This document shows positions 1-64,000 of a stretch of 64,000 nucleotides of DNA, one piece after another; position 1 is the first letter of the stretch, and each line of letters opens with the position of its first letter. The notes under the pieces are model-generated. The model ran no database searches and was not told the origin of the DNA. It saw only the letters and a list, made by a program, of their open reading frames with translations. A program made the translations under genes and the position numbers. The stretch spans positions 186,001-250,000 of the forward strand of contig NZ_FMWG01000003.1 in assembly GCF_900102795.1 (NCBI RefSeq), in the 5' to 3' direction. This DNA comes from Epibacterium ulvae. Its GTDB lineage: Bacteria; Pseudomonadota; Alphaproteobacteria; Rhodobacterales; Rhodobacteraceae.

Positions 1-22
1 TCGGGTGTGCTCGCTTCACCAA

Positions 23-39
23 TTTAGAACTGTTCTAAA
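23..39. promoter_or_regulatory. 17-nt palindrome, candidate iron/Fe-S operator (Iron-Rhodo-box-like)
   Basis: A perfect inverted repeat TTTAGAAC-T-GTTCTAAA lies 72 nt before the first start codon. It has the general form of the Iron-Rhodo-box proposed as the IscR site of Rhodobacterales. In that group an alpha/beta hydrolase of the type found next is often encoded near iscR-suf. The assignment to IscR is inference, because the gene to the left is outside the window. Confidence 0.5.
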
Positions 40-111
40 CTGACCGAGGGAATTCGTCAAGTATATCCGTCGTTCCGTTTCTGTAAATCGAGAGTAGGAT
101 TCCAACCGCCC

Positions 112-765
112 ATGCCTGAGGTCATTTTTCCCGGACCCGAAGGTCGCCTAGAAGGCCGCTATCACCCGCAAAAAGAAAAAGATGCGCCCATCGCGATCGT
201 GCTGCATCCGCACCCCCAGTTTGGCGGGACGATGAACAATAAGGTTGTCTACAACCTGCATTACGCATTCTACAACATGGGCTTTACCGTTTTGCGGTTC
301 AACTTCCGCGGAGTGGGGCGCAGCCAGGGCGAATATGACCAAGGTGTTGGCGAATTGTCTGATGCAGCCTCAGCGCTGGATTATCTGCAATCGATGAACA
401 ACAACTCCAAACACTGTTGGGTCGCTGGTTTCTCCTTTGGTGCTTGGATTGGAATGCAGTTGCTTATGCGCCGTCCAGAAATCACCGGCTTCATTTCGGT
501 CGCTCCCCCTGCAAACATGTACGATTTCTCATTCCTTGCGCCCTGCCCGTCATCAGGTCTGATTATCAATGGAAGCGCAGATCGCGTTGCACCGCCTGCT
601 GATACTGTAGGACTGGTGAACAAACTGCATGAGCAAAAAGGGATCACCATCACCCATGAAGAGGTCGAAGGTGCGGATCATTTCTTCCAAGACCAGCATA
701 TGGACACGATGGTTGGCTCCGTCTCTGACTATGTAAAGCGTCGTCTAACGGAAAACTCACGCTGA
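112..765 (+). CDS. alpha/beta hydrolase (COG2945-like)
   Basis: Cytoplasmic serine hydrolase of 217 aa, the usual length for the small COG2945 dienelactone-hydrolase-like group. The nucleophile elbow GFSFGA puts Ser108 in place, with Asp157 (GSADRV) and His190 (GADHFF) as the likely rest of the triad. The HPHPQFGGT segment near residue 33 is the oxyanion-side motif of this group. No signal peptide is seen. It is the first gene of a three-gene operon: its stop codon overlaps the next start by one base. In Rhodobacterales such hydrolases often sit beside iscR-suf genes, and the palindrome at 23-39 fits that setting. The substrate is unknown. The upstream AGGA is rather far from the ATG. Confidence 0.85.
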   Translation: MPEVIFPGPEGRLEGRYHPQKEKDAPIAIVLHPHPQFGGTMNNKVVYNLHYAFYNMGFTVLRFNFRGVGRSQGEYDQGVGELSDAASALDYLQSMNNNSKHCWVAGFSFGAWIGMQLLMRRPEITGFISVAPPANMYDFSFLAPCPSSGLIINGSADRVAPPADTVGLVNKLHEQKGITITHEEVEGADHFFQDQHMDTMVGSVSDYVKRRLTENSR

Positions 766-1016
766 TGAGCTCTTTAGATCGGTTAGCTGAGAAGCTCGCG
801 ACGGATACGCTCAAGATCCAGGACGCGACCGGCGAAGACCGTCTTTATATGGAGGTGGCCCAGGTTTTGGCCACCTCCTCGCAAACACTCGAAGAAGCTT
901 TTTTAACAGAAATTCGCGTTCACCTCGCCGAACGCAAGGCACGTTCTTTTTTGGAAAACAAGATCGCAACGCTTCAGGCCGAGATCGAGCGTGCAGAAGC
1001 AAAGGGACCTCTGTGA
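765..1016 (+). CDS. small conserved hypothetical protein
   Basis: An 83-aa, highly charged and mostly helical protein with no signal peptide, Cys pair or membrane segment. I do not recognise a named domain. It is probably real: its ATG overlaps the hydrolase stop (TGATG) and its stop overlaps the GTG of the HD gene (GTGA), the classic pattern of translational coupling. The last 30 residues look like a short coiled coil (LENKIATLQAEIERAEAK). It may be a partner of one of its neighbours, but nothing in the sequence shows which. Confidence 0.65.
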   Translation: MSSLDRLAEKLATDTLKIQDATGEDRLYMEVAQVLATSSQTLEEAFLTEIRVHLAERKARSFLENKIATLQAEIERAEAKGPL

Positions 1017-2179
1017 GACCTGATATTGATGATCAGTTCAAATTCTTAAACGACATTGAAAAACTCCGCGGCGTACAACGCAACAACAGATTACTGGACG
1101 GTTCGCGGCAAGAAAACTCCGCAGAGCACTCCTGGCATCTTGCACTTTTTGCTCTGACGTTGGCAGATTACGCCCCAAGACCGATCAATCCGACCCGTGT
1201 GATGCAAATGCTTTTGCTCCATGACGTGGTTGAAATAGATGTTGGCGACCACCCAATTCACCTTCAAACCGATTGGAAAGCCATCGCAGCGGCTGAACAA
1301 AAGGCAGCGATGCGTATTTTTGGACAACTCCCCGAACCGCAAGGCAAGGCGTTTCTGTCCTTATGGCAGGAATTTGAGGCCGCGACTTCTGCCGATGCTG
1401 TCTTTGCAAAGGTCTTGGATTTCACACAACCCCTGACACAGGTTGTCTTTGCAGATACACCAAGCCAGGAACACATCAGGATCTGTCGTGAAGCAGTTCT
1501 AAATGGGCGTTCAATGCGTCTCAAAGACGATTTTCCAGAGGTTTATCAGCTTGTTCTGAACATGCTAGATGGGAATGCTGCCTCTGGGAACACAACCTTG
1601 CTTTCACGTTTGGCTTTCCTGAACGAAGCAGACAAACTAAAATCAATTTATCGCGCCTCTAAACTGTGCGACGGGTCACGCCATGAGAACTCAGCTGAAC
1701 ATTCCTGGCACATTATGCTATATGCTTGGGTTTTGGCCGAACATGCAGAACAGCCCGTCGACCTAAACCGCGTCCTAATGATGCTGCTTTTACATGACTT
1801 GGTTGAAATTGACGCGGGTGATACTCCGATCCATGGGAAAATCTCAGCCGAGGATCTCGCTGCTTTAGAAGCAAGTGAGGATGCAGCAGCCACGCGTATA
1901 TTTGGCTTACTCCCCGCAGAGCAAGGAACTGCTTTCCTACAAATCTGGCGTGAATTTGAAGCAGCTGAAAGCGAGGATGCGCGTTTTGCCAAAGCTATTG
2001 ATCGCGTACAGCCATTGACGCTCAATCTGGCAAATGGGGGAGGCAGCTGGGTCGAGTATAATGTAAGTATGGCTCAATTAAATGAGCGCGTTGGCCGCAA
2101 GGTCGAAAACGGAGCGCCAGCGGTCTGGGCATATATGAAACCGATTGTACAAAAATGGTTCCAAGCAAACGTGCATTGA
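1013..2179 (+). CDS. tandem HD-domain protein (YfbR-like, two HD units)
   Basis: 388 aa made of two similar HD-phosphohydrolase units, about residues 1-190 and 200-388. Each carries NSAEHSWH (His39/His42; His230/His233), LLLHD-VEID-GD (His70-Asp71; His261-Asp262) and a late FAK--D Asp, so both metal sites look intact. Single-unit relatives (YfbR/COG1896) are 5'-deoxynucleotidases of about 190-200 aa, so this is an internal duplication. The start is GTG at 1013, overlapping the stop of the upstream gene. Substrate probably a nucleoside monophosphate, by family only. A hairpin at 2202-2228 ends the operon. Confidence 0.85.
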   Translation: MRPDIDDQFKFLNDIEKLRGVQRNNRLLDGSRQENSAEHSWHLALFALTLADYAPRPINPTRVMQMLLLHDVVEIDVGDHPIHLQTDWKAIAAAEQKAAMRIFGQLPEPQGKAFLSLWQEFEAATSADAVFAKVLDFTQPLTQVVFADTPSQEHIRICREAVLNGRSMRLKDDFPEVYQLVLNMLDGNAASGNTTLLSRLAFLNEADKLKSIYRASKLCDGSRHENSAEHSWHIMLYAWVLAEHAEQPVDLNRVLMMLLLHDLVEIDAGDTPIHGKISAEDLAALEASEDAAATRIFGLLPAEQGTAFLQIWREFEAAESEDARFAKAIDRVQPLTLNLANGGGSWVEYNVSMAQLNERVGRKVENGAPAVWAYMKPIVQKWFQANVH

Positions 2180-2201
2180 CAGTCAAATGAACAAACCTCA
2201 C

Positions 2202-2228
2202 AGAAATCATCGTTCCTCGATGATTTCT
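2202..2228 (+). terminator. stem-loop after the HD gene
   Basis: An 11-bp perfect stem (AGAAATCATCG / CGATGATTTCT) with a 5-nt loop, 22 nt after the HD stop. The T-tract is poor (TTTCTTA), so it may be a weak intrinsic terminator or an mRNA 3' stabiliser. Confidence 0.6.
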
Positions 2229-2474
2229 TAGTAGGGTGTGGCGCGCTTGCAAACACCAATCATCGCCAGCAGAGTAATCTGCTTCAACTCTACAATCTCG
2301 TTATCCTATGGCCGAGTAGAGACGTGCCAATCTTCTCCAAAATACTCTTATTACTAGAAAAAACTTGCACCTTTTCAGCAAAAACGTGCGTGCATAAAAT
2401 ATATTTATTGGTTGAATCCCTAGAAACGCTTCACTGATTGATGTGACGAGTTTAATCGAGGAAAGCGCTGCTCT
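2229..2474. other. AT-rich intergenic stretch
   Basis: About 245 bases with noticeably higher A+T than the surrounding genes and no convincing ORF on either strand. It includes an A/T run around 2395-2412 that could supply a promoter for the next gene. A GAGGAAA ribosome-binding site ends about 10 nt before the ATG at 2475. No RNA gene or repeat was recognised. Confidence 0.4.
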
Positions 2475-3272
2475 ATGAAGGTTTCTCCAAAAAACGTAAT
2501 GGGCTTGGCTTTGCTGACTGCTGCAACAGCGCGTACAAATCCACCGACCATGCCACAATTAAGCAAACCAGATCTCAGTGCGCAAAATCATACAAATAGT
2601 TTTAATACACAAAAATCTATATTTGCAGAGACCAGCAATAGCCAACAAGCGGAATTTATGAATAAATTTTCGATTCCACTCGATATTGCATCGATAGAAA
2701 CACCCGTAGACCTAGAGAATCTTACCCAAAAGGTTGTCGATCGGGTCGGAGTGCCAGCCACAACAGATGCAAGCCAATTCGTTTCAAGAGAAGATTTAGG
2801 CCTCTCTGAGGGGGCACGGCTTCATATCGACATCGGAGGCGAGGGCTTTCATGAAGCCGGTGGTGTGACCTCCGGTTTCACCACCGCGCTGAATCTTAAC
2901 GCTCAAGCATATGATTCACAAAATCCAGATATTGCGATCCCGAATCTGGTGCAGGTTTCTTCGTGGAGCGAAGACCCGCCTTATCCATTTAGAGACGAGA
3001 CAGTTGATCATTTTACGATGCAAGGCGCGCCGTTGACGGATCACAATGTCAACGAAATTGCACGCACACTCAGAGAGGGTGGTACAGTTGAGCTCTGGAT
3101 CGATCATGGTGATTTTGACGCGAATCTGGAGGCTCTTGCAAAAGAGTTAGGTTCAACACCCAGATGGAGTGACGACCCTGAAAGCGGCGTAGTGAATGAA
3201 TTTGAGGGCAGTTTCCCAACACCTAAAGTGGTTTTGCAAAAAACAACCCAACCCGAAAATGATGAGCTATAA
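2475..3272 (+). CDS. orphan protein with methyltransferase-like fold as in polymorphic-toxin tails
   Basis: 265 aa. The N-terminal 110 residues are low-complexity, rich in Asn, Thr and Gln, with a short hydrophobic stretch at 8-18. Residues about 115-210 look like a degenerate Rossmann methyltransferase: LHIDIGGEG (116-124) in place of motif I, IPNLV (155-159), TVDHFTMQGAPLT and EIARTLREGGTVELWI (194-209). From memory, this pattern resembles the GGEG-type tail domain at the C-terminus of Rhs/polymorphic toxin proteins. Here it stands alone with no delivery domain and no obvious immunity partner. High A+T suggests transfer. The toxin link is inference, and it may be an ordinary orphan. Confidence 0.6.
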   Translation: MKVSPKNVMGLALLTAATARTNPPTMPQLSKPDLSAQNHTNSFNTQKSIFAETSNSQQAEFMNKFSIPLDIASIETPVDLENLTQKVVDRVGVPATTDASQFVSREDLGLSEGARLHIDIGGEGFHEAGGVTSGFTTALNLNAQAYDSQNPDIAIPNLVQVSSWSEDPPYPFRDETVDHFTMQGAPLTDHNVNEIARTLREGGTVELWIDHGDFDANLEALAKELGSTPRWSDDPESGVVNEFEGSFPTPKVVLQKTTQPENDEL

Positions 3273-3341
3273 CCAAATCAGAATCTAACCATCTTTTGAC
3301 AATCAAAACGAAGGCCATACTCCATAGCTTGTGAAAGCGGA

Positions 3342-3375
3342 AAAAAGGGGCCACCATGATAAGTGACCCCTTTTT
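3342..3375. terminator. bidirectional terminator
   Basis: A 13-bp stem (AAAAAGGGGCCAC with GTGACCCCTTTTT, one G-T pair) separates the convergent genes ending at 3272 (+) and 3400 (-). It has a T-run on the plus strand and the matching A-run gives one on the minus strand, so it should stop transcription from both sides. Confidence 0.85.
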
Positions 3376-3399
3376 ATTTTTACATCTAGGAGCGCTAAA

Positions 3400-4926
3400 T
3401 TATGCAGCACCGCGCTCGTATGAAACCGCAACCGGATTAACCCGATATACGTTGAGTGTTTTACCAAGCGACACAGCTTTGTTGTTCATCTGCAAACCCA
3501 TCGCCGCCATTTCTTCCACCATTGCGGCATTTGTCTGCGTAGAGGAATCCAAACTACCAAGTGCGTCTGCCATCTCACGCAGAGCAACGGCCTGATGTTC
3601 CGAGGTGCTGGAAATATTATCGATCAATGTGCTGGTTTCCTGAACCTTTGCTTCGATATCCCGCAATGCCTCCCCCGCACGGTTCACAAGGTTTGACCCT
3701 TCAGAAACCTGTCGCGCACTTTTCTCAATGAGCTGTTTGACCTCATTCGCCGCAGATGCAGTACGTTGTGCCAACGCACCGACCTCAGAGGCAACGACGG
3801 CAAAACCGCGGCCGCTTTCACCCGCACGGGCAGCTTCCACCCCTGCATTGAGAGCCAAAAGATTGGTCTGGAAGGAAATATCTTCGATCACAGTAATAAT
3901 GGTCGAGATTTCCGAAGAAGACCCCTCGATTTCAACCATCGCTGACACCGCAGTTTTCATTACGTTGGCATTGTCCACCGCGCTATCACGCGCGCTACGT
4001 GCATTGTCACGGGCCTTGCCTGCATCGGTCGCGCTGTCTTGCACCGAACTGCTCAACTCCTGAAGGGCAGCAGTGGTTTCTGTAAGCGCCGCAGCTTGAG
4101 ATTCGGTACGCGTTGCAAGGCTTTGAACCGATCCAGAAAGCTCTTCTGCGTTTTGGCGGAACTCCATAGATGCATCCACCGCCGTTCCAATGCTGCCCGA
4201 AATACTATCGCTAAGCGTATTGAAGCTTTGTTTAATCTTCTCGTACTCGCCGGGAAAGCTTTCCTCGATTGGGCACGCCAGATCACCTTGTGACATCTGC
4301 GACAAGTGCTGGCCAAAGACTTCTACCACATGATTGGCATCTTGCTGACTTTCCAGCGCCTTAGCTTCTGCAACTTCAGCAGCTTTAGTTTTCGCTTTTG
4401 CAAGCTCCTGCTCGCGTTGTAAGGCTTTATCTGCATTTATTTTTTTCAACATGCTGACAAGCAAAACAGCTGCCTCCAGAACGATAATCCCAGCATGTAA
4501 AGTTGTTCGCTGTAGATTTTCTACAATGCTCCCGCTTGGGTACACCAACTGAGGCAATAAGACCGAAAAAGACAAATGATGAACCGCGATAAGCGCAGTT
4601 GCGAACAAAAGTGCGGCAGGGCTACCGATGGTGGACACAATCGCAAGCACAGCAAAAAACATCATATGCGTATCAAGCTGCCAAGGATGCCCCTGAAAAG
4701 CCAATGTCAGCAAAATGCAATGGCTCACTAGACAAAAGCTAATAATAAAATCACGCAAGCGATCGTTGGCAAACTTTGCACCATAAGCCATCAGACCCAA
4801 TATCGCACTTGCTGGCAACATGGACCACCAAGGCAGCGCCTCATTAAGAAAGGTTACAGCCAAGGTTGGACCAGGTATCAGCAGCCAACTGGCAATTTGC
4901 TGGATATTTCGTTCATTTTTGTCCAT
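3400..4926 (-). CDS. methyl-accepting chemotaxis protein
   Basis: 508-aa chemoreceptor. The first 170 residues form about five or six membrane helices with short loops and no large periplasmic domain, so it probably senses a membrane or cytoplasmic cue. A cytoplasmic linker rich in Ala, Lys and Glu follows, then a HAMP-like stretch ([17 protein letters not shown]). The signalling domain contains the highly conserved hairpin tip ([30 protein letters not shown]). No C-terminal CheR-docking pentapeptide is visible. A 103-aa secreted protein gene lies 32 nt upstream on the same strand. No che genes are in the window. The ligand is unknown. Confidence 0.92.
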
Positions 4927-4958
4927 CCGGTTATCCTCTTCTTAGGATGGTGTACGAG

Positions 4959-5270
4959 TTAGACCGCACAAAGTTCTAATACACGAGCGCCATTTAGAAC
5001 TAGCCACGCACCATGCGCGCGTAGATTACGAATATCTTGTGAATTCTCGATTTCGACCAGCACTCCCATGGGCGCGCGGACCGGAGAAATTTCAGCAATC
5101 TGTGCTCGCTCTATGATCTCGCTAATATCTCTGCTCCAAGGTGGTGCAATAACAAGCGCAACGCCTCCCGGCTTAGGCGCGGGCTGCATGACAAGAGCGG
5201 CAATCGGGCTTGCAGCAACAATCAACGTCGCAATGGAGGGAAACAGTATATTGAGCGATTTGGTCTTCAT
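4959..5270 (-). CDS. small secreted or membrane-anchored hypothetical protein
   Basis: 103 aa from the ATG at 5270; a longer frame would need a TTG at 5291. Residues 8-28 are hydrophobic and may be a signal peptide or a membrane anchor (LFPSIATLIVAASPIAALV). The rest is a short mixed segment with no known motif. It lies 32 nt upstream of the chemoreceptor on the same strand, so the two are probably cotranscribed. The ribosome-binding site is weak. I do not recognise a family. An inverted repeat, AGTTCTAA/TTAGAACT, in its last codons is probably chance. Confidence 0.55.
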   Translation of the reverse strand: MKTKSLNILFPSIATLIVAASPIAALVMQPAPKPGGVALVIAPPWSRDISEIIERAQIAEISPVRAPMGVLVEIENSQDIRNLRAHGAWLVLNGARVLELCAV

Positions 5271-5477
5271 AAGAAGGACAATAGTCCACAAAAATTTACG
5301 GTAGCTTATCGTGACTTGGGATTTCTTCGGTTTTTGGGCGAACCAATACGTTTAATTCCCCGCAATCACGTTCGGCTAAAAGTCAAAAGCACAATGCATC
5401 TAAAAGACGCCTTTTTGCTGGCCTTCTGGTGCGGTTCGCGCTATGGGCGGCGCAACTTCCTCTAAAAGGCTAACGTC

Positions 5478-7298
5478 ATGGACCTGCGCAATATTGCGAT
5501 CATCGCCCACGTTGACCACGGTAAGACAACCCTGGTCGACGAGCTTCTAAAACAATCCGGTGTTTTCCGTGAGAACCAGGCTGTGGCTGAGCGGGCCATG
5601 GACAGCAACGATCTGGAACGCGAGCGCGGTATTACCATTCTTGCCAAAGCGACCTCGGTTGAATGGAAAAATACCCGTATCAATATCGTTGACACCCCCG
5701 GCCACGCCGATTTCGGCGGCGAAGTAGAACGCATCTTGTCCATGGTTGATGGTGTTGTACTGCTGGTGGACGCGGCTGAAGGCCCGATGCCTCAGACCAA
5801 GTTCGTAACCTCCAAAGCACTTGCCTTGGGTCTGCGACCTATTGTGGTTGTAAACAAAGTCGACAAGCCCGATGGCGAACCCGATCGTGCATTGGATCAG
5901 TGCTTTGATCTGTTTGCGAACCTCGACGCAACAGATGAGCAGCTGGATTTCCCATCTATGTATGCCTCTGGCCGTTCGGGTTGGGCCGATATGACATTGG
6001 ATGGACCGCGCGAAGATCTCTCGGCGCTGTTTGATCTGATCGTTGATCACGTACCTGCACCTGCACAGATCGCAAAACGTGAAGAACCCTTCCAGATGTT
6101 GGCAACCACGCTGGGATCCGACCCCTTCATGGGACGTATCCTGACAGGTCGCGTTGAAAGCGGTACACTCAAAGCGGGTGATAGCCTCAAGGCCCTGACC
6201 CGTGAAGGTGAGCTAATCGAAAACTTCCGCTGCACCAAAGTGCTGGCGTTCCGTGGTTTGCAGCAACAGCCTATTGATGTGGCTGAAGCAGGCGATATCG
6301 TCTCAATCGCGGGTATGACGAAAGCCACAGTGGCGGATTCTCTGGTTAATCCAACCGTTGAAACAGCCCTGCCCGCACAGCCGATCGATCCGCCAACCAT
6401 TACCGTTACATTTGGCATCAACGACAGCCCATTGGCAGGCCGTGATGGTAAAAAGGTTCAATCGCGCGTTATTCGTGATCGCCTGATGAAAGAAGCCGAG
6501 CAAAACGTTGCGATCAAAATCACTGATACTCCCGGTGGTGAAGCCTTTGAAGTCGCCGGTCGCGGCGAACTGCAGATGGGTGTTTTGATCGAAAATATGC
6601 GCCGTGAAGGTTTTGAACTGTCGATTTCACGCCCGCAGGTTCTCTTCAAGGAAGAAGACGGCGTGCGTATGGAGCCTGTCGAAGAAGCCACGATTGATGT
6701 TGACGACGAATATTCCGGCGTTGTCATCGAAAAGCTAACCGGTCACCGCAAAGGTGAATTGGTAGAAATGAAGCCCGCAGGTGCTGGCAAAACCCGCATT
6801 ATCGCACATGTTCCTTCACGTGGTCTGATTGGCTATCACGGAGAATTCCTAACGGATACCCGCGGCACTGGTGTTTTGAACCGCGTATTCCATGGCTGGA
6901 CTCCGCACAAAGGCAAAATTCCCGGCCGTCGTGCTGGTGTTCTGATCTCGATGGAAAACGGCACCTCAGTTGCGTTTGCTCTGTGGAATCTGGAAGAACG
7001 CGGCAAGATGATGATCGGTGCACAAGCTGATGTGTACACAGGGATGATCATTGGTGAACATAGCCGTGAAAACGATTTGGAAGTGAACCCGCTGAAAGGT
7101 AAAAAACTGACCAACGTTCGCGCTTCAGGGACGGATGATGCGGTACGCCTTACCACACCAATGACGCTGAGCCTGGAAGAAGCGATTGCCTACATTGATG
7201 ACGACGAGTTGGTGGAGGTAACCCCCAACGCAATTCGTTTGCGCAAGCGTTATCTTGACCCGCATGAGCGGAAACGGATGGCAAAAGCCAACGCGTAA
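5478..7298 (+). CDS. typA: translational GTPase TypA/BipA
   Basis: 606 aa, the standard TypA length. G motifs are intact: AHVDHGKTT (P-loop), [14 protein letters not shown] and NKVDKPD. EF-Tu-like domain 2, EF-G-like domains and the TypA-specific C-terminal domain follow. TypA binds the ribosome and affects assembly and stress growth in the cytoplasm. It is a single gene, with a 185-nt leader upstream and a strong hairpin at 7312-7344 downstream. The N-terminal start [16 protein letters not shown] is the conserved one. Confidence 0.97.
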
Positions 7299-7311
7299 AA
7301 TCTGAATGCAG

Positions 7312-7344
7312 AACAGGCCATCCTAATTTCTGGGATGGCCTGTT
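7312..7344. terminator. bidirectional terminator after typA
   Basis: A 12-bp perfect stem (AACAGGCCATCC / GGATGGCCTGTT) with a 9-nt loop and T-rich 3' side lies between the convergent genes ending at 7298 (+) and 7351 (-). Confidence 0.85.
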
Positions 7345-7350
7345 TCTTAT

Positions 7351-8127
7351 TTAAATCACTGGTGAAAAACCTTCAACTTGGCTATCACCGCCTTCAAAGG
7401 TCGTAAAACTCTCGGGTGGGAGAGCCTTCCAACAGTCCCCTTTATGAAGCGGTTCTGAAACCACAAGATGCCCCTGCCCGTCCTCGTTTTTCATACTATA
7501 AACAGTTGGCGCAAAGGCGTCAGACGCGTATCGTACCACAAACAGCTTTTGCCCACAGGTAAAGGCGGCCCCTATCCGCATATGTGGCAAGTGCCCATGT
7601 TCGCGACTTAACGCCTCGAGACACCCCACAGCTCGCTGCATCGCACCTTTCGGATCATCAAATAACCCTTCAGAAATGGCGATCAAAAACAGGGCTTCAC
7701 TGTCCGTTGTCCCTTTACGCGCTGAATAGAGTTCATCAGGGATCATCATATCTGCACGTCTGCGAAAACTTTCAAATCCGCCAATCTGACCGTTGTGCAT
7801 AAAGGACCAGCACTCATGCGAAAATGGATGACAATTATTGTGGCTTGTTGCAGTTCCCGTAGACGCTCGGACATGTGCAAAAAATAAAGGCGACTTAACC
7901 TGGTGTGTGATAGACCGTAAATTGGGATCAGACCACGCTGGATGTGTATCTCTGTATATGCCAGGTTCTTTTCGGCTTCCGTACCAAGCTATCCCAAACC
8001 CGTCTGCATTGGTCGGCGTTTTGGCTTCATAAGACAGCATTGCCTGCTCAATCAATGAGTGCTCTGGCTTGCTGACGACCTCATCCAGATAAACAGGAGA
8101 CCCAATATAGGCGGCCCAACGGCACAT
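7351..8127 (-). CDS. class II glutamine amidotransferase (YafJ-like)
   Basis: 258-aa Ntn-type glutaminase domain alone. It starts Met-Cys, so Cys2 would be the catalytic nucleophile after Met removal. Typical glutaminase motifs follow: NADGFGIAWYG, ARASTGTATSHNNCHPF and FMHNGQIGGF. YafJ/EgtC-like proteins of this size act as amidohydrolases or glutaminases, but no ergothioneine genes are nearby, so EgtC itself is not supported. The acceptor substrate is unknown. It lies 68 nt downstream of the BrkB-like gene on the same strand and may be cotranscribed with it. Confidence 0.9.
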   Translation of the reverse strand: MCRWAAYIGSPVYLDEVVSKPEHSLIEQAMLSYEAKTPTNADGFGIAWYGSRKEPGIYRDTHPAWSDPNLRSITHQVKSPLFFAHVRASTGTATSHNNCHPFSHECWSFMHNGQIGGFESFRRRADMMIPDELYSARKGTTDSEALFLIAISEGLFDDPKGAMQRAVGCLEALSREHGHLPHMRIGAAFTCGQKLFVVRYASDAFAPTVYSMKNEDGQGHLVVSEPLHKGDCWKALPPESFTTFEGGDSQVEGFSPVI

Positions 8128-8195
8128 AATAAATTCCTCACTAAGACATATCAGCCACCATATACTCAGGGACGGAGAGACGGAAAAGAATTCAA

Positions 8196-9062
8196 TTATT
8201 CTCGCCTCTCTCCACGGTTTTGATCCATCAATGCGCCGTTGAACTCAGCTCCGAAGATCAAGATCGCTGCGTTCAGGTATAGAAATACAAGAGCTGCCAT
8301 TGCTCCAGCCAGCCCAGCGTAGGTTGTGGAATATTCAGCAAAGCGGCTTACGTATACAGAAAACGCCGCACTTGCGAGCCAGCACAAAAGATAGGTTAAA
8401 ACCACCCCCGGCAATATCCAAATCCATTTAGGACGCTGGACTGGAAGAACCAAATGACATACGGCGACCGCAATCAGAGGCAGGGTCATGACCAGTATCC
8501 CATTCAACCCGTTTTCCCATCCTGCTCCCAACTGCCAATTCACAATCGGGGCGAGATCCTGCAAATAGCCTGACAGCGTTTGCGCGTAAAATGGCAATAC
8601 AACTTCAAACACCACTGCGCTCAACAATGTGATCCCGCCAGCGATAACCAGAAGAACGCAAATCATACGGCTTAACCAAAACGGTCGAGCTTCCGTCTCA
8701 TGGTAGGCGGATACTATTGCAAGGCGGATCGCATCCACACCATTTGACGCAAAATACACGGCAAAGACCCCACCAAATGTCGCAAGGCTTAAAGATGAGC
8801 CTTGCAAGACAGCTTTGACTTCACGCACGATGGGATCAGCCACAGTTTGTGGCCACGCACCAAAGATCAGTTCAAGCACTTCATCCTTGTTCATGGTTTG
8901 CGAAAAGAGATCTGTGAATGCGCTTGCCAAGGCAACGGTAAACAAAACAAACGGAAACAGCGCAAGCATCATCGACATAGCGATATGGCTGCTCAGCACC
9001 CAACTGTTCTTAGCGTTAAACCGGCGCGCCGCCTCGACCAATGCGCTTGCTAAATAGAGCAT
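8196..9062 (-). CDS. YihY/virulence factor BrkB family membrane protein
   Basis: 288 aa with about six membrane helices, in the pattern of the YihY/BrkB (former RNase BN) family. Recognisable stretches are HIAMSMMLALFPFVLF, SNGVDAIRLAI, and the last helices YAGLAGAMAALVFLYLNAAILIFGAEFNG, which carry the family's most conserved residues. It is an inner-membrane protein of unsettled function. The old ribonuclease label is not supported for this family. It is divergent from the ABC operon that starts at 9201, across a 138-nt spacer. Confidence 0.9.
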   Translation of the reverse strand: MLYLASALVEAARRFNAKNSWVLSSHIAMSMMLALFPFVLFTVALASAFTDLFSQTMNKDEVLELIFGAWPQTVADPIVREVKAVLQGSSLSLATFGGVFAVYFASNGVDAIRLAIVSAYHETEARPFWLSRMICVLLVIAGGITLLSAVVFEVVLPFYAQTLSGYLQDLAPIVNWQLGAGWENGLNGILVMTLPLIAVAVCHLVLPVQRPKWIWILPGVVLTYLLCWLASAAFSVYVSRFAEYSTTYAGLAGAMAALVFLYLNAAILIFGAEFNGALMDQNRGERRE

Positions 9063-9200
9063 TTGTTTCGCTTATCCTTTACGTCTTTCACTGCCCAACT
9101 ACTTTGATCAAATGGTCGCACCAACATCAATTTGAATTGTGTTTGGGCTGAGTGACTTTCACAGTGACGTAGATTGAATTGACAGCGAGGCCGTATTGCG

Positions 9201-9860
9201 ATGGCTCTTATCCTGAAAAATGTGACAAAACGATTTGACGGACAAACAGCAGATACGGCTGTATTGCGCGGGATCTCGCTGCAGCTGGAACGCGGCAGCA
9301 GCTTAGCGCTGACCGGAGAAAGTGGGTCTGGCAAAAGTACGCTTCTGCATTTGGCGGCGGCGCTTGACAGATGCGATGATGGAGAAATATCGCTTGATGG
9401 TCGGCGGTACGATAACCTAACAGATTTTGAACTTTCCAAGTTACGTAGAAAATTTATTTCTGTTGTTTTTCAGCAATTTAATCTCATTCCCTCACTCACT
9501 GTACAAGCAAATATAGAGCTACACGCACGCATTGGAGATCAGTTTGATATCGACTGGTGCGGTGCGTTAACTGATCGATTAGGGCTGTCCACGTTACAAA
9601 ATCGTTATCCTGAGCAGCTTTCTGGTGGGCAGCAGCAACGGGTTGCTATTGCGCGTGCGCTGGCGATTAAACCTGCTCTACTATTGGCAGATGAGCCAAC
9701 GGGAAACTTGGATGAAAGCATCAGTCTTGAAGTTATCGATCTTATGCAAGAACTGGTGAAAGAGCATTCAACGGCTTTGTTTCTTGTCACGCATTCAACC
9801 CAAATAGCAAATCGCCTAGATCGCCAAATTCATCTTAAACAAGGTCTGATAAGTAAATGA
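9201..9860 (+). CDS. ABC transporter ATP-binding protein (LolD/MacB type)
   Basis: 219-aa ATPase subunit of an FtsX-type ABC system. It has Walker A GESGSGKST, a Q-loop (VVFQQFNLI), the signature LSGGQQQRVAIARAL, Walker B LLLADEPTGNLD and the H-loop LVTHS. This is the MacB/LolD branch, which drives mechanotransmission or lipoprotein and lipid extraction instead of classic import. Its stop overlaps the permease start (ATGA), and an AttH-like lipocalin follows, so the set resembles AttE-G/H. The transported or released molecule is not known. Confidence 0.93.
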   Translation: MALILKNVTKRFDGQTADTAVLRGISLQLERGSSLALTGESGSGKSTLLHLAAALDRCDDGEISLDGRRYDNLTDFELSKLRRKFISVVFQQFNLIPSLTVQANIELHARIGDQFDIDWCGALTDRLGLSTLQNRYPEQLSGGQQQRVAIARALAIKPALLLADEPTGNLDESISLEVIDLMQELVKEHSTALFLVTHSTQIANRLDRQIHLKQGLISK

Positions 9861-12268
9861 CTTTGAAAGAAAAACACCGACTTATATGGCAAAGCTTTAG
9901 AACCATCATCAGCTATTGGTATCGGTCGCCTATACAGTTCTTTACAGTGATCTTTGGTTTAGCACTTGCAACCGCGCTCTGGTCCGCAGTTCAAGCCATC
10001 AACAGTGAAGCACGTGCAAGCTATGACCGCGCCAGTGCACAGCTGTCCTTAAATGACCATAGCACAATCACACATGTTACACGTGCGTTACAGTTGGCGG
10101 ATTATGTCGTACTACGTCGGAAGGGCTGGGACGTAAGCCCGGTCGCCCAATTCAATCTGCCTCAGACTGCTAATATCTCAGTAATTTTGATTGATATTCT
10201 CTCACACCCGTCGCGGCGCACAGAAATGATACCAAGTGGTCAGCCCTCTACAACAGAACCTCTTGTCTGGGCAAACTACATCACGAGAAATAGGCTTGAA
10301 GCCCTTGATCTAGATATAAAAACCTCTTTAGATACTGCCCTTCCAGACAATGTAATAATCACAGACTTTAGCCAAGCTGCATCGTTGGGCCTCTCGACCA
10401 CACCGCTTGATCATTTACTGCTCGCACAAGAGCAATTGCCCAATCTAAAAAGTATCGACACATTGATACCCGGCTTGAAGATCAACCGTCCCGCGTTATC
10501 CACGGACACAGGCACCCTGACCGAGAGTTTTCATCTAAACCTTACAGCATTTGGATTCCTCTCGTTTGTTGTAGGGTTATTCATTGTTCACAGTATGATA
10601 AACCTTGCACTTGAACAAAGGCGTGGACTGTTTCGCACGCTGCGATGCCTCGGAGTTCCAATATGGGTTCTAATTACTGCCCTAGGCTGTGAGATGCTCC
10701 TGTTTGCATTGATCGCTGGAGGCAGTGGGATCGGTATAGGCTATGTTCTCGCAAGCCTGTTGATGCCTGGAGTAAGCGGCACCCTACAGGGGCTTTATGG
10801 GGCGGATATTGCAGGTGTTTTGCAACTGCGCTCTGATTGGGTTTTATCTGGATTGGCAATTGCAGTTTTTGGTAGCCTGCTCGCTGGGGCGAGAGGTCTG
10901 TATCTGGTTGCGAAATTACCGATCCTTCAAAGTCCGGCGTTGTTCGCACGCAGTCAGCATATTCAACGCATTCGCAACCGTGGTGCCATCATAGGTGGCG
11001 TGCTTCTTTTTTTGGGTACCGTCGTCCTGCTCACCACCAACACCCTTATCGGCGGCTTTATTTTCTTGGGCGCGTTAATGCTTGGTACAGCGCTCGCGCT
11101 GCCATTGATCCTGTCAAAAGTAATTTCTGCCCTAACTGATCGTGCACAGCCCGGTATTTCCGCTTGGATTTGGTCCGATCTACGTGCGCAACTCCATATG
11201 CTATCACTTCCTTTAATGGCACTTCTATTGGCTGTCGCAACAAATATTGGCGTAGAAACAATGACCTCCAGCTTTCGTTTGACCTTAATTTCGTGGCTAG
11301 AACAACGGTTCACCGCTGATTTATACGTGAGACTGGAGGGAAAAAGTGCCCCCAACCACATCCAAAGCTGGCTTACCGACCAAGGAACCACAGCACTACC
11401 GTTGATGACATCAGAAACTGTAATCAACGGGCATCTGGTGTCTGTCTACGGCTTAATGGATCACCCATTTTACGAAGAAAACTGGCCCCTGATAGCGAAA
11501 CAAACAGAGGCATGGCCAACATTTCACCTGGGCCAAGGCATCATGATCAACGAACAAATGGCCTATGGATTGGATTTATGGCCCGGCGATCAGTTGGTTA
11601 CCGGTCATTTTTCGCAGCCTATTTTAGGCGTCTATCCAGATTATGGAAATACGCAATTTCAAATGGTTATGGCGCAGAAGCAATTGCTTCTGTCGGATAA
11701 GCCAACGCATATACCAAGTTTTACGATTTTACTAAACAAGATCGAAAAACCAGACATAATCAACGGACTAACTGAAAACTTTGGGATCCACCAAACGCAA
11801 TTTTTGGATCAAAATAGTTTACGGACGCGATCACTGGCAATTTTTGATCAGACTTTTCTCATAACAAACGCGCTGAACGTGCTGACGCTTTCCGTAGCAG
11901 CCTTTGCGCTGCTTACCAGTTTTTTATCCATGTGGAGCCAGCGATTACCGCAGATTGCGCCCATTTGGGCTATGGGCATCCCTTCACAACAACTTGCTCG
12001 CTATGAAATTATTCGCAGCCTTGCCTTAGGTGCATTGGTCGCAATTTTGGCAATCCCTCTCGGGCTCGTATTGGCTTGGACGCTTCTGAACGTGATTAAC
12101 GTTCAGGCTTTCGGATGGAAGCTTCCTTTCCATGCAACGCCTGTATCGTGGGTCAAGGTGACGTGCCTCTCGATACTTGCCGCATTGCTTGCAGCTCTTA
12201 TTCCAGCGGGCCGTCTGCGGTCATTGGCGCCCAGCACGTTATTGAAGGTTTTCAACAATGAACGCTAA
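9857..12268 (+). CDS. ABC transporter permease, FtsX/MacB-like (double-unit, COG3127/4591 type)
   Basis: 803-aa inner-membrane permease. One N-terminal membrane helix (about residues 30-48) is followed by a periplasmic region, then an FtsX core at about 230-350, a pair of helices near 375-420, a second periplasmic domain, and a C-terminal FtsX core from about 670. This is the long form with two FtsX units in one chain, so it likely works without a separate permease partner. It overlaps the ATPase gene by 4 nt and the AttH-like gene by 11 nt, giving tight coupling. The A+T content is slightly higher than in nearby housekeeping genes. Confidence 0.9.
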   Translation: MTLKEKHRLIWQSFRTIISYWYRSPIQFFTVIFGLALATALWSAVQAINSEARASYDRASAQLSLNDHSTITHVTRALQLADYVVLRRKGWDVSPVAQFNLPQTANISVILIDILSHPSRRTEMIPSGQPSTTEPLVWANYITRNRLEALDLDIKTSLDTALPDNVIITDFSQAASLGLSTTPLDHLLLAQEQLPNLKSIDTLIPGLKINRPALSTDTGTLTESFHLNLTAFGFLSFVVGLFIVHSMINLALEQRRGLFRTLRCLGVPIWVLITALGCEMLLFALIAGGSGIGIGYVLASLLMPGVSGTLQGLYGADIAGVLQLRSDWVLSGLAIAVFGSLLAGARGLYLVAKLPILQSPALFARSQHIQRIRNRGAIIGGVLLFLGTVVLLTTNTLIGGFIFLGALMLGTALALPLILSKVISALTDRAQPGISAWIWSDLRAQLHMLSLPLMALLLAVATNIGVETMTSSFRLTLISWLEQRFTADLYVRLEGKSAPNHIQSWLTDQGTTALPLMTSETVINGHLVSVYGLMDHPFYEENWPLIAKQTEAWPTFHLGQGIMINEQMAYGLDLWPGDQLVTGHFSQPILGVYPDYGNTQFQMVMAQKQLLLSDKPTHIPSFTILLNKIEKPDIINGLTENFGIHQTQFLDQNSLRTRSLAIFDQTFLITNALNVLTLSVAAFALLTSFLSMWSQRLPQIAPIWAMGIPSQQLARYEIIRSLALGALVAILAIPLGLVLAWTLLNVINVQAFGWKLPFHATPVSWVKVTCLSILAALLAALIPAGRLRSLAPSTLLKVFNNER

Positions 12269-13301
12269 AACACTGATTATAATTGCGAGCTTTCTTTCAA
12301 CCCCTGCTCACGCGCAAGGATTTGCTGGGCTGGGCACCACAGCAGATGGATTTGCGGTTCCTGATCCGAACACCCAGCTCACATTTCCCAAAGATCATGG
12401 CGCACATCCAGATTTCAGAATCGAATGGTGGTATCTCACTGCAACTTTGAAAGATGAACAGCAAAACCCTTATGGCGTGCAGTGGACATTGTTTCGACTG
12501 GCCACGTCCACAGACGACGGTAAAGGTTGGAATACGCCACATATCTGGATGGGACATGCCGCGGCCACATCAGAAACAGATCATGTTTTTGCAGAGCGCA
12601 TCGCGCGCGGCGGCATCGGGCAGGCCGGTGTGGAAAGCGCCCCATTTTCTGCCTGGATTGATCATTGGCAATTGGCAGAGTCAAAAGAGACAGGAACCTA
12701 TTCGCTTCATGCATCCTCTGCAGGTTTTTCCTACGATCTTAAGCTGTTAGAAACTGGTCCTCTAGTCCTTCAAGGGCAAGACGGATATTCGATCAAATCC
12801 GCGGACGGGCAAGCCAGCCATTACTACTCGCAGCCCCATTTTGACGCCAAAGGACATATCCAATTTGGAGACAAGCGGATCCCAGTTCAGGGCAACGCAT
12901 GGTATGACCGGGAGTGGTCAAGCCAGCCGTTGTCAGCCGATCAAACAGGTTGGGATTGGTTTTCATTAAGGTTTGACACTGGCGCCAAACTTATGGGCTT
13001 TGTCTTGCGGGGCGAAAAAGAGAATTTCACCTCAGGCACATGGATCAGTCCGAGTGGAGAACCAACACCCTTAGCGCCCGGTGCATTTATCGCACAACCT
13101 CTGCATATCCACGATGTTCAGGGTCGTACAATTCCAACACATTGGCAGGTCGAGCTGCCAGAGAAAGACCTGTCAGTAGAAGTTAAAGCACTGAACCCAA
13201 ATGCTTGGATGGGAACAAATTTTTCCTATTGGGAAGGCCCCGTAACCGTAACAGGAAGCCACAATGGCGCAGGTTATCTTGAAATGACAGGCTACGAATA
13301 G
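12258..13301 (+). CDS. AttH-like lipocalin-family secreted protein (CrtC/AttH fold)
   Basis: 347 aa with a signal peptide, likely cleaved after Ala19 (STPAHA-QG). The mature protein has the two-barrel AttH/carotenoid 1,2-hydratase-like pattern: FRIEWWYLTATL near residue 55, then GNAWYDREWSSQPL and GWDWFSLRF in the second half. AttH was named from the Agrobacterium att region, and homologues are encoded with an ABC ATPase and FtsX permease, exactly as here. It is probably a periplasmic partner that binds a hydrophobic ligand. Enzyme activity is unproven. Its ATG lies inside the end of the permease gene. Confidence 0.87.
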   Translation: MNAKTLIIIASFLSTPAHAQGFAGLGTTADGFAVPDPNTQLTFPKDHGAHPDFRIEWWYLTATLKDEQQNPYGVQWTLFRLATSTDDGKGWNTPHIWMGHAAATSETDHVFAERIARGGIGQAGVESAPFSAWIDHWQLAESKETGTYSLHASSAGFSYDLKLLETGPLVLQGQDGYSIKSADGQASHYYSQPHFDAKGHIQFGDKRIPVQGNAWYDREWSSQPLSADQTGWDWFSLRFDTGAKLMGFVLRGEKENFTSGTWISPSGEPTPLAPGAFIAQPLHIHDVQGRTIPTHWQVELPEKDLSVEVKALNPNAWMGTNFSYWEGPVTVTGSHNGAGYLEMTGYE

Positions 13302-13378
13302 GCTTCTCTACTTGACTTTAACAAGGTTTCACCGTTTCCAAGGACCAAACGGATCTATGCAAATCTGGAGACAGCCGC

Positions 13379-14470
13379 ATGAAGGTCAACGGGACACATT
13401 ACCGCTCACTTTGGTGGGATAACTCAAAAGACGCGTTGCAGATCATCGACCAACGGTGGTTGCCTCATGATTTCTGTATTCAACAACTTGATACGCTGTC
13501 CGACTATGCAAATGCAATCGTCGAGATGCGTGTACGCGGTGCGCCATTGATCGGAGCGACGGCGGCCTATGGCATGGCGCTTGCAGCACGATTGGACGCG
13601 AGTGATGCACATTTGAATGCAGTTTGGGACCAGTTAAACGCAACCAGGCCAACTGCGATTAATCTTAAGTGGGCACTGGATCGATGCCGTGCAGCACTGT
13701 TGCCACTGCCAGTCGACGCACGTGCCAATGCCGCCTTGTCTCTTGCGCACGCGATTTCTGATGAAGATGTCGAAATCAACCGCCGCATTGGTGAGCACGG
13801 CTTGAAACTGATCATGGACATCGCCAAGAACAAACCAGAAGGTGAACCAGTTCGCTTGCTAACCCATTGTAATGCCGGTTGGATAGCGACCGTTGACTGG
13901 GGCACAGCAACAAGCCCAATGTATCACGCGCACGACGCCGGGGTACCTATCCATGTCTGGGTCGACGAAACCCGCCCACGCAATCAAGGCGCGCTTACCG
14001 CCTGGGAGCTTGGCAGTCACGGGATTAGCCACACCTACATTACAGACAACGCAGGTGGGCACCTCATGCAGCATGGACAGGTTGATCTAGTAATCACAGG
14101 AACCGATAGAACCACGCGCCAAGGGGATGTTTGCAATAAAATCGGTACGTACCTCAAAGCTTTAGCAGCAAAAGATAATGACGTTCCATTTTATGTCGCC
14201 TTACCATCACCGACCATTGATTGGACTGTCCGCGACGGTGTGAAAGAAATTCCGATAGAGGAACGCGACGCACGCGAAGTCACCCATGTTCAAGGTCGAA
14301 TGGAAGATGGCACAATTGATGTGACACAAGTGACGCCACTTGAAACTTCTGGTGGCAACCCTGCCTTTGATGTCACGCCAAACCGGCTTGTAACCGGTTT
14401 AATAACAGAACGCGGTATTTGTGAAGCATCGGAAGAAGGCCTGTGCGATCTGTTTCCAGATCTGGCATAA
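13379..14470 (+). CDS. mtnA: S-methyl-5-thioribose-1-phosphate isomerase
   Basis: 363 aa. MtnA isomerises methylthioribose-1-phosphate to methylthioribulose-1-phosphate in methylthioadenosine salvage. Family motifs are clear: [24 protein letters not shown] (catalytic Cys), [16 protein letters not shown], and [18 protein letters not shown] with the catalytic Asp. The distinction from eIF2B-type subunits is the full length and these active-site residues. A class II aldolase starts 7 nt after the stop, and no mtnBCD-type dehydratase-dioxygenase set is seen. Confidence 0.95.
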
Positions 14471-14477
14471 ACTCTAA

Positions 14478-15146
14478 ATGGTATCATCAACTTACAAAGA
14501 CACATTCATTTTAAGACGAGCAATCATCGATGCCTGTCTCGAAATGAATAACAGCGGCATCAATCAGGGAACGTCAGGTAATATCTCAGTACGTATAGGG
14601 AGCGAGATGCTGATAACCCCCTCAGGTATCCCTTATGAGAAAATGACACCTGAGATGATTGTAACGCTACCGCTTTCGGCTGAAAACGCCCCAAAAACCA
14701 CAGTGAAGCCCTCCTCCGAGTGGCGATTTCACCGGGATATTTTGCGCGCCAAACCAAATGTGCAAGCGGTTGTTCATGCACATCCCATTTATGCCACAGC
14801 GCTTGCTATGAACCGACAAGAGATCCGAGCCTGCCATTACATGATCGCTGCCTTTGGTGGAGACACTGTCCCAGTAGCAGATTACGCGCTCTTTGGCACC
14901 GATGCGCTATCCGGCACGGTCACTAAAGCCTTAGCAAACCGCAGTGGCTGTTTAATGGCAAACCATGGTGCAGTGGTCGTTGGCGATACCCTAGACAGTG
15001 CGTTGTGGCGAATGGTTGAACTTGAAACACTTGCGAAAGGATATGCGACCAGCCTATCCATCGGAGCACCGCATATCTTGAGCGAGAGCGAAATCAAAGA
15101 GACGCTGGCGGCGTTCAAAGATTACGGGCTGCGCACAGCGTTTTAA
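14478..15146 (+). CDS. class II aldolase (FucA/RhaD-like), probable methylthioribulose-1-phosphate aldolase
   Basis: 222 aa. The family features are GTSGNISVR near residue 31, SSEWRFHRDI with the catalytic Glu, the Zn ligands VVHAHPIYATALAM, and a late His in MANHGAVVVG. Its location 7 nt after mtnA suggests it acts on methylthioribulose-1-phosphate, splitting it to dihydroxyacetone phosphate and methylthioacetaldehyde as in the known DHAP shunt (Ald2). Fuculose-phosphate aldolase or MtnB dehydratase is possible, since the same fold serves both. Confidence 0.85.
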   Translation: MVSSTYKDTFILRRAIIDACLEMNNSGINQGTSGNISVRIGSEMLITPSGIPYEKMTPEMIVTLPLSAENAPKTTVKPSSEWRFHRDILRAKPNVQAVVHAHPIYATALAMNRQEIRACHYMIAAFGGDTVPVADYALFGTDALSGTVTKALANRSGCLMANHGAVVVGDTLDSALWRMVELETLAKGYATSLSIGAPHILSESEIKETLAAFKDYGLRTAF

Positions 15147-15222
15147 AAACCCAAAGCAATTTACCTTGCTGAAACTCATTCACGCTAAAGTAGAAAGATC
15201 TGATCTTTCGCTGGAGCGTCCG

Positions 15223-15573
15223 ATGAATCTTTACCATTGCTCAATTGATCTGCGCCACGAAGCAAAGGCGCTGGTGTTTGCAAATGCCATCGACCAATGG
15301 ATGTCTTATCTGCAAGAGCGAGGCACAGTCCTTTCGTGGCGTTTGATGCGGCGTAAATTGCACCTCGCCAGTGACAAAGACCGTGATTTCATTCTGGAAA
15401 TTGAGTTTGAGAATATGACACAGCTGGATCAGGCATTTCGTGTTCTTGGGGAACAGGACGAAGAGGTTGAACGTCTTTATGCAAACGTCTCCAACCTGAT
15501 CGCAACCACTGATGTTGGCTTATACCGCCCTTTCCCAGATCCAGAACGGGCCGAACGCATGGCGTTGATCTAG
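15223..15573 (+). CDS. DUF6614-like conserved hypothetical protein
   Basis: 116 aa from the ATG at 15223, preceded by GGAG 8 nt upstream. An upstream TTG frame is unlikely. It matches what I recall of the Rhodobacterales family DUF6614: an N-terminal MNLYHCSIDL strand, a helix with DQWMSYLQERG, LSWRLMRRKL, and a C-terminal GLYRPFPDPE. Looks like a small ferredoxin-like alpha-beta domain. Cytoplasmic, function unknown. It follows mtnA-aldolase by 76 nt on the same strand, perhaps in the same transcript. A hairpin at 15581-15606 ends it. Confidence 0.75.
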   Translation: MNLYHCSIDLRHEAKALVFANAIDQWMSYLQERGTVLSWRLMRRKLHLASDKDRDFILEIEFENMTQLDQAFRVLGEQDEEVERLYANVSNLIATTDVGLYRPFPDPERAERMALI

Positions 15574-15580
15574 AGATATG

Positions 15581-15606
15581 GCAGCGCTACATCTTAGCAG
15601 CGCTGC
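15581..15606. terminator. stem-loop between convergent genes
   Basis: An 8-bp stem, GCAGCGCT/AGCGCTGC, with a 10-nt loop lies 7 nt after the DUF6614 stop, facing the carboxypeptidase gene. The downstream T-tract is short (TTATTT). Confidence 0.65.
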
Positions 15607-15638
15607 TTATTTCGTGTAGTGGCCAAATCTAATTCTGA

Positions 15639-17111
15639 CTAGAGATCATAGAGTTCAGAAAATTTCTGTTCCAGATATGTCATCAACGGAAGATGGTTCG
15701 GCTCTTCCCCCGTGGCATGTGCAATCGTGTCAACTGGCATACGCAAACCGCCGTGCTGTTGTAGGTTGTTTTTTAACCATGATGTTGCGCCACTTGTTTT
15801 ACCATTGGCAAGGTCTTGTTCCAACATAGGCACGTCACGCCGAAGCGCTTGATAAAGGCAACCCGCATAGACATTCCCAAGGCTATAGGTCGGGAAATAA
15901 CCAAACAAGCCTACAGACCAATGGACATCCTGTAAAACACCGTTGGATGGTTTATCGACCGCATATCCAAAATCAGCTTCAAACCGGTCATTCCATGCTG
16001 CTTCAAGGTCTTCGACCTCGAGATCGCTTTGCATCAACGCACGCTCTAAATCAAAGCGGAGCATAACATGCAGGTTATATTGCAATTCATCCGCTTCTGT
16101 ACGGATATAACCTTTGTGCACCGCATTGACGGCGGCATAAAACGCTTCTGGCGTATCAATTCCAAAATCGCCAAAACGCGCGCGCATCTGTTCAAACAAC
16201 CATCCGGTATAGGCACGGCTGCGTCCCAACTGGTTTTCGTAGATCCGGCTCTGGCTTTCGTGGACCCCCATGGAAACCCCGCTCCCAAGCGGGGTTAACA
16301 GATATGCCTTATCGATATTTTGCTCATAGCACGCGTGTCCGGTCTCATGGATTGTCGAATAAATACAGTTAAACGGATCGTCGTCACTGGTTCGCGTGGT
16401 AATTCGTACATCTAATCCACCGCCAGAACAAAATGGATGCACGGCTTTATCAATACGACCGTGGTCCATCTGGTAACCAAAGGATTGCGCAAGCTTTTCT
16501 GTCAGTTGCAGCTGTTTTTCCGCATCGAAATGACCACGAACCCCTTTGGCTTGTGGTTTTTCCAAAACGCGTCCGCGCAGATCGACCAAACCGGGTCGCA
16601 GCGCATCAAAAAGCTGGGCAATTTCTGCAGCAGTCGTCCCTTTTTCATAATCCTGCACCATCGCATCATAGACATCACCATCCGCGTCAGAGAGCGCCTG
16701 CCCCTCCTCACGCTTCAGTGCGACCACTTCTTTTAATACGGGCACGAACGTGGCGACATCTTCGTCGGCACGGGCCTGCGCCCAACGCCCCTGAGCTTCG
16801 GATGTGACGCGTGCCAGCGTTTTAGCAAGATCTGCAGGCACCTTACACGTGCGCTCATAAGAACGTCGAATTTCACGCAAATAAGCCTGTTCTACTGCAT
16901 CCGTTGCTTCAGCGACCTCTAACCATTCCGCGATGCGAGGATCCGAACGGCGCGCGTGCAGCACCGCCTCCATTGCTGACATTTCCTCACCACGCTGTGG
17001 CGCCGCCCCCCGTGGCATCATCGTCTCTTGATCCCAACCCAGACGCCCAGCAATCTGTCCCAATGCCTCAGTTTCGCGTTGAAACGCCATAAGCTCTGCA
17101 AAGGCTGTCAT
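15639..17111 (-). CDS. M32 family carboxypeptidase (thermostable carboxypeptidase 1 type)
   Basis: 490-aa cytoplasmic metallocarboxypeptidase, the usual M32 length. The zinc-binding STIHETGHACYEQ (HExxH type) and the downstream GVHESQSRIYEN glutamate are present, as is the family stretch IRTEADELQYNLHVMLRFDLE. It removes C-terminal residues from peptides with broad specificity. It starts 1 nt after the ctaA stop on the same strand, so trmJ-ctaA-M32 read as one transcript. Nothing is missing from the active site. Confidence 0.96.
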   Translation of the reverse strand: MTAFAELMAFQRETEALGQIAGRLGWDQETMMPRGAAPQRGEEMSAMEAVLHARRSDPRIAEWLEVAEATDAVEQAYLREIRRSYERTCKVPADLAKTLARVTSEAQGRWAQARADEDVATFVPVLKEVVALKREEGQALSDADGDVYDAMVQDYEKGTTAAEIAQLFDALRPGLVDLRGRVLEKPQAKGVRGHFDAEKQLQLTEKLAQSFGYQMDHGRIDKAVHPFCSGGGLDVRITTRTSDDDPFNCIYSTIHETGHACYEQNIDKAYLLTPLGSGVSMGVHESQSRIYENQLGRSRAYTGWLFEQMRARFGDFGIDTPEAFYAAVNAVHKGYIRTEADELQYNLHVMLRFDLERALMQSDLEVEDLEAAWNDRFEADFGYAVDKPSNGVLQDVHWSVGLFGYFPTYSLGNVYAGCLYQALRRDVPMLEQDLANGKTSGATSWLKNNLQQHGGLRMPVDTIAHATGEEPNHLPLMTYLEQKFSELYDL

Positions 17112-17112
17112 A

Positions 17113-18258
17113 TCATTGATCCTTAATAGACGTGGTTATCGGGTAAGCTGACAAGAAACGCGCACGTAGGATCAAGACCCAAAACACAACTGCCAAAAGC
17201 TGATGCAAGATTGCACTCTGCCAGGGTGCCCCCTGCAGAACTGTGATGATACCCAGTAAAATCTGTAGCGTCATCGCAGCCATCACAGCATTAAACGCAA
17301 ACCGCGTTGCACCGTGTGCGCTACGCCGACCGCGCAGCCAGACCACAACACCAAAAATGGCAAGCAGATAACCCGAGACACGGTGGATAAATTGAACAAG
17401 GCCCGGGTTTTCCAAAAAATTCCGCCAAAGAGGTTCGATTGAAAACGCATCTGGTGGGAAAACTTGCCCGCCCATGAGCGGCCAATCCGTATAAGATCGT
17501 CCTGCATCAATACCAGCGACCAGCGCGCCAAGTAGGATCTGAAGCATTGCAAAATGCAAAAGCCCAGTCGACATGCCATAGATCTTTGCTTCTTTTGCGC
17601 GACGTGCCTGCATCAGATCACGTTCACTGCGACCAAGTTGGAACATGAACCAAGAAATGTAACCCAAGATCAAAAACGCAATACCAAGGTGCGTGGCCAA
17701 GCGATAAGAGGCGACCGATGTCATACCTTCGCCAGAGGTCACGCCTGAAGCAACCATCCACCAGCCAATTGCTCCTTGAACAGCACCTAACGCCCCCGGT
17801 AAGAGCAGCTTACCAGTCCAACCTGTTGGAATTTTCCGGGCAATCAGAAAACCAAAGAACCCCAGCGCCCAGATCAATCCCAGAACGCGGCCCAACTGGC
17901 GGTGCCCCCATTCCCACCAGTAGATCTCTTTAAAGTCTGACAGGCCCATCCATTGGTTTTCAATCTGCCATTGGTCGATCTGTTGGTATTTTTCAAATTC
18001 AGATTGCCACTCCGCCTCTGAAAGAGGAGGGATAGCACCGGTGACGGGACGCCACTCCGTGATCGACAGACCACTGTCGGTCAAACGGGTTAGCCCCCCC
18101 ACGACAATCATCGCCACCACAAAGGCAAACAGGATGCCAAGCCAAATCCGAATTGCGCCACGCGCGCCATCGCGTCCACGGTCCAATAGCCCGGGGACAA
18201 TCGCAGATGCCTCAGCTTTGGTGCTATCCACCTCTTCAAAAATGCTACGCTTGCTCAT
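17113..18258 (-). CDS. ctaA: heme A synthase (COX15/CtaA)
   Basis: 381-aa inner-membrane enzyme that oxidises the C8 methyl group of heme O to form heme A for cytochrome c oxidase. Eight membrane helices are visible. Type-2 (alphaproteobacterial/mitochondrial) motifs include VGGLTRLTDSGLSITEWRPVTGAIPPLSE, WWEWGHRQLGR and VQFIHRVSGYLLA, with the heme-ligand histidines. A GAGG ribosome-binding site precedes the ATG. The gene lies 61 nt after trmJ and just before the M32 gene. No ctaB or oxidase subunits are in the window. Confidence 0.95.
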   Translation of the reverse strand: MSKRSIFEEVDSTKAEASAIVPGLLDRGRDGARGAIRIWLGILFAFVVAMIVVGGLTRLTDSGLSITEWRPVTGAIPPLSEAEWQSEFEKYQQIDQWQIENQWMGLSDFKEIYWWEWGHRQLGRVLGLIWALGFFGFLIARKIPTGWTGKLLLPGALGAVQGAIGWWMVASGVTSGEGMTSVASYRLATHLGIAFLILGYISWFMFQLGRSERDLMQARRAKEAKIYGMSTGLLHFAMLQILLGALVAGIDAGRSYTDWPLMGGQVFPPDAFSIEPLWRNFLENPGLVQFIHRVSGYLLAIFGVVVWLRGRRSAHGATRFAFNAVMAAMTLQILLGIITVLQGAPWQSAILHQLLAVVFWVLILRARFLSAYPITTSIKDQ

Positions 18259-18319
18259 GCTCGCCTCGCTTTGTTTTGCAAAACTGCCGCCACGGGGCGC
18301 TCAGTAGAACAGTCTTCGC

Positions 18320-19066
18320 TTATTTGCTGATATCTTTCCAGCGCACCATCTGTCGCATCACCCCATGCAACATCTGCACATCTGCGCGTGTCAGCCGCAT
18401 GCGGCTGAAAAGGTTGCGAAAGACCACACGCATTCCCGGTGCTTTCTCTGGCGGATAGAAAAAGCCTGCCTCATCCAAACGGTCTTCATAATGTTCTACC
18501 AGCTTCTCAACCTCGATATTGCTGGCCCAGTCAGATTTGCCGATATCCAACGTTTCATGCTCAATCTCCTCTGATTGGCGCCGCCACTCATAAGCCGTGA
18601 GCAAAACACACTGCCCCAAATTGAGTGAAGCGTATTCAGGGTTCACAGGGACAGTGATGATCGCATTTGCACGCGCAATGTCATCATTTTCCAATCCTGC
18701 ACGTTCAGGACCAAACATAACGGCAACTTTCTCACCTGCCGCAATTTTTTCAGCAGCCAGTTTCATAGCACCTTCCGGGCTATAGACCGGTTTGATCAGC
18801 TCACGGGGGCGAGCTGTTGTCGCAAACACAAACGTGCAATCGCTTAGCGCGTCGGGCAAAGTATCTGACAACTGTGCCTCATCCAGCAATCGCCCTGCCC
18901 CTGACGACATCGCCACCGCTTTGGGATTTGGCCATCCGTCACGCGGAGCGACAATGCGCATCCGATCTAAACCAAAATTCCACATCGCACGGGCCGCAGC
19001 GCCGATGTTTTCCCCCATTTGAGGACGGACCAAAACAAAAGATGGTTGAGGGGTGTCAGTTGGCAT
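18320..19066 (-). CDS. trmJ: tRNA/rRNA 2'-O-methyltransferase (TrmJ-like, SpoU family)
   Basis: 248 aa from the ATG at 19066, which has a GGAG site 7 nt upstream. A longer frame exists but lacks that signal. It is a SPOUT-type methyltransferase. Conserved motifs are RPQMGENIGAAARAMWNFG (motif 1), VMFGPERAGLENDDI (motif 2) and PVNPEYASLNLGQCVLL (motif 3). TrmJ 2'-O-methylates position 32 of several tRNAs. The TrmJ call over other SpoU members rests on motif form and length. It is divergent from the ThiE-like gene and leads the ctaA transcript. Confidence 0.88.
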   Translation of the reverse strand: MPTDTPQPSFVLVRPQMGENIGAAARAMWNFGLDRMRIVAPRDGWPNPKAVAMSSGAGRLLDEAQLSDTLPDALSDCTFVFATTARPRELIKPVYSPEGAMKLAAEKIAAGEKVAVMFGPERAGLENDDIARANAIITVPVNPEYASLNLGQCVLLTAYEWRRQSEEIEHETLDIGKSDWASNIEVEKLVEHYEDRLDEAGFFYPPEKAPGMRVVFRNLFSRMRLTRADVQMLHGVMRQMVRWKDISK

Positions 19067-19245
19067 CTCATTCTCCGAAAAATCGGTTTTGCTGTAATCT
19101 GCATTGCGTCTTGGGGCAAGGTCTCGCAGGATGATCCGATTGAAAAGCAATGCTGAACGCCTGCAAATCCTTGCACCTTTGGCAAAATACGCTAAACACC
19201 GGAAAATCTAACCGTTATCTTACGCCAAATACAGGAGCGTCTCTT

Positions 19246-19890
19246 ATGTCCAGCCCTGCCGACATCCCTGCCGACACCGCTGAACAGCCGCAGATCTACT
19301 TGATCACGCCTCCAAGTTTCGAATTGGGACGGTTCCCAGAACAGTTGGCACGTGTATTGGATACAACAGAAATCGCCTGCGTGCGATTGGATCTGGCAAG
19401 CCGGGATGAAGATACGCTTAGCCGCGCAGGAGATGCACTGCGGGAGGTAACGATTTCACGCGACGTCGCTCTGGTCATTTCTGATCATCAAATTCTGGCG
19501 GAACGTCTAGGATTAGACGGCGTACATCTTACTGATGCGTCCAAATCAGTTCGCACCGCGCGAAAAGCGCTTGGCGCGGACGCGATTGTTGGCAGTTTTT
19601 GCGGCGCATCAAGCCACGATGGAATGACCGCAGGCGAAGCCGGTGCTGACTATGTTTCGTTTGGCCCTGTTGGGACATCAGGTCTAGGTGACGGCGCAAC
19701 GGCTGAGGTGGATCTTTTTCAATGGTGGTCGCAAATGATCGAGGTTCCGGTTGTCGCTGAAGGCGGCCTCACCGAAGACCTTGTACGAACCCTTGCGCCA
19801 CACACGGATTTCTTTGGTATCGGTGATGAAATCTGGCGTCACGAAAATCCAATTGATGCGTTAAACACGCTTTGCGCAGCAATGCTCTGA
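19246..19890 (+). CDS. ThiE/TenI-like thiamine phosphate synthase family protein
   Basis: 214 aa from the ATG at 19246 with AGGAG upstream. A TIM-barrel of the TMP-synthase superfamily. Characteristic stretches are LVISDHQILAERLGLDGVHLTD, GSFCGASSHDGMTAGEAGADYVSFGPVG and VPVVAEGGLTEDLV. Sequences like this occur in Rhodobacterales outside the main thi operon. No thiamine gene or TPP riboswitch is near, and the pyrophosphate-binding residues are only partly kept, so its role in thiamine synthesis is uncertain. The first 15-20 residues look unstructured. Confidence 0.78.
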   Translation: MSSPADIPADTAEQPQIYLITPPSFELGRFPEQLARVLDTTEIACVRLDLASRDEDTLSRAGDALREVTISRDVALVISDHQILAERLGLDGVHLTDASKSVRTARKALGADAIVGSFCGASSHDGMTAGEAGADYVSFGPVGTSGLGDGATAEVDLFQWWSQMIEVPVVAEGGLTEDLVRTLAPHTDFFGIGDEIWRHENPIDALNTLCAAML

Positions 19891-20041
19891 AAAGTGCCTG
19901 TTGCCTTTGGAAATTTATACGGCCCATAGTTTGAACAAAGGCTCTGTTAATCTGTGAAATTATGGGTTCTGCTAGCTAGAATGCCACAGGTCACAAGACA
20001 GCGTGGGTTGTGAGCATCAATAAAGGCTGCGATAGGAAAAC

Positions 20042-20950
20042 ATGACAGAAGTGAATTCCCAAGATACTCCTCAAATCTTGTGCATTGGCTCCGTCCTTTG
20101 GGACATTGTGGGTCGCTGCGATTCAGAGATGCGGTTTGGCAATGATATGCCAGGACGCATTCGTCGCCTGCCTGGCGGTGTTGCTATGAATATTGCGATG
20201 ACTCTGGCCCGGTTTGGAATGAAGCCTGCTCTTTTAAGCGCCATAGGGCGTGACCCCGAAGGTGATGAACTGGTTCAAGCCTCCAAACAACTGGGGCTGA
20301 ACACAGATTATATCTATCGATCAGATGACCTGCCAACTGACCGGTATATGGCTGTCGAAGGCGCCAATGGGCTGATTGCTGCAATTGCAGACGCTCATTC
20401 TTTGGAAGCCGCTGGTAATAAAATTTTGCGCGCCCTCGAAGATGGCACACTAGGTACCCAAGATCAGCCTTTTAAAGGCCTGATGGCTTTAGATGGAAAT
20501 TTGACGCTGTCTTTGTTGGATCACATTGCCACCAACCCCGCTTTTGCGAAATCCGACCTACGCGTTGCACCAGCCTCTCCTGGCAAAGCAGAGCGCTTGA
20601 GGCCCTTCCTGACCCATACACGCGGCACGCTTTATGTAAATCTCGAAGAGGCTGGGCTTTTGTGCCAAGAAAGCTTTGCTGACAGCGAGGCTGCCGCCAC
20701 CGGTCTTCTGAATCGAGGCGCTGCGCGCGTGCTGGTAACGGATGGCGGACGTAGTGCAACTGAAGCCACAGAATCTGGCAGCGTTACGTTAGAACCTCCC
20801 ACCGTCACGGTAGCGCGCGTTACCGGTGCCGGAGATACATTTATGGCCGCACATATTGCGGCAGACGCGCGTGGTGAAGATCGCAAAACTGCGCTCAATG
20901 CCGCGTTGAATGCAGCAGCAACCTATGTTTCCGGAGAACCTCCGCTGTGA
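20042..20950 (+). CDS. psuK: pseudouridine kinase (PfkB family)
   Basis: 302-aa sugar kinase of the PfkB/ribokinase family. It has the N-terminal GGVAMNIAMTLARFG and the C-terminal GAGDTFMAAHIAA with the catalytic Asp. The specificity follows from context: its stop codon overlaps psuG by 4 nt (GTGA). PsuK phosphorylates pseudouridine and PsuG splits the product to uracil and ribose-5-phosphate, so the pair recycles pseudouridine from RNA turnover. A 151-nt gap upstream should carry the promoter. Alone, the sequence could be any PfkB kinase. Confidence 0.88.
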   Translation: MTEVNSQDTPQILCIGSVLWDIVGRCDSEMRFGNDMPGRIRRLPGGVAMNIAMTLARFGMKPALLSAIGRDPEGDELVQASKQLGLNTDYIYRSDDLPTDRYMAVEGANGLIAAIADAHSLEAAGNKILRALEDGTLGTQDQPFKGLMALDGNLTLSLLDHIATNPAFAKSDLRVAPASPGKAERLRPFLTHTRGTLYVNLEEAGLLCQESFADSEAAATGLLNRGAARVLVTDGGRSATEATESGSVTLEPPTVTVARVTGAGDTFMAAHIAADARGEDRKTALNAALNAAATYVSGEPPL

Positions 20951-21861
20951 TCGAAATCAATTATTCTTCCGAAGTCGATAAGGCCAAAGCCGAAGGCCGT
21001 CCCATTGTCGCCCTTGAAAGCACTATCATCACTCACGGCATGCCCTACCCACGCAATGTGGAAACAGCGCAGTTGGTAGAGCAAGACATTCGGGATGCTG
21101 GCGCAACGCCAGCAACCATGGCGGTGTTAAATGGCATTTTGCATGTCGGGCTGGAACCAGAGCAGCTGCAAGAGCTTGGACAAGCCAAAAACGTGGCAAA
21201 AATCAGCCGTGCAGATATGGCAGCTTGCATCGCCACTGGTGGTACAGGCGCAACCACAGTTGCCGCTACAATGATTGCTGCACGTATGGCTGGAATTTCG
21301 GTCTTTGCTACAGGCGGTATCGGCGGCGTACACAAAGGAGGCGCGACCTCTTTTGATATCTCTGCAGATTTGCAAGAGCTGGCACAGACACCAGTCAATG
21401 TTATCTGCGCTGGCGCAAAGGCAATTCTAGATCTTGAACTGACGCTTGAATATCTTGAAACCCAAGGCGTGCCCGTCATCACCTACGGGCAAGATACCCT
21501 GCCCGCGTTCTGGTCAGCGCAATCTGATCTCACCGCTCCACTGCGCATGGATGATCTAAACGAGATTGCAAAAGCCTACTGTATCCGTCGCGACATGGGA
21601 TTGCCCGGCGGGCAGCTCATTGCGAATCCGATTCCAGTTAAGGCACAAATCCCAATTGAAGAGCTTACTCCCATTTTAGCACAAGCACAGCAAGAGGCGG
21701 ATAAACTGGGTGTCACTGGCAAAGCTGTTACGCCTTTCCTTTTGCAACGAATTTTTGAACTAACTGAAGGGCGTTCACTGGAGGCAAATATTGCTCTGGT
21801 CCGCAATAATGCGAAACTTGCGGCACATTTGGCAAAAGAATTGCACAAACTTACAAAATGA
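20947..21861 (+). CDS. psuG: pseudouridine-5'-phosphate glycosidase
   Basis: 304 aa, the normal PsuG length. It cleaves the C-C glycosidic bond of pseudouridine-5'-phosphate. Motifs typical of the family are ALESTIITHGMPYPRNVETA, GGTGATTVAATMIAARMAGI, ATGGIGGVHKG, FDISADLQELAQTPV, CAGAKAILDLELTLEYLET, and YGQDTLPAFWS. Its start is GTG, overlapping the kinase stop. The nucleophilic Lys is expected in the CAGAKAILD segment. Confidence 0.96.
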   Translation: MIEINYSSEVDKAKAEGRPIVALESTIITHGMPYPRNVETAQLVEQDIRDAGATPATMAVLNGILHVGLEPEQLQELGQAKNVAKISRADMAACIATGGTGATTVAATMIAARMAGISVFATGGIGGVHKGGATSFDISADLQELAQTPVNVICAGAKAILDLELTLEYLETQGVPVITYGQDTLPAFWSAQSDLTAPLRMDDLNEIAKAYCIRRDMGLPGGQLIANPIPVKAQIPIEELTPILAQAQQEADKLGVTGKAVTPFLLQRIFELTEGRSLEANIALVRNNAKLAAHLAKELHKLTK

Positions 21862-21941
21862 TGATCATTTGCGTGCGACCGCCCATTGCTGTTGCGCGCA
21901 ACACTTCATAGTTTGCAAGCGTCCAACGGAATATACGAGCA

Positions 21942-22637
21942 ATGACGACGCCATTTGACGAAGAACCACACAAACGCCCTGGCCTGTTTGCCGGTCTGCG
22001 CGCCTCCTTTCTGACAGGTATTGTCGTCATCGCTCCAGTTGGTTTGACCATCTGGCTTTTATGGAGCGCAACAGGATGGGTGGACGGCGTCGTCCTCCCC
22101 TTGGTACCAGAAACCATTCAGCCCGAGAAATATATCGGTATCAATCTACGGGGTGTTGGCCTCATCATCTTTTTGCTGTTCACCATCATTGTCGGATGGA
22201 TTGCAAAAGGTCTGATTGGTCGCTCGTTGATTAACTTTGCCGAAGGTCTTGTAGATCGTATGCCCGTGGTGCGTACAATCTATTCCGGTATAAAACAAAT
22301 CTCAGAAACGGTTTTTGCCCAATCTGAGCGCAGCTTTGAACGCGCTTGTATGATTGAATACCCCCGCAAAGGGATCTGGGCGATCGGATTTATTTCTACG
22401 ACAGCAAAAGGTGAAGTAGCGGAACAAGTACAGACCACCGGCGATCTTGTCAGTGTGTTTGTCCCAACGACACCCAACCCAACATCAGGGTTTCTCCTTT
22501 ATTTCCCACAGGAAGACGTAATCGAGTTAGACATGAGTGTCGAAGATGCCGCCAAATTGGTAATTTCCGCGGGGCTTGTGTATCCTAATCGAAAAGAAGC
22601 CGATGACGAAGAAAACAATGGTAAACCAAAGAAGTAG
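21942..22637 (+). CDS. DUF502 family inner-membrane protein
   Basis: 231 aa. Two N-terminal membrane helices (about residues 17-40 and 62-86) are followed by a soluble domain. Recognisable DUF502 sequence: LRASFLTGIVVIAPVGLTIWLLW, RSLINFAEGLVDRMPVVRTIYSGIKQI and VFVPTTPNPTSGFLLYFPQEDV. The family is widespread and uncharacterised. The C-terminal tail is charged (Glu, Asp, Lys). It lies 80 nt after psuG on the same strand and may share its transcript. The next gene ends only 11 nt away on the opposite strand. Confidence 0.9.
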   Translation: MTTPFDEEPHKRPGLFAGLRASFLTGIVVIAPVGLTIWLLWSATGWVDGVVLPLVPETIQPEKYIGINLRGVGLIIFLLFTIIVGWIAKGLIGRSLINFAEGLVDRMPVVRTIYSGIKQISETVFAQSERSFERACMIEYPRKGIWAIGFISTTAKGEVAEQVQTTGDLVSVFVPTTPNPTSGFLLYFPQEDVIELDMSVEDAAKLVISAGLVYPNRKEADDEENNGKPKK

Positions 22638-22648
22638 AGCACGCTTTT

Positions 22649-23683
22649 TCAGTTAAACATTGCGTCTAAATCAACTGTCGATCGGTTTCCAATATCCTGT
22701 TTATGGTTTGCCAAGAAATGATCCGCTCGTTTGCGGCCTGCCTCTTTTAAGCGATTTAAGATCTGCGGCACCGGCACCATCTTGGTTGTGACCGAGAGTT
22801 TTCTCATCATCTCATCGTCAGCAACCATGTGAACGAAAACCTCCTGCATGTCGCCCCTTTTAAGCGTCCCGTTTTCGAGCAAACGTTGTACAAAGGAAAT
22901 CGCTCGCAACTCTCTCAACAAAGACGAGTTGAAGCTGATCTCGTTCACTCGATTTTGGATTTCCTGTGGGGACTTAGGTATTTTATCTCTTTCAAGAGGG
23001 TTGATATTCACCACAAGAACATCTGACGGGAACTGCTTGTTAAACAAAGGAAATAGCGCAGGATTTCCAGAATACCCCCCATCCCAATACGCTTCAACAC
23101 GCTGCGTTTTAGGATCCTCAATTTCCACGGCTTGAAACAGGCTGGGAAGGCACGCAGACGCCAAAATTGCCTGAGTAGATATTTCATGCTTCTTAAAAAT
23201 ACGCACTTTTCCCGTTCGGACAGATGTTGCACAGACAAAAAGTGCTGGTCCATCATCACAACAGACCTCTTCAAAATTGAACTTTTCAACAACTGCTTGC
23301 AGTGGGTTCTTATAAAAAGGTCCTAAATGATAAGGTGATGAAAGTTGGCTCATCATATCCATAGGTGTATAGGGAACAAGACGTTCAAATAGGTCAATCA
23401 AGGCCGCGGCATCAACGCCCGCAAACCATTGATGCATACGTTGATCGCGTAGTGCCCCCATCCGCTGCCAAAGCTGATCAAGACAGTGTTTTGCCCCATC
23501 ACGTCCACCATGTGCGATACCTGCTTTGAATGCCGCGCCATTCAAAGCACCTGCCGATGTCCCAGTAATTGCGGCAATTTCCAGATCTTCTTCCTCAAGG
23601 AAACGATCCAACACTCCCCAGGTGAAAGCGCCGTGCGCTCCACCACCCTGCAATGCAAGATTAATACGTTTTTTTACGTTCAT
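22649..23683 (-). CDS. patatin-like phospholipase
   Basis: 344-aa serine lipase with a Ser-Asp dyad. The oxyanion GGGAHGAF (residues 13-20), nucleophile elbow GTSAG (Ser43) and the DGGYSGNP Asp are intact. No signal peptide, so it is cytoplasmic or membrane-peripheral. AAGGG precedes the ATG. It sits 79 nt downstream of bdhA on the same strand. Patatin-like lipases of this type accompany bdhA in many alphaproteobacteria, which suggests a role with 3-hydroxybutyrate or lipid storage, but the substrate cannot be read from sequence. Confidence 0.92.
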   Translation of the reverse strand: MNVKKRINLALQGGGAHGAFTWGVLDRFLEEEDLEIAAITGTSAGALNGAAFKAGIAHGGRDGAKHCLDQLWQRMGALRDQRMHQWFAGVDAAALIDLFERLVPYTPMDMMSQLSSPYHLGPFYKNPLQAVVEKFNFEEVCCDDGPALFVCATSVRTGKVRIFKKHEISTQAILASACLPSLFQAVEIEDPKTQRVEAYWDGGYSGNPALFPLFNKQFPSDVLVVNINPLERDKIPKSPQEIQNRVNEISFNSSLLRELRAISFVQRLLENGTLKRGDMQEVFVHMVADDEMMRKLSVTTKMVPVPQILNRLKEAGRKRADHFLANHKQDIGNRSTVDLDAMFN

Positions 23684-23762
23684 ACCATCAGCCCTTGAGC
23701 GTGGAATACAATATATATATTTTCAAAAGTATCACTCTACTTCAGCATCTTAGCGCACTTAA

Positions 23763-24536
23763 TTAGAGTGCTGTCCAACCACCATCAACGCTCAGCGTTG
23801 TACCTGTAATCTGCGCAGCAGCATCTGATGCAAGAAACACGGCTGTTCCTCCCAATTGCTCAACTGTGGCAAATTCTCTGGAAGGTTGGCGTTCCAACAT
23901 GACTGTTTTTATAACTTCTTCCCGACCCATGTTGTATTTCTCCATTGTATCAGGGATCTGTGCCTCAACCAGTGGCGTAAGCACATAACCTGGGCAAATC
24001 GCATTACAGGTGATTGGCTCTTGTGCTGTTTCAAGGGCAACAGCCTTGGTCATCCCAACAACCCCGTGCTTTGCAGCAACATAGGCCGATTTAAAGGGTG
24101 AGGCAGTCAGTCCATGAGCCGATGCGATATTGATAATCCTGCCCCAGCCAGCCGCCCGCATTACAGGCAATGCAGCGGCTGTCGTGTGAAAAGCTGACGA
24201 CATATTGATCGCAATAATTGCATCCCACTTTTCTGCCGGGAATTCATCAATTGGTGCAACATGTTGAATGCCTGCATTGTTGATAAGGATATCGCAGGCC
24301 CCCGACTTTTCAATCAAAGCGCGACATTCGTCGCCTTTTGACATGTCTGCTTTGATATAACGCGCATCAACCGAGAACTCGTTTGCAATCTCAGCAGCAA
24401 TTTTGTGATCTTCGTCGCGGTCGGTAAACGAGTTCAACACAACATGTGCGCCCGCTTTGGCAAGTTCCCGCGCAACACCCAGACCAATGCCTGAATTTGA
24501 GCCTGTAATTACCGCTGTTTTACCTTTGACCGTCAT
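23763..24536 (-). CDS. bdhA: 3-hydroxybutyrate dehydrogenase (SDR)
   Basis: 257 aa from the ATG at 24536 (MTVKGKTAV), spaced well from AGGGG. Two upstream ATGs exist but lie too close to the ribosome site or lack one. A short-chain dehydrogenase: TGSNSGIGLGVA (NAD binding), NNAGIQH, IINIASAHG, SAYVAAKHG (catalytic Tyr/Lys) and CPGYVLTPLVEAQI, which is characteristic of D-3-hydroxybutyrate dehydrogenases. It oxidises 3-hydroxybutyrate to acetoacetate in polyhydroxybutyrate use. The patatin-like gene follows. Confidence 0.93.
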   Translation of the reverse strand: MTVKGKTAVITGSNSGIGLGVARELAKAGAHVVLNSFTDRDEDHKIAAEIANEFSVDARYIKADMSKGDECRALIEKSGACDILINNAGIQHVAPIDEFPAEKWDAIIAINMSSAFHTTAAALPVMRAAGWGRIINIASAHGLTASPFKSAYVAAKHGVVGMTKAVALETAQEPITCNAICPGYVLTPLVEAQIPDTMEKYNMGREEVIKTVMLERQPSREFATVEQLGGTAVFLASDAAAQITGTTLSVDGGWTAL

Positions 24537-24670
24537 ATTGCTCATTCCCCTAGGCTGCATTTGATGCTAGTGCAGGTTTCCGCGTGCTGCACCTGCAAAG
24601 CAAACGATTTTGCGTGACAGCATGCAAGCCCAATGAGAGATCAGATTAGATTTTCTGAAAGCGCTTCAAC

Positions 24671-24746
24671 AAAAAAAACGCCCGCACGAAGCGGGCGTTG
24701 AGTTATTGAGGCAGGTTTCATACAGGCAAGAAACCTATCGAGCAGT
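24671..24746 (-). ncRNA. candidate small RNA, about 76 nt
   Basis: Predicted from its signals alone. On the minus strand, TTGGAC (24776-24781) and TATAAA (24753-24758) lie exactly 17 nt apart, and a start is expected near A24746. The RNA would form an internal hairpin with arms UAGGUUUC/GAAACCUG (24737 to 24715), a short single-stranded CU/AA-rich linker, then a 9-bp GC-rich stem and eight U residues. No ORF with a start and ribosome site fits inside. This is the layout of an Hfq-type trans-acting sRNA, and hfq is in this window. I do not recognise the family. Confidence 0.62.
24677..24699 (-). terminator. intrinsic terminator of the candidate sRNA
   Basis: A 9-bp perfect stem (AACGCCCGC/GCGGGCGTT) with a 5-nt loop, followed on the minus strand by a run of eight T in all. 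No protein gene on the minus strand ends here: the nearest upstream minus gene is more than 2 kb away. Confidence 0.88.
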
Positions 24747-24752
24747 GATCTC

Positions 24753-24781
24753 TTTATAAGCAATTTCCCCGCTTGGTCCAA
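24753..24781 (-). promoter_or_regulatory. sigma70-type promoter for the candidate sRNA
   Basis: -35 TTGGAC (24776-24781) and -10 TATAAA (24753-24758), 17-nt spacer, minus strand. Each box is close to the consensus (TTGACA, TATAAT). It points away from the binding-protein gene and toward the terminator 54 nt further on. Confidence 0.65.
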
Positions 24782-24861
24782 GCTAAAAGTTTGATTTGTC
24801 CTGCACGCCCAGATAGCCTTGGAAGCTAAGAAAATAAGGGCAGTATGGGATTGTATCCAAA

Positions 24862-26703
24862 GTGACATCAAATTTTTTCCTCCGCAACACCGTCTTTGCC
24901 GTCGGAATCGCCTTGGCTTTAGCTCCAAAATTTGTCTTGGCAGAATCAGCTGGAACGGGTGCAGTCCACGGAATTTCAATGTACGGCACCCCAGCTCTGG
25001 CTGCTGATTTTAACGCATTGCCCTACGCGAACGCTGATGCGCCGAAGGGGGGTAAAGTTGTCTTTGGCAACACCGGTGGCTTTGACACCCTCAATCCATT
25101 CGCACAAAAGGGCAGCGCACCTTGGCAAATGCGGTTTCTGATGGCTGAGAGCCTTATGGGGCGCAGCCAGGATGAACCTTTCTCTCTGTATGGATTACTC
25201 GCTGAAACCATAGAGGTGCCCGAAGATCGATCCTGGGTCGAATTTACCCTTCGTGCAGAAGCACGGTTCTCAGATGGAAGCCCCGTGACGGTTGAGGATG
25301 TCATTTGGTCGTTTGAGACCCTAGGCACCGAAGGTCATGCGCGTTATCGGAATTTCTGGCAAAACGGCATCGAGAAAATAGAACAAACAGGTGATCGAAG
25401 CGTCCGTCTCACATTTGCAGTTGATAACCGTGAATACGCGCTGATTGCGGGACTACGGCCAATTTTGAAGAAATCACAATGGGACGGAAAAGTCTTTGCG
25501 GATTCAGGTTTGAGCGAAGCTCCGATTACAAGCGCTGCATACGTGATTTCCGATTTCGAACCGGGCCGCTTTGTCAAATTAAAACGTAATCCAGATTACT
25601 GGGGCAACGATCTCCCCTTTAGACGTGGAACGCAAAACTTTGATGAAATGCGCATTGATTTATACGGTGATATCAATGTGATGTTTGAAGGCTTTAAGGC
25701 AGGCGCTCTTAGCACCTATCGAGAATTCAATGCTAACACATGGGAAACGGGCTACGATTTCCCACGTTATCTAGATGGTGAAGTTGTGAAATCAGAGATT
25801 CCACATGGTCGCCCTTCCGGCATGACGGGGTTTGCTCTCAACACACGCCGCGAAACACTGTCGGACTGGCGGGTGCGCGAGGCATTGCTGTTGGCTTTTA
25901 ACTTCGAATTTATCAACGAAACCATCACAGGCGGACGTCAAGATAGGATTTCGTCCTATTTCTCAAACTCTGAATTAGGCATGCAAGCTGGCGCAGCTGA
26001 CGGACTGGTTGCTGAGCTGCTCACGCCTTTTCGATCGCACCTCGTACCCGGCGTTATCGAAGGGTATGAACTGCCAGTAAGCGACGGAACAGAGCGCAAC
26101 AGGAAAAACCTCAGGAAAGCGACTAAACTGCTAACGGACGCAGGGTGGAGTGTTCAGGATGGTGTCCTCCAAAATAACAAAGGCGACACATTTGAATTAA
26201 AAGTCCTTTTACGCCAAGGCGATAACGAAATGCAGTCTGTCATGGACATATACGCGCAGGCCCTTGACCGTTTAGGTATTAGCCTTATTCAGGAAGTCGT
26301 TGATAACGCACAATATGTTGAGCGAGAAAGCCTGTATGATTTTGATATGGTTTACATGCGTCGGGATCTTTCCTTAAGCCCCGGAAATGAACAAAGGCTT
26401 TACTGGGGTAGCCAAGCGGCTGATCAGACTGGCGGTAGAAATCTTATGGGCATTCAGAGCAAAGCCGCAGATGCAATGATAGAAACCATGCTAAATGCAC
26501 GCTCTACCGAAGAATTTAATGCAGCAACACGTGCCTTAGATCGGATTCTGACTGCCGGGCGTTATGTATTGCCAATCTGGCAATATGATGTGGCCCGCAT
26601 TGCCCATGACAAAGACCTAACGTATCCCGATTACCTTCCGCTTTATGGAGACCGAGCGACATATTTCATGCCGCATGTGTGGTGGTCGAAAACAGCAGAA
26701 TAA
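24862..26703 (+). CDS. periplasmic oligopeptide-binding protein (SBP_bac_5, YejA-like)
   Basis: 613 aa, start GTG at 24862 as the frame has no ATG before the signal peptide, which probably ends at VLA-ES (about residue 27). It is the periplasmic binding subunit of an oligopeptide-type ABC importer. Features: the YANADAPKGGKVVFGNTGGFDTLNPF start typical of YejA relatives, EFTLRAEARFSDGSPVTVEDV, and a C-terminal PIWQYDVARIAHDK. No permease or ATPase genes follow: the next gene on the strand is 0.9 kb on. So it is an orphan or serves an importer elsewhere. Confidence 0.9.
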   Translation: MTSNFFLRNTVFAVGIALALAPKFVLAESAGTGAVHGISMYGTPALAADFNALPYANADAPKGGKVVFGNTGGFDTLNPFAQKGSAPWQMRFLMAESLMGRSQDEPFSLYGLLAETIEVPEDRSWVEFTLRAEARFSDGSPVTVEDVIWSFETLGTEGHARYRNFWQNGIEKIEQTGDRSVRLTFAVDNREYALIAGLRPILKKSQWDGKVFADSGLSEAPITSAAYVISDFEPGRFVKLKRNPDYWGNDLPFRRGTQNFDEMRIDLYGDINVMFEGFKAGALSTYREFNANTWETGYDFPRYLDGEVVKSEIPHGRPSGMTGFALNTRRETLSDWRVREALLLAFNFEFINETITGGRQDRISSYFSNSELGMQAGAADGLVAELLTPFRSHLVPGVIEGYELPVSDGTERNRKNLRKATKLLTDAGWSVQDGVLQNNKGDTFELKVLLRQGDNEMQSVMDIYAQALDRLGISLIQEVVDNAQYVERESLYDFDMVYMRRDLSLSPGNEQRLYWGSQAADQTGGRNLMGIQSKAADAMIETMLNARSTEEFNAATRALDRILTAGRYVLPIWQYDVARIAHDKDLTYPDYLPLYGDRATYFMPHVWWSKTAE

Positions 26704-26709
26704 GCAGAA

Positions 26710-26736
26710 TTCGAAAGGCTTCTTTTGCCTTTCGAA
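26710..26736. terminator. bidirectional stem-loop
   Basis: A 10-bp perfect stem TTCGAAAGGC/GCCTTTCGAA with a 7-nt T-rich loop sits between the convergent binding-protein gene (ends 26703) and the XRE-cupin gene (ends 26741). The flanking T/A runs are modest. Confidence 0.7.
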
Positions 26737-26740
26737 CGCT

Positions 26741-27364
26741 TTAAGACAAAGACGTAACCCATAAAATGGTTGCGTCTTCTTCACTTGTAGACACCACATT
26801 ATGACCCATCGTTGCATCGTAATAAGCGCTGTCGCCACGTCTCATTTCGATCGGTTCATAAAATTCAGTATAAAGCTTGATCACGCCCGTCAGAACATAA
26901 AGAAACTCTTCACCATCGTGACGCACCCAGCCGTCAAATTCATTCATAGAACGCGCACGCACGCGCGCGCGGTAAGGCAGCATCTGTTTACGAGAAAGCC
27001 CGTCAGCCAGAAGCTCATGCTCATACGTGGCTGTCGCATGTGCTGCGCCCTGCCCCGATTTCGTTACCGTGAACCTACCATTTACCTGCTCGCGCTTTGG
27101 TGGCGTAAACAGTTGGGGAACCGAAATTTGCAATCCCTCAGCCAGCTTCTTGAGCGCCTCATAAGTTGGAGACATTTGCCCATTTTCGATCTTGGATAAA
27201 GTGGACCGTGCAAGACCTGCCTGATTTGCCGCGTGCTCCAGGGTCCAATCTCGCGCTTTTCTCAGCTGGCGCACCCGCGCTCCCAGATCCAAAGGTTCTG
27301 GTTCTGCGACGTTGCCGCTCTCTCGCGCTAAGGAAATAAGCGATTTGGGATCTTTTTCTGTCAT
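26741..27364 (-). CDS. XRE family regulator with C-terminal cupin
   Basis: 207 aa. The HTH-3 domain spans about residues 28-82 (RVRQLRKARDWTLEHAANQAGLARSTLSKIENGQMSPTYEAL). A cupin fold follows, with GEEFLYVLTGVIKLY and a terminal strand. Such XRE-cupin proteins sense a small ligand and regulate metabolism of polyamines, sugars or amino acids. The target here is unknown. The 223-nt divergent region to the DsbA-family gene probably contains its operator. Its convergent neighbour is the orphan peptide-binding protein, which could be a target. Confidence 0.92.
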   Translation of the reverse strand: MTEKDPKSLISLARESGNVAEPEPLDLGARVRQLRKARDWTLEHAANQAGLARSTLSKIENGQMSPTYEALKKLAEGLQISVPQLFTPPKREQVNGRFTVTKSGQGAAHATATYEHELLADGLSRKQMLPYRARVRARSMNEFDGWVRHDGEEFLYVLTGVIKLYTEFYEPIEMRRGDSAYYDATMGHNVVSTSEEDATILWVTSLS

Positions 27365-27587
27365 AGTTTTTCTATAAAACGCAACGGCGAGGCTTGCAAC
27401 GTGAGCCGACCATTTCCACCGTTAAAGCGAGTATAGATCTTGTCGACAGTGCCGCAGAGGTGAATGGGAACAGGTCTTACATTCTTTGCAAATTCTTACA
27501 CTGCCAACTAAAAGAGATCTAACCCATCCCATACATTGTGCAGCGCTGTGATCTGCACATCTGCCACGCTTCAAAGGATAACACATT

Positions 27588-28241
27588 ATGGCAACAGTGA
27601 AACTTGACATCGTCTCTGACCCAATATGCCCATGGTGTTACATCGGCAAAGCACATTTAGAAAAAGCGCTCGAAGCCCATCCCAACCACCCTTTCACGAT
27701 AGAATGGCATCCCTTCCAATTAAACCCAGACATGCCTGACGAAGGTATGGACCGTCGCGCGTACCTTGAAGGTAAATTCGGCGGAAAGGAAGGCGCCGTC
27801 AGAGCCTATGCTCCTATTGCTGAACATGCTGAAAAAGCAGGGCTTCCTTTGAATCTCGAAGGTATAAAACGCACGCCAAATACAGTGAATGCGCATCGGC
27901 TCATTCATTGGGCAGGCATTGAAGGCAAGCAAAACGAAGCCGTTGATGCGCTGTTTCAAGCGAACTTCGTTGACGGAAAGAACATTGGCGATATCAACGT
28001 TTTGGTCGAAATCGCTGAAACCATCGGGATGCAGGGAGATGTGACCCGTAAATTACTCTCAGGGGACAGTGATGCGGATAATATCCGTGAACGCGATGCG
28101 CATTCGCGTAAGATGGGGGTGAATTCCGTACCCACATTTATCATCGCGAATCAACATGCCGTGCCCGGAGCCCAGCCCCCCGAGCTATGGGAGCAGGTAA
28201 TTTCAGATATTCTGAAACAGCTTGAACAAGCTCCAGAGTAA
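27588..28241 (+). CDS. DsbA-family oxidoreductase (FrnE-like)
   Basis: 217 aa with a thioredoxin fold and an inserted helical domain. The redox motif Cys14-Pro-Trp-Cys17 follows the first strand (VSDPICPWCYIGK). GVNSVPTFIIANQHAVPGAQPPE near the C-terminus includes the cis-Pro (SVPTF). No signal peptide, so unlike DsbA itself this acts in the cytoplasm. The FrnE/YwbO-type group includes a Deinococcus disulfide isomerase linked to oxidative stress. Some relatives are glutathione-dependent isomerases. Confidence 0.92.
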   Translation: MATVKLDIVSDPICPWCYIGKAHLEKALEAHPNHPFTIEWHPFQLNPDMPDEGMDRRAYLEGKFGGKEGAVRAYAPIAEHAEKAGLPLNLEGIKRTPNTVNAHRLIHWAGIEGKQNEAVDALFQANFVDGKNIGDINVLVEIAETIGMQGDVTRKLLSGDSDADNIRERDAHSRKMGVNSVPTFIIANQHAVPGAQPPELWEQVISDILKQLEQAPE

Positions 28242-28264
28242 TCAAAAACCAACAAGAGAACGCA

Positions 28265-28291
28265 CCCTCTGGCTGATCAAACGTCAGAGGG
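28265..28291 (+). terminator. weak stem-loop after the FrnE-like gene
   Basis: A 7-bp stem, CCCTCTG/CAGAGGG, with a 13-nt loop 24 nt after the stop at 28241. No strong T-run follows, so read-through to the exporter gene is possible. Confidence 0.45.
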
Positions 28292-28369
28292 CACAACTGT
28301 GATTTCAATTACAGACACTTCAGGATAACTCTGACAGCACTTGGCCACACTTCAACGGGATACCCGTCC

Positions 28370-29605
28370 ATGTCAGAGACATCTCACCCCTCAATGCATA
28401 AGGCAGAGTTCATCGCACTCGTTGCTATGATGTTTGCTTCAATCGCGTTTTCTATCGATGCCCTGCTGCCTGCAATGACCGAAATCGGCCAAGCGTTGAG
28501 CCCGCAAGACAAAAATAAAGCACAATTGATTCTAACACTCTTTGTGCTCGGTATGGGGGTTGGCACGTTTTTTACCGGTCCACTTTCGGATGCACTAGGA
28601 CGTAAGCCTGTCATTTTGATTGGCGCTATACTTTATATATTTGGTGCAACTATCGGAATTTTCAGTCAATCCCTAGAAACGCTACTCGCGTCACGGCTTT
28701 TGATGGGTTTTGGAGCAGCCGGCCCGCGTGTTGTCGCACTTGCAGTTGTCCGCGATCTGTTTAGCGGTCGTGAAATGGCAAAGATCATGTCAATTGCCAT
28801 GATGATCTTCACCTTAGTTCCCGCAATCGCTCCCGCGATTGGCGCAGGTATCATTGCTATTGCCGGATGGCGTAGTGTTTTTCTCGCCTTCGTCGTATTT
28901 GCATCAATCATTGTTGTGTGGTCAGCTCTACGTCTTCCTGAAACGCTACCTAAAACAGCACGACGCCCGTTTCGCTTCCCCAAACTGATCGAAGCCGCCA
29001 AAGAGATCTTTACCCATCCAACTGTTCGTTTGGCAATTGTTGTTCAAGCTCTATGCATGGGAATGCTGTTTAGTACGCTTACAATGGTCCAACAGATCTA
29101 TGATGAAATTTATGATGCCGCAGACAGTTTCCCCTTCTGGTTTGGGATTGTAGCGCTCATAGCAGGCAGCGCAAATATATTAAACGCTTCACTGGTGGTC
29201 CGCATTGGTATGCGCCCTATGGTGACTGCATCACTCGCGGTACAAGCTTTGTGCTGCCTGGGCATCCTGTCACTGGTTCAAAGTGACCTACCAAACGATG
29301 TCATGTTCTACGTATTCGTGGCATGGCAGACATCGATATTCTTTATGGTCGGGACAACACTCGGGAATTTAAACGCGCTCGCGATGGAGCCAATCGGCCA
29401 CATCGCAGGCATGGCCGCATCAGTCATCGGATCAGTATCAACAATCGTTGCCGTCCTCATTGCCGTGCCTGTCGGTCAGCTCTTTGATGGCTCGCTCACT
29501 CCACTAGCGGTAGCACTGCTCATCATGTCAGTCTTTGGCTTTTTTATAATGCAGTACCTTGGGCGCTTGGAAGAGCGCCACTCACCTCAGGAAACAACAA
29601 CCTGA
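28370..29605 (+). CDS. multidrug MFS exporter, Bcr/CflA type
   Basis: 411 aa with 12 membrane helices. The Bcr/CflA signature is present: LPAMTEIGQAL after helix 1, LGMGVGTFFTGPLSDALGRKPVI (motif A) in the loop after helix 2, and GFGAAGPRVVALAVVRDLF in helix 4. These drug:proton antiporters export chloramphenicol, bicyclomycin, sulphonamides or small peptides. It stands alone 128 nt after the FrnE-like gene. The C-terminus ends 11 nt short of the mfd stop on the other strand. Confidence 0.93.
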   Translation: MSETSHPSMHKAEFIALVAMMFASIAFSIDALLPAMTEIGQALSPQDKNKAQLILTLFVLGMGVGTFFTGPLSDALGRKPVILIGAILYIFGATIGIFSQSLETLLASRLLMGFGAAGPRVVALAVVRDLFSGREMAKIMSIAMMIFTLVPAIAPAIGAGIIAIAGWRSVFLAFVVFASIIVVWSALRLPETLPKTARRPFRFPKLIEAAKEIFTHPTVRLAIVVQALCMGMLFSTLTMVQQIYDEIYDAADSFPFWFGIVALIAGSANILNASLVVRIGMRPMVTASLAVQALCCLGILSLVQSDLPNDVMFYVFVAWQTSIFFMVGTTLGNLNALAMEPIGHIAGMAASVIGSVSTIVAVLIAVPVGQLFDGSLTPLAVALLIMSVFGFFIMQYLGRLEERHSPQETTT

Positions 29606-29616
29606 GGTAAGCCTTA

Positions 29617-32600
29617 TTAGGTATTTGATTTTTTACGTTTTTTCTCAGCCACAACTTTTTCTGCCAGATCCCGGGCGATGGCAAAAGCTCCCTTGATCTT
29701 ATCTGCATCTGACCGCCAATCCCGACGGACAATGATTTTATTGTCTTTCACCTTTGCCAATCCATTCTGCACCTGAATGAATTCTACCAAGCCCTGAGGA
29801 GACGCAAATTTATCATTGTGGAACTGCAACGTCGCGCCTTTAGGTCCACCATCCAATTTGGCGATTCCAGCTTTTTTGCACATGGATTTAATACGAACAA
29901 CAAGCATTAACGTATTGACTTCACGCGGTAACTTACCAAACCGATCGATCAATTCCGCAGCAAACCCTTCCAACTCTACCTTCGTTGATAGGGACGACAG
30001 ACGTCGATAAAGGCCAAGGCGCACATCCAAATCAGGCACGTAGTCATCTGGTATCAAGACGGGTACGCCCAGATTAATCTGAGGCGCCCATTGATCATTG
30101 TCCGTAAGCATCTCGCTTTCGCCCGATTTGATCTTGGAAATCGCCTCCTCCAACATCGATTGATAAAGCTCATAGCCAACATCTCGCATTTGGCCAGATT
30201 GTTCCTCGCCCAGTAGATTGCCAGCACCTCGAATATCAAGATCTTGCGACGCCAGCGTAAAGCCAGCGCCAAGACTATCCAATGATCCCAATACACGCAG
30301 ACGCTTCTCAGCTGTATCTGTCAGTTTCTTCCGAGGTTTCGTTGTTAAGTAAGCGTAAGCCCTTGTTTTTGAACGGCCAACTCGTCCCCGAATTTGATAT
30401 AGCTGCGATAGGCCAAACATGTCTGCACGGTGAACAACCATCGTATTGGCCGTCGGGATATCCAGGCCACTCTCCACAATTGTAGTCGCGAGCAGAACGT
30501 CATATTTACCATCGTAAAAGGCATTCATACGGTCATCCAACTCGCCAGCGGCCATTTGACCATGCGCAATCACATAAGTTAGTTCAGGCAGTTGTTCTTT
30601 CAGAAATTCTTCGATTTCAGGTAAGTCTGAGATCCGCGGAACCACATAAAAGCTTTGCCCACCACGATAATGTTCGCGTAGCAAGGCTTCACGAATTGTC
30701 ACCCCGTCAAATTCACTTACATAGGTGCGAATAGCCAATCGATCGACTGGAGGCGTGCCAATAATGCTAAGATCCCGCACGCCAGTAAGGCTCAGTTGAA
30801 GTGTTCGCGGGATAGGTGTCGCGGTCAGTGTCAATACATGGATATCGCTGCGCAGCTGCTTCAGGCGCTCTTTATGCGCAACTCCAAAATGTTGTTCTTC
30901 ATCAATAATAAGAAGGCCTAGGTTTTGAAATTTAACCGTCTTTGCCAGCACCGCATGGGTGCCAACCACGATATCAACAGTCCCACGTGTAAGCCCTTCG
31001 CGTGTTTTACTAGCGTCTTTGGTGGTAACAAACCGGGATAATTGTCTGACTTCTAAAGGAAACCCTCTGAATCGTTCCGCAAAAGATGCTGCATGCTGGC
31101 GCGCCAACAGGGTTGTTGGTGCTACAACCGCGACCTGCAGACCTGACATAGCAGCAAGAAATGCTGCGCGCATTGCTACTTCAGTTTTACCAAACCCGAC
31201 ATCCCCACACACCAATCGATCCATCGGGGCACCCGACTGCAAATCATCCACCACGTCAGAGATTGCACGTAACTGGTCATCCGTTTCCTGATAGGGGAAC
31301 CGCGCCGAAAACTCTTCCCATGCATGCGGAGGGGGATCCATCATAGGCGCTTTGCGCAGTGCGCGTTCCGCAGCAATGCGAATAAGCTTATCCGCCATTT
31401 CACGAATACGCTCTTTCAGCTTGGCTTTTTTAGCCTGCCATGCGCCTCCGCCTAAACGGTCCAATAGGCCTTCATCGTGGCCATATTTAGAAAGCAATTC
31501 AATGTTTTCTACGGGCAAGTACAACTTGGACTGTTCAGCGTATTCCAGCAAAATACACTCATGCGCCGCTCCGGCAGCGGTCACCACTTCAAGCCCCATA
31601 TAACGGCCAATACCATGGTCCACGTGCACAACCAGATTACCCGGGCTCAGGGATTGCGTCTCTGTCAGGAAGTTTTCAGCCTTGCGCCGCTTCTTGGGCG
31701 ACCGGATCAAACGGTCTCCTAATACATCCTGTTCGGAAATCACCGTCATATCTGGCGCTTGGAAGCCATGTTCCAACGCCCAAACTGCGAGGTGGAGACC
31801 GGACTTTCCAATACGAGTGCCGTCAGAGACTTGAATTGCCTCAGCAAGGCCTTCATCTTCGATAAGACCAGAAAGCCGCTCACGCGCCCCTTCAGAATAA
31901 GAGGCTATCAGCACTGGACCTTCCTGAAGGCGCGCTTTCACATGATTAGCTAACGCACCAAAAAGACTTATGTTTTCTTGTTGGCGTTCCGGTGCAAAGT
32001 TCCGGCCGATACGCCCTCCCGCATCCACAACACCCGGACCACTTGCCTGCGGTAAAGGGTGAAGCTGTACCACTCTATGATTGGTGCAAGCAGCATTCCA
32101 AGCTCGATCATCAAGGTAGAGCAGCTCAGGCGGGGCCGGTTTATAGACCGTATCCATACGCCCTTTTTGCGACATCGCGTGTTTCCGCGTCTCGTATTGA
32201 TCCGCAATACTATCCCAGCGCGCCAATCGTGCTGCGGTGCATTGGTCATCCAACGTAATGGATGCCTGAGGCAAATAATCAAACAGGGTCTCTAAGCCAT
32301 CATGGAAGAAGGGCAACCAGTGCTCCATCCCCTGCTGCTTGCGCCCTGCACTGACGGCCTCGTACAAAGGGTCATCCGTTCCTACTGCGCCAAATTCAAT
32401 CCGGTAATTCTGTCGGAACCGCGTAATTGCAGCTTCGTCCAAGATCACTTCTGAGACCGGTGCAAGTTCGACCAACGTCAGTTTTTCGGTGGTACGCTGG
32501 CTGATCGGATCAAAGCGGCGCGCGCCATCCAAAACATCTCCAAAAAGATCCAAACGTACCGGGCCAGTCTGCCCGGGCGGGTAAATATCAATAATACCAC

Positions 32601-33084
32601 CGCGAACGGCGTAATCGCCTGGCTCCATAACCGTTGGACTTTGCGTAAAACCCATCCGAACCAAAAACTTACGGAGCGCTTCCTCATCTATACGCCGATC
32701 AACCTGTGCCCGAAATGCAGCTTCTTTCAGAACCGATCTCGCAGGCACACGTTGGCTCGCCGCATTCAAAGATGTCAGCAAAATAAACTGATCAAGAGGT
32801 TGATGAACCAGCCCCGCGAGGGTGGCCATGCGTGCTGCCGAAATATCAGGATTTGGGGAAACCCTATCGTAAGGCAAACAATCCCATCCCGGGAAAACCA
32901 AAACAGGGATTTCTGGCGCGAAAAATGAAAGCGCAGCGCGCATTGCTTCCAGCCGTTTATCATCACGGGCAATATGCACCACGGGCTTGCCAGATCTCTC
33001 TAGCTCTTTCACAAGCAAACGCGCGTCAAATCCCTCTGGCGCACCGCCCATCGTGATATGCTGCGAACTCTTTACGGTTGCCAT
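29617..33084 (-). CDS. mfd: transcription-repair coupling factor
   Basis: 1155 aa. Mfd frees RNA polymerase stalled at DNA lesions and recruits UvrA. The domain order is N-terminal UvrB-like domains (1-330), a middle domain, the CarD/RID-like polymerase-interaction domain near 495-580 ([18 protein letters not shown]), SF2 motor (Walker [70 protein letters not shown]), and the C-terminal TRCF domain ([22 protein letters not shown]). All are complete. It is single and convergent to the exporter gene. Confidence 0.98.
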
Positions 33085-33130
33085 GATGATATTCCTCTTC
33101 TCAAGAAATCAGACTTAATCCGTCTGTTTC

Positions 33131-33652
33131 TTACAAAGCACCAATGCTCAAATTTTGATACATGCCCCACATGGCAGTAACAAAAATAGATATTACGCCA
33201 ACCACTTGCACCAAGAACCTACACAATCCTAATGCACGTAAAAGGGGCTCTCCATGTGCATCAGTCATTTCAATATGATGGGCCGTTTTTAAATTGATGA
33301 GAGCCACTATCGACATGGGCAGTGCAATCACGAAGACCGCTTGTGCAAATTCAACAGCAAACCAAAACCCAAGAACGGCTAGCCCTGACAGAAGAAAACA
33401 TCCGAATCCGACAATCCACATTCCCGAGGTCCGCATGATGTAAAGTCGTCGTCTCATATGGATACGCACGAGCGTTTCTAGTTCTGCCATATAGAGGTCA
33501 GGCTGCTTTCGTGCCCGCGCAGTCATATCATTAGGCACTCCCACGATCCAATGGCTGGCCGAAGACCAAGCGACAGCCAACATGATCCAAAACCAGAGGT
33601 TGGAAAACGATCGCAAGTCGATCATTTCATCAATCAACTGAAACAATTCCAT
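33131..33652 (-). CDS. integral membrane protein (Rhodobacterales 'component of SufBCD complex' type)
   Basis: 173 aa from the ATG at 33652 (MELFQLIDEM). Four probable membrane helices: residues about 13-33, 72-95, 97-120 and 137-157. Rhodobacterales genomes often label such proteins as components of a SufBCD complex, an annotation I recall but cannot verify, and the sequence shows no Fe-S motif. It starts after the hemB divergent promoter and ends 47 nt before mfd, with no suf gene nearby. Function unknown. Confidence 0.62.
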   Translation of the reverse strand: MELFQLIDEMIDLRSFSNLWFWIMLAVAWSSASHWIVGVPNDMTARARKQPDLYMAELETLVRIHMRRRLYIMRTSGMWIVGFGCFLLSGLAVLGFWFAVEFAQAVFVIALPMSIVALINLKTAHHIEMTDAHGEPLLRALGLCRFLVQVVGVISIFVTAMWGMYQNLSIGAL

Positions 33653-33829
33653 GCGCCCTGCCCTTTGTTGATCCAAGATGCCAGATGCCGTCGCGGACCT
33701 TTGTTTTCGTGCACATCTATATCAACTGTTCATCTACCGGACACAAGGGCATTGACGACGTAACCTGCAAACCCTTGTCCTATCGCAGATTCCATGCCAC
33801 CCAGTGGTAAAGTTGTATAAGAGGCTCCC

Positions 33830-34828
33830 ATGAAACCCACTGTCGCACCTTTTCCTACCGCGCGCCTTCGTCGAACCCGAGCATCTGCAGCGCTTCGGAA
33901 TTTGGTACGGGAAAACAACCTCACTGTTGATGACCTCATCTGGCCGGTCTTTGTCCGAGAGGGTGAAAACGTCAGTGAACCCATTGCATCGATGCCCGGA
34001 GTTTATCGTCAATCAATTGATAATGTGGTGAAATCTGCAAAGGATGCCCAAGCTTTGGGAATTCCGGTCATCTGCCTGTTTCCTTACACGGATCCCAGCT
34101 TAAAGACCGAAGACTGTGCTGAGGCATGGAATCCCAACAATCTCACAAACCGCGCAATTATAGCGATCAAAGAAGCGGCACCAGATATCGCAGTCATGAC
34201 CGACGTTGCGCTCGACCCATACAACATCAATGGTCATGATGGTTTCGTCGAGAACGGAGAAATCATAAACGACCGCACGGTTGAGGCATTGGTGAAAATG
34301 ACCTTAGCTCAAGCACACGCTGGTGCTGATATCATCGGCCCATCTGATATGATGGATGGGCGTATTTCAGCCATGCGAACTGGCCTGGAATCTGAAGGAT
34401 TTCAGAATGTTGCGATCTTATCTTATTCTGCAAAATATGCCTCTGGCTTTTACGGCCCTTTCCGGGATGCGGTTGGCGCATCAGGTGCGCTAAAGGGCGA
34501 CAAGAAGACCTACCAGATGGATCCCGGCAACACGGACGAAGCCCTAAGATTGGTTGAACGTGATCTGATGGAGGGCGCAGACATGGTGATGATCAAACCA
34601 GGGTTGGCTTATCTTGATATTTGCCACCGTATCAAACAAACCTTTGGCTCTCCAACATTTGCCTATCAAGTGTCGGGAGAATACGCGATGATCAAAGCCG
34701 CAGGTCAGAATGGCTGGGTTGATGAAGAGAAAGTTATGCTCGAAAGCCTATTGGCCTTTAAACGTGCAGGATGCGATGGAATTCTGTCCTATTTCGCACC
34801 AGCTGTCGCTAAAATTTTAAATGGCTAG
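33830..34828 (+). CDS. hemB: porphobilinogen synthase (delta-aminolevulinic acid dehydratase)
   Basis: 332-aa cytosolic enzyme that joins two 5-aminolevulinate molecules in heme synthesis. The active site has both lysines: YSAKYASGFYGPFRDAVG and MVMIKPGLAYLD. The metal site reads DVALDPYNINGHDG in place of the DVCLCEYTSHGHCG form of zinc enzymes. The three Cys ligands are therefore absent, as in the Mg-dependent HemB of Bradyrhizobium and Pseudomonas. It is divergent from the membrane protein gene at 33131. Single gene, 116 nt before the SYLF gene. Confidence 0.97.
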   Translation: MKPTVAPFPTARLRRTRASAALRNLVRENNLTVDDLIWPVFVREGENVSEPIASMPGVYRQSIDNVVKSAKDAQALGIPVICLFPYTDPSLKTEDCAEAWNPNNLTNRAIIAIKEAAPDIAVMTDVALDPYNINGHDGFVENGEIINDRTVEALVKMTLAQAHAGADIIGPSDMMDGRISAMRTGLESEGFQNVAILSYSAKYASGFYGPFRDAVGASGALKGDKKTYQMDPGNTDEALRLVERDLMEGADMVMIKPGLAYLDICHRIKQTFGSPTFAYQVSGEYAMIKAAGQNGWVDEEKVMLESLLAFKRAGCDGILSYFAPAVAKILNG

Positions 34829-34947
34829 ATCACGCCTAAAATTGATTTTGCAAAAGCTGCAGAGATGACAACAACGCAAAAGCTCCTTAGTATGGGCACT
34901 AAGCTGCCAAACAATGGCAATCGCAGGATCAAAAACAGGCAACCGTG

Positions 34948-35523
34948 ATGAGCAGACAATCTTCTTCTTTCCTAACCCGTCGTGGGTTTGCAGTCGGTGC
35001 GGTGGCGGGGCTTGGCCTCACAGCGGCATGTGGCAACGGTATTGGTAATAACAATGCAGCCAAAATCGACGCTCGTGTTAGGGCAACACTCGATCAGATG
35101 TATCGTGAATACCCCAACACGCGTACTCTAGCGGAAAAAGCGTCGGGTATGTTGGTGATGCCCCTTGTGACAGAAGCGGGTTTTGTTTTCGGCGGTGCGT
35201 TTGGACGCGGTGCATTGCTAATCAACGGCGCTACGGTAGATTACTATTCAACTGTAAAAGGCAACGCCGGTTTACAGATCGGCGCGCAACAATATGCGCA
35301 TGTTCTCTTTTTCATGACACCGGATGCACTATCAGCTTTCCGCCGGTCAGCGGGCTGGGCTGCGGGGGCAGATCTAGAATATGTGATCAAAGATGAAGGT
35401 TCATCTGTCGCAGCAGATACAAACACTTTGACATCTCCAGTGTTGGCGGCCGTCTTTGGGCAGGCTGGTTTACGCCTTGGCGCAACCCTTGAAGGTACCA
35501 AATACTCCCGTATTATCCCTTAA
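34948..35523 (+). CDS. SYLF-domain (Ysc84-like) lipoprotein with Tat-type signal
   Basis: 191 aa from the ATG at 34948; a GTG lies directly before it. The N-terminus combines a twin-arginine-like TRRGFA (residues 10-15), a hydrophobic stretch, and a lipobox LTAAC with Cys28, so it is probably a Tat-exported lipoprotein. The SYLF domain follows: AEKASGMLVMPLVTEAGFVFGGAFG and GLQIGAQQYAHVLFFMT. SYLF domains bind lipids. It is an outer-surface or periplasmic protein of unknown role. A strong hairpin at 35547-35575 ends it. Confidence 0.87.
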   Translation: MSRQSSSFLTRRGFAVGAVAGLGLTAACGNGIGNNNAAKIDARVRATLDQMYREYPNTRTLAEKASGMLVMPLVTEAGFVFGGAFGRGALLINGATVDYYSTVKGNAGLQIGAQQYAHVLFFMTPDALSAFRRSAGWAAGADLEYVIKDEGSSVAADTNTLTSPVLAAVFGQAGLRLGATLEGTKYSRIIP

Positions 35524-35546
35524 CCAAAGATATATAATATGGTCAC

Positions 35547-35575
35547 AAGGGCGCTTCACGTGGTGAAACGCCCTT
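35547..35575. terminator. bidirectional terminator
   Basis: A 13-bp stem, AAGGGCGCTTCAC with GTGAAACGCCCTT (one mismatch), and a 3-nt loop lie between the convergent SYLF and dehydrogenase genes. Confidence 0.82.
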
Positions 35576-35596
35576 ATTCTTGTCTCAGATATATAA

Positions 35597-36469
35597 CTAA
35601 GAAAGAGCGCGTAAGCGCTTGATCAAACTAGACGTATCCCAGCGCCCACCACCGATGTTCTGGACATCCTTATAGTATTGATCAACCAACGCGGTTAGCG
35701 GCAAACTTGCACCAGTTTCGTCTGCAGCATCTAGGCAAATCCCAAGATCTTTGCGCATCCAATCAACCGCAAAACCATGTTCAAATTGGTCGTCCAACAT
35801 AGTTTGATGGCGATTATCCATCTGCCAGCTTCCGGCAGCGCCTTTTGAAATCACTTCAACCACTGCGCGGCCATCAAGCCCAGCCTTCTCAGCAAAATGC
35901 AGCGCCTCAGACAAGCCTTGAACGACACCCGCAATGGCAATCTGATTGCACATCTTCGTCATTTGCCCTGCACCACTTTCGCCAATGAGGCGGCAAATCT
36001 TTGCATAAGCGTCGATAATGCGGGCTGCTTTTTCAAATGCATCTGCATCACCACCACACATGACTGATAAAACACCATTCTCGGCGCCCGCCTGCCCACC
36101 TGAAATCGGCGCATCTACAAAAGACACGTTTTGTTCAGCCGCAAGGCCGTAAAGCTCACGCGTAACCGTTGCAGAGACGGTCGTGTGATCGACAAAAACC
36201 GTGCCCGCACTCATATTCGAAAACGCACCATCGGCGCCGATACACACACCGCGCAAATCGTCATCGTTTCCAACACAAGCCATAACAAATTCCGCATCTT
36301 TTACGGCTTCTGCAGGCGTCACAGCGAACGCGTCATCATATTCTTTGGCCCAAGCCTCTGCTTTCGCGGTCGTCCGGTTATAAACAGTGACATCATGTCC
36401 GGCTTTTTTGAGGTGCCCAGCCATCGGGTACCCCATCACGCCCAAACCTAAAAACGCAACCTTTGCCAT
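35597..36469 (-). CDS. beta-hydroxyacid dehydrogenase (3-hydroxyisobutyrate dehydrogenase-like)
   Basis: 290 aa from the ATG at 36469, which has GAGGGA upstream. The frame stays open further, to 36991, but that part overlaps the divergent acylase gene and shows no ribosome site. NAD(P)-binding motif KVAFLGLGVMGYPMAGHLKKAGH, substrate motif FVDAPISGGQAGAENG, and catalytic Lys in GAGQMTKMCNQ are complete. Relatives act on 3-hydroxyisobutyrate, tartronate semialdehyde or similar acids. The specificity is unclear because no pathway neighbours exist. Confidence 0.93.
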   Translation of the reverse strand: MAKVAFLGLGVMGYPMAGHLKKAGHDVTVYNRTTAKAEAWAKEYDDAFAVTPAEAVKDAEFVMACVGNDDDLRGVCIGADGAFSNMSAGTVFVDHTTVSATVTRELYGLAAEQNVSFVDAPISGGQAGAENGVLSVMCGGDADAFEKAARIIDAYAKICRLIGESGAGQMTKMCNQIAIAGVVQGLSEALHFAEKAGLDGRAVVEVISKGAAGSWQMDNRHQTMLDDQFEHGFAVDWMRKDLGICLDAADETGASLPLTALVDQYYKDVQNIGGGRWDTSSLIKRLRALS

Positions 36470-36585
36470 TTGCTTTTCCCTCACGATCACTTGGCCTATG
36501 TTAAGCGAGATCCTAGCAACAAAACATTGCGACGCAACTGTAACTTTGATGGCGAAGAGCCTAAAATAAAGGGATATTCTACCAT

Positions 36586-39054
36586 ATGGCACGTCTATTT
36601 CGCTGGCTCTTGCGATTGACATCAGGATTGATTCTGCTGTGCATATTGGCAATTGTATCAATCTACTTTTTTGCATCCCAATCTCTGCCCGATTACGATA
36701 AAGACATCGCATTGCCGGGGGTTTCAGCCCCTCTCGAGATTGTTCGTGACAATGCAAATGTCCCTCATATCTTTGGCAGCTTTGGCGCCAGCGATGAGGA
36801 CGTGTTTTACGGTCTCGGCTATGTTCACGCACAGGATCGTCTCTGGCAAATGACCGTAATGCGCCGGGCCGCGCAGGGGCGATTGTCAGAAATATTCGGC
36901 CAACGGACCATTGAAACAGACAGCCTGCTGCGCAGATTGGATCTTTATCGATTGTCTCAACAATCATGGTCAGTGCAAACACCCGAAGCAAAAGCCGCGC
37001 TGCGCGCTTATGCCGATGGTATCAATGCGCGCCTGACAGAAATCAACGAAGACAGTCTGGGCCGCGGGGCACCAGAAATGTTTCTGTTTAATGCTCCAAT
37101 TGCACCTTGGCAGCCCGCCGATAGTATCGCGATTATGAAATTGATGGCATTGAAACTCTCGTCTCATCTCCATGAAGAAGTCTTGCGCGCCCGAACATCT
37201 CTGGCTCTCAACGATGACGGTCGACTGCACGACATCTTGCCCGATGCACCGGGAACAGGCGTTACAGCGCTCCCTGAATATGTGAACCTATTCGATCAAA
37301 CACATCAATTTGCGCAATTTAGTAGCGGCAAATCCACCGTTTGGCCCGTTGCTCCCCGCGGCTTAGGCGGGGCATCAAATGCCTGGGCGGCATCGTCGTC
37401 ACGGTCCGCAGCTGGCGGAACACTCCTGGCCAATGATCCCCACCTAGACTTGACCGCACCATCAATTTGGTATCTTGCGCGCTTAGATCTTGCGACAGGT
37501 GGCGTCATAGGCGCAACAATCCCCGGTGTACCCGCAGTTATTTCTGGTCGCAGCGATACTATGGGCTGGGGCGTCACAGCGTCATATGCCGATGCCCAGG
37601 ATCTTTTTATTGAGAAATTAAATCCAAATAATCCAGAAGAATATCAAACACCGAGTGGGTATAAAAAGTTCATTTCCCGCCCTACGATTGTCCAAATCAA
37701 AGATGCAGCCCCTTTGACACTCACGCTGCGCTGGACGGAAAACGGCCCTGTTCTTCCCGCAAGCATGTTCAATCTCAGTACAATCACCCCCCCCGGTCAC
37801 GTTGTTACACTGGGATGGACTGCGCTCAGCCCACGCGACACCTCGATGAGCGCTGCCCTTGAATTGATGCGCAGCAATTCAACCAAAGACGCGATTGATA
37901 TCGCAGAAGATTTTATCGCTCCAACACTCAATTTAACACTGGCTGATACAAAAAACATCGCGCTCAAGACAATCGGTGCAATCCCACAGCGCAGTGTGCG
38001 GCATCAAAGCCAGGGGCGTTTGCCAAGCCCCGGTTGGCGCACAGAAAACCGCTGGCAAGGGCGTGCTCCCTATGCCGCAAACCCTGTCTTCCGCAATCCA
38101 CGCGGAGGTATTTTAGGTAATACAAACAACAAATTGCTTGATAGACCTTTTCCCAACCATGTGTCCTACAGCTGGGGCGATACACAACGGATCAACCGCT
38201 GGCGTCGGCTCATGCAATCTCGGGAAGTGCACACGCGTGACAGCTTTATAGAAGCTCAACAAGATACCGTTTCCTTTTCAGCGCGGGCCTTACTGCCGCT
38301 CATCGGTGCAGATCTTTGGTTCACTGGTGAAGCCGCAGCGGAAGGAACACCCGCACGCCAACGACGTATTGCCCTAGATCTTTTGGCGCAATGGAACGGC
38401 GAGATGAATGAACATCTCCCCGAGCCACTCCTTTACGCAGCATGGGTTCGCGCTCTGCAGGATCGCCTGATCAAAGATGACCTGGGACCAGTCGCTCCTG
38501 AATTTACGCATGTTGATCCTGTATTCATAGAGCGCGTCTATCGCGACATAGACGGTGCGTCTATTTGGTGTGACATACGCCAAAGCGCACCAAGAGAGAC
38601 TTGCGCTGATATTTCCCGCCTCGCGTTAGATGACGCGATTGTTTGGATCGAAGAAAGATACGGTCCAAATTTACAGTCGCTTAGATGGGGGGATGCACAC
38701 CAAGCAAGTCATAAGCATGAAACCTTAGGAAGCGTCCCAATATTGCGCTACTTTATGAACATAAGCCAATCCACAAGCGGAGGTGACAACACCCTGCAAC
38801 GTGGATTAACGCTGGGGACAGGGAATGCACCTTTCACCAACGTGCATTCAGCCGGATATCGTGGGGTCTATGATTTTGCGGATCCAGACAGCTCAGTTTT
38901 TGTAATTTCAACGGGTCAGTCTGGGCATTTCCTATCCCGGTATTACGATGATCAATCACAGCTTTGGCGACGAGGGGAATACATTCCAATGTCACTTGAC
39001 GAGAACCTTGCACGTGCCGGAGCCCTTGGCATTACACGTATCACCCCAAGATAA
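36586..39054 (+). CDS. penicillin acylase family protein (Ntn hydrolase)
   Basis: 822-aa precursor of the periplasmic Ntn-hydrolase family. Residues 12-31 form a hydrophobic signal or anchor. The alpha-chain is about 35-263. Autocleavage is expected before Ser264 in GGASNAWA, and this Ser would become the N-terminal nucleophile of the beta-chain. LANDPHLDLTAPSIWYLARL and GVTASYADAQDLFIEKLNP are family sequence. Members hydrolyse penicillin-type amides or acyl-homoserine lactones. It stands alone and is divergent from the dehydrogenase. The usual Gly before the Ser is Ala here. Confidence 0.93.
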   Translation: MARLFRWLLRLTSGLILLCILAIVSIYFFASQSLPDYDKDIALPGVSAPLEIVRDNANVPHIFGSFGASDEDVFYGLGYVHAQDRLWQMTVMRRAAQGRLSEIFGQRTIETDSLLRRLDLYRLSQQSWSVQTPEAKAALRAYADGINARLTEINEDSLGRGAPEMFLFNAPIAPWQPADSIAIMKLMALKLSSHLHEEVLRARTSLALNDDGRLHDILPDAPGTGVTALPEYVNLFDQTHQFAQFSSGKSTVWPVAPRGLGGASNAWAASSSRSAAGGTLLANDPHLDLTAPSIWYLARLDLATGGVIGATIPGVPAVISGRSDTMGWGVTASYADAQDLFIEKLNPNNPEEYQTPSGYKKFISRPTIVQIKDAAPLTLTLRWTENGPVLPASMFNLSTITPPGHVVTLGWTALSPRDTSMSAALELMRSNSTKDAIDIAEDFIAPTLNLTLADTKNIALKTIGAIPQRSVRHQSQGRLPSPGWRTENRWQGRAPYAANPVFRNPRGGILGNTNNKLLDRPFPNHVSYSWGDTQRINRWRRLMQSREVHTRDSFIEAQQDTVSFSARALLPLIGADLWFTGEAAAEGTPARQRRIALDLLAQWNGEMNEHLPEPLLYAAWVRALQDRLIKDDLGPVAPEFTHVDPVFIERVYRDIDGASIWCDIRQSAPRETCADISRLALDDAIVWIEERYGPNLQSLRWGDAHQASHKHETLGSVPILRYFMNISQSTSGGDNTLQRGLTLGTGNAPFTNVHSAGYRGVYDFADPDSSVFVISTGQSGHFLSRYYDDQSQLWRRGEYIPMSLDENLARAGALGITRITPR

Positions 39055-39061
39055 CAAAAAG

Positions 39062-39087
39062 GGCCGGTGGTATTTTCACCACCGGCC
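39062..39087. terminator. bidirectional terminator
   Basis: A 9-bp perfect stem GGCCGGTGG/CCACCGGCC with an 8-nt loop lies between the acylase gene (ends 39054) and hflX (ends 39110). On the minus strand a T-run (A-run at 39056-39060) follows it directly, so it is a strong terminator for the hflX side. Confidence 0.88.
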
Positions 39088-39109
39088 TTAAACATTCAAT
39101 AAATAAATA

Positions 39110-40384
39110 TCACAGTTTGTGGAATTGCGCGCGCTGCTTATCGGTCCATAATACATTGAGCGCAAACCCTGTTTCGGATTGCTCTTCATTTTGCACAACG
39201 TCCTGTGCGAACAGCCAAGCACGTTCTTTGCCTTGAGAGAATGCCAACTCTAAATGCTCTTCACGGCGAACGCCTTGCAGCTTAACCGCAATCGTGCCCA
39301 GCAAATCCTCTAGCCCCTCACCTGTAAGGGCCGATATTGCATGCACCCCATCTTCGCGTGCGGCACGGTCGCGTCTTGCCAATGCCTCCTCTTCAGGCAT
39401 CAAATCAAGCTTGTTCCAAACCTCAAGCATCTCGCGATTTTCATCAACACCAAGAGAGCCCAGAATAGCCTCTACATCTTCGGCTTGGGTCACCGTCTCG
39501 TCATGGCTGATATCACGCACATGCAAAATCACATCCGCTGCCAAAACTTCCTCAAGGGTCGCGCGAAACGCCGCAACCAATTCGGTAGGCAGATCAGAAA
39601 TGAACCCTACCGTATCGGATAAGATCACCTCAGGACCATCGGGCAAAACAACACGGCGCATCGTAGGGTCAAGTGTCGCAAACAGCATGTCTTTTGCCAT
39701 GACATCAGCGCCTGTTAATCGATTGAAAAGTGTAGATTTTCCCGCGTTGGTATATCCAACCAACGCAACAATCGGATAAGGAACCTTAGCCCGTGCCGCG
39801 CGGTGAAGCGAACGTGTCTTTACAACTTTCTCCAACTGACGTCGCAAACGCACCAATTGATCATCAATTGCGCGGCGGTCAGCTTCAATCTGTGTTTCAC
39901 CAGGTCCACCAACAAAGCCCAATCCGCCCCGTTGCCGTTCCAGATGGGTCCACGCGCGAACAAGTCGCGTGCGTTGGTAGCTAAGCGCAGCCATTTCAAC
40001 CTGAAGCACACCTTCGCGCGTTCGCGCGCGATCAGAAAAAATCTCAAGGATCAGACCCGTTCGGTCCAGGATCTTAACTTTCCAGGCTTTCTCAAGATTG
40101 CGTTGCTGTACAGGCGTGACGGGACCATCGATGAGCACCAGCTCAACATCTTCGCCCTTCAACATCTGCGCCAATTCTTCAATCTTGCCGGACCCAAACA
40201 GCATACCCGGTTGTGCTTTAGGCAAACGCACAACTCCACTGCCGACCACATCAAGGTCAGGTAACGCAATCGCCAGAGAAACGGCTTCTTCTAACGCAGC
40301 GCTGGGATCACGCCGCGTCGCTTCTGTCTTTATATCCGGATGCAGAACCCAAGCCCGGGTGCGCACCCTATCATGTTCCATCAA
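39110..40384 (-). CDS. hflX: ribosome-associated GTPase HflX
   Basis: 424 aa. HflX splits ribosome subunits after stress. An N-terminal domain with the glycine-rich FGSGKIEEL and a long coiled region ([30 protein letters not shown]) precedes the G domain: [30 protein letters not shown] and NKLDLM. It overlaps the hfq stop by 4 nt and is coexpressed with hfq, as in many Gram-negatives. The terminator at 39062-39087 ends the transcript. Confidence 0.96.
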
Positions 40385-40620
40385 GAGGCGTCTTCACCTT
40401 CATAAAGGCTGATCGGCTGTGCAGGCATGATCGTTGAGATAGCGTGTTTATAAACCAACTGTGACTGACCATCCCGGCGCAAAAGAACGCAGAAATTGTC
40501 AAACCATGTGATGACACCCTGAAGTTTTACACCGTTGATCAGAAAGATTGTGACGGGAACCTTGGTTTTGCGAACGTGATTCAGGAAGGCATCCTGAAGG
40601 TTTTGTCTGTCCGAAGCCAT
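40381..40620 (-). CDS. hfq: RNA-binding protein Hfq
   Basis: 79 aa, compact alphaproteobacterial Hfq with a short C-terminus. The Sm1 motif [31 protein letters not shown] and the Sm2 motif [10 protein letters not shown] are intact, so it should form the ring that pairs sRNAs with mRNAs. It overlaps hflX by 4 nt and follows trkH by 125 nt. Relevant here because an Hfq-type candidate sRNA (24671-24746) lies in the same window. Confidence 0.97.
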
Positions 40621-40745
40621 TTTTATTATCTCTCTTTTGTTCTTGCCACGCGCTGCGGATCAACGCGTCCGGTCTTAAAATTATGGAACGTCACGCCTGT
40701 TTCCAGAGCTACGACCTCCACCACCTTATGGTTAACTGTGAATGA

Positions 40746-42278
40746 TCAACTGCGCCAGAGGTTTGGCGACAGAAGCGCAATAAGAGCCAAAGTTTCCAAC
40801 CGCCCTAGCACCATTGCCACACATAGAACCATTTTGGCGGGTGCCGCTAGGATATCAAGCTGTATCGGTGCACTCCCTGCCAGGTCAATCAAAGGTCCAG
40901 TGGTCGAAAGCGCCGCAATAGATAAGATCAACGCCTGCTCAAAATTCGCACCAAAAATCGACAGGGTCGTACTGATCACTGCTAAAGACAAAGCAAACAG
41001 CATGAAAAACACCCATGCAACATAGGCGCCATTTCGTTGCAACCTCTGCCGTCCTCTTGCCTCACCACTTACCGAGGATGGATGCATAAGCCGTTCCATC
41101 TCGCGCATACCATTAAGATAAAGCGCATAAACCCGCAGCAATTTCACACCGCCTGCTGTGGTCGCTACACCACCTCCGACCATCGCCATACCAATCAGGA
41201 TCATCCCGGGGGTCTCTAATCCTGACCATCGTTGTGCGGCATCCCAATCCGAGCTCTCAAATCCAGTGGTCGAAAGAAAAGACAAAACCGTAAACAAAGA
41301 TCCCCAAAGTGAACGCAGCGCTTGTCCAAAATCACTTGTCGCATCAACTTCAAATGCCGCGAGCCAGTGTCGTAAAAACAGCATCAATGGAACGACCAAA
41401 ATAAACATCAAACCAAGCCGAAACTCAGGATCCTGATCCAGCCGACGTGCCCCCGTAATCAACGTGTCTGTGGAAAACGTCAGTCGCGACACTGCAAAGA
41501 ACATGAACAAGAAGATGATCATTTCACCTCCTAACCCACTGTTTCCATTCTCTAAGCCACCGATAGCGGAAATCCCTGAAGTCGACATAACCGACATCGC
41601 GTGCACAAGTGCTACAAAACTCGTATCCCCTACAACGATCAACAAAAGCCACAAAACGAAGGTCAGGCCTATATAAATAGGCGCAAGGTTCTTTGTGACG
41701 ACACCTAGCAATCGCCGCGCGTTACCTTGTTCAACAAAGGGGATCGTCGCTCGCTTGCCCGGTTCGCCACGCGCTGTAACCTCGAACCCACCAAGCGAGA
41801 GCGGTGCAAGAACTGCTGACGCAGCAATGAGCATCAGTAGTCCGCCCATCCATCCAACCATGCCCCGCCAGAGATGCAAGCTGGGAGGCAGTCTCATTGG
41901 GTCATTGTAGATGTCCGCGCCCGTCGTGGTAATAGCGCTCACCATATCAAAGTAAGCGTTCAAAAACCGTGTGTTACCAAGCGCATCTGAGACAGGCATA
42001 GCTAGGAAAACGGGTAGCACTACGAAGGTCGCCAGCAAAGAAAGCAACTGGCCCGGCATGCCATATTGCGGCACTTTGTCACCCAATGACAAGCCAATTA
42101 CAGCAACCAACATGAGCCCCAAAATACCGGAATAGAAAAAGCTCTGCGAGGTTTGGTGATCATCTATCACCAGAGCATGAACCGCGGGTACCCACATCGC
42201 CAGTGCCGCAATACCCCAGATCAACAAGAAAAGAGGAAGAGCCGCTCTTCCCTTCTTTTTCTTATGCTTACGTGGCAT
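40746..42278 (-). CDS. trkH: TrkH family potassium uptake protein
   Basis: 510 aa with eight to ten visible membrane helices. The selectivity-filter-like stretches of the four-repeat Trk channel are seen, for example TTTGADIYND, MSTSGISAIGG, STTGFESSDW and STTGPLIDLAG, each with a filter Gly. TrkH with the TrkA protein encoded directly upstream (1-nt gap) makes a K+ uptake system. It lies in the usual nitrogen-regulator block. The N-terminus is strongly basic (MPRKHKKKKGRA). Confidence 0.95.
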   Translation of the reverse strand: MPRKHKKKKGRAALPLFLLIWGIAALAMWVPAVHALVIDDHQTSQSFFYSGILGLMLVAVIGLSLGDKVPQYGMPGQLLSLLATFVVLPVFLAMPVSDALGNTRFLNAYFDMVSAITTTGADIYNDPMRLPPSLHLWRGMVGWMGGLLMLIAASAVLAPLSLGGFEVTARGEPGKRATIPFVEQGNARRLLGVVTKNLAPIYIGLTFVLWLLLIVVGDTSFVALVHAMSVMSTSGISAIGGLENGNSGLGGEMIIFLFMFFAVSRLTFSTDTLITGARRLDQDPEFRLGLMFILVVPLMLFLRHWLAAFEVDATSDFGQALRSLWGSLFTVLSFLSTTGFESSDWDAAQRWSGLETPGMILIGMAMVGGGVATTAGGVKLLRVYALYLNGMREMERLMHPSSVSGEARGRQRLQRNGAYVAWVFFMLFALSLAVISTTLSIFGANFEQALILSIAALSTTGPLIDLAGSAPIQLDILAAPAKMVLCVAMVLGRLETLALIALLSPNLWRS

Positions 42279-42279
42279 T

Positions 42280-43656
42280 TTAGAAGTATTCGATAGAGAC
42301 TTGTAACAGGCGCTCTACCTCTGGCACATCACTGGCCATCGCAAACATCGCAATGACATCACCGTCCTCGATCCGCAAATCTCCTGTCGGACGTTTCATT
42401 TCTCCGTTTTTCACAACGCCACCGACAAGCACACCTTCAGGAAAATCAATCTCACGAATGGTTTGCCCCGAAATCGGAGATGTTGAAAGAACTTGTGCCT
42501 CAATAACCTCTGCTTCTGCGTCCCCAATGGAATACACTTGGCGCACACGGCCATAGCGAATATGGCGCAGGATCGAACTCACGGTGGTCGCACGTGGGTT
42601 GATATACGCATCAATCCCAAGGTGCGCTGTCAAAGGCACAAGTGTTGGATCATTAATCAATGCAATAACAAAGGGGCATCCTTGCGCTTTGGCACGTACC
42701 GCCGCCAGCAGATTCGTTTTATCATCATCGGTTACAGCAAGCATCGCATCTGCACGCTCAATCCCGGCCTCGCTCATCAATGAACGATCCAAACCATCCC
42801 CGTTCAAAACAATCGTGCGCTCTAAACCCTCTGCAGCGCGTTCTGCACACTTACGATCACGTTCGATGACTTTAACACGGGTTCTGACTGTCTGAGCCTC
42901 TAGCGCTTTTGCGACCTCAAGCCCAACATTTCCGCCACCAACAAGAACAAGGCGATCTTGACGTTTTTCAGTTTTTCCAAATACTTCAATCGTGCGGCTC
43001 ACGTCATCAACGTGGCAAAACACATAACAACTATCCCCCGTAAACAGCTGATCTCCAGGTTCTGGCGCAAAAAGATTATTGTCACGGCGCACCCCAACCA
43101 CCTGCGCACGTAGAGTAGAGAACAGATCCGTTAGTTGCCGCAACGGCGTATTCACAACCGGGCAATCTTCATCCACGTGAATACCAAGCAGTTGCGCCTT
43201 ACCTTCCATAAAGGTTTCAATGTCAAAGGCCGCTGGTGCAGAAAGGCGCTGCATCGCCGCAACGGCAACCTCCTGCTCTGGGCTGATGACCACATCAATC
43301 GGCAGGTGATCACGACGATATAGATCGGAATAGATTGCATCTGTGTAATTCTTTGACCGCAGCCGTGCGATCTTTCGCTGCACAGAGAAAACCGAATGCG
43401 CAACCTGGCAAACAACCATATTCACTTCGTCAGAATGGGTCGCTGCAATGATCATATCCGCATCGCGCGCACCAGCACGATCAAGTACGTCAGGGTATGA
43501 AGCAAAGCCCGCAATCCCTTGAACATCAAGCGTATCAGTCGCAACACGTACAAGTTCTGGATTGTTATCCACAACCGTTACATCATTGTGTTCACCAGAA
43601 AGATGGCGCGCGATTTGCCAGCCAACCTGCCCTGCACCACAAATGATTACCTTCAT
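42280..43656 (-). CDS. trkA: Trk system potassium transporter TrkA
   Basis: 458 aa with two RCK units in tandem. Each has a Rossmann NAD-binding half: IICGAGQVGWQIARHL at 3-18 and LVLVGGGNVGLEVAKALE near 232. The RCK-C halves follow. It is the peripheral cytoplasmic subunit that gates TrkH and couples it to NAD(H) and ATP. The trkH stop-start gap is 1 nt, and trkA follows ntrX by 92 nt. Complete and of normal length. Confidence 0.97.
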   Translation of the reverse strand: MKVIICGAGQVGWQIARHLSGEHNDVTVVDNNPELVRVATDTLDVQGIAGFASYPDVLDRAGARDADMIIAATHSDEVNMVVCQVAHSVFSVQRKIARLRSKNYTDAIYSDLYRRDHLPIDVVISPEQEVAVAAMQRLSAPAAFDIETFMEGKAQLLGIHVDEDCPVVNTPLRQLTDLFSTLRAQVVGVRRDNNLFAPEPGDQLFTGDSCYVFCHVDDVSRTIEVFGKTEKRQDRLVLVGGGNVGLEVAKALEAQTVRTRVKVIERDRKCAERAAEGLERTIVLNGDGLDRSLMSEAGIERADAMLAVTDDDKTNLLAAVRAKAQGCPFVIALINDPTLVPLTAHLGIDAYINPRATTVSSILRHIRYGRVRQVYSIGDAEAEVIEAQVLSTSPISGQTIREIDFPEGVLVGGVVKNGEMKRPTGDLRIEDGDVIAMFAMASDVPEVERLLQVSIEYF

Positions 43657-43748
43657 GATATTGATCCTTGGCTGCCTTGCGTCATTTGAATGACAGATGG
43701 CAGCAAAGGGGTCAATTCAATTGTAAACAAAGCGATAGCAGCCTTCCC

Positions 43749-45164
43749 TTAAACAGCTTCTGCGGCCTCATCATCCTCAACATGTGCAATGCGTGCCCCA
43801 GATTTATTGGAGGTCACAACGCCCAACGATTTTAATTTGCGATGCAACGCTGAACGCTCCATTCCGACAAACGAGGCAGTACGGCTGATATTACCGCCAA
43901 ACCGGTTGATTTGCGTTAGCAAGTATTCACGCTCAAACGCTTCACGAGCTTCACGCAATGGCAAAGTAGCTAAAGCACCAGAAAGGACAACCCGACCATC
44001 CTGATTTGGCTTCTCATCTTCTCGCGGCAAGTCGCGTGCCTCAATCAGCTCTGCTGTATCGCCAAGGATCAGCACCCGTTCTATCATGTTCTTTAGCTGC
44101 CGCACATTTCCAGGCCAAATCATGGTTTGCAGCAGTGCCTCGGCTTCCTCAGAAAGCTTTCGCAAAGGAAGACCTTGCATTTCATTGAAATGCTTCAAGA
44201 AATGAGACGCCAACAACGGAATATCCTCACGACGATCTTCCAAAGATGGCACATGGATCGGCACGACATTCAAGCGATGGTACAACTCTTGGCGGAACCT
44301 CTCAGCCGCGATTTCCTGTTCCAAATCTCTATTAGTTGACGAAATCACGCGTAAATCAACACGTACATTCTCGGTTCCACCGACACGCTGAAATTGCTGG
44401 TCAACAAGCACCCGAAGGATCTTTGACTGCGTCCCAAGCGGCATATCCGCGACTTCATCGAAAAAGACAACGCCACCGCTTGCCTGCTCCAACAAGCCCG
44501 GCTCAATTCCACGTTCCCCACTTTCCTTACCAAACAGAACCTCCTCCATACGGTCAGGTTCGATATTGGCACAATTTACTGTCACAAACGGGGCAGAGGC
44601 GCGGTTTGAATGGGCATGAATATAGCGCGCAGCAATCTCTTTCCCGCTGCCTGCAGGTCCAGCAAGCATGACGCGGCCATTGGATTTTGTAACTTTATCC
44701 AATTGCCCAATCAAACCGCGGTAGGCGGCTGAGGCACCGATCATATCACTGGCGCCAGACTCTTTGCGTCTTAGACTGGAGTTCTCACGGCGCAAACGCG
44801 ACGCTTCCATCGCCCGCTTAATAACGACCATTAATTGGTCTATATTAAATGGTTTTTCGATGAAATCATACGCCCCTTGCCGGATAGCTGCGACCGCAAT
44901 TTCAATATTTCCATGGCCAGAAATAATAACAACCGGGATCTCTGGCATATCACGTTTGACGGTCTTCAAGATATCGATGCCGTCCATCTGACTGTCTTTC
45001 AACCAGATATCCAAGATCAACAGCGAAGGCGCTTCCTGATCCAGCTGCGACATGCACTCATCCGAGTTGGCCGCCTTTCGCGTCGTAAATCCTTCATCCT
45101 CTAGGATATCAGAAATCAACTCACGAATGTCGCGTTCATCATCAACAATCAGAATATCACTCAT
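43749..45164 (-). CDS. ntrX: NtrX response regulator (NtrC family)
   Basis: 471 aa. The receiver domain (1-120, phospho-acceptor Asp52) is followed by the AAA+ domain, with Walker A AGPAGSGKEIAARYIH and Walker B GGVVFFDEVADMPLG, then a FIS-type HTH (NISRTASFVGMERSALHRKLKSLGV). The region between these motifs that normally has GAFTGA reads FGKESGERGIEPGLLEQ, so the sigma54-contacting loop is absent. NtrX regulates nitrogen, redox and envelope genes in alphaproteobacteria. It overlaps ntrY by 4 nt. Confidence 0.96.
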   Translation of the reverse strand: MSDILIVDDERDIRELISDILEDEGFTTRKAANSDECMSQLDQEAPSLLILDIWLKDSQMDGIDILKTVKRDMPEIPVVIISGHGNIEIAVAAIRQGAYDFIEKPFNIDQLMVVIKRAMEASRLRRENSSLRRKESGASDMIGASAAYRGLIGQLDKVTKSNGRVMLAGPAGSGKEIAARYIHAHSNRASAPFVTVNCANIEPDRMEEVLFGKESGERGIEPGLLEQASGGVVFFDEVADMPLGTQSKILRVLVDQQFQRVGGTENVRVDLRVISSTNRDLEQEIAAERFRQELYHRLNVVPIHVPSLEDRREDIPLLASHFLKHFNEMQGLPLRKLSEEAEALLQTMIWPGNVRQLKNMIERVLILGDTAELIEARDLPREDEKPNQDGRVVLSGALATLPLREAREAFEREYLLTQINRFGGNISRTASFVGMERSALHRKLKSLGVVTSNKSGARIAHVEDDEAAEAV

Positions 45165-47440
45165 GTCAGACCTGTTGCTATCATTGTGTTATGGGGGGAC
45201 ATACCGTCTAAACTGGCGGGCAGACGGATCACCGCCATTGCGCCGTAATGGTTTTGCCCTTCAAAAATCGGTGCATCCTCAAGAATGAGAGATCCGCCGT
45301 GCTCCTCGATGATTTTTTTAACGATGGGGAGACCAAGACCAGTGCCCTCATCTCGCGTGGTTACATAGGGTTCGAACAACCTGGCTCGGTCTTCGGGCAG
45401 TCCGATGCCGTTGTCCGCAATCGTAATCACATGCATCTCTCCGTCATCGTGCAAAGAAACGCGAATTTCTGGAATAAACTCTGGCGCATCAGAACGCCCC
45501 TTCAAACTTGTAATTGCTTCGCCAGCATTCTTGATCAAGTTCGTCAATGCCTGCCCGATCATGGTGGCATCCAATTCCGCCATAAGTTCGCCTTCAGGCA
45601 AGTCTGACGTAATCTTCAAATCTGGCTGCCCCGATTCTTGCAACAAAACAGCCCCTCGGACGAGATCCGATAGATCCTCTGAACGACGTTTGGGTTCAGG
45701 CATTCTGGCAAATTTAGAGAACTCATCAACAATGCGGCGTAAATCATTGGTTTGGCGAATAATTACCTCGGTCATACTTTGTAGTTTTTCGCTATTTTCC
45801 TCAATAAGCAATGGGGAAAATTTGCGTTTAATCCGCTCAGCGCTCAGCTGAATAGGTGTCAGCGGGTTCTTGATCTCATGCGCAATACGACGTGCGACAT
45901 CTCCCCAGGCTGCCATTCGTTGCGCGCTCACAAGGTCAGTCACATCATCAAATGCCAGCACATAGCCTTCCAATGTCCCGTTTTCCGACCGTCGCGGCGA
46001 CATGCGCAACAGTAGGTTCTCTAAGCGTCCGTGCCGCGTGACCTTCACCTCTTCTTGAACCACTTCGGCGCGACCTTCGACCAACTGCTCAAACAAGGCG
46101 CCAAATTCAGGGACAGCTACAGAAATTGCTACGTTCTTTTGGGTCTCTTGCCAGTCCAAAAGACGCTCAGCCGACCGGTTCACAAATGTAATGCATCCTT
46201 TATCATTTAACCCAACGACACCAGAAGTCACCGAAGACAGAACAGAATCAAAAAGGCGACGGCGTTGTTCGATTTGCTCTGTGTTCTCAAGCAGGGTTTC
46301 ATGTTGTGTGTTCAGCTCGGCCGTCATCTGATTAAAATATTGTCCAAGCTGGGCAATTTCGTCCCCATCCTCCTCGGTTGGAACTTTTACCGAGAAATCG
46401 CCTGCCCCGACACGTTGCGCTGCAACCGTCAAACGGCCCACCGGGCGTGAAAGACGTTCAGCAAACCACATCCCCAACCATATTGCAGCCAGCACAAGGA
46501 TAAGAACAAACCCCAAGTACAACAGTGCAAATTCAAACATGACACGGCCGCGGTCATTCTCCAGCTGATAATACAGATCCACTGTCTTTTGCGTGTCATC
46601 CAACAGTTGAAGCAGATCCCCCTCCACTTCACGACTTACATAGACATATCGATCCACGTAATTCTCTAGATGAACAAGCGCGCGAAATTCGTTGTTTTGC
46701 CAATCTTCAATGATCAAAATACGCTCATTGCGGGCCGCTTTAAAATCGGTGGCGCTTGGCTTTTCATAGTCAAATTTATAAGATCGCTCACCCCGTAGCC
46801 GGATTTCACCCGCACCATCAACGATATAAGCTTCGCGCAAGCCACGCTGGATCAACAATTGACCTTGAGTCAAAACTTCACGCAGACCACCTTCGCTGAT
46901 GTAGTAATCCCGGCGCCGTTCGGTTTCTAGGAATTGCGCTAAAGCCAGTGCATCGTCAGTGAGATCCCGACGTTGAACCTCTTGATAGGCTTCTGCCGCT
47001 GCGAGTGAGCTGCCCACAGCGTCCCGAACACGGTTGGAAAACCATCCTTCCATGCCCACGTTCACAGTAATAACTGCAAAAACGGCCACAATGACGGCTG
47101 GAACCAGCGCTAAAAATGCAAAGGTTCCCGTAAGCCGTAAGTGTAGGCGGGATCCCGCCGATTTTGATCGGCGGGCTGCTCTGAGGCGCAAAATCTGCGT
47201 CAGAACCAGTACCGCAATCGACAGGATATAAACCAGATCCGCCAATAAGATGAGTCGCAGAGACGGAGATGCAGACCCCTGATTCAAAGGACCAATGACC
47301 AGATAGGTCACCACTGCCAACAATGGTCCAAGGAATACCAGACCAAATGTCGATAAATTGCGTGCTCGACGCGATTTTCGCCACCGATCCAGTGCCAACC
47401 ATGCACCATACGCAGAGCGTAATTGTGACCTATGCGCCAC
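45161..47440 (-). CDS. ntrY: NtrY sensor histidine kinase
   Basis: 759 aa from GTG at 47440, with a GAGGG site upstream. Four membrane helices in the first 300 residues bound a periplasmic region, then HAMP, PAS, HisKA with the phosphate-accepting His ([21 protein letters not shown]) and an HATPase (N-box and GTGLGLPIVKKIIEEHGG). It is the partner of NtrX, with which it overlaps by 4 nt. A palindrome GTTGTC-N6-GACAAC lies 22-39 nt upstream of the start. Confidence 0.96.
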   Translation of the reverse strand: MAHRSQLRSAYGAWLALDRWRKSRRARNLSTFGLVFLGPLLAVVTYLVIGPLNQGSASPSLRLILLADLVYILSIAVLVLTQILRLRAARRSKSAGSRLHLRLTGTFAFLALVPAVIVAVFAVITVNVGMEGWFSNRVRDAVGSSLAAAEAYQEVQRRDLTDDALALAQFLETERRRDYYISEGGLREVLTQGQLLIQRGLREAYIVDGAGEIRLRGERSYKFDYEKPSATDFKAARNERILIIEDWQNNEFRALVHLENYVDRYVYVSREVEGDLLQLLDDTQKTVDLYYQLENDRGRVMFEFALLYLGFVLILVLAAIWLGMWFAERLSRPVGRLTVAAQRVGAGDFSVKVPTEEDGDEIAQLGQYFNQMTAELNTQHETLLENTEQIEQRRRLFDSVLSSVTSGVVGLNDKGCITFVNRSAERLLDWQETQKNVAISVAVPEFGALFEQLVEGRAEVVQEEVKVTRHGRLENLLLRMSPRRSENGTLEGYVLAFDDVTDLVSAQRMAAWGDVARRIAHEIKNPLTPIQLSAERIKRKFSPLLIEENSEKLQSMTEVIIRQTNDLRRIVDEFSKFARMPEPKRRSEDLSDLVRGAVLLQESGQPDLKITSDLPEGELMAELDATMIGQALTNLIKNAGEAITSLKGRSDAPEFIPEIRVSLHDDGEMHVITIADNGIGLPEDRARLFEPYVTTRDEGTGLGLPIVKKIIEEHGGSLILEDAPIFEGQNHYGAMAVIRLPASLDGMSPHNTMIATGLT

Positions 47441-47461
47441 CGACTGCCCTCACCCTGATGT

Positions 47462-47479
47462 GTTGTCTTTCTAGACAAC
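47462..47479. promoter_or_regulatory. palindrome upstream of ntrY
   Basis: GTTGTC-TTTCTA-GACAAC, perfect 6-bp arms around a 6-nt spacer, lies between ntrC (ends 47540) and ntrY. It could be an operator for ntrYX or a hairpin after ntrC. No U-run follows, so a terminator is less likely. The binding protein is unknown. Confidence 0.35.
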
Positions 47480-47539
47480 CGCCACATTTAGTGACTCGAT
47501 CCAGACCTTTGGCCCAGACGTCACTCTTATGTGACTAGA

Positions 47540-48907
47540 TTACATCAGTTTGCGTCGCCGTGTCACCTCAATATCGAGATCAGTAATTTTTTTACGGAGC
47601 GTATTACGGTTGATCCCCAATAATTCAGCGCATCTCGCTTGATTTCCGCTGGTTGCGGACAGCGCAATCTCAATCATCGGCGTTTCGACCTCACGCAAAA
47701 TACGTGTGTACAGCCCGGGAGGCGGTAACATGTCCCCGTGCAGATCGAAATAGCGTTGCAGATGGCGCGCAACCGAATCTGATAGTTTTTCATTACTCGC
47801 TCCAGTGACATTGGGTTCGGCAGCGGTTTGTGGGCCCAATGCAGAGGCAACATCAACCTTGGAAATCTCTTCTCCGCGGGCGGTTAACGCCAAACTTCTG
47901 ATTACATTCTCCAACTGGCGTACATTGCCCGGCCATGCATAATGGCGTAAAAGATCCGTCGCATCATCGTCCAGAACCCGATGTGGAGCCCCTTCATTCT
48001 CGGCCCGGATCAGGAAATGCGCCGCCAACAGCGCGATATCTTCAACACGTTCTCTAAGAGCAGGCACGCGCAATTCCGTACCACAAATCCGGTAATACAG
48101 ATCCTGCCGCAGGCCACCATGTTCGAGCAACTCATTCACATTTTTCTGGCAAGTCGCCATGAAACGTGGCGCGTGTTCACCGGGCGTGTCAATCATACGA
48201 ACCAGACGGGCCTGAATTTCGTCCGGCAGATCGGCGATCTCATCAATCAACACGGTTCCGCCCTTGGCCTGTGTGAGCAACTGTGCTGGCCCCTCCAACG
48301 AGGTCAACTGTCCCGGCGTAGCCGTTACAAACGGTAAATTACGACGATCCGAAAAATCATGAATAGCCCTTGCAATCAGTGACTTGCCTGTCCCACTTTC
48401 TCCAGTGATCATCAAAGGCATGTCAGAATTCATCACGCGCGCAATCAATCGGTACAGCGCCTGCATCACCTCAGTACGCCCGACCAAGGGGAGTTCTTCA
48501 GGTCTCTCTTCCAACTGAATACGAGAATTAACAGGCGCGCTGCGCGTTTCATTCAACGCTTTTGCGGTGCGCTTCATCAATTCGGGAAGGTCAAAAGGTT
48601 TTGGCAGATAGTCATACGCATCTGCTTCAGCTGCCTTGATCGCAGTCATGATGGTGTTTTGCGCAGAAATTACGATCACCGGCAGACCGGGACGATCTTC
48701 CGCAATCTTCGGCAACATCTCCAAACCATTTCCATCGGGCATCATCACGTCCGAAATCACCACATCCCCTTTCCCTTCGGCAACCCACCGCATCAAGGTG
48801 GTAAGGGAAGAGGTTGCATGCACACGGCACCCTGCTCGCGTCAGCGCCTGGGTTAAAACGGTGCGGATCGTGCGATCATCATCTGCGACAAGAACGGTTC
48901 CGTCCAT
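47540..48907 (-). CDS. ntrC: NtrC nitrogen regulation response regulator
   Basis: 455 aa. Receiver (Asp53), AAA+ with Walker [16 protein letters not shown] and Walker [14 protein letters not shown], and a C-terminal FIS HTH ([25 protein letters not shown]). Where sigma54 activators have GAFTGA this reads [18 protein letters not shown], so the loop is absent. Rhodobacter capsulatus NtrC also lacks it and is known to work with the housekeeping polymerase. It activates ammonium and nitrogen-scavenging genes under NtrB control. It follows ntrB by 5 nt. Confidence 0.96.
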
Positions 48908-48912
48908 CGGAG

Positions 48913-49992
48913 CTACTCCTTGGGTTTTCGCTGGCGCGGTTCGCGCGGTAGCGATAGTCTAAATTTCGTTTCGCCGGGTTTGGATTGAACAGAAATCCAT
49001 CCCTTATGGTCGGCGATAATCTTACTCACCAGCGCAAGCCCAAGACCCGTGCCATTTTCACGTCCCGATACAAATGGATCAAAGATGTCATCTTTGATTG
49101 CCATTGGCAGGCCGGGACCGTCGTCAATAATCTCAATCTGCAAAGGCAATGCATCCCCCGTGCCATCACTGCGTCGCAGATTAAACGAATGCTCGTAGTA
49201 TGTCCGAAGGCGAATAACGCCGCCATCACCACCACAGGCTTCCGTCGCATTACGTAACAAGTTCAGTATCACCTGCAGTAGCTGATCTGCGTCTCCCCAG
49301 GCTGGCGGCAAGGAGGGATCATAATCCTCTACAATCGTCATCTGGGCACCAAATCCTAAAATTGCAGAACGGCGCGCCCGGTCCAAAACATCATGCAGGT
49401 TTACGGGCTGGAAATCTGGTTCAGTCAGATTTCCAAACTGCTCCACCTGCTCTAGCAATTTCACGATCCGTCGGCTTTCGCTCACGATCAGATCGGTCAA
49501 CTCCAGATCTTCTGGGGCCAGGTTCATGCTCAGCAATTGCGCAGCCCCCGTAATGCCTGCCAGCGGGTTCTTAATCTCATGCGCCAGCATCTCAGCCATG
49601 CCAATGGCTGATTGCGCAGCGGATTTTGCAGAATGATTGCGCGTCAGACGGCCCGCCAATTCACGTGGGGACAGCATCAGCAACATGATCCCCTCTTGGC
49701 CTTGCAACGGTGCAACCTGCACGCCGCACTGCAACGGTGATCGTTGTCGCGTGCCAACGTCGATATCATTCACAAACAAGGTTGTGCTCTGGGCACGCGC
49801 GCGCTTAAACGCTTCTTCGATTGGCGCATCAATCGTAAGCAGGTCCCAGATGGTTTTACCAATGACGCTCTTGCGAGAGCTGTTCAAAAAACCTTCCGCC
49901 GCAGAGTTCACATCCGTGATTGTGTTGTCTTCTCCGATCAGGAAGCTGGGCAATGGAATGGAGGCCCAGAGCAATGTATCGACCAAAGTCAT
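48913..49992 (-). CDS. ntrB: NtrB nitrogen-sensing histidine kinase
   Basis: 359 aa, cytosolic two-component kinase and phosphatase of NtrC, controlled by PII proteins. An N-terminal PAS domain (about 5-115), HisKA motif [22 protein letters not shown] with the phospho-His, and an HATPase with [12 protein letters not shown] (N box) and [13 protein letters not shown]. No membrane helices. It overlaps dusB by 4 nt and precedes ntrC, in the nifR3-ntrBC order typical of Rhodobacterales. Confidence 0.97.
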
Positions 49993-50975
49993 GCCACCAT
50001 CTCCCCCTCATCTGAGGCCAAAGCATCTGGCAAAAGCCGCAAAACATCTTCTGGTTTTTTTGAGGTAAGGACTGATTTACGCAAAGCCGCGCCTGTGCGC
50101 GCCTCATCCATATACCACCCCAAATGTTTCCGCGCGACGCGCCCCCCTAGATCTGTCCCGTAGAAAGAAAGCATGGTCTCATAATGGGTTGCTACTAACA
50201 CCACCAAGTCATCGCCCACAGGGATTTTGGGGGCAGCATGGCCCCACAGATCATGCGCGACCTCCGCCAAAAGCCAGGGTTTGCCCTGCGCACCACGACC
50301 AATCATGACACCATCAGCCCCTGAGGCTCCCAGCGCAGCCTGTGCCGTTTTACTATCCACAATGTCACCATTGGCTAGCACCGGTACACCAACAGCCTGT
50401 TTCACAGCGGATATCGCCTCCCAATCGGCGGAGCCTTTGTAGAACTGACATCGCGTGCGCCCATGTATCGTCACCATCTGGACACCTGCATTTTCGGCAC
50501 GGTGGGCGACATCCGCTGCGTTCAGGCTGTTGTCATCCCATCCCAAACGGGTCTTTAGTGTTACAGGAATATCAACCGCTTCCACGACAGCCTCGATCAA
50601 AGACAACGCGTGGTCCGGCGTTTTCAACAAAGCTGAGCCCGAATAACCATTCGTCACCTTCTTTGCAGGGCACCCCATGTTGATATCTATAATACGTGCG
50701 CCGCGATCTGCGACTTGGCGCGCCGCTTCTGCCATCCAATAAGCGTCTCGCCCGGCGATCTGCACAGATGTATTTTCAACATCCGCACTCAGCTCTGCGC
50801 GCTCGCGCACGCCGGGTTTCGATTGAACCATCTCCTGACTGGCGACCATCTCGCTCACCATAAGACCAACGCCAAAAGAGCGCACCAGATCACGAAATGG
50901 GCGATCTGTGATTCCCGCCATTGGCGCAAGCGCGATAGGAGGAGAGAGCGATGTAGGTCCGATGTCAAAAGACAA
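49989..50975 (-). CDS. dusB: tRNA-dihydrouridine synthase (DusB/NifR3)
   Basis: 328 aa, FMN-dependent enzyme that makes dihydrouridine in the D-loop of tRNA. The barrel motifs include APMAGITDRPFRDL, INMGCPAKKVTNGYSGSALL (catalytic Cys), LKTRLGWDD, HGRTRCQFYKGSADW and VLANGDI. It is the first gene of the ntr operon; NifR3 is its historical name for this position in Rhodobacter. Divergent from ispDF across 179 nt, where the operon promoter should be. Confidence 0.97.
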   Translation of the reverse strand: MSFDIGPTSLSPPIALAPMAGITDRPFRDLVRSFGVGLMVSEMVASQEMVQSKPGVRERAELSADVENTSVQIAGRDAYWMAEAARQVADRGARIIDINMGCPAKKVTNGYSGSALLKTPDHALSLIEAVVEAVDIPVTLKTRLGWDDNSLNAADVAHRAENAGVQMVTIHGRTRCQFYKGSADWEAISAVKQAVGVPVLANGDIVDSKTAQAALGASGADGVMIGRGAQGKPWLLAEVAHDLWGHAAPKIPVGDDLVVLVATHYETMLSFYGTDLGGRVARKHLGWYMDEARTGAALRKSVLTSKKPEDVLRLLPDALASDEGEMVA

Positions 50976-51154
50976 CTGCTTAATCCTTGTGCAATTGAGG
51001 TTAATTTAGCCCAAGATGCCTCTATGCTACAATGAGAGCTCGGTTGGCAATGCTCAGCAAAATGGCGAGTGCCTAATTTTTAATCACAGCTTTAGGGGTT
51101 ATTGCCTCTCCCTGCATCAACTCATAAACAACTCGTAAAGAGATGGGAGAAAAA

Positions 51155-52303
51155 ATGACCACAGCAGCCCTGATTGTCGCCGCAGGTCGCGGTATTCGTG
51201 CTGGGGGTGGTTTGCCCAAACAATGGCGTCTTTTGGGCGACCGCCGGGTGATCGACTGGACGCTAGAGGCTTTTCGAAATCCCTGCATTGATCACATCTG
51301 CATCGTACTCAATCCAGATGATACTGACATTTGGCAAGAGTTCTCAGCTGCTCCTGACATCATTACCGCACAAGGAGGTTCTGACCGCGCAAGTTCGGTG
51401 AGAAATGGCCTGAAAGCTTTGCAAAAATACAGTATCGATAAGGTTCTTATCCATGACGCAGCGCGCCCATGCATCAGCAGAAGCTTAATCGAGAACATTC
51501 TTCTTTCGCTCGATACAACATCTGCGGCAGCACCTGCACTTGCCGTGACAGATGCGCTGTGGCAGGGCGACAACGAACAGGTCATCGGAACACAAGATCG
51601 ATCAGGTCTTTTTGCCGCACAAACCCCGCAAGGGTTTGACTTTGAAACCATTCTAGCTGCACACACATCCCATACCGGCACCGCAGCTGATGATGTAGAG
51701 GTGGCACGGGCGGCTGGCCATCCCGTTCACATTGTTTCAGGCGATGCTAATAATATCAAAATAACACGTCCCCAAGACTTTGCGCGGGCGGCCGAGATTT
51801 TACAGATCAAAGAAAGAGACACCATGGATATCCGTCTGGGCAATGGCTACGATGTGCATCGGTTTGGCGACGGAGATCATGTCATCCTTTGTGGCGTGAA
51901 AATCCCACATGATCGCGGGCTGCAAGGGCATTCAGATGCGGATGTCGGCATGCATGCAGTCACAGACGCGATCTATGGTGCATTGGCACAGGGAGACATA
52001 GGTCAACATTTTCCGCCATCAGACCCTCAGTGGAAAGGTGCCGCCTCAGACATCTTCCTTCGCCACGCTGTTCGTCTCGCAAACGAGATGGGCTACACGC
52101 TGTCAAACATCGATTGCACGCTTGTCTGTGAATACCCCAAAATAGGCCCACGGGCAGAGGCCATGCGCCAGACCATGTCGGATATCTTGGGCATTGAACC
52201 ATCTCGCGTCTCGGTCAAAGCCACAACCTCTGAACGTCTTGGCTTTACAGGGCGAAAAGAGGGTATCGCCGCAATTGCAACCGCAGCATTGGTAAAAGCA
52301 TGA
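51155..52303 (+). CDS. ispDF: bifunctional IspD/IspF of the MEP pathway
   Basis: 382 aa from the ATG at 51155, placed well behind GGGAGA. A start at 51143 is possible but poorer. IspD (1-223): [19 protein letters not shown] and DAARPCIS. IspF (224-382): [15 protein letters not shown] with metal ligands Asp and His, [20 protein letters not shown] and [20 protein letters not shown]. IspDF fusions that catalyse steps 3 and 5 of isoprenoid synthesis are typical of alphaproteobacteria. The pgpA start overlaps the stop by 4 nt. Confidence 0.96.
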
Positions 52304-52800
52304 AACCGCTGGCCCGCCTGATTGCCACTGTATGTGGTGTTGGATACCTGAAACCAGCACCCGGCACCTGGGGCTCTGCTGTCACGCTTCCTTTGGGGTT
52401 TGCATTACATGCCCTTGGTGGCTTTCCACTTATACTCATTGGCATCATCTCTACGTTTGCTAAGGGCTGGTGGGCAACCGCGGTCATGACACAAGGAAAA
52501 AAAGATCATGACCCTTCAGAAATCGTCATTGATGAGGTCGCCGGACAGCTGATCGCCCTCGCCCCCCTTTCCTATGCTGCATGGGCCCACGACCTGCCCG
52601 CGCTTGCGCTTTGGCCGGGATGGGTTGCAGCATTTCTCCTCTTTCGGCTGTTTGATATCCTCAAACCCGGCCCAATCGGATGGGCGGACCGTCGTGGGGA
52701 TGCGCTTGGTGTGATGCTTGATGATATCATTGCTGGTATCTTTGCAGCCCTTGGCGTGATGGTGTTGGCCGGCCTATACCACGGAGTGTTAGGGCTATGA
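52300..52800 (+). CDS. pgpA: phosphatidylglycerophosphatase A
   Basis: 166 aa. PgpA dephosphorylates phosphatidylglycerophosphate in the inner membrane. Family motifs: [19 protein letters not shown] at the N-terminus and [18 protein letters not shown], holding the conserved acidic catalytic residues. Three or four membrane helices follow. It is translationally coupled both ways by 4-nt ATGA overlaps with ispDF and pncC. Confidence 0.96.
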
Positions 52801-53279
52801 GCATAGATCTGGCACAATTGATCGCACAGGCGCGCAGCAAAGGTATCACAATTGCAACCGCTGAAAGCTGCACAGGTGGTTTAATCGCCGCTGCGCTTAC
52901 GGAAACGCCCGGCTCATCCATTGTGTTTGACAGAGGTTTCGTAACCTACTCCAACGCCGCAAAACAAGACATGCTTGGAGTGCAAAACACCACACTAACG
53001 CAATACGGAGCGGTCAGCGAAGCTGTTGCGCAAGAGATGGCAGAAGGGGCGCTCAACGCTTCATCCGCGACACTCGCAGTCTCAGTCACTGGCATCGCAG
53101 GTCCAGGCGGATCCGAATTCAAACCTGAGGGTCGCGTCTGCTTTGGACTTGCGCAGGATGGGCATAAAACCCGCGTAGAAACACAAGACTTTGGCCCATT
53201 GGGACGCAGCAACGTGCGTAAAGCCGCACTGGCACATGGGTTGGATCTATTGTGGCAAGCCATCGACCCCAAACGATAA
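52797..53279 (+). CDS. pncC: nicotinamide-nucleotide amidase (CinA C-terminal domain type)
   Basis: 160-aa cytosolic enzyme hydrolysing nicotinamide mononucleotide to nicotinate mononucleotide in pyridine recycling. This is the stand-alone CinA C-terminal domain. Signature IATAESCTGGLIAAALTETPG near residue 20, VTYSNAAKQDMLGV and VSVTGIAGPGGSEFKPEGRV are clear. It lacks the N-terminal molybdopterin-like domain of full CinA. It is last in the ispDF-pgpA-pncC operon, and a terminator follows at once. Confidence 0.94.
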   Translation: MSIDLAQLIAQARSKGITIATAESCTGGLIAAALTETPGSSIVFDRGFVTYSNAAKQDMLGVQNTTLTQYGAVSEAVAQEMAEGALNASSATLAVSVTGIAGPGGSEFKPEGRVCFGLAQDGHKTRVETQDFGPLGRSNVRKAALAHGLDLLWQAIDPKR

Positions 53280-53289
53280 AAAGTAAAAA

Positions 53290-53307
53290 CGGGCCCCGAA
53301 AGGCCCG
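53290..53307 (+). terminator. terminator after pncC
   Basis: A 6-bp stem CGGGCC/GGCCCG with loop CCGAAA, then CTTTG, 10 nt after the pncC stop. A second hairpin, GTTTCGC/GCGAAAC (53330-53352), follows near the 3' end of the next, minus-strand gene. Confidence 0.72.
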
Positions 53308-53357
53308 CTTTGATCACAAATGAGAGAGCGTTTCGCACGTTCTGCGCGAAACAGAGG

Positions 53358-53681
53358 TTAACCCGTCGCATTCAAACCTGATGCATAGCCCATTTGGGCA
53401 AGCTTAGCGTTTGAAGAACGGGCTATATCGTTCGCCAAAGCACTCGCTCGCGCATCGTCCAATGCGGCTTGCGCTGTTTCCTGTGATTGTCTCACAGAGT
53501 GCGTTGCGCTTGCATCCGGGCCTTTTGAAACTGTCATTTTAATAGACACCTTCAAATCACCCGGCGCTGGCCGATTGTTTTCTACGCTTTTTGCGGGTTC
53601 TGCTTTGGCAACAGCAGGTCCGCTGCCTGTCCGAGCAAGAGACATATGTTGTGAGGCCGGTCCGGCCACGCCTGAAATCAT
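53358..53681 (-). CDS. small hypothetical protein
   Basis: 107 aa from the ATG at 53681, which has GGGGGTG 5 nt upstream; a further ATG at 53708 is less well placed. The first residues (MISGVAGPASQHMSLARTG) are not a clear signal peptide. The middle (residues about 25-60) is Lys/Ala/Pro-rich and disordered; the tail (DDARASALANDIARSSNAKLAQMG) is helical and resembles none I know. Likely expressed given the ribosome site, but protein evidence is lacking. Confidence 0.5.
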   Translation of the reverse strand: MISGVAGPASQHMSLARTGSGPAVAKAEPAKSVENNRPAPGDLKVSIKMTVSKGPDASATHSVRQSQETAQAALDDARASALANDIARSSNAKLAQMGYASGLNATG

Positions 53682-53801
53682 TAGCACCCCCAATATGTTG
53701 TTAACCACACGATTGCATCCAGCATTAACCTATCTGAAAGGTATCGCGTTAACTTTTGGACAGCTTAGTTACCAAAGTGTTAACAATATAATTGACCTGT
53801 T

Positions 53802-54251
53802 TCAGGCCCCGTACAAAGCTTCAGCCCGGTTTTCAAAGGCACGCACGATACGTTGCATCGCTTCATTGAAAACGACACCGATAATGCCCTGCAACACCGC
53901 GTTCTTGAATTCGAAATCTACAAAGAATGAGACATCACACCCGCCTTTAGCACGGTCTTTGAATTGCCAATTCGATTTCATATACCGGAATGGGCCATCC
54001 AGATACTCCGTATCAATAGAATGATCTTCGGGATGCAACACCACCCGACTGCCAAAACGCTCTCGAAACACTTTGAACGAGATAACCAGATCTGCTTCCA
54101 TAACTTCTGCTGCGTCCTGTGGCGTGCGACTGCGAATACGTGCCGCAGCACACCAGGGTAGAAATTTTGGATATTTCGCCACATCTGATACCAGCTCATA
54201 CATTTGCTCGGCGCTGTAGGGCATCTGGCGGGTTTCAGAATGTATGGGCAT
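53802..54251 (-). CDS. COQ10/RatA-like START-domain protein (ubiquinone-binding)
   Basis: 149 aa from the ATG at 54251. It is a polyketide-cyclase/START fold with a hydrophobic pocket. Markers: [40 protein letters not shown] and [20 protein letters not shown]. Alphaproteobacterial and mitochondrial COQ10 bind coenzyme Q and support respiration; the label RatA toxin for E. coli relatives is not supported here. It follows the divergent hpt gene. Confidence 0.9.
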
Positions 54252-54325
54252 TGTATCGTGATTTCCTACTGTCTTTGTGTCACTTGATGTCTTATGAACG
54301 GCGTGAAATTTCAAGGGGAGTCAAT

Positions 54326-54865
54326 ATGACACAGCGCCCATATGCCATCGATGTGATGATTTCCGCAAAAGCAATTGCTGCGCGTATTGAAGCCTTAAGT
54401 GCTGAAATCAAGGCCGAGTTCAACGACACCGATAAGCTGGTTGTCGTTGGCCTTTTGCGCGGCAGTTTCGTCTTTATCGCTGATCTCGTGCGCGAACTTG
54501 ATCTCCCGATTGAAGTAGATTTTCTTGAAGCGTCCTCGTATGGAAACAGCACAGAAAGCAGTCGTGAAGTACGCATACTCAAAGACTTACGAGGCGCAAT
54601 TGAAGGCCGTGATGTGCTTGTCGTTGAAGATATTGTCGACACGGGCCATACGCTCAAACATATCACACATCTCTTACAAAGCCGCAGCCCTGCACGTCTC
54701 AAAACGATTGCGCTTCTCGACAAGCCCTCTCGCAGAGAGGTTGAGGTGCGCGCCGATTGGATTGGATTTGAAATTCCAGACGAATTTGTCGTCGGGTATG
54801 GAATTGATTTTGCACAACGCAATCGCAACCTCCCCCATATCGGGAAGGTGCGGTTTACCGACTAA
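54326..54865 (+). CDS. hpt: hypoxanthine phosphoribosyltransferase
   Basis: 179 aa from the ATG at 54326, with AGGGGAG 7 nt upstream. A longer frame opens at 54119 but overlaps the COQ10-like gene and lacks a site. The PRPP-binding [14 protein letters not shown] and [12 protein letters not shown] typical of hypoxanthine/guanine salvage are present, with [16 protein letters not shown] at the N-terminus. It converts hypoxanthine or guanine and PRPP to nucleotides. It overlaps the stop of the amidohydrolase on the other strand by 4 nt. Confidence 0.94.
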
Positions 54866-56034
54866 GGCAGGTGCGTCCCGGCGTCACCCGGATTCAAAAG
54901 ATCCTGAATGATTTGTCGAAAGATCGTGATGCCAACCGGCAGGATTTCATCAGGAAAATCATAATCAGGATTGTGCAATTGAGGCTGCGTCTCACCAGAG
55001 CCCAGCCAAAACATCGCACTTTTTGCTCCTTGCCCAAAGACGCCAAAGTCTTCTGACCACCGCTGCGGTGCGTCCCACAAGTCCATATCATAACCCACTG
55101 TAAAAGAGGCTCTTTTTAGAATATCAGATGCATCTATGTTATTGTCACAGGCAGCAAAGACATCGTCAAAGTTCAGCGTGACGGTAAGCTCCTCAGCTTG
55201 CGCGACCTCTATCATCCGTTGCTCAACATTTGAAACAAGACGCGCCATACGCGCATCAGAAACAGTGCGCAGCGTCACCCAAAGCGTGCCCACCCCAGGC
55301 GCAACCCCAAATGTCGGCTCCCCCAATTGCACATGCGTCAAAGTGACCAAAGCGTAGTCTTCGTTCAATGGCGCGGATTCATTGCCCAATGCAACCAATT
55401 CAGACATCAGCTGAGATATGGCCCGCGCTGGCGAGAGCCCGTCCTGAGGTGCGGCCGCATGCGACGTTCGCCCATTTAGAGTGATCTTCACACCACGCGA
55501 GGCGCAATTCGCTGGTCCAACGCTCAACGCAGTTTTCCCAGACGCAAGGCCCGGAACATTATGAAGCGAAAATGCGTAGTCCGGCGCAATTTCATGAAAC
55601 CGAGGATCGGCGACAACTGCAGTAGCCCCCTGCCCGGTTTCTTCGGCAGGCTGAAACAAGAGCACCACGCGCCCAGATTCAGGACGATTTTCTGCCAGCG
55701 CTTCAGCCAAGGCAAGCACCATGGTCATATGCCCATCATGCCCACACAAATGCCCGCACCCGTCATGTTGCGAACTATAAGGTTTGTCTGACTGTTCTGG
55801 AATTGGCAGCCCATCCAATTCCGCGCGAAACAGCACTGTCGGACCTTGGGCTTTCCCCTCAAACACCCCAGCAACACCATGCCCACCCAGTTGTGTAATC
55901 AACTTATCTGGATGGTATTTCGAAAGGTAATCCGTCACGTAATGAGAGGTTTTCTTTTCAAACCCAGACACTTCTGGAAATGAGTGAAGGTGTTGGCGCA
56001 GCTTAGTCAACCGCGCCAAATGGTCTGGCGTCAT
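54862..56034 (-). CDS. M20-family amidohydrolase (IAA-amino acid/hippurate hydrolase type)
   Basis: 390 aa, cytoplasmic metal-dependent amidohydrolase. The two-metal site is visible in [30 protein letters not shown] (catalytic Glu) and a distal His in [14 protein letters not shown]. Relatives cleave N-acyl amino acids. Its ATG overlaps the lipA stop by 4 nt, so lipA and this gene share a transcript. The pairing has no obvious metabolic logic. Confidence 0.93.
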
Positions 56035-56984
56035 GCCAAACCCAGCTTTTTGTTCCGTGCATCACGCAGACGCACAAAATCATCACCCGCGTGATATGAG
56101 GAGCGTGTTAGCGGTGTTGCAGAAACCATCAAAAAGCCCTTGCCATAAGCCGCTTTTTCATAGGATTCAAATTCCTCAGGGGTCACGAAACGATCCACGG
56201 CGTGGTGCTTTGGTGTGGGTTGTAAATATTGACCAATAGTCAAGAAATCCACATCCGCTGCCCGCATATCATCCATCACCTGACGCACAGCCTGTGCGTC
56301 CTCGCCAAGCCCAACCATAATTCCAGATTTGGTAAAGATTGATGGATCCAGTTCTTTAACGCGCTGCAGCAGTCTCAACGAATGGAAATAGCGCGCGCCA
56401 GCCCGCACTTCTGGGTAAAGCCCGGGCACTGTTTCAAGGTTGTGATTGAACACATCAGGCTTTGCATCCACCACAATTTTGAGCACCTCAGGATCACATT
56501 TCAGAAAATCTGGCGTCAGAATTTCAATCGTGGTTTTAGGACTGCGATGGCGCACGGCACGAATAGTCTGTGCAAAATGTTCTGCGCCGCCATCTTCGAT
56601 ATCATCACGGTCCACAGACGTGATCACGACGTGGTTAAGACCCAGCTTTTGCACAGCATCTGCAACCCGCCCCGGTTCGAAAACATCCAATTCTTCTGGG
56701 GGTTTGCCAGTCGCAATATTACAAAAAGAGCAGGCACGCGTACAAACTTCCCCCATGATCATCATGGTCGCGTGACCCTGACTCCAACATTCGCCCACAT
56801 TCGGACAACCTGCCTCTTCACAGACTGTTACCAACTTGTGCTCGCGCATAATTTTATGCGTATCTGCATAGCCTTTGCCACCGGGAGCCTTGACGCGAAT
56901 CCAGCTTGGCTTCTTGGGCTGAGCATTGTCAGGGCGGTGCGCCTTTTCGGGGTGGCGCTGCTCTGGGATTTTAAGATCTCTCAC
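56031..56984 (-). CDS. lipA: lipoyl synthase (radical SAM)
   Basis: 317 aa from GTG at 56984, chosen because AAGGGA precedes it and [11 protein letters not shown] is the usual Rhodobacterales start; an ATG at 57032 would add 16 residues. LipA inserts two sulfurs into the octanoyl chain on E2/H proteins. Auxiliary cluster Cys55, Cys60 and Cys66 and the radical-SAM Cys81-x3-Cys85-x2-Cys88 (CTRACSFC) are all present. A conserved Ser near the C-terminus (RSSYHAG) completes the site. The substrate proteins lie elsewhere. Confidence 0.97.
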
Positions 56985-57229
56985 GGGTCGTTTCCCTTTG
57001 GCATCTGTTGTTTCCTGTTTGTAACATAGCAAAAGAGGAATGACACGGCCCTATCTGCAATACAGCTATGCACTGTACACTACCTTCATACCGATGATTT
57101 CGCGGTTAGTTTCATGCTTGAAAATCCATCATAGATCCCATTTTTTCAACAAGTTATAGTTAACTTAGGAGAAAGTCGCATTCCCTCAACTAGAACAGAA
57201 ATGCGGCATTGCCATCATTTTAGAACTAT

Positions 57230-57235
57230 TATAAT
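57230..57235 (+). promoter_or_regulatory. -10 element of the peroxiredoxin promoter
   Basis: A perfect TATAAT 40 nt before the peroxiredoxin ATG. TTGCCA upstream could serve as the -35 with a short 15-nt spacer, so an activator would be expected. The stretch TTTAGAAC-T-ATTATAA beside it resembles a half-site of the palindrome at 23-39. Confidence 0.5.
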
Positions 57236-57275
57236 TCATCGCTTGAAAACGTATTTGTGATGTATGGAGTTTCCC

Positions 57276-57827
57276 ATGAAAGCCGACGTAAAACTGCCTG
57301 ACGTAACCTTTCACACCCGCGTCCGCGACGAGGCCGTTGACGGCCCCAACCCGTTCCGCTGGGAAGACAAAACCACAGCTGATTACTTTGCTGGCAAACG
57401 TGTGGTTCTGTTCTCTCTTCCTGGCGCATTTACCCCCACTTGCTCCACGTATCAGCTGCCTGGATTTGAAAAAGGCTTTGCAGATTTTTCTGCCGAAGGC
57501 ATCGATGCGATCTACTGCATGTCAGTCAACGACAGCTTTGTCATGAACAAATGGGCTGAATCGCAAAATCTGGAAAACGTTGAGGTCATCCCAGACGGCT
57601 CTGGCGAGTTCACTCGAAAAATGGGTATGCTGGTTGCCAAAGACAATCTGGGTTTCGGTGCCCGTTCATGGCGCTATGCTGCGATCGTAAAAGACGGTGT
57701 TGTTGAAGCTTGGTTTGAAGAGCCCGGCTTGTCAGACAATCACCCCGAAGACCCATATGGTGTCTCTTCACCTGAGAATGTGTTGAAACATCTGAAAGAT
57801 ACCGTATCAGCTTAACGTATCTAACGA
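57276..57827 (+). CDS. peroxiredoxin (Prx5-like)
   Basis: Starts at the ATG 57276, with GGAG 6 nt upstream, and its stop codon is at 57813-57815; the 179-aa protein reduces H2O2 and organic peroxides. The peroxidatic Cys56 sits in FSLPGAFTPTCSTYQLPGF, the classic Prx5 signature, and a second Cys, Cys81 (YCMSVNDSFVMNKWAE), is present. No glutaredoxin domain is fused. Single gene with a 231-nt upstream gap containing a clear -10. End the gene at 57815; the feature includes the last bases before the terminator. Confidence 0.9.
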
Positions 57828-57838
57828 AGCGAAATTAT

Positions 57839-57862
57839 AAGGGCCTGCAACTGCGGGCCCTT
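57839..57862. terminator. bidirectional terminator after the peroxiredoxin gene
   Basis: Stem AAGGGCC/GGCCCTT (7 bp) with a short loop and a T-rich tail, between the convergent peroxiredoxin gene and the DUF6456-like gene (stop at 57868). Confidence 0.8.
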
Positions 57863-57867
57863 TCTCT

Positions 57868-58935
57868 TCAGCCAATCAGCTCTTTTTGATCTGCTAAAGC
57901 ATCATAATGTGATTTCAGCTGTTGTAGTGCGATACGAAGAACAACCTTTCCAGAACGCGCTGACCACCCCAGTTGTTTCTCTGCGGTTTCAAGCCCTTCC
58001 AGATGACAACAACATCTTAAAGCGATATCGCATAGCCCTGGCCCTAAGGCTGCCAGGGCTTCATGCGCCCGCTGCCCTGCTGTGTCGGCATGCGCTTTGC
58101 CATGTGCAGGTTTCGCCGCACATGGCACATCAAAAACCGTATTTACCGGGTAAATATGCTCTGCAATCTGTGCAAGTTCATAATCTTCGCGCAACCTCTC
58201 ACCTGCCCGCACCAGATCAACTGTTAAAAACGGCTCTCCGTTGCGGTCAGCCAGACGTGCAAGCATTGCAAGCGGAGTTTCCCCGCTGCCATATCTTACA
58301 CGGCGCGCACCGCCACTATTGGCCACCTCTTTCCCCTGAAAAGACCGGGCTGCTTCGGCAAATCCAACATCTCTGCGCACACGTGCGCGGTTTTCCTGAG
58401 CTGCGACCATAGAAGACAAAGCAGCCCGACCATCGTCGCTCAATTGATATCGACTTAAACGCTTATGTGAGACGCATTGCACCCAGCCACGCAGTGCAAT
58501 TTCACCAGCCAAGCCTTTATCAATGCTTATTTTCTTCTCATCTTGATCATCTCTTACGATAACCGCTTTATCCATACCTTCTGCATAGGCTAAAATAGCA
58601 TTTCCGTGGTTCAACCAGATCAGCGCTTTCGTTACTTTCGCCTGTCCAGCTGTATCTTGGGGCGTCCGCTGTGGGCGAGGCATACTATGTCGGATATCCT
58701 CTTTAAAATACTGCTCTGTCAAACCATCGAGCGCACTGTCAATTAATGGGTCATCCCGCAAGGTTTCCATACGACGCACCTGCCTTAGCACCGTGGAAGG
58801 ATGACAGCCCGCGCGCCGTGCGAGTTGTCGGATAGATCTACCATTTTCCGTATGTTCCAGATAGCGCCGAGCCTCCTCCGGAACCCATTCGGGAACTTGA
58901 ATTACACGCATGGTTTGTATCATTCTTGACCCCAT
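57868..58935 (-). CDS. DUF6456-like protein with N-terminal helix-turn-helix
   Basis: 355 aa counted from the ATG at 58935. Internal starts at 58923 and 58911 (MRVIQVPEW) are equally possible, as the ribosome site is unclear. Residues 30-60 form an HTH (SIRQLARRAGCHPSTVLRQVRRME). The C-terminal half carries GSGETPLAMLARLADRNGEPFLTVDLVRAGERLREDYELAQI, as I recall for DUF6456, and ends with helical sequence. A DNA-binding regulator of unknown target in Rhodobacterales. The divergent DUF6477-like gene is 220 nt away. Confidence 0.82.
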   Translation of the reverse strand: MGSRMIQTMRVIQVPEWVPEEARRYLEHTENGRSIRQLARRAGCHPSTVLRQVRRMETLRDDPLIDSALDGLTEQYFKEDIRHSMPRPQRTPQDTAGQAKVTKALIWLNHGNAILAYAEGMDKAVIVRDDQDEKKISIDKGLAGEIALRGWVQCVSHKRLSRYQLSDDGRAALSSMVAAQENRARVRRDVGFAEAARSFQGKEVANSGGARRVRYGSGETPLAMLARLADRNGEPFLTVDLVRAGERLREDYELAQIAEHIYPVNTVFDVPCAAKPAHGKAHADTAGQRAHEALAALGPGLCDIALRCCCHLEGLETAEKQLGWSARSGKVVLRIALQQLKSHYDALADQKELIG

Positions 58936-59154
58936 ACCCTTGATTAAAACCTTTAGGCACGTACCACCCTCATCTTAGGTCACAGAGGGCAGAGGTCTAT
59001 TCGCCGGATTTTGCGAGGTTTTCCTAATGCCGGGCACAATGTTTCCAAAAGAGTATCAATCAAGGCTAAAGCCAGCGCACGCTTCAATCTTGGAAACGCA
59101 ACACCCCTTTAGGTTGTGGTATTTAGCAATTGATCCGAAAAATAGGAGACATCG

Positions 59155-59571
59155 ATGCAAGATCTCACAACTCGCCTATCCGCACTATCACGCCCACGTC
59201 TGCTGGTAAGAGCAGCCCGAATGGGTGCTGAACACTACCAACGCACGCACAGTCTGGCCAAATTACTGCCCTCATCCGAGCGGCTACGCCCGGCTGCGAT
59301 TGTCACGCAGTTGCTGGATCTGGAGCATGCTTATAACAAAAAGCGGCTCACAAATGACATTGGGTATCATTTTACACGGCACATCGAAATCCTGATCGCG
59401 CTGCAAGCCGAGGCACGGCTCTTTCATGCTCAACGCGCTGGCTCCCATCAGATAAACAGGGCAACAAAAAACGGCCCCCAAGAAGAGGCCGTTGATCATC
59501 AAAGCATAAGGTTTGCGTTGAACTCTTACGAAAACGCGTCTGGCATGGATGCTTTTTTCTCCGCCACATAA
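59155..59571 (+). CDS. DUF6477-like protein, with unusual C-terminal extension
   Basis: 138 aa from the ATG at 59155, with GGAG 8 nt upstream. The N-terminal 100 residues (RLSALSRPRLLVRAARMGAEHY, YHFTRHIEILIALQAEARLFHA) match my recollection of the Rhodobacterales family DUF6477. The last ~35 residues do not. They are translated from the hairpin of the convergent mttB-like gene and 46 nt of its coding end, which suggests the original stop was lost. Function unknown; divergent partner is DUF6456-like. Confidence 0.8.
   Translation: MQDLTTRLSALSRPRLLVRAARMGAEHYQRTHSLAKLLPSSERLRPAAIVTQLLDLEHAYNKKRLTNDIGYHFTRHIEILIALQAEARLFHAQRAGSHQINRATKNGPQEEAVDHQSIRFALNSYENASGMDAFFSAT
59470..59493 (-). terminator. 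terminator of the MttB-like gene
   Basis: Stem AACGGCC/GGCCGTT with a 10-nt loop, followed by a T-run on the minus strand, 33 nt past the mttB-like stop. It lies wholly inside the plus-strand DUF6477-like reading frame. Confidence 0.85.
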
Positions 59572-61070
59572 GTCTCAAGCGCGGCTTTGATCTCAGCATC
59601 AAGTGGAGGGGCTTGATAATTGTTCAACAGTGTATCGACGCGACCGCTTGCAAGCGCATAAGTATCACGTGCACCTTCTTCTTCCCATGTTTCAAAAGGC
59701 TTGTAATCCAAAACTTCAGATTTCCAAAAGGCCGTTTTGAAGTTTTGCTGCGTATGTGCACAGCCCAGATAATGCCCTCCGGGACCGACTTCGCGGATGG
59801 CATCCAGCGCCTGCGCGTTCTCATCCACAGAGACCCCTTTGGCAAGCCCATGGAGCGCGCCAAGCTGATCAGCGTCCATAACAAACTTTTCAAAGTCTGC
59901 AACCAGTCCCCCCTCGAGCCAACCACAGGAATGCAGCATGAAATTCACCCCCGCCATTAATCCCATGTTGAGTGAGTTCGCAGTCTCATACGCGGCTTGT
60001 GCATCTGGTAGCTTTGAACCACAGAAAGACCCCGCAGATCGGAACGGCAGATTGAGGCGCCGCGCAAGTTGCCCTGCACCATATGTCACCAAGGATGCTT
60101 CAGGCGTACCAAATGTCGGCGCACCAGAGTTCATATCGATTGAGCTAACAAAAGCACCAAAAATTACTGGCGCACCTGGGCGGATCAACTGGCTATAAGC
60201 CACACCGGCCAAGACTTCAGCCAGCACCTGCGTCAATGTCCCGGCAACGGAAACGGGTGCCATCGCGCCGCCCACAATAAATGGCGACACGATACAGGCT
60301 TGATTGTGCTTTGCGTAAACTTCAAGCGCGCCCATCATCACATCATCAAACGTCATAGGAGAGTTGATGTTGATCAGCGAGGTCATGACAGTATTGTCAC
60401 GCACGAACTCTTTACCAAACAGGATTTCACACATCTCAACCGAGTCTTGTGCCCGGCTTGGTTCGGTCACAGATCCCATGAACGGTTTGTCAGACAAGGT
60501 CATATGGGCCAGCATCATATCCAGATGACGCTTATTTACCGGAACGTCTGTTGGCTCACAAACGGTGCCTCCCGAATGATGCAGCCACTTGGACATATAG
60601 CCCAGTTTCACAAATTTTTGGAAATCATCCAAGGTTGCATACCGGCGCCCCCCTTTTGCATCGCGCACGAAAGGTGGACCGTAAACTGGTGCAAGAACAA
60701 GGTTTTTACCACCAATGACAACGGACTTTTCAGGGTTTCTTGCATGTTGTGTAAAAGAACTCGGTGCCGTTTTGCACAGTTCACGCGCCAATCCGCGCGG
60801 GATACGGACACGTTCACCGTCGACTTCTGCACCTGCGTCCCGCCATCGCTGAAGCGCGGCTGGGTTGTCAACAAAGTTCACACCAATTTCAGCCAGAACA
60901 GTTTCCGCGTTGGTCTCAATAACCTCAAGCGCCGCGTCATCCAAAACTTCAAAGTTTGGAATGTTACGTTCGATATATTTCGCAGTCTCAAAGTTGATGG
61001 CGGACCGTTCAGCGCGGCGCGCTGCTCCCCCACCACCCCGAGCCCGGCGACGTGGCGCTCTTTCGGCCAT
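59526..61070 (-). CDS. trimethylamine methyltransferase MttB superfamily protein (non-pyrrolysine)
   Basis: 514 aa from the ATG at 61070, spaced 6 nt from GAGGAA; the ATG at 61076 is too close. A TIM-barrel MttB-type methyltransferase: RYATLDDFQKFVKLGYMSKWLHHSGGT, GAPVIFGAFVSSIDMNSGAPTFGTPE, and GWLEGGLVADFEKFVMDADQLGAL. No in-frame TAG, so no pyrrolysine, and it probably demethylates a quaternary amine such as glycine betaine, as MtgB does. The usual corrinoid and methyl-H4folate partners are absent; Lin0512 genes follow. The basic N-terminus (RRRARGGGGAARR) is odd. Confidence 0.9.
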   Translation of the reverse strand: MAERAPRRRARGGGGAARRAERSAINFETAKYIERNIPNFEVLDDAALEVIETNAETVLAEIGVNFVDNPAALQRWRDAGAEVDGERVRIPRGLARELCKTAPSSFTQHARNPEKSVVIGGKNLVLAPVYGPPFVRDAKGGRRYATLDDFQKFVKLGYMSKWLHHSGGTVCEPTDVPVNKRHLDMMLAHMTLSDKPFMGSVTEPSRAQDSVEMCEILFGKEFVRDNTVMTSLININSPMTFDDVMMGALEVYAKHNQACIVSPFIVGGAMAPVSVAGTLTQVLAEVLAGVAYSQLIRPGAPVIFGAFVSSIDMNSGAPTFGTPEASLVTYGAGQLARRLNLPFRSAGSFCGSKLPDAQAAYETANSLNMGLMAGVNFMLHSCGWLEGGLVADFEKFVMDADQLGALHGLAKGVSVDENAQALDAIREVGPGGHYLGCAHTQQNFKTAFWKSEVLDYKPFETWEEEGARDTYALASGRVDTLLNNYQAPPLDAEIKAALETYVAEKKASMPDAFS

Positions 61071-61123
61071 GTGCATTTCCTCATAGCAGGTCTGTCAATT
61101 GATTTTGGTGTAGCGCTTCTCCA

Positions 61124-61152
61124 AAAGGCCGCACCCAAAGTTTGCGGCCTTT
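61124..61152. terminator. terminator downstream of the Lin0512 pair
   Basis: A 10-bp perfect stem (AAAGGCCGCA/TGCGGCCTTT) with a 9-nt loop lies 33 nt beyond the Lin0512 stop on the minus strand, followed by TTTTGG, and 54 nt before the MttB-like ATG. It would separate, or partly attenuate, the two transcripts. Confidence 0.78.
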
Positions 61153-61185
61153 CAGGAGAAAAAACGACATTTCCCTGTGGTCAGG

Positions 61186-61560
61186 TCAGCTACGCAGCTT
61201 CCAACCTGGTTGTTTGGGCAAAAAGACTTCGATCGCAGTCGTCGCTAGAATCTGGCGCGCACCGCTTTCAGGGTCCACCACATCCATTCCCCCATCTACG
61301 ATATGAATTTCGGGCGCGGGCGCAAACGGCAATACAATATCAGCTGCAGAAACTCCTGTACTGTCTTTGATACCGACAGAGACCTTAACCCGGATCTGAT
61401 CTTCTGAGATGTTCATATTTTTCAATATACTTAGGGACGAATGTTGGAGCGCTTGCGAGATCGCATTCTGCACAGCAAGCGCAGCGCTTTTCCCGGTAAC
61501 ATCCGTGCCGATGCCCATAGCGATGATCAACCGACCCTCTTTGTTCAGATCAATGCTCAT
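61186..61560 (-). CDS. Lin0512 family protein, copy 1
   Basis: 124 aa. Similar in plan to the next gene: an N-terminal strand-turn with IIAMGIGTDVTGKSAALAVQNAISQAL, a middle VKVSVGIKDS and a C-terminal GGMDV-DPESGARQILATTAIEVFL. Both have the GMGT/GTDV-type start and the GG-DV strand, as in Lin0512, an uncharacterised family of paired small proteins. Its ATG overlaps the upstream copy's stop by 4 nt, so the two are made together, probably as a heteromer. Adjacency to MttB-like genes is common in Rhodobacterales, as far as I recall. Confidence 0.85.
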   Translation of the reverse strand: MSIDLNKEGRLIIAMGIGTDVTGKSAALAVQNAISQALQHSSLSILKNMNISEDQIRVKVSVGIKDSTGVSAADIVLPFAPAPEIHIVDGGMDVVDPESGARQILATTAIEVFLPKQPGWKLRS

Positions 61561-61904
61561 TCTGCGCGCTCCATATCAAAGGCCACTGACAGGGCAACAT
61601 TCGCAATAATGGTTGGGTTACCCGTTCCTTCGGGGCGCGCAACATCCAAGCCGCCCTTTTGAACATTAAATGTTGTCTGACCGTAGGGAAATACCTCTGC
61701 CAGACCAGAAATATCCACCTTTTCAGGCTGTTGTACAGCAACGTCAACTGTGATTTGCATCGCGTCTTTGGGGAAATCAAACAGCTCAGCCAGATTAATT
61801 GAATTGTGCCACAACGCATTTTGCAGCGCACGTTTGGCCGCTTCAGTATAATCACCACGTCGCAAAGACGTGCCCATTCCAAATTCCGTCAACATGCGTT
61901 GCAT
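61557..61904 (-). CDS. Lin0512 family protein, copy 2
   Basis: 115 aa. N-terminal [30 protein letters not shown], middle [16 protein letters not shown]-terminal [24 protein letters not shown]. It aligns in outline with the 124-aa neighbour. It is first in the transcript and overlaps the second copy by 4 nt. No catalytic motif can be named. Divergent from guaA, with 118 nt between. Confidence 0.85.
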
Positions 61905-62022
61905 TTCGCACCCTCACCTTTTGCCATGCTTTCATCGACGCCTACCCAGAAAGCTCGAAAACTCCAAGTCCCAGTCGCATTTCTTCCGTTGCGCTTTGGG
62001 TCAACTGTGCCTATTTGGAACC

Positions 62023-63585
62023 ATGACAGAGACATCCCATGACCGCCTTCTTATTATCGACTTTGGCAGCCAGGTTACGCAGCTGATTGCGCGTCGCCTG
62101 CGCGAGCTGAATGTCTATTGTGAAATCCACCCCTACCAGAATGTGACGATGGATTTTGTGCGCACATTCGCGCCCAAAGCTGTGATCTTTTCTGGTGGCC
62201 CTGACAGTGTCACCCGTGAAGGAAGCCCACGCGCGCCACAAGAAATCTTTGAATATGGCGTCCCAATTCTGGGTATTTGCTATGGCCAACAAACCATGAT
62301 GACCCAGCTGGGTGGTAAGGTTGAAAGCGGTCATGGCACTGCTGAATTTGGTCGGGCCTTCGTTACCCCATCCTCAGCCCAGCTTGATATTCTGGACGGC
62401 TGGTTTGCTGATGGCGATGAACAGGTCTGGATGAGCCACGGCGACCATGTCTCAGAAATCGCTCCAGGTTTTGAAGTATACGGCACCTCGCCCAATGCAC
62501 CCTATGCGATCACGGCAGACACCAAACGCCATTTTTATGCCGTGCAATTTCACCCTGAAGTGCACCATACCCCCAATGGCGCAAAGCTTTATGAAAACTT
62601 TGTCAAACTTGCAGGGTTTGAAGGCGACTGGACCATGGGCGCCTACCGCGAGATCATGGTCGAGAAAATCCGCGAACAAGTGGGCGATAAAAAGGTCATC
62701 TGCGCGCTGTCTGGCGGCGTAGATTCTTCGGTTGCAGCTGCCTTGATTCATGAAGCCATTGGCGATCAGCTGACCTGCGTTTTTGTTGACCACGGCCTTT
62801 TGCGCAAGAACGAAGCAGATGAAGTTGTGGGCATGTTCCGCGACAATATGAACTTGCAAGTGATCCATGCGGACGAAACCGAATTGTTCCTTGGTGAACT
62901 GGACGGCCAATCTGACCCAGAGACCAAACGCAAGATCATCGGAAAACTGTTTATCGATGTGTTCCAGAAATACGCAGATTCCATCGAGGGCGCTGAATTC
63001 CTTGCGCAGGGAACGTTGTATCCTGATGTCATTGAATCTGTGAGCTTTTCAGGCGGCCCTTCCGTTACGATCAAATCGCACCACAATGTCGGTGGCCTGC
63101 CCGAAAAGATGGGTCTGAAACTGGTCGAACCTCTGCGAGAGCTGTTCAAAGATGAAGTTCGTGCGCTCGGACGAGAGCTGGGCCTGCCCGATAGTTTCAT
63201 CGGCCGCCACCCCTTCCCCGGACCCGGCCTTGCAATTCGTTGCCCCGGTGAGATCACCCGTGAGAAACTGGAAATTCTGCGCGAAGCCGATGCGATCTAC
63301 ATCGATCAGATCCGCAAACATGGACTTTACGATGAAATCTGGCAGGCTTTTGTCGCCATTCTTCCGGTGCGCACCGTTGGTGTGATGGGAGATGGTCGAA
63401 CCTATGATTATGCCTGTGCGCTGCGCGCGGTCACGTCGGTAGATGGTATGACCGCTGATTATTATCCCTTCAGCCATGAATTCCTGGGCGAGACAGCCAC
63501 CCGGATTATCAATGAAGTCAAAGGCATCAACCGATGCACCTATGATATCACCTCCAAGCCTCCGGGCACTATTGAATGGGAATAA
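62023..63585 (+). CDS. guaA: GMP synthase (glutamine-hydrolysing)
   Basis: 520 aa from the ATG at 62023; a frame open from 61870 overlaps the Lin0512 gene and lacks a site. It aminates XMP to GMP. The class I glutaminase domain (1-200) has the catalytic Cys in [10 protein letters not shown] and the His in [10 protein letters not shown]. The ATP pyrophosphatase P-loop [12 protein letters not shown] and the dimerisation domain ending PPGTIEWE follow. Complete. A terminator at 63602-63626 is next. Confidence 0.97.
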
Positions 63586-63601
63586 CAGACACTCCAAAAA
63601 A

Positions 63602-63626
63602 CCCCGGCTTTCATGCCGGGGTTTTT
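63602..63626 (+). terminator. terminator after guaA
   Basis: Stem CCCCGGC/GCCGGGG, extended by A/T pairs to AAAAACCCCGGC, with loop TTTCAT and a T5 run, 16 nt after the guaA stop. Confidence 0.9.
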
Positions 63627-63693
63627 CTTTGCAATCTTGACGATCTTTGTGTTTTGCGCCCTGTTGCGGTGATCCCTTTTGAGAAAGCCAGAA

Positions 63694-64000
63694 ATGCCAC
63701 ACAACCAAGCCCCCGTCGGACGCGCAGCCCTTTGGATGGTTGGTGCCATTTTGTCGTTTTCTTCGATGGCTATTGCCGGACGTGAAGCCGGATCGTCTTT
63801 GGACACCTTTGAAATCATGACCTACCGGAGCTTTGTGGGCGTCATCATCGTTTGCGTTGCGCTCACACTCACCAGATCATGGAACCAGGTGCGCATCGGG
63901 TTATTCAGTTTACATATGATCCGCAACCTTGCTCATTTCACCGGGCAAAACCTTTGGTTTTATGCGGTCACAGTGATCCCTCTTGCTCAGGTCTTTGCGC
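63694..64000 (+). CDS. DMT/EamA-family permease (partial, runs off the window)
   Basis: The first 102 codons of a membrane protein from the ATG at 63694. Membrane segments at about residues 14-28, 44-62 and 84-102 (truncated). RAALWMVGAILSFSSMAIAGREAG and YRSFVGVIIV plus the YAVTVIPLAQ stretch are typical of 10-helix EamA transporters, which export metabolites or amino acids. It follows guaA by about 108 nt, past the terminator. The full length and substrate cannot be judged. Confidence 0.8.
   Translation, partial: MPHNQAPVGRAALWMVGAILSFSSMAIAGREAGSSLDTFEIMTYRSFVGVIIVCVALTLTRSWNQVRIGLFSLHMIRNLAHFTGQNLWFYAVTVIPLAQVFA

What the first reader, a model, noticed from the sequence alone, without database searches (positions are those of the whole stretch)
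24671..24781. Unannotated small RNA locus on the minus strand in a 325-nt gene-free gap
The -35 TTGGAC and -10 TATAAA are spaced exactly 17 nt, and 50 nt further a 9-bp stem with eight T residues stops the transcript. No protein gene fits inside, and no minus-strand gene nearby needs that terminator. The RNA has an AGGUUUC/GAAACCU hairpin with an exposed UUGCCUGUAU loop and a single-stranded linker, as Hfq-dependent regulators do. hfq is in the same window. The upstream gene is a peptide-binding protein, and bdhA lies downstream.
Basis: partly seen in the sequence, partly recalled or inferred. Interest (0 to 1): 0.72.

Follow-up and report, generated by a model that had tools for sequence, protein, structure and literature searches.

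The report
Conserved sRNA antisense to division-gene leader

Summary
In detail: at 24671-24746, minus strand, lies a 76-nt RNA gene with its own promoter, a hairpin, a linker and an intrinsic terminator. It is far beyond chance. A 20-nt core occurs in 99 of 100 genera sampled from the family (the miss is 74% complete). A covariance model finds the RNA in 121 of 121 genomes drawn from the order. Outside the family it gives only background-level matches, 10 of 187. No Rfam family reaches threshold.

The new result is the partner. [quoted passage not shown] The 13-mer GTTTCATACAGGC occurs with at most 2 mismatches in 83 of 91 leaders; shuffled 13-mers do so in about 0.4%. In R. sphaeroides the site ends 15 nt before the published RNase E cut in UpsM. 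The RNA is not StsR, the known UpsM partner.

Best reading: a trans-acting sRNA that pairs with UpsM and the dcw leader. Pairing is inferred from sequence. Transcription here, Hfq binding and the direction of the effect are untested.

The parts
24671..24746 (-). the sRNA, 76 nt (5' end inferred from promoter spacing and conservation, not mapped)
   Evidence: fold z -5.0; covariance model 107 bits; 60 of 61 family genomes; 121 of 121 order genomes
24776..24781 (-). -35 element TTGGAC
   Evidence: TTG kept at 60, 57 and 58 of 60 loci
24753..24758 (-). -10 element TATAAA
   Evidence: T, A, T, A kept at 58, 58, 57 and 54 of 60 loci
24785..24793 (-). conserved box CAAACTTTT just upstream of the -35; role unknown, may also be part of the promoter of the divergent gene
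   Evidence: each position 49-58 of 60 loci; absent in several distant members
24712..24737 (-). 5' hairpin (sRNA nt 10-35) with 10-nt loop UUGCCUGUAU
   Evidence: 6 of 8 pairs never vary in 51 distinct sequences, so covariation is silent; loop unpaired in the model
24712..24727 (-). GCCUGUAUGAAACCUG, complement of the dcw leader site
   Evidence: 83 of 91 leaders carry GTTTCATACAGGC with at most 2 mismatches; cofold with UpsM pairs sRNA nt 19-36 with UpsM nt 46-63
24677..24699 (-). intrinsic terminator stem-loop
   Evidence: 9 pairs; 6 of 9 pairs with changes on both sides, all 38 double-change cells lie here
24671..24678 (-). run of eight T
   Evidence: sequence
24862..26703 (+). divergent neighbour: family 5 solute-binding protein
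   Evidence: Pfam SBP_bac_5 3e-56; beside the RNA in 59 of 60 loci
23763..24560 (-). downstream neighbour: short-chain dehydrogenase, bdhA-like
   Evidence: Pfam adh_short 1.5e-53; present in 48 of 60 loci

Best explanation
It is the gene of a trans-acting small RNA shared across the Rhodobacteraceae. The RNA is made from its own promoter and ended by an intrinsic terminator (shown at sequence level). Its exposed loop GCCUGUAU starts pairing with AUACAGGC in the leader of the dcw transcript and in UpsM, the short RNA made when transcription stops in that leader; pairing then runs into the 3' arm of the hairpin, up to 16-17 bp (inferred from complementarity and conservation). In R. sphaeroides the duplex would sit at UpsM nt 46-62, just 5' of the RNase E cut. 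The likeliest effect is to change RNase E access to, or decay of, UpsM and the dcw leader, and so the supply of UpsM and of division-gene mRNA (inferred). Hfq help is likely but untested.
For: RNA gene. Leader site: in 93 dcw leaders GCAGGTTTCATACAGGC has 0, 1 or 2 mismatches in 25, 33 and 11; shuffled patterns reach 2 or fewer in 2 of 18,600. The 13-mer has at most 2 mismatches in 83 of 91 leaders against about 0.4% for shuffles; 4 of the other 8 keep it with at most 2 edits. Conservation is 78-100% over the 16 complementary positions and mostly 30-65% around them (83 leaders). Duplex energy averages -43.3 kcal/mol against -26.1 for 2,730 shuffled pairs; the best duplex overlaps the site in 82 of 90. 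The seed is more open than the leader average in 83 of 83. R. sphaeroides: site 694689-694705, published cut 694,720. Whole-genome scan with the 20-mer: 6 of 8 off-locus hits lie before mraZ, reversed control 0.
Against: No experiment. Substitutions in the sites show no preference for wobble-keeping changes: 11, against 13 breaking transitions and 27 transversions. Four of 91 leaders (G025, G046, G116, G140) have no recognisable site, and two of those genomes, G025 and G140, keep a canonical sRNA core. The leader site could be conserved for UpsM's own sake. In R. sphaeroides the site has one mismatch (GCAGGC), and UpsM cleavage is already ascribed to StsR.
Confidence: 0.8

Rival explanations
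1. UpsM is the regulator: a very abundant sponge that titrates this sRNA through the same pairing, while the sRNA's functional targets are other mRNAs reached by short seeds.
For: [quoted passage not shown] sphaeroides (PMC5089854 section 4). Single genomes carry further sites: motB leader in G049 and a possible leader in G149.
Against: No second conserved target: the 5' part of the RNA shows 9 off-locus hits against 10 for the reversed control. The 12 listed off-locus 13-mers fall mostly inside or opposite open frames and share no leader (list cut by the tool). Short seeds were not scanned.
Confidence: 0.3
2. It is the local ortholog of StsR, the known sRNA that binds UpsM.
For: Same partner transcript and similar length (76 against 72 nt, PMC8307010 passage).
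Against: The published probe for RSs0827 (StsR) is not in this RNA and maps to another locus in 4 of 8 genomes; those 4 genomes also carry the present RNA. A StsR search finds relatives in 83 of 100 family genomes at E <= 0.01.
Confidence: 0.01
3. A conserved DNA or terminator element with no functional RNA, for instance a stop against read-through toward bdhA or a promoter element of the divergent gene.
For: The promoter pattern by itself is at chance frequency; the synteny with the solute-binding gene is stable.
Against: Near-invariant transcribed core, compensatory changes in the terminator (38 double-change cells, shuffles 11.1), presence in 121 of 121 genomes, matching leader site.
Confidence: 0.03
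4. A stress-induced RNA driven by RpoHI/RpoHII that acts in the same pathway as StsR.
For: -35 TTG preceded by C (57 of 60) and a T at the position aligned with -13 are features named for RpoH promoters (PMC3441632 section 7).
Against: The RpoHI T-9 and the RpoHII C-14 are not seen. A TATAA box without T-7 also suits alphaproteobacterial sigma-70 promoters, most of which lack that T (PMC8407463, passages).
Confidence: 0.25

Closest known systems
StsR (RSs0827) of Rhodobacter sphaeroides
   Same: family-wide sRNA with its own promoter and terminator; predicted to pair with UpsM; cofolding puts StsR on UpsM nt 1-15 and 60-76, so it may touch the end of the present site
   Different: different sequence and locus. 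In family leaders its complement is only modestly enriched: 28 of 91 with at most 3 mismatches to GGGACAGTGAAGG against about 10% of shuffles
UpsM and the dcw 5' leader
   Same: carries the complementary site at nt 46-62; long leader said to be special to Rhodobacteraceae (PMC5089854 section 4), the same range as this RNA
   Different: it is the proposed partner, derived from the mraZ leader, not a relative
Paracoccus denitrificans 'Intergenic 134'
   Same: 84 nt, RT-PCR confirmed, conserved in Rhodobacteraceae, same context as a putative R. sphaeroides sRNA (PMC5107571, passages); Paracoccus copies of our RNA lie on replicons of 1.5-2.2 Mb
   Different: identity probable, not proved: I did not see its sequence; the paper also lists matches in Actinobacteria, which our model was not tested on; its predicted target there is Pden_5071
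suhB / MmgR (Rfam RF00519)
   Same: alphaproteobacterial sRNA of 77 nt, hairpin plus terminator
   Different: 20.1 bits against a gathering score of 41; the match is largely the terminator

Membership tests
trans-acting bacterial sRNA | free-standing gene with promoter and intrinsic terminator | tested here: met
trans-acting bacterial sRNA | conserved unpaired seed complementary to a target elsewhere in the genome | tested here: met
trans-acting bacterial sRNA | transcript detected | not testable with these tools
   no expression data; Intergenic 134 of P. denitrificans is probable but unproved
Hfq-dependent sRNA | binding to or stability dependent on Hfq | not testable with these tools
   hfq is in the genome, which proves nothing for this RNA
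StsR | carries the sequence of the RSs0827 probe and lies at its locus | tested here: not met
Rfam 15 families | reaches a gathering score | tested here: not met
   0 at threshold in the window; best below it in the 321-nt stretch: Leu_leader 26.8 of 50, Hrs13 24.9 of 52, suhB 20.1 of 41
RpoHI/RpoHII-dependent promoters | C-37 TTG -35, T-9 (RpoHI) or C-14 T-13 (RpoHII) | tested here: inconclusive
   C-TTG and T-13 present, T-9 and C-14 not, with numbering shifted by one to align the TTG

The most novel reading that the evidence does not exclude
The whole division gene cluster of a bacterial family is under a dedicated, family-wide sRNA that pairs with the nascent dcw leader upstream of the UpsM terminator and so decides in trans whether RNA polymerase stops (making UpsM) or reads through into mraZ and ftsZ: an sRNA-operated attenuator for cell division, with StsR as a second, stress-driven input that overlaps the same stretch.
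Probability: 0.22. Interest if true: 0.82.

Novelty: new member of a known kind. Interest (0 to 1): 0.62.

Why it matters
The dcw cluster holds the genes for septum and wall synthesis. In Rhodobacteraceae it has an unusually long leader that spins off UpsM, and its control is only partly known (StsR). A second RNA, present in all 121 genomes drawn from the order, with a nearly fixed antisense site in that leader, is a directly testable control point for cell division in an abundant family of marine and soil bacteria. It is also a ready candidate for a new Rfam family with a predicted target.

Tried and rejected
StsR ortholog: my first idea once the mraZ hits appeared; rejected when the published StsR probe mapped elsewhere.

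A palindromic operator CAAACTTTTAGCTTG over the -35: considered from the first alignment; dropped because Cereibacter and others break the symmetry while CAAACTTTT and CTTGG stay.

RpoH-type promoter: left undecided.

Kinship with suhB/MmgR and PHB control through bdhA: weak score, largely the terminator.

More targets through the 5' part of the RNA: 9 off-locus hits against 10 of the reversed control. Through the exact 13-mer: 12 listed off-locus sites against 3 of the reversed control (list cut by the tool); I read those 12 and found no recurring leader, though three lie opposite the start of similar genes.

Compensating change in genomes with a diverged sRNA loop: G046 and G116 leaders have neither the usual nor the matching altered site; the G034 leader is cut by the contig end.

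Naming the R. sphaeroides copy: RSs numbers scale with position, which puts it near 1370; RSs1386 is a recalled name and no paper of the library holds it, so it is not assigned.

Published sequence of the RNA: none found with contiguous or triplet-spaced letters. The main StsR paper is not held; I rely on passages of papers that cite it.

The first alignment mixed orientations and was set aside; the first MraZ frame finder picked wrong frames and was redone.

Full report
What is there. On the minus strand the -35 TTGGAC (24781-24776) and -10 TATAAA (24758-24753) stand 17 nt apart. A terminator with a 9-bp stem lies at 24699-24677. The 76-nt RNA between them folds into two hairpins, z = -5.0. 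The promoter pattern alone is no more frequent than chance (44 matches, 41.4 expected, up to 3 mismatches), and the strict sigma-70 scan does not list it. The neighbours are a divergent family 5 solute-binding protein and a short-chain dehydrogenase like bdhA; hfq is at about 40.5 kb (by motif).

It is a conserved RNA gene. BLASTN found it in 60 of 101 genomes: 60 of 61 in the own family (self included), 0 of 40 outside. A 20-nt core was found, with up to 2 mismatches, in 99 of 100 genera of the family; the miss, G050, is 74% complete. In 60 aligned loci the promoter is kept: T-35 60, T-34 57, G-33 58, T-12 58, A-11 58, T-10 57. In 58 of these 60 RNAs, aligned, the first 40 nt are almost invariant. 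The terminator stem varies with compensation: 38 double-change cells against 11.1 in shuffles; 97.1% of cells are paired over both helices (51 distinct sequences). Hairpin 1 hardly varies, so covariation says nothing about it. A covariance model matched 121 of 121 genomes drawn from the order, all of them in the own family, with best scores of 84-108 bits. Over the class it matched 13 of 190: the 3 family genomes strongly, and 10 of 187 others at 26-30 bits, the level of the 9 second matches inside the family (27-32 bits). Rfam 15 has no family at threshold in the window. The solute-binding gene is beside the RNA in 59 of 60 loci and a bdhA relative lies in the locus in 48 of 60 (loci of about 3 kb).

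The partner. One relative (G049) showed a 20-nt exact antisense match outside the locus, in front of motB. Scanning 100 genomes for that antisense, up to 2 mismatches, gave 8 off-locus hits and none with the reversed control; [quoted passage not shown] I then collected dcw leaders. MraZ was found in 96 of 100 genomes. Leaders of 93 were examined: G034 was left out because its contig begins there, G038 and G045 because their matches were weak or not listed. Two of the 93 are truncated, and for G032 no start was found, so its whole 3,180-nt locus was searched. The best match to GCAGGTTTCATACAGGC has 0 mismatches in 25, 1 in 33, 2 in 11, 3 in 7 and more in 17 of 93; shuffled patterns reach 2 or fewer in 2 of 18,600. 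For the 13-mer GTTTCATACAGGC, 83 of 91 leaders have at most 2 mismatches, against about 0.4% for shuffles. Of the other 8, four (G044, G047, G107, G111) keep it with at most 2 edits and four (G025, G046, G116, G140) do not. Around the site conservation is mostly 30-65%, with a few downstream columns at 69-80%; over the 16 complementary positions it is 78-100%. The 83 leaders were chosen on the 13-mer, so only the outer CAG, 78-90%, is free of that choice. Duplex energies average -43.3 kcal/mol, against -26.1 for 2,730 shuffled pairs and -27.8 for 182 other leader regions, none of which reaches the observed median; the best duplex overlaps the site in 82 of 90. The seed is open, 0.68 against 0.42, higher in 83 of 83.

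Against this. Substitutions in the sites show no preference for wobble-keeping changes: 11, against 13 breaking transitions and 27 transversions. Of the four genomes without a site, G046 and G116 also have a diverged sRNA loop, with no matching altered site; G025 and G140 keep a canonical core.

In R. sphaeroides. Named Cereibacter genomes carry the RNA. G166 and G108 have a contig of 3,188,524 bases and UpsM coordinates that fit the published ones, so I take it as strain 2.4.1. There the RNA is at 1443996-1444071, minus. The leader site is 694689-694705. The published RNase E cut that gives the 130-nt UpsM fragment is at 694,720 (PMC6238624, passage). If the 206-nt UpsM starts at about 694644, the site is nt 46-62. 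Cofolding pairs sRNA nt 19-36 with UpsM nt 46-63, with one mismatch, and StsR with UpsM nt 1-15 and 60-76; the two could therefore compete at the edge. Passages in papers that cite the StsR work say that StsR pairing opens an RNase E site in UpsM and affects read-through (PMC8625941; PMC8307010).

It is not StsR. The probe for RSs0827 printed in PMC3688512 (passage), which PMC8307010 equates with StsR (passage), maps to a different locus in 4 of 8 genomes. A StsR search finds relatives in 83 of 100 family genomes at E <= 0.01. In the family leaders StsR's complement is only modestly enriched: 28 of 91 with at most 3 mismatches to GGGACAGTGAAGG, against about 10% of shuffles.

Other targets. 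The 5' part of the RNA has 9 off-locus antisense hits against 10 of the reversed control. The exact 13-mer has 12 listed hits outside the sRNA and mraZ loci against 3 of the reversed control (the tool cut the list). A mechanical reading of the 12 showed mostly positions inside or opposite open frames. Three lie opposite the start of similar genes that look like sarcosine oxidase (label recalled from the protein sequence), and one (G149) may lie in front of a small gene.

Prior sight of the RNA. P. denitrificans 'Intergenic 134' (84 nt, RT-PCR confirmed, conserved in Rhodobacteraceae, same context as a putative R. sphaeroides sRNA; PMC5107571, passages) is probably this RNA: the sRNA numbering suggests its second chromosome, and the Paracoccus copies found lie on replicons of 1.5-2.2 Mb. 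I did not see its sequence. That I found no paper giving this RNA the dcw leader as target rests in an open-licence library; the main StsR paper is not held. Papers: passages only of PMC8307010, PMC3413700, PMC11354728, PMC3688512, PMC5107571, PMC4809877, PMC6238624, PMC9275681, PMC10673084, PMC7866481, PMC8625941 and PMC8407463; abstract, parts 1-2 of section 4 and section 10 of PMC5089854; passages and section 7 of PMC3441632.

Mechanism and degree of proof. Shown by sequence: gene, promoter, terminator, family-wide presence, fixed complementarity to the dcw leader. Inferred: pairing in the cell, Hfq help, effect on RNase E cleavage or read-through. Open: whether UpsM is target or sponge, and which sigma factor drives the gene. 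The promoter suits alphaproteobacterial sigma-70, where T-7 is mostly missing (PMC8407463); the RpoH features are mixed (PMC3441632).

Noticed in passing
L065 (G049:C17:169550-169569): An exact 20-nt complement of the sRNA lies directly before the start of a motB-like gene (identified by its sequence) in one genome: a possible lineage-specific second target linking motility to this RNA.
   Followed up: partly
L330 (G149:C12, about 70863-70875): The exact 13-mer lies about 30 nt before a possible start codon of a small gene in one genome.
   Followed up: partly
L331, L337, L339: Three of 12 off-locus 13-mers lie opposite the start of similar genes (sarcosine-oxidase-like, label recalled); probably coding conservation.
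   Followed up: partly
G000:C29:194659-194712 and relatives: StsR (RSs0827) itself appears family-wide, 83 of 100 genomes at E <= 0.01, and was not listed by Rfam in the window (not searched in Rfam at its own locus).
   Followed up: partly
window 24785-24793: Conserved box CAAACTTTT just upstream of the -35, 49-58 of 60 at each position, lost in several distant members; a factor site or part of the divergent promoter.
   Followed up: partly
dcw leaders, about 6 nt after the site: The R. sphaeroides RNase E cut falls in UUUCAUCC|AA, and many other leaders read CTTTCATCGAA at the same place; not counted.
   Followed up: no
window 22649-23683, minus: A patatin-like phospholipase gene follows the bdhA-like gene on the same strand.
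   Followed up: no
L205 (Paracoccus ferrooxidans pFER4), L204 (P. pantotrophus pPAN3): In Paracoccus the sRNA sits on 1.5-2.2 Mb replicons; in pFER4 it is between the same two kinds of gene and unannotated.
   Followed up: partly
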